Positions 1-21,789 of a stretch of 21,789 nucleotides of DNA are shown here, piece by piece; within the stretch, counting starts at the first letter, position 1, and each line of letters opens with the position of its first letter. The DNA comes from a virus, in IMG/VR virus record IMGVR_UViG_3300042465_006730, positions 1 to 21,789 of that record, one strand, 5' to 3'. The notes under the pieces are model-generated. The model was not told the DNA's origin, ran no database searches, and was given only the letters and a program-made list of their open reading frames with translations. A program made the translations under genes and the position numbers.

Positions 1-2021
1 AAACTATCAATTGTAAACATTGCTGTTCCACTCAAAGTATTTCTTTGAACACAGAATAATGATGTTCCAATTACTTCTGGTCCTGTTCCTACATTTTGTA
101 TTTGTGATACACCATAACAATCTAAGTAAGTTACATTACCTGCTTCTGTTACTTCAATATTTACATATTCAACACACTCCGCCGGTGCTTGTGTAGTTGA
201 TGTTGTAGAAGTAGTTGAAGTAGTTGAGGTAGTACTTGTTGTACTCGTAGTTGTAGATGTACTTGTAGTTGATGTTGTAGACGTTGTAGAGGTTGTACTT
301 GTTGTAGAGGTTGTAGTTGTTGGAGGAACACAAGAAGGACCATAACTTGTAATTACAAAGTCTGCTGTTCCACTTATTGTAGCAGTATCTATACAACCAT
401 CAGTTGAGTAATCTAAAGTTTGAACCCCAGTTCCTACACTCGCACTTCTATCTATTCCGTAACAATCCTTAAAGTCAATTGTACCAGCAGTAGTTACATT
501 TACTGTAATTGTTTGAACACATGGTGCAAATGTTGTAGATGTTGTACTTGTAGTTGATGTACTTGTAGTTGATGTACTTGTAGATGTAGTACTTGTCGTA
601 CTTGTAGTAGATGTAGTACTTGTTGTAGAAGTAGTTGTTGTTGGTGGTACACACGAAGGTCCATATTCTGTTATTACAAAATCAGCTGTTCCACTAATAG
701 TAGCTGTATCTATACATCCGTCTGTTGAGTAATCCAAAGTTTGAACACCTGTTCCTACACTCGCACTTCTATCTCTGCCATAACAATCTTTAAAATTAAT
801 TGCTCCAGCAGTTGTAACATTTACAGTTATAGTTTGAACACAAGGAGCAAATGTAGTTGATGTAGTAGAAGTTGTAGATGTACTTGTACTTGTTGATGTA
901 GTTGATGTAGTTGAAGTAGTTGTAGTAGGCGGTAAACAAGATGGACCATATTCGGTTATAATGAAATCTGCCGTTCCACTAATTGTAGCAGTATCTATAC
1001 AACCATCAGTAGAGTAATCTAAAGTTTGAACACCTGTTCCTACTGAAGTACTTCTGCTTCTACCATAACAATCTAAGAAATCAATAGTTCCACCAGTCGT
1101 TACATTTACAGTTATAGTTTGTACACAAGGTGCAAAGGTTGTAGATGTAGTTGATGTAGTACTTGTAGTACTTGTCGTTGATGTTGTAGATGTTGTACTT
1201 GTCGTTGACGTGGTTGATGTAGTACTTGTAGTACTTGTCGTTGTTGTAGTTGCTTGACAAGTTGCACAATCATTAAAAATATTATAAATAATACTTCCTG
1301 TCAAATCAGGTGTATCCATAGATGCTGAAATTGTATAACATCCTTCTAATAAACTAGGAGTACCCCATTGTATAACTTGTTCGTTACTTAAAGATGAAGT
1401 AGTATTGAATGTAACACCAGTAAATGTTGCTGAATCATCACACTTAGTTACTGTCCATGTTTGGTCTGTTACACTAAAATTAAATCTACACGGTTGTGCA
1501 TATTGAGATATTGTATCAGGAATAATTGGACCTAATAATTGAATTGTACACTCACCTGTTTTTAACGAATAATTATTAATTGCTCTTAGATGATAATAGT
1601 TTCCTCTAAAGTTTACTACATCATTTAATTCCATTGTAAAATAATCTGCTAACGGAATTATTGCACTACAATTTAATAATCTTGTCTTTGGGTTATAAAG
1701 TAAATTTATATATGTTTCCCAATATTGTGTGTATAAATTTTGGTTAGGTATTGTACCATATGATGCATTTTCATTATTAAATAGTAATGATAGAGAACCC
1801 GTTGTAGGAAAACTGCCACTTACTACATTGTAATTATCAAAATATGGAAATGCATTCTGTTGAAATGTTACACCACCAAAAGTTGCTGAGCCACTTTCAA
1901 TCCAATAATTTTCACAATCTATTAATCCGTTATAGAAAAATAAACGTGGTAATACCCTTGCTGGTGAAAATTGTTCACTATTAATGTAAGTAGGTATGTT
2001 TATTGGTATAATTTGGCTCAT
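1..2021 (-). CDS. Thr/Ser-linked modular repeat protein, probable tail fibre/adhesin (3' partial)
   Basis: The frame is open from the ATG at 2021 to the left edge, giving 673 residues with no stop, so the C-terminus is missing. Residues 1-256 form a folded N-terminal region; its stretch LLYNPKTRLLNC resembles sequence found in baseplate/tail-tip proteins of Bacteroidota phages. Then comes a chain of modules: a TTS/STT-type linker (257-295), a 70-aa module (296-365), linker, module (391-460), linker, module (498-567), linker, and a diverged fourth module from about 612. Each full module carries four Cys (in CVQT, DCYG, GCID and PSC contexts). The start lies 10 nt after the stop of the upstream tail gene, behind an A/T-rich leader. 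A surface-exposed receptor-binding or adhesive role is inferred from the architecture. The Thr/Ser spacers look like flexible stalks. No enzymatic motif is visible. Confidence 0.85.
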   Translation of the reverse strand, partial: MSQIIPINIPTYINSEQFSPARVLPRLFFYNGLIDCENYWIESGSATFGGVTFQQNAFPYFDNYNVVSGSFPTTGSLSLLFNNENASYGTIPNQNLYTQYWETYINLLYNPKTRLLNCSAIIPLADYFTMELNDVVNFRGNYYHLRAINNYSLKTGECTIQLLGPIIPDTISQYAQPCRFNFSVTDQTWTVTKCDDSATFTGVTFNTTSSLSNEQVIQWGTPSLLEGCYTISASMDTPDLTGSIIYNIFNDCATCQATTTTTSTTSTTSTTSTTSTTSTTSTTSTTSTTSTTSTTFAPCVQTITVNVTTGGTIDFLDCYGRSRSTSVGTGVQTLDYSTDGCIDTATISGTADFIITEYGPSCLPPTTTTSTTSTTSTSTSTSTTSTTSTTFAPCVQTITVNVTTAGAINFKDCYGRDRSASVGTGVQTLDYSTDGCIDTATISGTADFVITEYGPSCVPPTTTTSTTSTTSTTSTTSTTSTSTSTTSTSTTSTTSTTFAPCVQTITVNVTTAGTIDFKDCYGIDRSASVGTGVQTLDYSTDGCIDTATISGTADFVITSYGPSCVPPTTTTSTTSTTSTTSTTSTTSTSTTTSTTSTTSTTSTTSTTSTTQAPAECVEYVNIEVTEAGNVTYLDCYGVSQIQNVGTGPEVIGTSLFCVQRNTLSGTAMFTIDS
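321..1136 (-). repeat. Three 210-nt coding repeats separated by variable 9-nt-unit linkers
   Basis: Three copies of a 70-codon module lie at 927-1136, 642-851 and 321-530. All three have exactly the same length and near-identical protein sequence (shared blocks include TITVNVTT, VGTGVQTLDYSTDGCIDTAT and SGTADF). The spacers differ: 75 nt between the first and second module and 111 nt between the second and third. Flanking spacers are about 114 nt before the first module and 132 nt after the third. Spacers consist of degenerate 9-nt units encoding Thr-Thr-Ser. An exact 31-nt direct repeat occurs at 1150-1180 and 1213-1243, 63 nt (seven 9-nt units) apart. The pattern fits tandem duplication of module plus linker, followed by linker length change. 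Confidence 0.9.
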
Positions 2022-2031
2022 AATATTTTAT

Positions 2032-3963
2032 TTAACTACATGCTGTTCCTTGTGTTACTGGTCCACTATGAGAACCTTCTCTACCACAACCTAAATTTAA
2101 TACTGCAAATGCAGAAATAAATTGTGTTTGTTGAGTTCCACCACAATCTAACCATGTCATAGTTTGATTTGCAGGTATTTGTATATTTGTATAATTGTAA
2201 CAACTAAATGATGGTGTTATACCACCTACACTACCTGATAAACCTGTTCCTGCTATTCTAAGTAATGGTCCACTTGCAAATGTAGTTTTAACTTCAAATG
2301 TTCCTTGTGAATATAAATTAGTAGTATCTGTATAGTATTGTTTACCATACTCTCTATTTGCACCTTTTGCGAATTGTTGAGATATAAAATCTGTATCTAA
2401 TGTATCACCAAAGTTTAATTGATTAACTGCTAAATTATTTGCAGGAATTACTTCTATCTTTTCATCTAAATTAATATATTGATTAAAATCTTTTACTTCA
2501 CCTCTAGCATACCAATCATTAAATGTTTCAACTAAAAATTGATTTGGTTTAGTTTTATCAGGATAAATTACTAAATTAAATTTCTTTTGTATACCTTTAA
2601 TAAAATCAATTAGTTTAATACCAGTAGTACCAAAAGGCATATTAGAAGGTATATCCATTACTCTACCATCAGCTGCCTGTTTAACTTCCCTAATTTCTAA
2701 AAATGATTTAGTTGTTCCTAATGGGTCTAATGTAACAGTAGGTTGACCAGTTGGTGGTGCAAAATTAGGAGATTGTCTTATCTGAAAATAATAATTTCCT
2801 GGAGGTATAGCATCTAACTTAAATTCACTTGCTAATTCATATGTTGTATCAATACTACCATTTCTACTTAGTTGTAATTGGTTAAAGAAATTAATATAAG
2901 ATAATATTGCTTTTGTAGAATAAGGAGTTGAACTACCTGTTTCTAACATACGGATTTGCCATGTTCCATTTGCTGAAAATGTACCTGGCATATTGTTTAC
3001 AGAAGAACTTACATTAATATTAATGTTTATTGCTCCTTTTAAGTTGGTGGTCTGTTCAACTTTATATGCACCATTATTATAAAAGTTTTGTGGGTCAGAT
3101 AATTTATTATACCAAGGTAAAGTTGTCCAACTACCTGATGCTAGAGTTATATCTGTCATTCCACTTCCACTAATTGCACCTACTTTTATCTTACCATAAG
3201 TTTCTAAATCAACACCACTATATTCAGGATACTTTAATGAATTATTACAAATCATATATACATCATCTAAGAATGGTTGATTCATAAATGAAGATGAATA
3301 TGTGTAACCTGTTTGTTCAAATATTGCATCCCATACTGCTTTTACTCTTATTGCAGGTTTGAAGTTTTGAACACATAATGCACCATCCTGGTCATCTAAA
3401 CCAAATAAATTTAATGCACCTTGTGTAAATTCATATCCACTACCATAATCTGCTAATGGATATACAATATCTCCACCAAATAAATTACCACCCCAACTTG
3501 CCGAAATAGCATCGTATGATGAAGTATGATTATATTGAGATAGGGTTGATAAATCTGTTAGGTATAATCTATTAATTTCTCTACCAAATGCTGATAAAGT
3601 TCCGTAAATAGTTACCTCATATGAATCAATAAATTTATTTGCAATTACATTTACTTTGTTCAATTGTAAATATCCTTGTGAAAGATATATAGAATCAAAA
3701 TCAAAGTATGCTGGAACCTTTATATTCGTTGCAAATAAGAAAGGTGAGTCAATACTAATATCGTAAACATGTTCAAAAAATGCGTTGTTTACTTTCGTTC
3801 CAGGTAGGGTTATCTGACGAGTGAAATCTGAGGGTAATACACCAATATCAAAAAGACCAGTTACATTGTTTGATAATGTAATATCTTCATCTTCAAAAGT
3901 GTCTAATTGTTGTCCGTTTGCTACTAATCTAAAAGTAAACGCCTGTGTACTGATTACTCCCAT
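2032..3963 (-). CDS. Tail-tip/baseplate hub-like protein
   Basis: This 643-aa protein starts at the ATG at 3963, overlapping the last base of the previous gene's TAA stop. Its N-terminal region (LSNNVTGLFDIGVLPSDFTRQ, then an FFEHVYDI segment) and central stretch (DFIKGIQKKFNLVIYPDK, ETFNDWYARGEVKDF) match a pattern I know from large tail-tip or baseplate proteins of Bacteroidota siphophages. In some relatives the LLYNPKTR-type segment seen in the next gene is, to my recollection, part of the same polypeptide. No signal peptide or membrane segment is visible. It lies between another tail protein and the modular fibre, which fits a role in mounting the fibre at the tail tip. The exact baseplate role is inference. 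Confidence 0.65.
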   Translation of the reverse strand: MGVISTQAFTFRLVANGQQLDTFEDEDITLSNNVTGLFDIGVLPSDFTRQITLPGTKVNNAFFEHVYDISIDSPFLFATNIKVPAYFDFDSIYLSQGYLQLNKVNVIANKFIDSYEVTIYGTLSAFGREINRLYLTDLSTLSQYNHTSSYDAISASWGGNLFGGDIVYPLADYGSGYEFTQGALNLFGLDDQDGALCVQNFKPAIRVKAVWDAIFEQTGYTYSSSFMNQPFLDDVYMICNNSLKYPEYSGVDLETYGKIKVGAISGSGMTDITLASGSWTTLPWYNKLSDPQNFYNNGAYKVEQTTNLKGAINININVSSSVNNMPGTFSANGTWQIRMLETGSSTPYSTKAILSYINFFNQLQLSRNGSIDTTYELASEFKLDAIPPGNYYFQIRQSPNFAPPTGQPTVTLDPLGTTKSFLEIREVKQAADGRVMDIPSNMPFGTTGIKLIDFIKGIQKKFNLVIYPDKTKPNQFLVETFNDWYARGEVKDFNQYINLDEKIEVIPANNLAVNQLNFGDTLDTDFISQQFAKGANREYGKQYYTDTTNLYSQGTFEVKTTFASGPLLRIAGTGLSGSVGGITPSFSCYNYTNIQIPANQTMTWLDCGGTQQTQFISAFAVLNLGCGREGSHSGPVTQGTACS

Positions 3964-5126
3964 TACATTATAAGTTTATAAGATTGACCTAAGTTAAATT
4001 CAAATTGGTATTGAATTACTTTATCTACAACACCTGTCTTAAATTGTAAGTTAGATGTTACTATACTTATAGGTCTTACTGCTTCTGTTGTTTCATTATA
4101 TACCCAATATATCTCATCACTAACGATAAGTTGTTTTAAGATATCATTATAATCTTCATTTAACCAATTTGTATTTACTTGCAAACTTTGCTTAGTATCT
4201 ACAATATAATCTAACATTGCACTATCATATGATTGATAACTGAATGTAGAACCTTCCCAACTACCTAATTGTGGTTGATAAGTTCTCTTAGTTGTTGATA
4301 TACTTTGTTTATTAACCATATTGAAATTTAGATAATCAAACTGCCCAAAACGGTTTTTCCATTTGATTCTTACATTAGGATATTTCTGTTCACATACTAT
4401 ATCGTATCTTATTTTACTACCTAATGCAGTACTTCCATTAAATGGTTGTATTGTATAATCAGTTAATCCAATTGTTGAAATAGGAAATCCACTTTGTAAT
4501 GGCCCTATTGGATAATCATCTATTTGACCTGATGAGGATACAGATGATGATAAGAAATATATACCATTACCTGTACTACCGCTATATATAATTCTATCTG
4601 CTACTGTTCCACCCAATGTTCCTACTGCCGCTCCACTACTTCCTCTGTTAGTTAAAAATGCACTTTGAGATACTGGTCCATCAGTTAATAATGGATAGTA
4701 TTGTGATAATGTATTTAGTTGTTGTCCTATTGTTTCAGGAAATATTCCATAACCATCTAATGCCTTATACACCTCACTTTTTACATGAGAACCAGTTATA
4801 TATGTTGTTCCGTTAAAGAATTGTGTATAAAAATCACATGCAAAGTAAACTACATTTGAAGGATTTTGAATAAGTAAATCTGTAAGAGTAGAGTTTATAA
4901 TTCTATTCAAATCAAAGATACCAACATTTGAAGTATTTGGAAACTTTGTAATTGTATAATCTGCAGAGCCTGATTGAAAAGGACTTCCTTGCCAATAATA
5001 TAATTCACCAACATACTGAAATGAGGATGAAGTTAATAATGCAAGATTACTTTCTGCTACCGTAAAAATGATAGGAGATTGTGCTAAAGATGCTGTTGCC
5101 GGAGTTTGAGTTATAGATAAAGCCAT
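3963..5126 (-). CDS. Tail structural protein (distal tail/baseplate candidate)
   Basis: This is a 387-aa protein beginning MALSITQTPATASLAQSPI. Its N-terminal half is rich in beta-strand-like Ser/Thr/Tyr sequence. The second half contains VRIKWKNRFGQFDYLNF, then a long segment with RTYQPQLGSW and SDEIYWVYNE, and it ends in a beta-rich QFEFNLGQSYKLIM. The W-K/N-R-x-G-x-x-D-Y pattern recurs in tail proteins encoded next to the hub in Bacteroidota phages, in my recollection. The gene follows the gp10-like gene after a 51-nt gap and overlaps the next gene by one base, so translation of the two is probably coupled. The leader contains the 13-nt motif shared with the small-terminase leader. The precise role (distal tail, baseplate wedge or adaptor) cannot be settled from sequence alone. 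Confidence 0.55.
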   Translation of the reverse strand: MALSITQTPATASLAQSPIIFTVAESNLALLTSSSFQYVGELYYWQGSPFQSGSADYTITKFPNTSNVGIFDLNRIINSTLTDLLIQNPSNVVYFACDFYTQFFNGTTYITGSHVKSEVYKALDGYGIFPETIGQQLNTLSQYYPLLTDGPVSQSAFLTNRGSSGAAVGTLGGTVADRIIYSGSTGNGIYFLSSSVSSSGQIDDYPIGPLQSGFPISTIGLTDYTIQPFNGSTALGSKIRYDIVCEQKYPNVRIKWKNRFGQFDYLNFNMVNKQSISTTKRTYQPQLGSWEGSTFSYQSYDSAMLDYIVDTKQSLQVNTNWLNEDYNDILKQLIVSDEIYWVYNETTEAVRPISIVTSNLQFKTGVVDKVIQYQFEFNLGQSYKLIM

Positions 5127-5147
5127 TCGGATTAAATCTTTTCTTAT

Positions 5148-5160
5148 TTAACCTAGCTTT
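5148..5160 (-). promoter_or_regulatory. Leader motif AAAGCTAGGTTAA (copy 1)
   Basis: On the minus strand the 13-mer AAAGCTAGGTTAA ends 21 nt before the ATG at 5126. An identical 13-mer occurs in the leader of the small-terminase-like gene at 19821-19833. A weaker relative (AAAGCTTAGTTAG) lies downstream of the promoter at 10325-10356. Candidate shared leader or regulatory element; its function is unknown. Confidence 0.4.
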
Positions 5161-5177
5161 CTAAAAAAAGTAGTGGG

Positions 5178-5585
5178 TTATGGTTTGTCTAACTCTATTT
5201 CTATTTGTTCTACAAAGTAATCACCTAATTCTGCTAAGTATGCATCAAACTTTCTACTTAATTCATCATCACTCATTGCATCTATTGCGTAGTTCCAATT
5301 ACCTCTACTTACTGCAGTTTTTTTAAGTGATTTTCTACGTTTAGATGATGGTGCAGGTGGATCATTAAACCATTGTCCATATTCTGCTCCTGTTGGTGCA
5401 TAATCTAAAGAAATGGTAACACTTAAATCTTTACCCTGCTTTATCATTTTAGATTTTACAGGTGTATTTGCAGATTTAATTTTACTTCTAAGATTACCTG
5501 TATCTTTAGGAGCTTTTGATATAGCTAAATCTCTTATACCAACTGCAATACTTTCTAAGGTTCGTATGTTCTTTATAGATGCCAT
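5178..5585 (-). CDS. HK97 gp10-like tail-completion (head-tail joining) protein
   Basis: This is a 135-aa protein. Residues 15-36 (VGIRDLAISKAPKDTGNLRSKI) contain the AP-x-DTGNLR-x-S/K-I pattern, the hallmark of the HK97 gp10-like family of neck/tail-completion proteins. The length of about 135 aa also fits that family. Later regions (YAPTGAEYGQWF, residues near 65-75) continue the family's pattern of a tyrosine-rich strand followed by a Lys/Arg-rich stretch (SSKRRKSLKK). The gene follows the LamG-containing protein after 9 nt. In the family, the protein helps join the tail to the head or finish the tail end. The seven-A run at the LKK codons is not in a frame that would make a classical slippery site. 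Confidence 0.75.
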   Translation of the reverse strand: MASIKNIRTLESIAVGIRDLAISKAPKDTGNLRSKIKSANTPVKSKMIKQGKDLSVTISLDYAPTGAEYGQWFNDPPAPSSKRRKSLKKTAVSRGNWNYAIDAMSDDELSRKFDAYLAELGDYFVEQIEIELDKP

Positions 5586-5594
5586 TGAGTTATT

Positions 5595-7493
5595 TTAACA
5601 TTGTTCTGATGAGAATGCTGTTACTTGTCCAGTTGATGAATTTATATCCCAACTTGCGCCATTCATAAATACATTTGTATAACCTGTTAATGCATTAGGG
5701 AATGTATCAACATATACAAAACATCCAACTCCGAATGTCCCACTATTACAATTTGAATATAATGTTCTGTTGTTTAAACTTGCATCATTACAAGCTCCCG
5801 CAGTAGTACTACCATATCCACAACCACTAAATGATGTTACTGCTGTTGTAGTAGTTGTAGTAGTAGGAGCTATTGTAGTAGTAGTAGTTGTAGTACAAAC
5901 CGGACAAGTTCCTGAATATGTATACGTCAATCCATTAAGAAGAGCTCCTGCTGCAATACATTGTTGAAATACAATTCCAGCACTAGTATACAATGCTGCA
6001 TCTACATAGTTAATACTTCCAGATACATCAACATATGAATAATATCCAAAATAAGCTTCTCCACCAGGATAAGAACCAGTAACAGGAGTTAAACTACATG
6101 TATCATATAATATTGGTGTACATGTACTACCAGAAGGTATTACTGTTGCCACTCCATCATAGGTAAACCCAGTAAGACTTCCACCACCTCCACCTGGTAC
6201 CCAATAAGGATTCGTTCCAACAAATTTACGAAGTACTTGAGAACTAACTGATACTTCTCTAAGAACACCTGTAATACAATCATTATAAAACATACTTCCT
6301 CTATATCCACTTCCATCACTAATCCTAAATCTATATTGTGAACACTCTAAACATGTTGTTGTAGTTGTTGTTGGTCCTGATGTGGTTGTAGTTGTAGGTG
6401 CTGCGGTAGTTGTTGTGGGAATTATACCTGGACAAACTCTATTTGATAATACCCCATAGTTCGTAGTAATTTCCGCACCACTTAATTCTCTATTATATAC
6501 TACTAAATCTTGTATTGTTCCTTTGAAGTAAGTTGCATCTGTATTTGCATTAAATCCAAATTTCAATGGTGATGAAGATACATTAAATGCATTGATGCTT
6601 CCACCACTCATTGTTCCTAATAACGTTGTATCTTTGTATACTGTTATGCTATTAGCTGAATTATTTCCTAATAATGTCCATAATGCTTTAACTGCTGATG
6701 TATTTGTTACAGATATCCTTTTATCTGCACCCGAGTTATCTCTGAATATTAATCTACTCGCACCTGGTTCCCATATAGTATCCCAACCATCACCAAAAAA
6801 ATCTTTACAGAATAAATCTCTATTTACTCCATCATTATACATTGTGCCATACCATTGTAATGTATAATTATTAATAGGTGTTGCGGTTAATGGTTCTTGA
6901 TATGTAATAAAATTATCTGTTCCGTTAAATTCTACCCCCAAAGAACCCGAAGTACCCATTGCGCTTCCACTTACTAACGCATCATTTGAATTACCACTCT
7001 TATCATACCAAATAGAACCAGACAAAGAGTCACAACTTTGCCATGCAACTAATCCACTTTGTACAATCGGAGCTGCAGTTGTAGTTGATGTAGTACTTGT
7101 AGTTGAAGTAGTTGATGTAGTACTTGTAGTTGAAGTAGTTGATGTAGTACTTGTTGTACTAGTTGTTGATGTTGTACTAGTCGTTGTTGTGGTTGGTGCT
7201 GCCGTAGTTGTAGTTGTTGGTGCAGACGTAGTAGTTGTTGTAGGTCCTGCCGTTGTAGTTGTAGTAGTTGTTGGTGTTCCAAAATATTGTACTATTTCAT
7301 TTGTACATTCACCTATACTTGTCAATTTAATACATACAGTATTATCAGGAATCGTTATAAGTACACTTGCACCAACAGAACTTAAAGTTACATTTCCGTA
7401 TGAAGTATATGTAACACAATCTGAGGAATAAGATAAGGTATAGTTAGGACCTGCATTTGCTCCTTTCTCTGTTAGTGTAATTTTTTTCTGCAT
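5595..7493 (-). CDS. Multi-domain virion surface protein with LamG-like domain and poly-Thr linkers
   Basis: From the ATG at 7493 the product is 632 aa. A longer reading starts at 7523 but overlaps the previous gene; the shorter start is preferred because it follows that gene's stop and has an A/T-rich leader. Layout: a small Cys-containing beta module (1-74); a Thr/Ser linker (about 75-141) with AAP/SAP breaks; a LamG/concanavalin-like domain (about 146-352: GLVAWQSCDSLSG, YDKSGNSNDA, VEFNGTDNFI, VVYNRELSGAEI); a Thr linker; a Cys-rich module (about 381-540) with a five-Gly run; a third Thr linker; and a Cys-rich C-terminal module ending SSEQC. LamG-like folds commonly bind glycans, so a host- or mucus-binding virion decoration is plausible. 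Its position between neck genes is unexpected for a fibre. Confidence 0.8.
   Translation of the reverse strand: MQKKITLTEKGANAGPNYTLSYSSDCVTYTSYGNVTLSSVGASVLITIPDNTVCIKLTSIGECTNEIVQYFGTPTTTTTTTAGPTTTTTSAPTTTTTAAPTTTTTSTTSTTSTTSTTSTTSTTSTTSTTSTTSTTSTTTAAPIVQSGLVAWQSCDSLSGSIWYDKSGNSNDALVSGSAMGTSGSLGVEFNGTDNFITYQEPLTATPINNYTLQWYGTMYNDGVNRDLFCKDFFGDGWDTIWEPGASRLIFRDNSGADKRISVTNTSAVKALWTLLGNNSANSITVYKDTTLLGTMSGGSINAFNVSSSPLKFGFNANTDATYFKGTIQDLVVYNRELSGAEITTNYGVLSNRVCPGIIPTTTTAAPTTTTTSGPTTTTTTCLECSQYRFRISDGSGYRGSMFYNDCITGVLREVSVSSQVLRKFVGTNPYWVPGGGGGSLTGFTYDGVATVIPSGSTCTPILYDTCSLTPVTGSYPGGEAYFGYYSYVDVSGSINYVDAALYTSAGIVFQQCIAAGALLNGLTYTYSGTCPVCTTTTTTTIAPTTTTTTTAVTSFSGCGYGSTTAGACNDASLNNRTLYSNCNSGTFGVGCFVYVDTFPNALTGYTNVFMNGASWDINSSTGQVTAFSSEQC
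7081..7154 (-). repeat. Perfect 27-nt tandem repeat in the Thr/Ser linker (about 2.7 copies)
   Basis: On the plus strand the 27-nt unit at 7087-7113 is repeated exactly at 7114-7140 and begins again at 7141, with matching bases just before 7087. Each unit is three 9-nt codon triplets encoding Thr-Thr-Ser. The absence of synonymous drift between the copies points to recent expansion. A 20-nt block (GTTGATGTAGTACTTGTAGT) also occurs at 1150-1169 and 1213-1232 in the left-end modular gene. Confidence 0.85.
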
Positions 7494-7506
7494 GCTTATT
7501 AAACTT

Positions 7507-8025
7507 TTATGGTAGTAAATCAAATAAACATCTCGGTCTATCGTTGTGTGTAGTTAATGTAAATGTTGATACCCACCCCGCTAATCCATTGTTAAACCTA
7601 TCCATAAACGGCTCATTAGTTATTTCACCATCTATATCAAACGCTTGAACTGAGTATTGTGTATAAGAAAGTAAATCGTTTATGATTGCCAATGTATTTG
7701 CGTGTATATCTACTACATCATCTGTACCATAAAAAGGAACTTTCATTGCGTTAGTTCTCGGTTCAGATTCATTATTTCTATCTTTAATTTTATCTGCTAC
7801 AATAAGTTGAACAGTATAATTAGTTGAACTATCACTAAAATCTGCACCTAATATCTGAACATTTCCTATTACATATTGTGGATATTCTTGCTGGTCTACC
7901 GAAAATATATCACCCTGTGCCACCACCTCTATTGAAGGATGGTTTTCCATTATTGTTCTAAAATAATCTAAAACATTGTAATAGAGTGTAAAGTTATTTG
8001 CCGAATTGTTTACTATAAAACTCAT
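7507..8025 (-). CDS. Putative tail-terminator/neck protein
   Basis: This is a 172-aa protein of unassigned family. Visible features are an N-terminal helix-like stretch (YYNVLDYFRTIMENHPSI), a beta-rich middle (QYVIGNVQILGADFSDSSTN, YTVQLIVADK), a helix (HANTLAIINDLLSYT) and a C-terminal strand pair (GLAGWVSTFTLTTHNDRPRC). An alternating helix/strand layout at this length, encoded between a gp6-like connector and a gp10-like protein, is where long-tailed phages often encode the tail terminator. That role is inference from position and length. It lies 9 nt after the connector gene, and its stop (7507) falls 13 nt before the next gene's preferred start. Confidence 0.45.
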   Translation of the reverse strand: MSFIVNNSANNFTLYYNVLDYFRTIMENHPSIEVVAQGDIFSVDQQEYPQYVIGNVQILGADFSDSSTNYTVQLIVADKIKDRNNESEPRTNAMKVPFYGTDDVVDIHANTLAIINDLLSYTQYSVQAFDIDGEITNEPFMDRFNNGLAGWVSTFTLTTHNDRPRCLFDLLP

Positions 8026-8034
8026 ATGCTTTTA

Positions 8035-8553
8035 TTATAATTGTATACCGCCGAAATATTGATTCGTTTGGTCAGGATATATCTGAGTTTGATTACCAAC
8101 ACTTTGTAAGTATTGAGGTATCTGAGTTGAATATGCAATAAGATAGTTTTGTAATCTTAATGCGTAGTAATCACCATTTTCTTGTGATTTCTGTAACAGA
8201 TAATCTACTTCAACCTTAGTTGGTGCTACACCTTGCTCTGATTGTTGTTTAACTGCTCCATTACTTTTGAATTGTATTGAACTAAATGGTATATATTCTA
8301 CACATGCATACCAAATTAGTGTATTCTTAATATGGTCATCTAATAGGTCTTGATAATATACTGATAAACTACCAACTGTATTTGCAGTGATTTGTGCCTG
8401 TAAATAATCAAATAACACAGTTCCTAATAAGTTCTTAAGGTATTTATCCTGTGCTGTACGAACATATGGTAATAATGCATCTGCATCAATACTACCCATT
8501 AATGGTGAGTTCTTAATAATATCATTTCTTGTTATAAAAAGTGCGTACGCCAT
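8035..8553 (-). CDS. Head-tail connector (gp6-like)
   Basis: This is a 172-aa protein, mostly helical by composition. The N-terminus (ITRNDIIKNSPLMGSIDADA) is followed by LLPYVRTAQDKYLKNLLGTV. This resembles the pattern 'IT..DI...T.L.G.VD.D...PYI..AQD..I...LGT' that I know from connector-like proteins encoded next to portals in Bacteroidota phages. A later helix (NTLIWYACVEYIPF) and the C-terminal segment (DYYALRLQNYLIAY) also fit. The gene begins 3 nt after the portal stop, the usual place for a head-tail connector that docks under the portal ring. The call combines motif recognition and position. Confidence 0.65.
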   Translation of the reverse strand: MAYALFITRNDIIKNSPLMGSIDADALLPYVRTAQDKYLKNLLGTVLFDYLQAQITANTVGSLSVYYQDLLDDHIKNTLIWYACVEYIPFSSIQFKSNGAVKQQSEQGVAPTKVEVDYLLQKSQENGDYYALRLQNYLIAYSTQIPQYLQSVGNQTQIYPDQTNQYFGGIQL

Positions 8554-8556
8554 ATG

Positions 8557-9894
8557 TTAAGGTTTTAATATTTCATATTCTTTTGTGAAAAATGCTGAAC
8601 TTGCATTTATAATTGTTGTTTCTTCACCAGGTCCATTTCCTCTACCATTTTGAGGTGTATAAGTTGGTTTATCTATATCAGTTGTAGTTTGATCTTCACT
8701 ATCTTCTGTTGTAGCTGGATTTTCCATTTCTTTATTAGTTTCATCTGCTACTTCTTCAATAGTTTTATCTGTATCTTCTGCCTGCTCTGATAAGATTGCC
8801 AATGGAGTTAACTGGTCAAAGTATAATTCTAAATCATCGTAACCACCCTCTGTTAATGCTTTATCTAATGCGTTTAAGATAATGTTTTGGAAAGGTCCTA
8901 CTGTCATTGTTTGTAAGATACTGAATGCAGTTTTCATTTCCTCTGATTGAGAACTAAAACCATTACCCTTATCTCTGATACCGAATAACAAAGGAGAAGT
9001 AATTCTATGCGATACTAAGATTCTATCTTGTGCGTATGTTGCAACGTAATCAAATTTCTCATGTAAGTTATCAATCTGAATTACATCAATAGTTGGTTTA
9101 GTAGAAGGGTCATCATTAAAAGATGTCATAAATCTACCTGCATTCTTAGTGCCTGTAAATTTAGCCTGAATTAAATCCTCAATAGTTTGTCTTTCTTCAG
9201 GTGCAGGTATACCGTTATTAAAGTTTACCATTACCGCTGGAAAGAAACCATTCTCAATATTGTTTAGATGTAAGTTACTTAATTCTGCTTCTACAAATGA
9301 ATACTGCAATGAACTAACCCAATCAGGTAGTGAATAGTAATATAAACCAGGTGTATAGTTTTTGATGTATAGTATTTCCATCTTATCGTTAGAAGTACCA
9401 AATGCAGCTATTTTCTTTTTGTTTTTAACTGCTCTCATATCTAACCAATCTGTACAATAGTAATAGTTTTCTACTTTAGGATTAGTATATATCTTTTCTG
9501 CTCTTATATACTGAACAGGTACGTGATACATTTTGATTATCTTAGTATGTTCATCATTCCAATAAACTTGGTATGCTGCATTACCATATAGTTTCAAATC
9601 AAACGATACTCTTTTAGTTTCTTCCTGTGGAATTATTTTCTGTAAGATTGTATTATACTCTTCGTTTTTACTGTATAATCCTTTTCCATATACTAAATCT
9701 GCAATACCCTCTATACATGCCGCTGTTGTAGTAGATGTTGTATGTGCTAGTGTTAATGCTTGGAAGAAATCATCTTGTCCAAATACACCGAATGGAACCC
9801 ATTGATGACGTGTTTTAGTATCTTCTATTATATTAGGTAAATCTTGTACTCCTAAATTAACTACTGAAAAGGTTTGATTAAATTTTTTGCTCAT
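8557..9894 (-). CDS. Portal protein
   Basis: This is a 445-aa protein of the size expected for a phage portal. Portal-like features are an early helix with IEGIADLVYGKGLYS, then FDLKLYGNAAYQVYWN (the conserved 'family/G-N-A' strand), a KMYHVPVQYIRAEK strand pair and a long central helix region. The segment RILVSHRITSPLLFGIRDKGNGFSS fits the portal stem/clip motif (VSHR-x-x-x-PLLFGI) seen in portals of Bacteroidota phages. The C-terminal ~70 residues are acidic and Thr/Pro-rich, probably disordered. The portal forms the dodecameric ring through which DNA enters and leaves the head. Here it lies after the capsid and tail-tube genes rather than directly after the terminase, which is atypical. 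The next gene is a connector. Confidence 0.8.
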   Translation of the reverse strand: MSKKFNQTFSVVNLGVQDLPNIIEDTKTRHQWVPFGVFGQDDFFQALTLAHTTSTTTAACIEGIADLVYGKGLYSKNEEYNTILQKIIPQEETKRVSFDLKLYGNAAYQVYWNDEHTKIIKMYHVPVQYIRAEKIYTNPKVENYYYCTDWLDMRAVKNKKKIAAFGTSNDKMEILYIKNYTPGLYYYSLPDWVSSLQYSFVEAELSNLHLNNIENGFFPAVMVNFNNGIPAPEERQTIEDLIQAKFTGTKNAGRFMTSFNDDPSTKPTIDVIQIDNLHEKFDYVATYAQDRILVSHRITSPLLFGIRDKGNGFSSQSEEMKTAFSILQTMTVGPFQNIILNALDKALTEGGYDDLELYFDQLTPLAILSEQAEDTDKTIEEVADETNKEMENPATTEDSEDQTTTDIDKPTYTPQNGRGNGPGEETTIINASSAFFTKEYEILKP

Positions 9895-9895
9895 A

Positions 9896-10255
9896 TTATA
9901 GTATTATGTATTCATTTGATGATACATTTGAAACATATCCATCATTTTGGTTTGTGTAAACTGATTTTAATTCATTTGTAATACTCTGTGATGCAAAGAC
10001 CTGAATAGACCCATGCCATATAGAAGATGTATTATTAAGTATTATTGCTCTAAATTCTTGTCCTATATTTGGATTTGCTATACTTGCTGTAAAACTTAAC
10101 ATACTTTCATAACTGTTATAAGTTACTCCACTTAAACTTGCAGTAGTATTTACTTGAGTTGTCATATCCTGCAAAGACATTGTGAAATTTGAAGATGCAC
10201 TTGGTTCAGTTCTTATTGTATATTCATTACTACCAGATATTATATAAGTAAGCAT
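9896..10255 (-). CDS. Small beta-rich structural protein of unknown role
   Basis: I do not recognise a named family for this 119-aa protein. It has alternating polar/hydrophobic strands throughout (MLTYIISGSNEYTIRT, NFTMSLQDM, LSFTASIANP, EFRAIILNN, IWHGSIQVFASQS) and a Ser/Asn-rich C-terminus, suggesting an all-beta fold. No Cys, signal peptide or membrane segment is seen. It is the first gene after the promoter at 10325-10356 and ends 1 nt before the portal start, so it heads the portal-to-tail transcription block. Its place suggests a virion component such as a minor head or decoration protein, but this is only inferred from context. The leader carries the GGTGTTAAAGA motif 18 nt upstream of the ATG. 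Confidence 0.7.
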   Translation of the reverse strand: MLTYIISGSNEYTIRTEPSASSNFTMSLQDMTTQVNTTASLSGVTYNSYESMLSFTASIANPNIGQEFRAIILNNTSSIWHGSIQVFASQSITNELKSVYTNQNDGYVSNVSSNEYIIL

Positions 10256-10273
10256 TAGCTATTAGTTTTCTTA

Positions 10274-10284
10274 TCTTTAACACC
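10274..10284 (-). promoter_or_regulatory. Leader motif GGTGTTAAAGA (copy 1)
   Basis: The minus-strand 11-mer GGTGTTAAAGA lies 18 nt before the ATG at 10255, within the predicted 5' UTR made from the promoter at 10325-10356. Identical 11-mers lie 17 nt before the ATG at 12784 and 13 nt before the ATG at 16866. Flanks also agree (a preceding purine-rich stretch and a following A-rich stretch). It may be an RNA or operator element. It is too far from the start codon for a normal Shine-Dalgarno site. Confidence 0.5.
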
Positions 10285-10324
10285 ACTTTATCTAATAATA
10301 ATTACTAACTAAGCTTTCTATACT

Positions 10325-10356
10325 CAAAGTTACATTATTTTTTCCACATTTCCAAA
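10325..10356 (-). promoter_or_regulatory. Bacteroidota-type sigma-70 promoter
   Basis: On the minus strand TTTG (10356-10353) is followed after 20 nt by TAACTTTG (10332-10325). This matches the Bacteroidota housekeeping promoter consensus TTTG ... TAnnTTTG with the expected spacing. Transcription would begin about 5-8 nt downstream and give a 5' UTR of roughly 60 nt before the ATG at 10255. It lies in the window's largest gene-free gap and would drive the portal-to-tail block. Confidence 0.7.
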
Positions 10357-10373
10357 TTTATTTTGACATAATA

Positions 10374-10402
10374 ATAGCTACCCCCTAATAGAGAGTAGCT
10401 AT
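10374..10402 (-). terminator. 12-bp hairpin between tail-tube gene and promoter (possible terminator)
   Basis: The minus-strand RNA folds as ATAGCUACUCUC / UAUUA loop / GGGGGUAGCUAU: 12 pairs, two of them G-U. On the plus strand the same positions would be A-C mismatches, so selection appears to act on the minus-strand RNA. It lies 28 nt after the tube-gene stop and just before the promoter. The following sequence is only moderately U-rich, so it may be a weak terminator or an mRNA-end stabiliser. Confidence 0.55.
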
Positions 10403-10429
10403 ATAATATTTTTACAATGTGCTTACTAA

Positions 10430-10987
10430 TTAAGCTGCACTTCCAGTTACAACAGTAGGAACGTTTCCAACTGATGCGAATGGATTTGTTGAAGTTGAAC
10501 CAGAGATGAATTGTGCTGGTAATGGTTCCATACCTGTCAAAGTGATTGAATAACCGTAAAGGTCACCTAATCCTGCGCCAGTTTGAATTGTTCCACCAGT
10601 CAAATCTACACCTTCTGTTAAACCTGCAACCAATGCTTCACCATTAGTTGTCCAAATAATAGCAACCGGTCTTCCGTATGCCATAAGTTTTAACTGAGTA
10701 GTCATTTCAGGAGTTAATTTCTTTAAGTTCAAAGTTAATTCTTGACTAAAGAAAGTTGTTCCGTTATCTCTACTTGAGTTTACAGTTTCAGTATAAGCAC
10801 TATTGCCTTTTAATTGGTAGTAGTAAACAGTTGAACCGCTAGGGAAAGATGTTACTTCACCATTTGCATTAATTGTAAATGTTGGTTGGTAAGAAGATGA
10901 AGGATAGTTCATAAAATAAACTCCCTGCAATCCACCTACTGACTCTTTACAAACTTCTTGTCTACCTGCTGATAAATTACAAGCCAT
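10430..10987 (-). CDS. Major tail (tube) protein
   Basis: This is a 185-aa protein. The N-terminus has CKESVGGLQGVYFMNY, a pattern (C-K-x-x-x-GG-[IL]-x-x-V-Y) that I know from major tail proteins of Bacteroidota phages. It then has FTINANGEVTSF, a DNGTTFFSQELTLNLKKLTP strand-helix, LKLMAYGRPVAIIW, and the segment TGAGLGDLYGYSITLTGMEP typical of the family's C-terminal strands. Size and beta content fit a long-tail tube subunit. It directly follows the capsid gene, an abundant-product pairing, and is bracketed by hairpins (11023-11044 upstream, 10374-10402 downstream). The leader contains a run of ten A (minus strand, 10997-11006) before ATG, a typical A-rich Bacteroidota start region. Confidence 0.75.
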   Translation of the reverse strand: MACNLSAGRQEVCKESVGGLQGVYFMNYPSSSYQPTFTINANGEVTSFPSGSTVYYYQLKGNSAYTETVNSSRDNGTTFFSQELTLNLKKLTPEMTTQLKLMAYGRPVAIIWTTNGEALVAGLTEGVDLTGGTIQTGAGLGDLYGYSITLTGMEPLPAQFISGSTSTNPFASVGNVPTVVTGSAA

Positions 10988-11022
10988 AGTATTTCGTTTT
11001 TTTTTTGTTTAGTTAAAATAGT

Positions 11023-11044
11023 GGTGAGGTTTTTACACCCCACC
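11023..11044 (-). terminator. 7-bp GC-rich hairpin between capsid and tail-tube genes
   Basis: The minus-strand RNA GGUGGGG / UGUAAAAA loop / CCUCACC forms seven pairs, one G-U. On the plus strand that pair would be an A-C mismatch. It lies in the 91-nt gap between the capsid stop and the tube start and is followed by ACUAUUUUAAC, a weak U tract. It could attenuate readthrough into the tube gene or stabilise the capsid mRNA end. Confidence 0.45.
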
Positions 11045-11062
11045 TATCTATTAGTTATTTTT

Positions 11063-11081
11063 TAATCTAATTTATAGATTA
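11063..11081 (-). other. AT-rich inverted repeat at the capsid stop codon
   Basis: TAATCTA and TAGATTA form a 7-bp stem with a 5-nt loop, and the stem includes the capsid gene's stop codon. The downstream minus-strand sequence is A-rich rather than U-rich, so it does not look like an intrinsic terminator. Confidence 0.4.
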
Positions 11082-12044
11082 GAATGCTCCGTAGTAAACT
11101 ACATCACCATTGATACCTACAACTGTACCAGCTGTATATCTCATTATAATTCTGTAATTTTGAGAACCATCAATGTTACTCATATCCAATACTTTAACTT
11201 CATTGTAATCAGATAATAAACCTGTACCGAAGTGTAAGTTAGATTTTTGAGCTGCAACTACTTTAGATGCACTCATACCAGGACAAAGAACGATTTCAAT
11301 ACCGTTGAAGTTGAATGGTTTCTCACCAACGTTCATTTGGTTGTTCCAACCGTTTGCACCTACTGCACCACCAGCTAATGCTTGTTGGTAAGCTTTTGCT
11401 ACGTTTGTAGGAACATACAATAATAAATCTTCTTTTCCGTAAACTGTATCAGGAATAGTATTTACTACTGAATCCAATACTGATAATACGTTAGCTGAAG
11501 TGATAGAACCAGAGATAACTGTTGATCCACTCTTTGCAGAGATTACACCAGTTGATGCTGCGATTGATGCAGATAATGCTGTTTCAAAACCACCGAATTG
11601 ACCGTTAGTTGCGTTAACACCTTGCCAAATAGAGATTTCAGTTGCCTGAGCTACGATACCACCTACATAAGAAATTAAGTAATCGTTGAATGATGCTGGA
11701 ATAGTATCAAACGCTGAGAAACCTAATTGTAATGCTTGCCAAGAATCTACGAACTCTTGCTTACATAATTGTAAGTTAACTTGTAACTCTTTTGGAGTTA
11801 ATACTGCTTCAGATAATGCTACTGAGCCAGATGTTGTGAAATCGCAACTTGCATCATTTACGATGTTAGCTACTGCAATTCTTTGAATTACTTCTTTGAA
11901 TTTCACATTTGGGTGTATCGTTACATACTTGTTATCTAAAGTTTTTGCTGATAACAAAGCCGCTGCGATATACTGACCTGCAAATTCACCAGCATATGTG
12001 TTCTGTGTGAATGTAGGTTGTTGAAAGTTTTGTACTTTTTTCAT
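11079..12044 (-). CDS. Major capsid protein
   Basis: This is a 321-aa protein. The N-terminus (MKKVQNFQQPTFTQNTYAGE) leads into GQYIAAALLSAKTLDNKYVTIHPNVKFKEVIQ and LTPKELQVNLQLCKQEFVDSW. The combination of 'TLxxxxVTIxPNVKxKxVI' with a 'VNLxxCKxxFxxxW' helix is one I associate with HK97-fold major capsid proteins of Bacteroidota phages. The C-terminus (GTVVGINGDVVYYGAF) fits the beta-rich P-domain end. It follows the scaffold-like gene and precedes the tail tube, as expected for the head module. Codons are noticeably more uniform and less A/T-extreme than in neighbours (many GCT, GTA and GGT codons), consistent with high expression. No prohead-protease gene is recognised nearby. Confidence 0.85.
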   Translation of the reverse strand: MKKVQNFQQPTFTQNTYAGEFAGQYIAAALLSAKTLDNKYVTIHPNVKFKEVIQRIAVANIVNDASCDFTTSGSVALSEAVLTPKELQVNLQLCKQEFVDSWQALQLGFSAFDTIPASFNDYLISYVGGIVAQATEISIWQGVNATNGQFGGFETALSASIAASTGVISAKSGSTVISGSITSANVLSVLDSVVNTIPDTVYGKEDLLLYVPTNVAKAYQQALAGGAVGANGWNNQMNVGEKPFNFNGIEIVLCPGMSASKVVAAQKSNLHFGTGLLSDYNEVKVLDMSNIDGSQNYRIIMRYTAGTVVGINGDVVYYGAF

Positions 12045-12070
12045 TTTTGAAAATATTTTTTGTTTATTAA

Positions 12071-12784
12071 TTATTTATATAATTTAGATAAGAAAGATGC
12101 TTGCGCGTTTTCTACTTTCTTACCAAAGTTATTTCTGTTTGTTTGTGCAAATTTTGCAACTTCTTCAATTGGAGCACCATCTAATTTTGGTAACTCTTCT
12201 TCATCTACTTCTTCCATCATTGTGTTTGGAACTAATGAACTTACTTCCATACCTTCAGATGGGAATGCTGATGTAAATTTCTCCATCATATCTTGCATTC
12301 TTTTTTCCATCTCATCAATTCTATATCCTAATCTTATAATTGGATCTTCTGATGGTTCACCTGCTTCTACTGTGTTAGATTTATCCTCTTCAGTTGTGTT
12401 AGGTAATCCTTTTGCTTCCTTAGTTTCAGCTTCCATTTCAATATCTTTTTCTTCTTTAACGTCAGCTTCTTTATCAACTACTTCTTCTTTCATTTTTTCG
12501 TTTTCTAATTCAACGTTTTCTCTTTCAACGATGATACCATCTTTAGTCATAATTTTAATTAATACTTCGTTTCCTTCAGTATCTCTTAAACTAATTTCAT
12601 GTTCACCGTCTGGTGCTGGAGATTTAGTTCCATCTTCTGATACCACTTCTACTTTCTCACCTACATCAAATGTTGGAGATTGTAAAATTGTTCCATCTGC
12701 TAATTTAGCATCTACGAAATCCATAACTTCGTTATCCATTGCTAACAAAGTCATAATTCTATTTAATACGCTTTTTGAGTTCAT
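12071..12784 (-). CDS. Probable capsid scaffolding protein
   Basis: This is a strongly acidic 237-aa protein. Residues about 20-90 form a small beta module with KLADGTIL, VGEKVEVVSEDG, SPAPDGEHEI and KDGIIVE; the 'PAPDGEHEL' pattern recurs in proteins encoded just upstream of capsid genes in Bacteroidota phages. Residues about 90-145 are Glu/Lys-rich and likely disordered or helical. The segment 150-172 (RLGYRIDEMEKRMQDMMEKF) is a predicted coiled coil. The C-terminus (NAQASFLSKLYK) is basic, as in many scaffolds that bind capsid through a C-terminal helix. It lies 26 nt upstream of the capsid start. Scaffold is the best fit by position and composition; a decoration role for the beta module is an alternative. 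Confidence 0.65.
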   Translation of the reverse strand: MNSKSVLNRIMTLLAMDNEVMDFVDAKLADGTILQSPTFDVGEKVEVVSEDGTKSPAPDGEHEISLRDTEGNEVLIKIMTKDGIIVERENVELENEKMKEEVVDKEADVKEEKDIEMEAETKEAKGLPNTTEEDKSNTVEAGEPSEDPIIRLGYRIDEMEKRMQDMMEKFTSAFPSEGMEVSSLVPNTMMEEVDEEELPKLDGAPIEEVAKFAQTNRNNFGKKVENAQASFLSKLYK

Positions 12785-12801
12785 ATCTTTTGTGTTTTAA
12801 G

Positions 12802-12828
12802 TCTTTAACACCACTTTTGTATGGTGTA
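12802..12828 (-). promoter_or_regulatory. Leader hairpin with GGTGTTAAAGA motif (copy 2)
   Basis: The minus strand reads ACACCA, an 8-nt loop, then TGGTGT, a perfect 6-bp stem. The 3' arm runs into GGTGTTAAAGA (12812-12802), which ends 17 nt before the ATG of the scaffold-like gene. The 11-mer is identical to those at 10274-10284 and 16880-16890. The 57-nt gap holds no gene. Confidence 0.5.
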
Positions 12829-12840
12829 GTTATTTTTTGG

Positions 12841-13038
12841 TTAATTTAATCGTTTTGTTATATCTGTTAGGTTATTGTATTCATCTGCTAAATCATCGTT
12901 CCTTAGTTTCAGTTCTTTATTCTGATATTCTAAGAACTTTATTACCGCCTGTAAATACTCAACTTCACTTTTAAGTTCTGTGTTTTCCTCTTCGGCTAAC
13001 TCCAGCATTACTTCTAATATTGCTGTATTCTCATTCAT
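12841..13038 (-). CDS. Small coiled-coil protein
   Basis: This is a 65-aa acidic protein that looks like one continuous coiled coil: leucines and isoleucines recur at heptad-like spacing through LEVMLELAEEENTELKSEV and IKFLEYQNKELKLRNDDL. It contains no Cys and no membrane segment. It begins 1 nt after the fibre gene's stop, so it is probably translated by coupling, and it precedes the scaffold leader by 56 nt. I do not recognise a family. A second coiled-coil protein of similar size (74 aa) lies just before the tail-chaperone gene. Possible roles are fibre trimerisation, assembly chaperone or head scaffolding cofactor, none supported beyond position. Confidence 0.7.
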   Translation of the reverse strand: MNENTAILEVMLELAEEENTELKSEVEYLQAVIKFLEYQNKELKLRNDDLADEYNNLTDITKRLN

Positions 13039-13039
13039 A

Positions 13040-16000
13040 TTATGATGCGTTTATAATCATATATCCTACTACATCTGCATCACCATTATGATTTGATGTT
13101 ATAGTAAATGTGCCACTACCTTTTGAACTAACTGCAACATATCCGTTTGAATGGTTAAGAGTTTGTTTAGTTATTAATATAATAGAGTTTGCAGTTACAT
13201 TTGAGTTTGATACTGTTACTGTACCTGGATTACCACCATCTAATGTTGCAATTCCTGTTTGTTTATTAGAACCTGATGGTAAGTATAATTGATTATTATT
13301 ATTATTTGGTGCTATATAGATACTACTACTTACTATTTGAGTTTGTGTAAATGTATTACTTTCTAATGATGCAAATGTATTTTGTCCGTTTAAGTTTAAT
13401 GAGCCTGTAATTGTAACACTACCTGTTGCAATAATTGCATTACTACTAGCTGCATTATTTCCATTTACTATTAATGCCGGCTTACCACCACCTACTGATT
13501 GAGAAACATACATTCCTTTATCAACATATACACTTCTATTATATGCAGTATCTGCTCTGAAATCCATTATCATTGCAGTTCCTAAATAATCTAAACCTAC
13601 TTTGTTTGCACCACCACCACTTCCGGTAATAGTAGAACCACTCATTAAAGAGAAGTAAGTAGAACCACCGCCAGGTAAAGATAATGTTCCGTTTGTTTGT
13701 AATCCCCATTGGAATTCAGAACCCGTATATGCGTTTAATTGGTTTGCGGTTAAGTTTACGTTGAATGCGTATGGTTGTCCTTGATATTGATAAACTTGTA
13801 AACTATCCTTACCATATTGAGTTGCAAATACACCAGGTACACTTCCTGTTGATTGTTGATTGTATTGAATATTAGTTGTACCAAAACCTGTCAATAATAT
13901 TTTAGATGCTGTTATTTCTCCATTTGAATCAATTGATAAATTAGAACCTGTTACTATTAAACTACCTGTTATAGTTTGATTACCATTAAATGAATTACTT
14001 CCGGTTGTTGCGAATGAACTTGTATTAACAGTTCCTACTGCAACACCATTTACTAACAAACTACCTGATATACTAACTACTGATGCACTATCAATTGATA
14101 ATGCTGTTTTTCTATTTGATGTTGATGTACCGGTACCTACTGCAAATATTGTTTTACCACTATCTGCTAATCCTGCATTAATATCATTGTATCTACCAAA
14201 GAATGCACCACCTTGATTAGTTGTATCTGCTACTGATTGTGCTCCACTAACAATTAAGTTATAACCATATACTATTTCATTTCTTAATCCTGCTAAATCA
14301 GTTCCTACTGCATCTGCTTGAATTGTAATTGCACTACCACCTAATAAGTTTGCTACAATTGGTCTACTTACGTTTGTTGAAGGAGAACCTCCTGCATTAA
14401 TTGTAATATTTTGTCCAGCAGTTAGGTTAGAAGCTAATGTTAATGAGTTATTACTACCTGTATGGAAGTAATTATTATTAACTGTTGTTCCACCTAATAT
14501 AGTGTTTGTAGTTGTTAGTATTGATGAACTTGTATGATTTAATGTTAAACCACCTCCACCTACAATGTTATTATTAATTGTTGCAGCTACTGTTCCTGAT
14601 GTTAACCCATTTTGATTAGATGAAATAGTACCATTACTGATATTATTTTGCATCTGAACCGTACCACTCTGATGAAGTAATTGAATTGTAGTTGAGAAAT
14701 TATTATTAACAAAGAATGGTACTGCTATTGAAGAAGTAATAAAGTTCATTGATAATTGTCCAGTACCTATATTGGCCTGAACTGTTGGATTAAACAAAGA
14801 TTGTGTATGTAATAGTGGTATAACTGTAAGATAGTTATTGTTACCATTTACATATCCTCTATCAAATGCTCTCGCTCCAGCTAATGTTTTTACAGGATTG
14901 TGAAGTATATTATTACTTCCTGATATGATAACTGAGCCTGTTTGTGTTGAAAGTAAAGCAGTTCCACCAAATATTAAGTTTGATTGTGTTACCGCGTTTG
15001 ATGCACTTATGTTATATTGTACTGCTCCACTTGCAAAGTTTTGCGAAAATAATTCTATCAAAGATGATGTTGGATTACTTACAATTGCACCTAATATAGT
15101 TTGGTCTCCGGTAAATGTGTTTGAACCTGTTGTTGCAAAACTACCGGTATCAATACTTCCACCACCACCTGGTATAGTAATTGATGCTGTTCCTGCACTT
15201 AATGTTGCAGTTACGCCAGCACCTAAGAAATTAAATGATGTTGCATCTCCTAATATCGTTCCTTCCTCTTGTACTGATACATTTCCACCACCACTACCAC
15301 TCACATTATTTATTCTATTACTTATACTTGCACTAAATGCTCCTAAACTTCCTGTCAATTCTTCAAAGTTTGCACTACCGCTAACACTTAATGATTGAGA
15401 TACAAAGAAAGGCGTTAATGCTGTTATTTTACCATCTGTATAGTTTGCTTTGTTTTGAAAACCAAATACTGCTGGATAAGTATCTAATGCATCATTATTT
15501 ATATAGATTGCTGGTCCTGTTGACCATCCACTAACACCACCACCAACTGCATCAACTAAAAAACCAATTTCATCGTTTGTTGCTATAACACTATTAAATA
15601 TTGCTGCTGGATTTAATCCTGCACTATTAGTTCCATTATTAGTATTTACACTATTTCGTAAGATTGTAGTTTGACCTGATGAGCCTGATACAATTATTCT
15701 TGGTGCAGTTGTTCCGCCCGTTGCTGATGAAGAAACGAATATTTGTCCTACAACCGTTAAATCAGTTGTTGAACTTCCTGATATAGTTACACTACCTGTT
15801 ATAGTTTGGTCACCAACAAATGAGTTACTACCTGTTGTTGCAAAACTTGCAGTATTGATTGAACTACCTGTGATTGCTAATATTCTACTATTCAATGAAG
15901 AACTGAATGGAATAAATTCTACACCTTGTATCCTTGTACCAGTTGATCCACTCAAAATTACATTTCCATTTTTAGCTGTTAAATTTACAAAATCAGACTC

Positions 16001-16561
16001 TAATCTTAATGTATTTGATGAAGATATATATGTTACTACTGGACCATACATAATACCATTACTGTCAAAATTATTATAGTTTTCAAATCTAAATGACCCG
16101 GTTGTAATAGGATTAAAGATTGTTAAATTACCATTTATAGTTTGATTACCTACAAATGTATTTGAACCTGTTGTTGCAAAAGTTGTATTCTTAAAATCTT
16201 GTGATGCAGTATATGCGTTAAAAGATGCAGTAGTTACTAAACTTCCTGTATCTACACTACTACCCGTTACTGAATTTATTCTACTACTAAACGATGCAGA
16301 ATCTGCTTTGTATTGAGACCCACTAAACGTTTGTAATAAACCTACTGATGTTGATATTGCGTTAACAGATGATGTAGTTGCTAATCCATCTATTCTACTA
16401 TCAAATGATGCACTATCAGTTGTGTAAGTATCTTGATTTACTGTATTAAGGATTACCGCATCGTTGTAATCTCTTAGGATTGCGGGAGTGATTGCTCCTG
16501 CGTTATTATTAGGGAAACTAGAATCATTTAATGCTTCTAATTGTGCTTTAGTTAAACCCAT
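13040..16561 (-). CDS. Long repetitive tail/virion fibre protein
   Basis: This is an 1173-aa protein rich in Ser, Gly, Thr and Asn. The N-terminus (MGLTKAQLEALNDSSFPNNN, then ITPAILRDYNDAVI) looks like a helical attachment segment. The rest is beta-helix-like, with TGS/SGS repeats. A signature block ATTGSNxFxGxQTIxG occurs four times, at about 16138-16180, 15799-15843, 15096-15139 and 13969-14012 (residues near 127, 239, 475 and 850), at uneven spacing. A Gly-rich hinge (GGGSIDTGS) precedes the third. The C-terminal ~85 residues (from QLYLPSGSNKQTG) form a compact beta tip. No endosialidase-type autoprotease motif is seen at the end. Such proteins are elongated trimeric fibres in known phages. 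Its location between the chaperone and scaffold genes, away from other tail genes, is odd. Confidence 0.75.
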   Translation of the reverse strand: MGLTKAQLEALNDSSFPNNNAGAITPAILRDYNDAVILNTVNQDTYTTDSASFDSRIDGLATTSSVNAISTSVGLLQTFSGSQYKADSASFSSRINSVTGSSVDTGSLVTTASFNAYTASQDFKNTTFATTGSNTFVGNQTINGNLTIFNPITTGSFRFENYNNFDSNGIMYGPVVTYISSSNTLRLESDFVNLTAKNGNVILSGSTGTRIQGVEFIPFSSSLNSRILAITGSSINTASFATTGSNSFVGDQTITGSVTISGSSTTDLTVVGQIFVSSSATGGTTAPRIIVSGSSGQTTILRNSVNTNNGTNSAGLNPAAIFNSVIATNDEIGFLVDAVGGGVSGWSTGPAIYINNDALDTYPAVFGFQNKANYTDGKITALTPFFVSQSLSVSGSANFEELTGSLGAFSASISNRINNVSGSGGGNVSVQEEGTILGDATSFNFLGAGVTATLSAGTASITIPGGGGSIDTGSFATTGSNTFTGDQTILGAIVSNPTSSLIELFSQNFASGAVQYNISASNAVTQSNLIFGGTALLSTQTGSVIISGSNNILHNPVKTLAGARAFDRGYVNGNNNYLTVIPLLHTQSLFNPTVQANIGTGQLSMNFITSSIAVPFFVNNNFSTTIQLLHQSGTVQMQNNISNGTISSNQNGLTSGTVAATINNNIVGGGGLTLNHTSSSILTTTNTILGGTTVNNNYFHTGSNNSLTLASNLTAGQNITINAGGSPSTNVSRPIVANLLGGSAITIQADAVGTDLAGLRNEIVYGYNLIVSGAQSVADTTNQGGAFFGRYNDINAGLADSGKTIFAVGTGTSTSNRKTALSIDSASVVSISGSLLVNGVAVGTVNTSSFATTGSNSFNGNQTITGSLIVTGSNLSIDSNGEITASKILLTGFGTTNIQYNQQSTGSVPGVFATQYGKDSLQVYQYQGQPYAFNVNLTANQLNAYTGSEFQWGLQTNGTLSLPGGGSTYFSLMSGSTITGSGGGANKVGLDYLGTAMIMDFRADTAYNRSVYVDKGMYVSQSVGGGKPALIVNGNNAASSNAIIATGSVTITGSLNLNGQNTFASLESNTFTQTQIVSSSIYIAPNNNNNQLYLPSGSNKQTGIATLDGGNPGTVTVSNSNVTANSIILITKQTLNHSNGYVAVSSKGSGTFTITSNHNGDADVVGYMIINAS

Positions 16562-16581
16562 ATTATCTATCTTTTATTTTA

Positions 16582-16866
16582 TTAATATACTACTGTTCCA
16601 ATATCAAAACCATCTGAGAAACCACTACTAAAACCACCTCTTGTCGCAAATTGTGCCGGTGCTTCTATCACACCTATACCTTGCTCCATCAATGCTCCGT
16701 TACAACAATCTCTACCATATCTATTCTCATTCAAACACAAACATCCCCTTCTATTGTTCTTAGGAGAGGATAGACCACGTGTTGGGCCAATGAATATGCC
16801 ACTATTATTCTCTCTATTGACAGAATATCTAAGGTTACCGTTTCTACTATTGCTCCACCTGCCCAT
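16582..16866 (-). CDS. Small Cys-rich conserved phage protein (GCLC...CC...QGIG motif)
   Basis: This is a 94-aa protein. A basic/Asn-rich N-terminus is followed by GCLCLNENRYGRDCCNG (Cys 42, 44, 54, 55) and then EQGIG (61-65). I recall small proteins with this CLC-x(9)-CC...QGIG signature near fibre genes of Bacteroidota phages, but I know no function for them. The C-terminal part (GGFSSGFSDGFDIG) is Gly/Phe/Ser-rich. Four closely spaced Cys could bind a metal or form disulfides. The gene lies 20 nt upstream of the fibre, and its own leader carries the third GGTGTTAAAGA motif. A role in fibre assembly or as a virion tip is a guess from position. Confidence 0.65.
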   Translation of the reverse strand: MGRWSNSRNGNLRYSVNRENNSGIFIGPTRGLSSPKNNRRGCLCLNENRYGRDCCNGALMEQGIGVIEAPAQFATRGGFSSGFSDGFDIGTVVY

Positions 16867-16879
16867 AATGGTTTTTTAG

Positions 16880-16890
16880 TCTTTAACACC
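16880..16890 (-). promoter_or_regulatory. Leader motif GGTGTTAAAGA (copy 3)
   Basis: This identical 11-mer lies 13 nt before the ATG at 16866 in the 46-nt gap after the frameshifted chaperone reading frame. Upstream AATACC on the minus strand could pair with GGTGTT (six pairs, one G-U), a weaker version of the hairpin at 12802-12828. Confidence 0.45.
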
Positions 16891-16912
16891 CCTAATCCTA
16901 AATGTTGTGGTA

Positions 16913-17682
16913 TTATTTGATGCCTTTAAGTGACTCTTTGTGTATTAAGGTTTCTAAAAAGCTTTTATCTGCTTTATAAGCTAAGAGTAGTAAACACTTC
17001 TCTAATGGTTGATTAATTATTTCATCTATAGCTCTGATATCACCGTTTGCAAGTTCAATAATGCTTGCGTATGATTTCCACTTTTTTCCAAAGTTTGCTT
17101 GATGTTGTGTAGGTACTCCTCCTGCATCACTATCGTAGAGTTCAGGGTATAATTGAGTAAGTCCGTTAACATACGAACAAAAAAAAACAGAGTACCAAAG
17201 TGTATATCCATGCTTACATTTAACCACTTAGTTTCATCTATCTTACCATCGTATGCTTTTATACTATACGAATCAAATAGTTTCTTTTCTACTGGTCTGT
17301 ATAGTATACTCATTATCTTTCCCCAATTGTTATCTATTGCCAATGCATCGTATTTAGTTATATCACAGAATGCTCCGTATGTCATATTAGATAAGTTAGG
17401 TTCAAATCCATACTCTATACCATCTATTTGGATAAATCTTTGTAATTCGTATTGTGTATTACCCATAAAGGTTGCTAACGTTGAAACGACTTCATTATAA
17501 GATTCTTTTGATAATGATTTGATTTGTTCTAAGTTAATACCGCATAAGTGATGTAACATAAATGCTATACTCGCCTCTTCATCATCTTTATAATTTTCTA
17601 AATCACTTTGTAGGGCTAGATACTTACTTAATGTAATATCTTTCCAACTATCAGGTATGGTAATGTTAATCGTTTGTTTCAT
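16913..17682 (-). CDS. Tail assembly chaperone, -1 frameshift fusion product (256 aa)
   Basis: Reading starts at 17682, proceeds 168 codons to the end of a nine-T run (minus strand, 17187-17179), slips back one base and continues from TGT at 17179 to a stop at 16913. This adds 88 residues that do not look like noise: NFGKKWKSYASIIELANGDI and EIINQPLEKCLLLLAYKADK. I associate the pattern 'W-x-x-Y-x-x-I-x-x-LA-x-GD ... PL-x-x-CL' with C-termini of chaperone-like proteins in Bacteroidota phages. The extension has only a GTG (17227) as an independent start, deep inside the upstream frame, and without the extension a 159-nt gap would be unexplained. In long-tailed phages, ribosomal frameshifting makes the short and long chaperones that load tail-tube protein on the tape measure. 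The fusion is inferred, not proven. Confidence 0.65.
17026..17682 (-). CDS. Tail assembly chaperone, unshifted product (218 aa)
   Basis: This is the frame-0 product of the chaperone-like gene. Recognisable elements are NITIPDSWKDITLSKYLALQ, GIEYGFEPNLSNMTYGAFCD, SILYRPVEKK and SMDIHFGTLFFFVRML. The order 'IP-x-SW-x-D-I-T', 'F-x-P-x-L-x-x-MT-x-G' and 'YRP' is one I know from a protein family found in the tail module of Bacteroidota phages. After the Phe run (166-168) frame 0 continues for 50 residues in a helical, Gln/Asn-rich tail (QTVISEL end) that overlaps the alternative frame. The start at 17682 overlaps the preceding coiled-coil gene by 17 nt. If the frameshift call is wrong, this is the only product and 16913-17025 is non-coding or a separate GTG-started gene. 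Confidence 0.75.
   Translation of the reverse strand: MKQTINITIPDSWKDITLSKYLALQSDLENYKDDEEASIAFMLHHLCGINLEQIKSLSKESYNEVVSTLATFMGNTQYELQRFIQIDGIEYGFEPNLSNMTYGAFCDITKYDALAIDNNWGKIMSILYRPVEKKLFDSYSIKAYDGKIDETKWLNVSMDIHFGTLFFFVRMLTDLLNYTLNSTIVMQEEYLHNIKQTLEKSGNHTQALLNLQTVISEL
17179..17187 (-). other. Slippery run T9, candidate -1 ribosomal frameshift site
   Basis: Nine consecutive T on the minus strand are read in frame 0 as TTT TTT TTT followed by GTT. A one-base backward slip re-pairs tRNA-Phe perfectly. Immediately downstream GTTCG and CGGAC could form a 5-bp stem (one G-U) with an 8-nt loop, although the spacer is shorter than in classic stimulators. Confidence 0.6.
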
Positions 17683-17890
17683 ATGTATTGTTTGTAAATG
17701 TTTGTGATAAAAAATATATGTTCTGTTGTAACTTCTTAACCTTTGCTTCTTCGTTTAATAATTTTGCGTTCATTGCTATTATTCTTGCATTCAATTCTTC
17801 ATTATGTGATAGAAGTTCTCTAGCCATTTCTAATAACTGAAGTATATCTCCCTCAGTAAATTCTTTTCCTTGTATTTCTATTGTATTCAT
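17666..17890 (-). CDS. Small coiled-coil protein upstream of the chaperone
   Basis: This is a 74-aa protein of unrecognised family. The N-terminal 20 residues (MNTIEIQGKEFTEGDILQLL) look like a short beta hairpin plus a helix start. Residues 20-65 form an amphipathic helix or coiled coil (LLSHNEELNARIIAMNAKLL, VKKLQQNIYFLSQ). The C-terminus is polar (NNTYETND). It overlaps the chaperone start by 17 nt, so the two are probably translationally coupled. Its conserved position directly before a tail chaperone gene suggests a role in tail assembly, but that is contextual only. Confidence 0.65.
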   Translation of the reverse strand: MNTIEIQGKEFTEGDILQLLEMARELLSHNEELNARIIAMNAKLLNEEAKVKKLQQNIYFLSQTFTNNTYETND

Positions 17891-17914
17891 ATTAATATTT
17901 TATTTTTCCTATCG

Positions 17915-18316
17915 TTAATCTGTTTCATATTTGTGTGATTCGTTTTTTCTTTTATCTTCTATACTTATTAAATTTATATACTGCATTAAATTGTTATCCG
18001 CTAATATTCTATCCATTTGTTTACCTACGAATGCTCTTATCTCACTTCTATCTTTCAGAGGTTTGATTTGTTTATTTATATCTGCCCAAAACGGTTTTCT
18101 ATTTTCAAATTTATAATCTTTATATAGTTGTATTCTGTTTATCATTGCTCCTATCTCTGCTCTTTTTTCTTTTTGTACTCTACTTCTCTCATCTAATTCA
18201 TCTCGATAACATCCTTTGCATAATGCTCGTTTGAATTGTTTATTACTTAAATCTTCATTCCATTTTACACCACACACTCCACATTGTGTTGATACCTGTC
18301 TTAAACTTCTTGCCAT
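17915..18316 (-). CDS. Zinc-ribbon protein next to the large terminase
   Basis: This is a 133-aa basic protein. An N-terminal four-Cys zinc-ribbon-like element has Cys 12, 15 (CGVC) and Cys 33, 36 (CKGC), followed by a charged helix (RDELDERSRVQKEKRAEI). The remainder is helical and Lys/Arg-rich (RKPFWADINKQIKPLKDR, AFVGKQMDRIL). It starts 3 nt after the terminase stop. I recall similar short CxxC...CxxC proteins beside terminase genes in Bacteroidota phages, without a known function. Nucleic-acid binding during packaging or in regulation is plausible. No nuclease motif such as HNH is visible. Confidence 0.7.
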   Translation of the reverse strand: MARSLRQVSTQCGVCGVKWNEDLSNKQFKRALCKGCYRDELDERSRVQKEKRAEIGAMINRIQLYKDYKFENRKPFWADINKQIKPLKDRSEIRAFVGKQMDRILADNNLMQYINLISIEDKRKNESHKYETD

Positions 18317-18319
18317 AAC

Positions 18320-19504
18320 TTATCTTATTGAAATACTATATTTACCTGCGTTTATCTTTTTTGCATTTAACATTTCCATTACACCATAACGAAGGGCATC
18401 TAATAAGTGATTGTTCGCATCTATTGGTATATTTGTAACACCACCATTACCATCATCAACCCATTCGTATGAATATAACTCTTCTATTAAGTTACTATTA
18501 TTTTTCGGTATTACCAAATTATATTGCTTAACTAAATCTATTCCCCATTGTATACTATCCTTACCTTTCTTAACACCTTTTGCTAATGGAAACCCACCTC
18601 TACGGATTTCTTCAATAAGACGAGGTTCTGCACTATCTACAATTATAATATCTCTTTCACCAACATTACCTTTTAATAAATCTATTATCTGTTGTGTAAT
18701 AAGACCTTTCTGATATATGTGTTCGTTTATAATTAATTTATTTCCTGCTTTCCATATACCAACTAATGCAGTAGGGTCACTTACATATCCTATATCCATT
18801 GCAAAACAAACAAACTCTGCTGTATCAAAATCAAACTCATCTACTATCTCAAATTCATATATCTGTTTCTCATTCACTGCAAACTGACCTAAACCATATG
18901 TCATCCAATATCTAGGGTTTGTATCTCTATACTTCTCAATGAATTGTACTTGTTCTGATGGTAGGTAAGGATTATCTCTGTATGTAGTAATAAATAATTC
19001 TGCATCATCTCTAACCGCTAATTCACTTATAATATAATGCTTTGGTGAGAATGATGGATTGAATGATAGGAGTATTTGACCTGTTGTTCTGATTGCTAAC
19101 TGCATAAACTGTTCGTGAGATAATTCATTAGCTTCATCTACCCACAATATATCTCTTTTTAATCCTTTAAGTTTTTCTGCACTATCCGTTGAAAAGAATT
19201 CTATTTGTGAATCATTATCAAATGTAAATGTATGCTCAGTTGCCATATACTTATCTTCATCCCATAGACCTAACTCTTTCATTATATCTTTGAAATCTCT
19301 TAGTGCCGATGTTCGCAGTGCTGGAAAGGTTTTTCTTACAATAGAGATTAATTTCTTTTCCTCTAATGCTTTTACTATTAAGAACTGAATGATAGAATAA
19401 CTTTTACCTGACCTAGCTGAACCTTGATGTAATTGTATCTTTGCTGTTGAGTTGTAACAATTCTGAAATGTTTTAGTTGTTGTTATCTTCAGTTCCATTG
19501 CCAC
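18320..19504 (-). CDS. terL: Terminase large subunit (ATPase-nuclease)
   Basis: This 394-aa protein is the DNA-packaging motor. ATPase: Walker A GSARSGKS (28-35), Walker B ILWVDEANEL (119-128, with D123 and E124), and the coupling motif LLSFNPSFSPKH (145-156). Nuclease: an RNase H-like domain with acidic residues in AMDIGY (D237), VDSAEP (D290) and HLLDALRY (D369). The order, spacing and length are those of compact phage large terminases, and all key residues are present, so it should be active. The start overlaps the small-terminase-like gene by 32 nt; an in-frame Met two codons later is an alternative. It packages DNA into the prohead through the portal encoded at 8557-9894. Confidence 0.95.
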   Translation of the reverse strand: MAMELKITTTKTFQNCYNSTAKIQLHQGSARSGKSYSIIQFLIVKALEEKKLISIVRKTFPALRTSALRDFKDIMKELGLWDEDKYMATEHTFTFDNDSQIEFFSTDSAEKLKGLKRDILWVDEANELSHEQFMQLAIRTTGQILLSFNPSFSPKHYIISELAVRDDAELFITTYRDNPYLPSEQVQFIEKYRDTNPRYWMTYGLGQFAVNEKQIYEFEIVDEFDFDTAEFVCFAMDIGYVSDPTALVGIWKAGNKLIINEHIYQKGLITQQIIDLLKGNVGERDIIIVDSAEPRLIEEIRRGGFPLAKGVKKGKDSIQWGIDLVKQYNLVIPKNNSNLIEELYSYEWVDDGNGGVTNIPIDANNHLLDALRYGVMEMLNAKKINAGKYSISIR

Positions 19505-19781
19505 TTTTTATTTCAATTGTAATCTTTTCTACTTTGTGTTTTAATTCACCACTAATATCTACTTTAGTCATCTTAGGCATTATATACTCAATAAGACCTT
19601 TAGATAACTCCATTGCTTTCTTTGGGTCCTCTTTTCGTATCTTAGCTAAATCCTCTAAATAATTGTCTAATGTAATTGAGACAATCTTATTTATAGTTTC
19701 TTTTAACTCAGTTGTCGTCTTATTAGGCACTCCCTTAGGTCTGCCTGTTGCTATTTTATTTCCTTTTTGAAACTTTGCCAT
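19473..19781 (-). CDS. Putative terminase small subunit
   Basis: This is a 102-aa basic protein starting MAKFQKGNKIATGRPKGVPNKTTT. The 'KGN-x-x-x-GRPKG-x-x-NK' element is common at the N-terminus of phage small-terminase-like and related DNA-binding proteins. The rest is two or three helices (TTELKETINKIVSITLDNYL, DPKKAMELSKGLIEYIMPK) and a Lys/Glu-rich tail. The small-terminase call rests mainly on its position and its 32-nt overlap with terL, plus the DNA-binding basic N-terminus. It would recognise phage DNA and hand it to TerL. Another DNA-binding role remains possible. Confidence 0.65.
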   Translation of the reverse strand: MAKFQKGNKIATGRPKGVPNKTTTELKETINKIVSITLDNYLEDLAKIRKEDPKKAMELSKGLIEYIMPKMTKVDISGELKHKVEKITIEIKSGNGTEDNNN

Positions 19782-19820
19782 AGTTATTTTTCGTTTATTT
19801 TACGATATATTCATATATAC

Positions 19821-19833
19821 TTAACCTAGCTTT
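19821..19833 (-). promoter_or_regulatory. Leader motif AAAGCTAGGTTAA (copy 2)
   Basis: This 13-mer is identical to that at 5148-5160. It lies 39 nt before the small-terminase ATG, just after the stop of the 49-aa gene. No TAnnTTTG promoter is seen in this gap, so the motif may be a phage-specific promoter part, operator or RNA element. Confidence 0.4.
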
Positions 19834-19834
19834 T

Positions 19835-19984
19835 TTATTTTGTAGTTGAACCGCTCTCTAACATTCTCTGTTGGAACTCTTCAAAATCTTTTTGTAATTT
19901 CTCTAATTCTTCTTTGGTGAACATAGTTTTGAATATTTCAGATACTTCTTTGATTTGTTCGTTTAGTTTTTCTTCGTTTGTCAT
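19835..19984 (-). CDS. Small acidic helical protein (49 aa)
   Basis: ATG at 19984 opens a 49-codon frame beginning MTNEEKLNEQIKEV and ending ESGSTTK before TAA. It is Glu/Lys-rich with regular hydrophobics (IFKTMF, ELEKLQKDFEEFQQRM), typical of a short amphipathic helix or coiled coil. It fills exactly the gap between the sigma-like gene (7 nt upstream) and the small-terminase leader, with coding-like amino-acid composition, so I regard it as real. I do not recognise a family. Small helical proteins of this type can act as regulators or assembly cofactors, but nothing here tells which. Confidence 0.6.
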   Translation of the reverse strand: MTNEEKLNEQIKEVSEIFKTMFTKEELEKLQKDFEEFQQRMLESGSTTK

Positions 19985-19991
19985 TTTTAAT

Positions 19992-20546
19992 TTATTTGAA
20001 TGGGTTATCTATTACACCTTGCATATGTTTGCGTATTTTCTTTATTGCTAAGAACGTAGTACTTTTACTTATGCCTATCTTTTGTGCTACTTCATTAAGA
20101 GTATCCTCCGACATCCAATACATTTCATACAATCTTGCTTGCGGCCATAGTTTAGTTACTTGCAGTGATTGTAGTTCTTGCTTTACATTATCATATGCCT
20201 TCATTACTGCTGTATCTTTTTCTTCATCATATATTTCATCGGATTTATCCATAATACTGATATCTCCTATATGAACATATCTACCAACTTTCTCTGCTCT
20301 ATTGTACCACCTATGTTTTAAGAACTTCTGACAATAGATTAAGTTATATGATTTACCCCACCATAACTTTTCTCTACATTCTTTTGCTAAGTAAACATAG
20401 AGGTCGGCTACAAGTTCTTCCGATTCTATCATTGATTTACATATGTTATAACTTGCTTTGAGTAACCATGTATGTGATTCTCTGTATAGAGTATCTAGTC
20501 TCTTATTACATTGTTCTTGCATACTACTTGTTGCTTCATTAAGCAT
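19992..20546 (-). CDS. Sigma-70-like / HTH transcription regulator
   Basis: This is a 184-aa protein. Residues about 40-85 (IESEELVADLYVYLAKECRE, then FLKHRWYNRAEK) resemble sigma region 2. Residues about 110-132 are a linker helix. Residues 147-175 (EDTLNEVAQKIGISKSTTFLAIKKIRKHM) are a clear helix-turn-helix of the sigma region 4 type. Length and two-part layout fit small phage-encoded sigma-like factors, which in Bacteroidota phages are often found just upstream of terminase. It may direct host polymerase to late promoters, including the leaders with the repeated motifs described in this window. It overlaps the previous gene by 8 nt. A small-terminase-like HTH role is the alternative. Confidence 0.65.
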   Translation of the reverse strand: MLNEATSSMQEQCNKRLDTLYRESHTWLLKASYNICKSMIESEELVADLYVYLAKECREKLWWGKSYNLIYCQKFLKHRWYNRAEKVGRYVHIGDISIMDKSDEIYDEEKDTAVMKAYDNVKQELQSLQVTKLWPQARLYEMYWMSEDTLNEVAQKIGISKSTTFLAIKKIRKHMQGVIDNPFK

Positions 20547-20778
20547 TATAGTTATCCTTATTCTCGTTAATATAAGTTCTTATTGTATCTACCGCTTTTT
20601 TCCACAATCCTGCTGCCGATGAACAGGTACAAGGTTGGTTTTCTGTTGTTTTTGCTATCTTTTGGTAGTTACTCCAAATATAACCAATCTTATCATCTGG
20701 TAAATAGTTGCCAATACCCTCTAGCGTTCCCTTTAAGGATATGAATTCATCTTGTGTATATAAGTTGTTATCTGCCAT
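20539..20778 (-). CDS. Conserved small phage protein of unknown function (79 aa)
   Basis: This is a 79-aa protein. The N-terminal half (YTQDEFISLKGTLEGIGNYL) is helical. A central CTCSSAAGLWKKAVDTIRTYI segment has a CxC pair followed by an amphipathic helix. I have seen this CxCxSxxxLW-x-x-A-x-x-x-I arrangement in small proteins upstream of sigma-like or terminase genes in Bacteroidota phages, without a known function. It has no signal peptide. It begins 7 nt after the 88-aa gene and its stop overlaps the next start by 8 nt, so the two are probably coupled. Confidence 0.65.
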   Translation of the reverse strand: MADNNLYTQDEFISLKGTLEGIGNYLPDDKIGYIWSNYQKIAKTTENQPCTCSSAAGLWKKAVDTIRTYINENKDNYNA

Positions 20779-20785
20779 ATTGCTT

Positions 20786-21052
20786 CTATTTTTGAGGTGT
20801 ATCTAATTTATCTAAAGGTATAAAGGGTGCCTTCTTTGGTTGAGGTTGTAAATCAATTGGATTATCTAAATTTAAGAAAGGTTTCAATTCTTCTATTAAC
20901 GGATGTTCTGCCGGGAATGTTATGCCTAATGCTGATATGATTAGTACTAAATCATTTACCGAAGTTAATTTTCTGAAATCTACTAAATACGCTTTACCTT
21001 GTTGAATTTCTTTTTGAGTTCCCTCTAATGTGCTTTTAAGTTCTACTGCCAT
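20786..21052 (-). CDS. Hypothetical protein (88 aa)
   Basis: This is an 88-aa protein of unrecognised family. It has an amphipathic N-terminal half (VELKSTLEGTQKEIQQGKAY), a hydrophobic central helix (VNDLVLIISALGITF) and a Pro/Lys-rich C-terminus (QPQPKKAPFIPLDKLDTPQK). The central segment is too short and too flanked by charge to call a membrane span with confidence. Its start overlaps the 28-aa membrane ORF by 17 nt, and its ATG is preceded by an A-rich leader (AAACACAAAAGATGG). Very similar leader sequence precedes the scaffold-like gene. Confidence 0.6.
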   Translation of the reverse strand: MAVELKSTLEGTQKEIQQGKAYLVDFRKLTSVNDLVLIISALGITFPAEHPLIEELKPFLNLDNPIDLQPQPKKAPFIPLDKLDTPQK

Positions 21053-21122
21053 CTTTTGTGTTTTTTGTTTTTGTAAATAATGTTATTATTGTGAGTATTG
21101 TTCCTAATATTGCTATTACCAT
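21036..21122 (-). CDS. Tiny predicted single-span membrane protein (28 aa)
   Basis: ATG at 21122 opens a 28-codon frame: MVIAILGTILTIITLFTKTK followed by a polar tail NTKDGSRT and TAA at 21036. Residues 2-16 are an uninterrupted hydrophobic run followed by lysines, as in small membrane peptides with a cytoplasmic-side positive end. Its start overlaps the upstream gene's stop (ATGGTAA, 7 nt) and its end overlaps the next gene by 17 nt, so it fills the gap exactly. I cannot exclude a chance frame given its length. A holin-like or other membrane role would be speculation. Confidence 0.45.
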   Translation of the reverse strand: MVIAILGTILTIITLFTKTKNTKDGSRT

Positions 21123-21328
21123 AATTTTATTCTATTACATTTACCATCGTAATCTGGGTTTGTTAATCTATTCAACCATTGTTTTCTTTCACAACAACCG
21201 CAAGAATCAGAATTGAAGAATCTCTTAGCAATCCATAATGCTAAGAGTTCTCCCTTTCCGAAAGTAAGCAGATTGATTATGAATTCCACTAAGGTTCCAA
21301 TCTGAATTTTACTTAATATCTTTCTCAT
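21116..21328 (-). CDS. Small conserved protein with amphipathic helix and CGCC motif (70 aa)
   Basis: This is a 70-aa protein. Residues 8-37 (IQIGTLVEFIINLLTFGKGELLALWIAKRF) are mostly hydrophobic and could be a membrane-associated helix pair. They are followed by SDSCGCCERKQWLNRLTNP (Cys 43, 45, 46) and a fourth Cys at 64, a possible metal site. I recall small proteins with the CGCCER-x-x-WLN signature in phages of Bacteroidota but know no function for them. The start shares one base with the previous stop (TAATG), indicating translational coupling to the GIY-YIG gene. Confidence 0.65.
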   Translation of the reverse strand: MRKILSKIQIGTLVEFIINLLTFGKGELLALWIAKRFFNSDSCGCCERKQWLNRLTNPDYDGKCNRIKLW

Positions 21329-21747
21329 TATTTGTAATTTATATTTAATTCAGGTTGATTTTTTTTAACCCATTCCCTTTCTATACTCAATAATTCGGTT
21401 TTAGTGATATTACCTAAATTTTTAATTAAGTTTATTGTATGATTTTCAAAACCATAGTTAACAAACGAATTCATTAATAATCTAGGTCCTGGCTTTCCAT
21501 TCTTTATAAACCATTTGTAGCGAGAAACTCTTTTGTTTATAGTTGCTTTTGTACTTCCATAGTATCTTTGACCTATTGGATTTACAATTTCATAAAGTTT
21601 AGCATCTTTATTTGCGTATTGATATCCATTATTGCAATCTCTACACCAATATTGGTATCCATCTTTTGATTTGTTGTTACGACTGAATTTATCTATTGAT
21701 TTCGTTTCACAACATTTTCTACATTCTTTTTCTTTCATTTTTGTCAT
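21328..21747 (-). CDS. Zinc-ribbon plus GIY-YIG endonuclease (homing-type)
   Basis: From ATG 21747 the product is 139 aa; a longer reading from 21777 adds ten residues (MIFILYKQTK). The later start is preferred because of its AAACAAACAAAA leader. The N-terminus has a zinc-ribbon-like element (Cys 9, 12, 35, 38), as seen in HNH homing nucleases. The C-terminal half is a compact GIY-YIG domain: LYEIVNPIG (GIY strand, 51-59), YYG (62-64), catalytic-type Arg 73, helix NSFVNYGFENH, Glu 123 in SIEREWV and the terminal Asn of ELNIN (135). Such enzymes cut DNA and are typical mobile free-standing endonucleases of phages. It begins the visible gene series. Confidence 0.75.
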   Translation of the reverse strand: MTKMKEKECRKCCETKSIDKFSRNNKSKDGYQYWCRDCNNGYQYANKDAKLYEIVNPIGQRYYGSTKATINKRVSRYKWFIKNGKPGPRLLMNSFVNYGFENHTINLIKNLGNITKTELLSIEREWVKKNQPELNINYK

Positions 21748-21789
21748 TTTTGTTTGTTTATATAATATAAATATCATATTCTCTAAGAT

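Follow-up and report, generated by a model that had tools for sequence, protein, structure and literature searches.

A conserved run of nine or ten T residues joins two overlapping frames of a candidate tail-assembly gene in Bacteroidetes-linked phages

Two overlapping frames at a T9 run

In the stretch of viral DNA analyzed here (21,789 nucleotides, referred to as the window), an open reading frame on the minus strand crosses nine consecutive T residues, and the frame shifted by -1 stays open from that run onward. Does this locus represent one gene with two products, and, if so, which enzyme slips at the run and what do the products do? We are nearly certain that a programmed shift at this site is real and deeply conserved. 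The explanation as a whole, namely, a two-product gene of Bacteroidetes-linked tailed phages that is expressed via RNA polymerase slippage and encodes a probable tail-assembly pair, appears likely to us; within it, we infer the polymerase as the slipping enzyme, the product ratio, and the tail-assembly role.

The frame-0 open reading frame (17026..17682, minus strand) encodes a predicted short product of 218 amino acids (aa), composed of an N-terminal domain (residues 1 to ~166) that would be shared by both products and its own tail of ~50 aa. The T9 run (17179..17187, minus strand) is read in frame 0 as TTT TTT TTT, in the context CTG TTT TTT TTT GTT (run at 17187-17179). The -1-frame extension (16913..17179, minus strand) comprises 88 aa (CSYVNGLTQLYPELYDSDAGG...HKESLKGIK) and a stop codon at 16913-16915, contains no Met codon, and would form the C-terminal half of a long, shifted product of 256 aa (16913..17682, minus strand), which is predicted from the -1 relation present in 487 of 488 loci. 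Frame 0 continues for ~50 residues beyond T9, and ~150 nucleotides (nt; 17026..17179, minus strand) are thus read in both frames. If the extension is ignored, a gap of 159 nt precedes the next gene, which starts at 16866. A first-pass annotation had given the two frames, the run, the gap, and the continuation of frame 0, and had stated that the extension has no ATG of its own; all of this proved correct on re-reading of the sequence.

A T9 run is by itself unremarkable in this AT-rich window. Dinucleotide shuffles contained 2.3 matches on average over the two strands, and 33 of 100 shuffles had at least the 3 matches observed. Since about two such runs are expected per window, the case is built on the comparison with relatives. 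The window also holds a plus-strand T10 (10997-11006; A10 on the coding strand), which is intergenic and lies just upstream of a 185-aa gene (10430-10987), and some relatives have an A9 immediately before start codons.

Conservation of the slip site and of the -1 relation

Relatives were drawn, by searches with the frame-0 product and the extension, from IMG/VR, the isolated Nonlabens phages P12024S/L, and one Bacteroidetes MAG contig. The final comparison comprised 498 loci, in which profile hidden Markov models (HMMs) of both halves detected both domains in 488; loci with a single domain end at the contig edge, as verified on an earlier locus set. Scans of genome contigs were empty in a first round and yielded the MAG contig in a second, and a search with the N-terminal profile against 395 genomes of the phylum of this contig recovered only that same genome; the most distant members gave an N-terminal alignment that is too diverged for scanning. 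The two halves stand in a -1 relation in 487 of the 488 two-domain loci and are fused in frame in none of them. The only exception (L028:2150-2250) has an intact T9 and is the sole locus in which the extension is disrupted by a further one-base indel, located beyond the run. Both Nonlabens phages carry the same T9, with the shift unannotated. The mean column identity of the extension is 63% (42 sequences), and its identity drops to 24 to 38% among relatives.

The two-domain loci correspond to 347 distinct sequences, of which 310 have T9 at the junction, 36 have T10, and 1 has T8; none has a run longer than T10. These sequences are not independent, but the pattern is unchanged in 83 of them whose pairwise differences all exceed 12%. 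The single T8 belongs to a locus of 51% GC (L494), and T9/T10 is kept also in loci of 45 to 49% GC. Only one other run of at least nine T was present in 1.05 Mb of related loci. The conservation of T9/T10 at the junction is far beyond chance. In single lineages (L046, L087, L092, and L177), the run has shifted its position relative to its surroundings at unchanged length. A G or C precedes the run in 334 of the 347 distinct relatives. No A occurs at this place in any of the 101 cases in which the run starts in codon phase 0, even though A is the most frequent third base other than T. Potyvirus slip sites likewise have a G before the run (PMC4552492).

Relatives in which the T run is broken while both frames persist, or in which the -1 frame is filled with stops, had been named in the first-pass annotation as evidence that would speak against a frameshift; none occurs among the 347 distinct sequences, the shortest run being the single T8. 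On the evidence of the relatives, we also rejected the possibility that the locus is a pseudogene.

Both frames code beyond the run

To determine how far frame 0 would remain open by chance, synonymous codons of the -1 protein were re-drawn with local codon usage, and the open length of frame 0 was measured. On average, frame 0 is open for 53 codons past the run, versus ~10 expected, and in 85% of the loci fewer than 5% of the re-draws attain the observed length. That frame 0 is kept open for ~50 codons beyond the run indicates that the short product retains its own tail. We also compared synonymous sites in the overlap, as had been proposed at the outset, and the closest pairs give no clean signal. 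In pairs of 45 to 80% identity, third bases were more conserved in the overlap: identity at four-fold sites of the -1 frame was 0.62 to 0.73 in the overlap, versus 0.47 to 0.64 after it and 0.43 to 0.61 upstream. The open frame 0 and the constraint on four-fold sites imply that the short and long products, with their different C termini, both appear to matter. Taken together, the conserved slip site, the conserved -1 relation, and the constraint on both frames bear out the short/long frameshift first proposed and strongly support, at the level of sequence comparison, that a programmed frameshift gives rise to two products.

Polymerase or ribosome

Given a real shift, RNA polymerase is probably the enzyme that slips. 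The run starts in codon phase 0, 1, and 2 (codon positions 1, 2, and 3) in 101, 241, and 5 of the 347 distinct relatives, respectively, which is the phase independence expected of programmed transcriptional slippage; the conserved A/T homopolymer of about nine or more that is also expected of this process is present in 346 of 347 (T9/T10). A large share of bacterial genomes show signs of selection against slippage-prone runs from a length of nine A/T onward (PMC1088944). In potyvirus transcriptional slippage, the same phase argument was applied, and slippage was shown by RNA sequencing (PMC4552492).

The main alternative is programmed -1 ribosomal frameshifting, in which tRNA-Phe would slip in tandem on a U_UUU_UUU within the run and the long protein would arise in the way that lambda GT does. 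We consider it unlikely, although several observations fit it. The in-phase heptamer X_XXY_YYZ expected of it is available as U_UUU_UUU inside every run, whatever the phase of T9/T10 and also within the one T8, a length that would suit the ribosome; product direction and gene arrangement are the same as in lambda G/GT; stimulators are dispensable for some heptamers; and there is some constraint on the amino acids that the run encodes (FF, hydrophobic). However, only in phase 0 does U_UUU_UUU require nine T; T8 would be enough for phase 1, and T7 for phase 2. Nine or ten T are nonetheless present in 245 of 246 phase-1/2 cases, in excess of what the heptamer needs. Of the 241 phase-1 cases, 240 retain the ninth T even though the amino acid specified by its codon varies (Y, W, S, C, L, or F), so that conservation concerns the T itself rather than the frame-0 residue. 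At the aligned place of the long product, the residue differs between phase groups (L/F versus C/Y/S, as judged by eye). TTC never replaces TTT inside the run among the relatives. RNAalifold analysis of 63 relatives from -60 to +100, a model that does not include pseudoknots, gave -0.57 kcal/mol with 0 compensatory pairs, i.e., no conserved structure, including the downstream stem-loop at 5 to 9 nt that is common but not universal in ribosomal frameshifting; a hairpin in the window has a z score of 0.45.

The varying codon phase, the retained ninth T, and the absence of a conserved RNA structure in that analysis thus favor transcriptional slippage, although not conclusively, and ribosomes may slip on the same U run in addition to the polymerase. 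Of the -1 frameshift at T9 as first annotated, the shift itself stands, and phase drift and the kept ninth T make the slipping agent lean toward RNA polymerase over the ribosome.

Other explanations of the arrangement

The remaining explanations dispense with a programmed shift. That the halves are two separate proteins, with the extension translated alone (through internal initiation or coupling) and the T run playing no part, is very improbable. The extension of P12024S does contain an internal ATG, and GenBank annotates gp39 in this way, separately from gp38; yet the extension in the window has no Met codon, conservation starts at the run itself, and T9 and the -1 relation would be left without a reason for their conservation. 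The 56-aa gp39 of P12024S (L106:4534-4701) corresponds to what is left of the -1 extension from its internal ATG onward; gp38 and gp39 would then be one shifted gene, and their annotation should be merged.

Slightly less probable again is phase variation, in which frameshift mutations change the length of the run in the DNA and switch the long protein on and off. Homopolymers are mutable, and both T9 and T10 exist, but none of the 488 loci has the halves in one frame, the flanks of the T10 runs are adjusted such that the -1 relation is preserved, and runs of 11 or more are absent. A sequencing or assembly error at the homopolymer, the true gene being in one frame, has a negligible probability: such runs are error-prone, but the arrangement is shared by 487 loci that many different studies contributed, two isolated phages have it as well, and frame 0 is constrained beyond the run too.

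Protein homology and predicted structure

Separate profile searches of the two halves, suggested in the first-pass annotation, were productive in part. The N-terminal domain matches phrog_32199 (E value of 3e-20), which is the family of P12024S gp38, has no annotated function, and does not include the -1 extension; no Pfam match was found for the protein. The AlphaFold model of the frame-0 product has a mean pLDDT of 82 and a pTM of 0.74; the first ~175 residues are modelled well, and a long helix spans the slip site. The extension, which was folded separately, is modelled as helical. Fold searches of the PDB gave no convincing match. Foldseek matches in BFVD were mostly uncharacterised phage proteins, and a protein annotated as tail assembly chaperone ranked 43rd, as a weak match (probability of 0.94, E value of 0.02, TM score of 0.34). 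Six predicted viral proteins of 234 to 267 aa (A0A6J5N0W0, A0A516L5A8, A0A6J5SVK3, A0A6J5N3F3, A0A6J5MY57, and A0A6J7XA66) match both the N-terminal and the extension models, the extension matches being weak (E values of 0.36 or more). This is as expected if the halves belong to one protein, and the model comparison suggests that single-chain homologues of both halves exist in more distant phages.

The gp10 of Flavobacterium phage 6H, a weak structural match (TM score of 0.28), lacks a T9 and was left out of consideration. In the unannotated stretch after this gene (L262:9900-11000), a coherent protein seems to cross into the +1 and then the -1 frame, possibly through a double shift or a sequencing error.

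Genomic context and a possible role in tail assembly

In the window, the upstream neighbor encodes the large terminase subunit TerL (18320..19504, minus strand; PHROG terminase matches), and the next gene downstream (16582..16866, minus strand) encodes 94 aa with no assigned function. Among 347 loci, 274 have a TerL homologue upstream of the shift gene and none has one downstream; 108 have a homologue of the 94-aa gene on the downstream side. Genes for tail-terminator-like, neck, and tail proteins follow in about 140 to 210 loci; in the clade of the window, the 94-aa gene and a tail fibre gene do so. The shift gene is placed just behind the large terminase gene and heads a tail module in most relatives. 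A tape-measure-like gene was found in P12024S and three other relatives, not directly beside the shift gene; in P12024S it is gp49 (E value of 2e-4), which begins ~6.5 kb downstream.

Does the gene then act as a tail assembly chaperone? As in lambda gpG/gpGT, a short and a long product would share an N-terminal domain, and the -1 shift occurs close to the end of the first frame, the second having no start of its own. Such overlapping -1 frames were present in 487 of 488 loci, with an internal Met in the extension of P12024S. Several features differ from lambda: (i) the slip site is a homopolymer (T9/T10) and not a codon-phased heptamer, and the shift probably takes place at transcription; (ii) frame 0 has a long tail that overlaps the -1 frame by ~150 nt; and (iii) the gene lies behind TerL, with the tape-measure gene not adjacent, and not in the position between the major tail protein and tape-measure genes that is typical of G/GT. 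Lambda-type tail assembly chaperones usually show little sequence similarity between phages. The earlier designation as tail-chaperone-like is an analogy that fits the two-product -1 layout; the protein has no Pfam or informative PHROG match and one weak structural match to an annotated tail assembly chaperone, and its gene is not adjacent to the tape-measure gene. By analogy and from its neighborhood, a tail-assembly role is plausible, and we lean somewhat toward a gene that works like a G/GT-type chaperone.

Proposed mechanism and comparison with known systems

We propose that frame 0 is read from most transcripts, which would yield the short protein with its N-terminal domain and mostly helical tail of ~50 aa. 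In a fraction of the transcripts, RNA polymerase would slip at T9/T10, adding one T (or losing two); normal translation of these transcripts would produce the long protein, which carries the helical -1-frame domain of 80 to 90 aa instead of the tail. The +1 frame is closed within 13 codons in all loci, and the remaining slippage products would terminate within that distance. The fixed minority of long protein would then probably team up with the short one, like lambda gpG/gpGT, to assist tail assembly as a scaffold or as chaperones. The full combination, in which Bacteroidetes-linked phages make a fixed tail-assembly protein pair by programmed RNA polymerase slippage at T9/T10, is put forward tentatively, at slightly below an even chance.

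Programmed transcriptional slippage in bacteria has been described for mxiE and spa13 of Shigella, dnaX of Thermus, tssM of Citrobacter, and insertion sequence (IS) elements (PMC5009743, PMC4256274, PMC1088944). These genes likewise use an A/T run of about nine or more to produce two length variants; unlike them, the present family belongs to phages, keeps almost strictly T9/T10 across hundreds of diverged relatives, and has two alternative C termini that are both long and constrained. Potyvirus P3N-PIPO (GA6 site) resembles it in that a conserved short homopolymer occurs in every codon phase among relatives and a base insertion opens a conserved overlapping frame, but it involves an RNA virus polymerase, an A6 run, and ~2% slippage (PMC4552492).

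Programmed frameshifts in phage tail genes are usually regarded as ribosomal, and we know of no other phage structural gene with programmed RNA polymerase slippage. In the accessible portions of the literature, subscription papers aside, we found no paper that ascribes transcriptional slippage to a phage tail gene (reviews PMC5009743 and PMC3711429), and the available parts of the PRFect and GeneTack papers (PMC10885494 and PMC3711429) do not describe this family. A slippage remark on a Campylobacter phage concerns a methyltransferase (PMC2853527). The data point to an unannotated gene family in hundreds of environmental Bacteroidetes-linked phages, in which a polymerase-type slip site is near-absolutely conserved while its codon phase drifts. 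If the proposal is true, a fixed ratio of two chaperone forms would be set during transcription, in the manner of type III secretion needle genes. It would also mean that gene callers drop or split a conserved domain of 80 to 90 aa in these genomes, including those of the isolates P12024S/L, which allow direct testing.

Other features of the window

Further downstream of the 94-aa gene, the window encodes a tail-fibre-like protein of 1173 aa (13040-16561), in which SGS/TGS motifs recur and the C terminus carries a K1-lyase_C domain (PF24146, E value of 4e-12). In two tail-region proteins (3-2021 and 5595-7523), small repeated domains are separated by long T/S-rich (TTS)n stretches. At 12060-12800, a plus-strand open reading frame of 246 aa mirrors a minus-strand gene of 237 aa nearly end to end.
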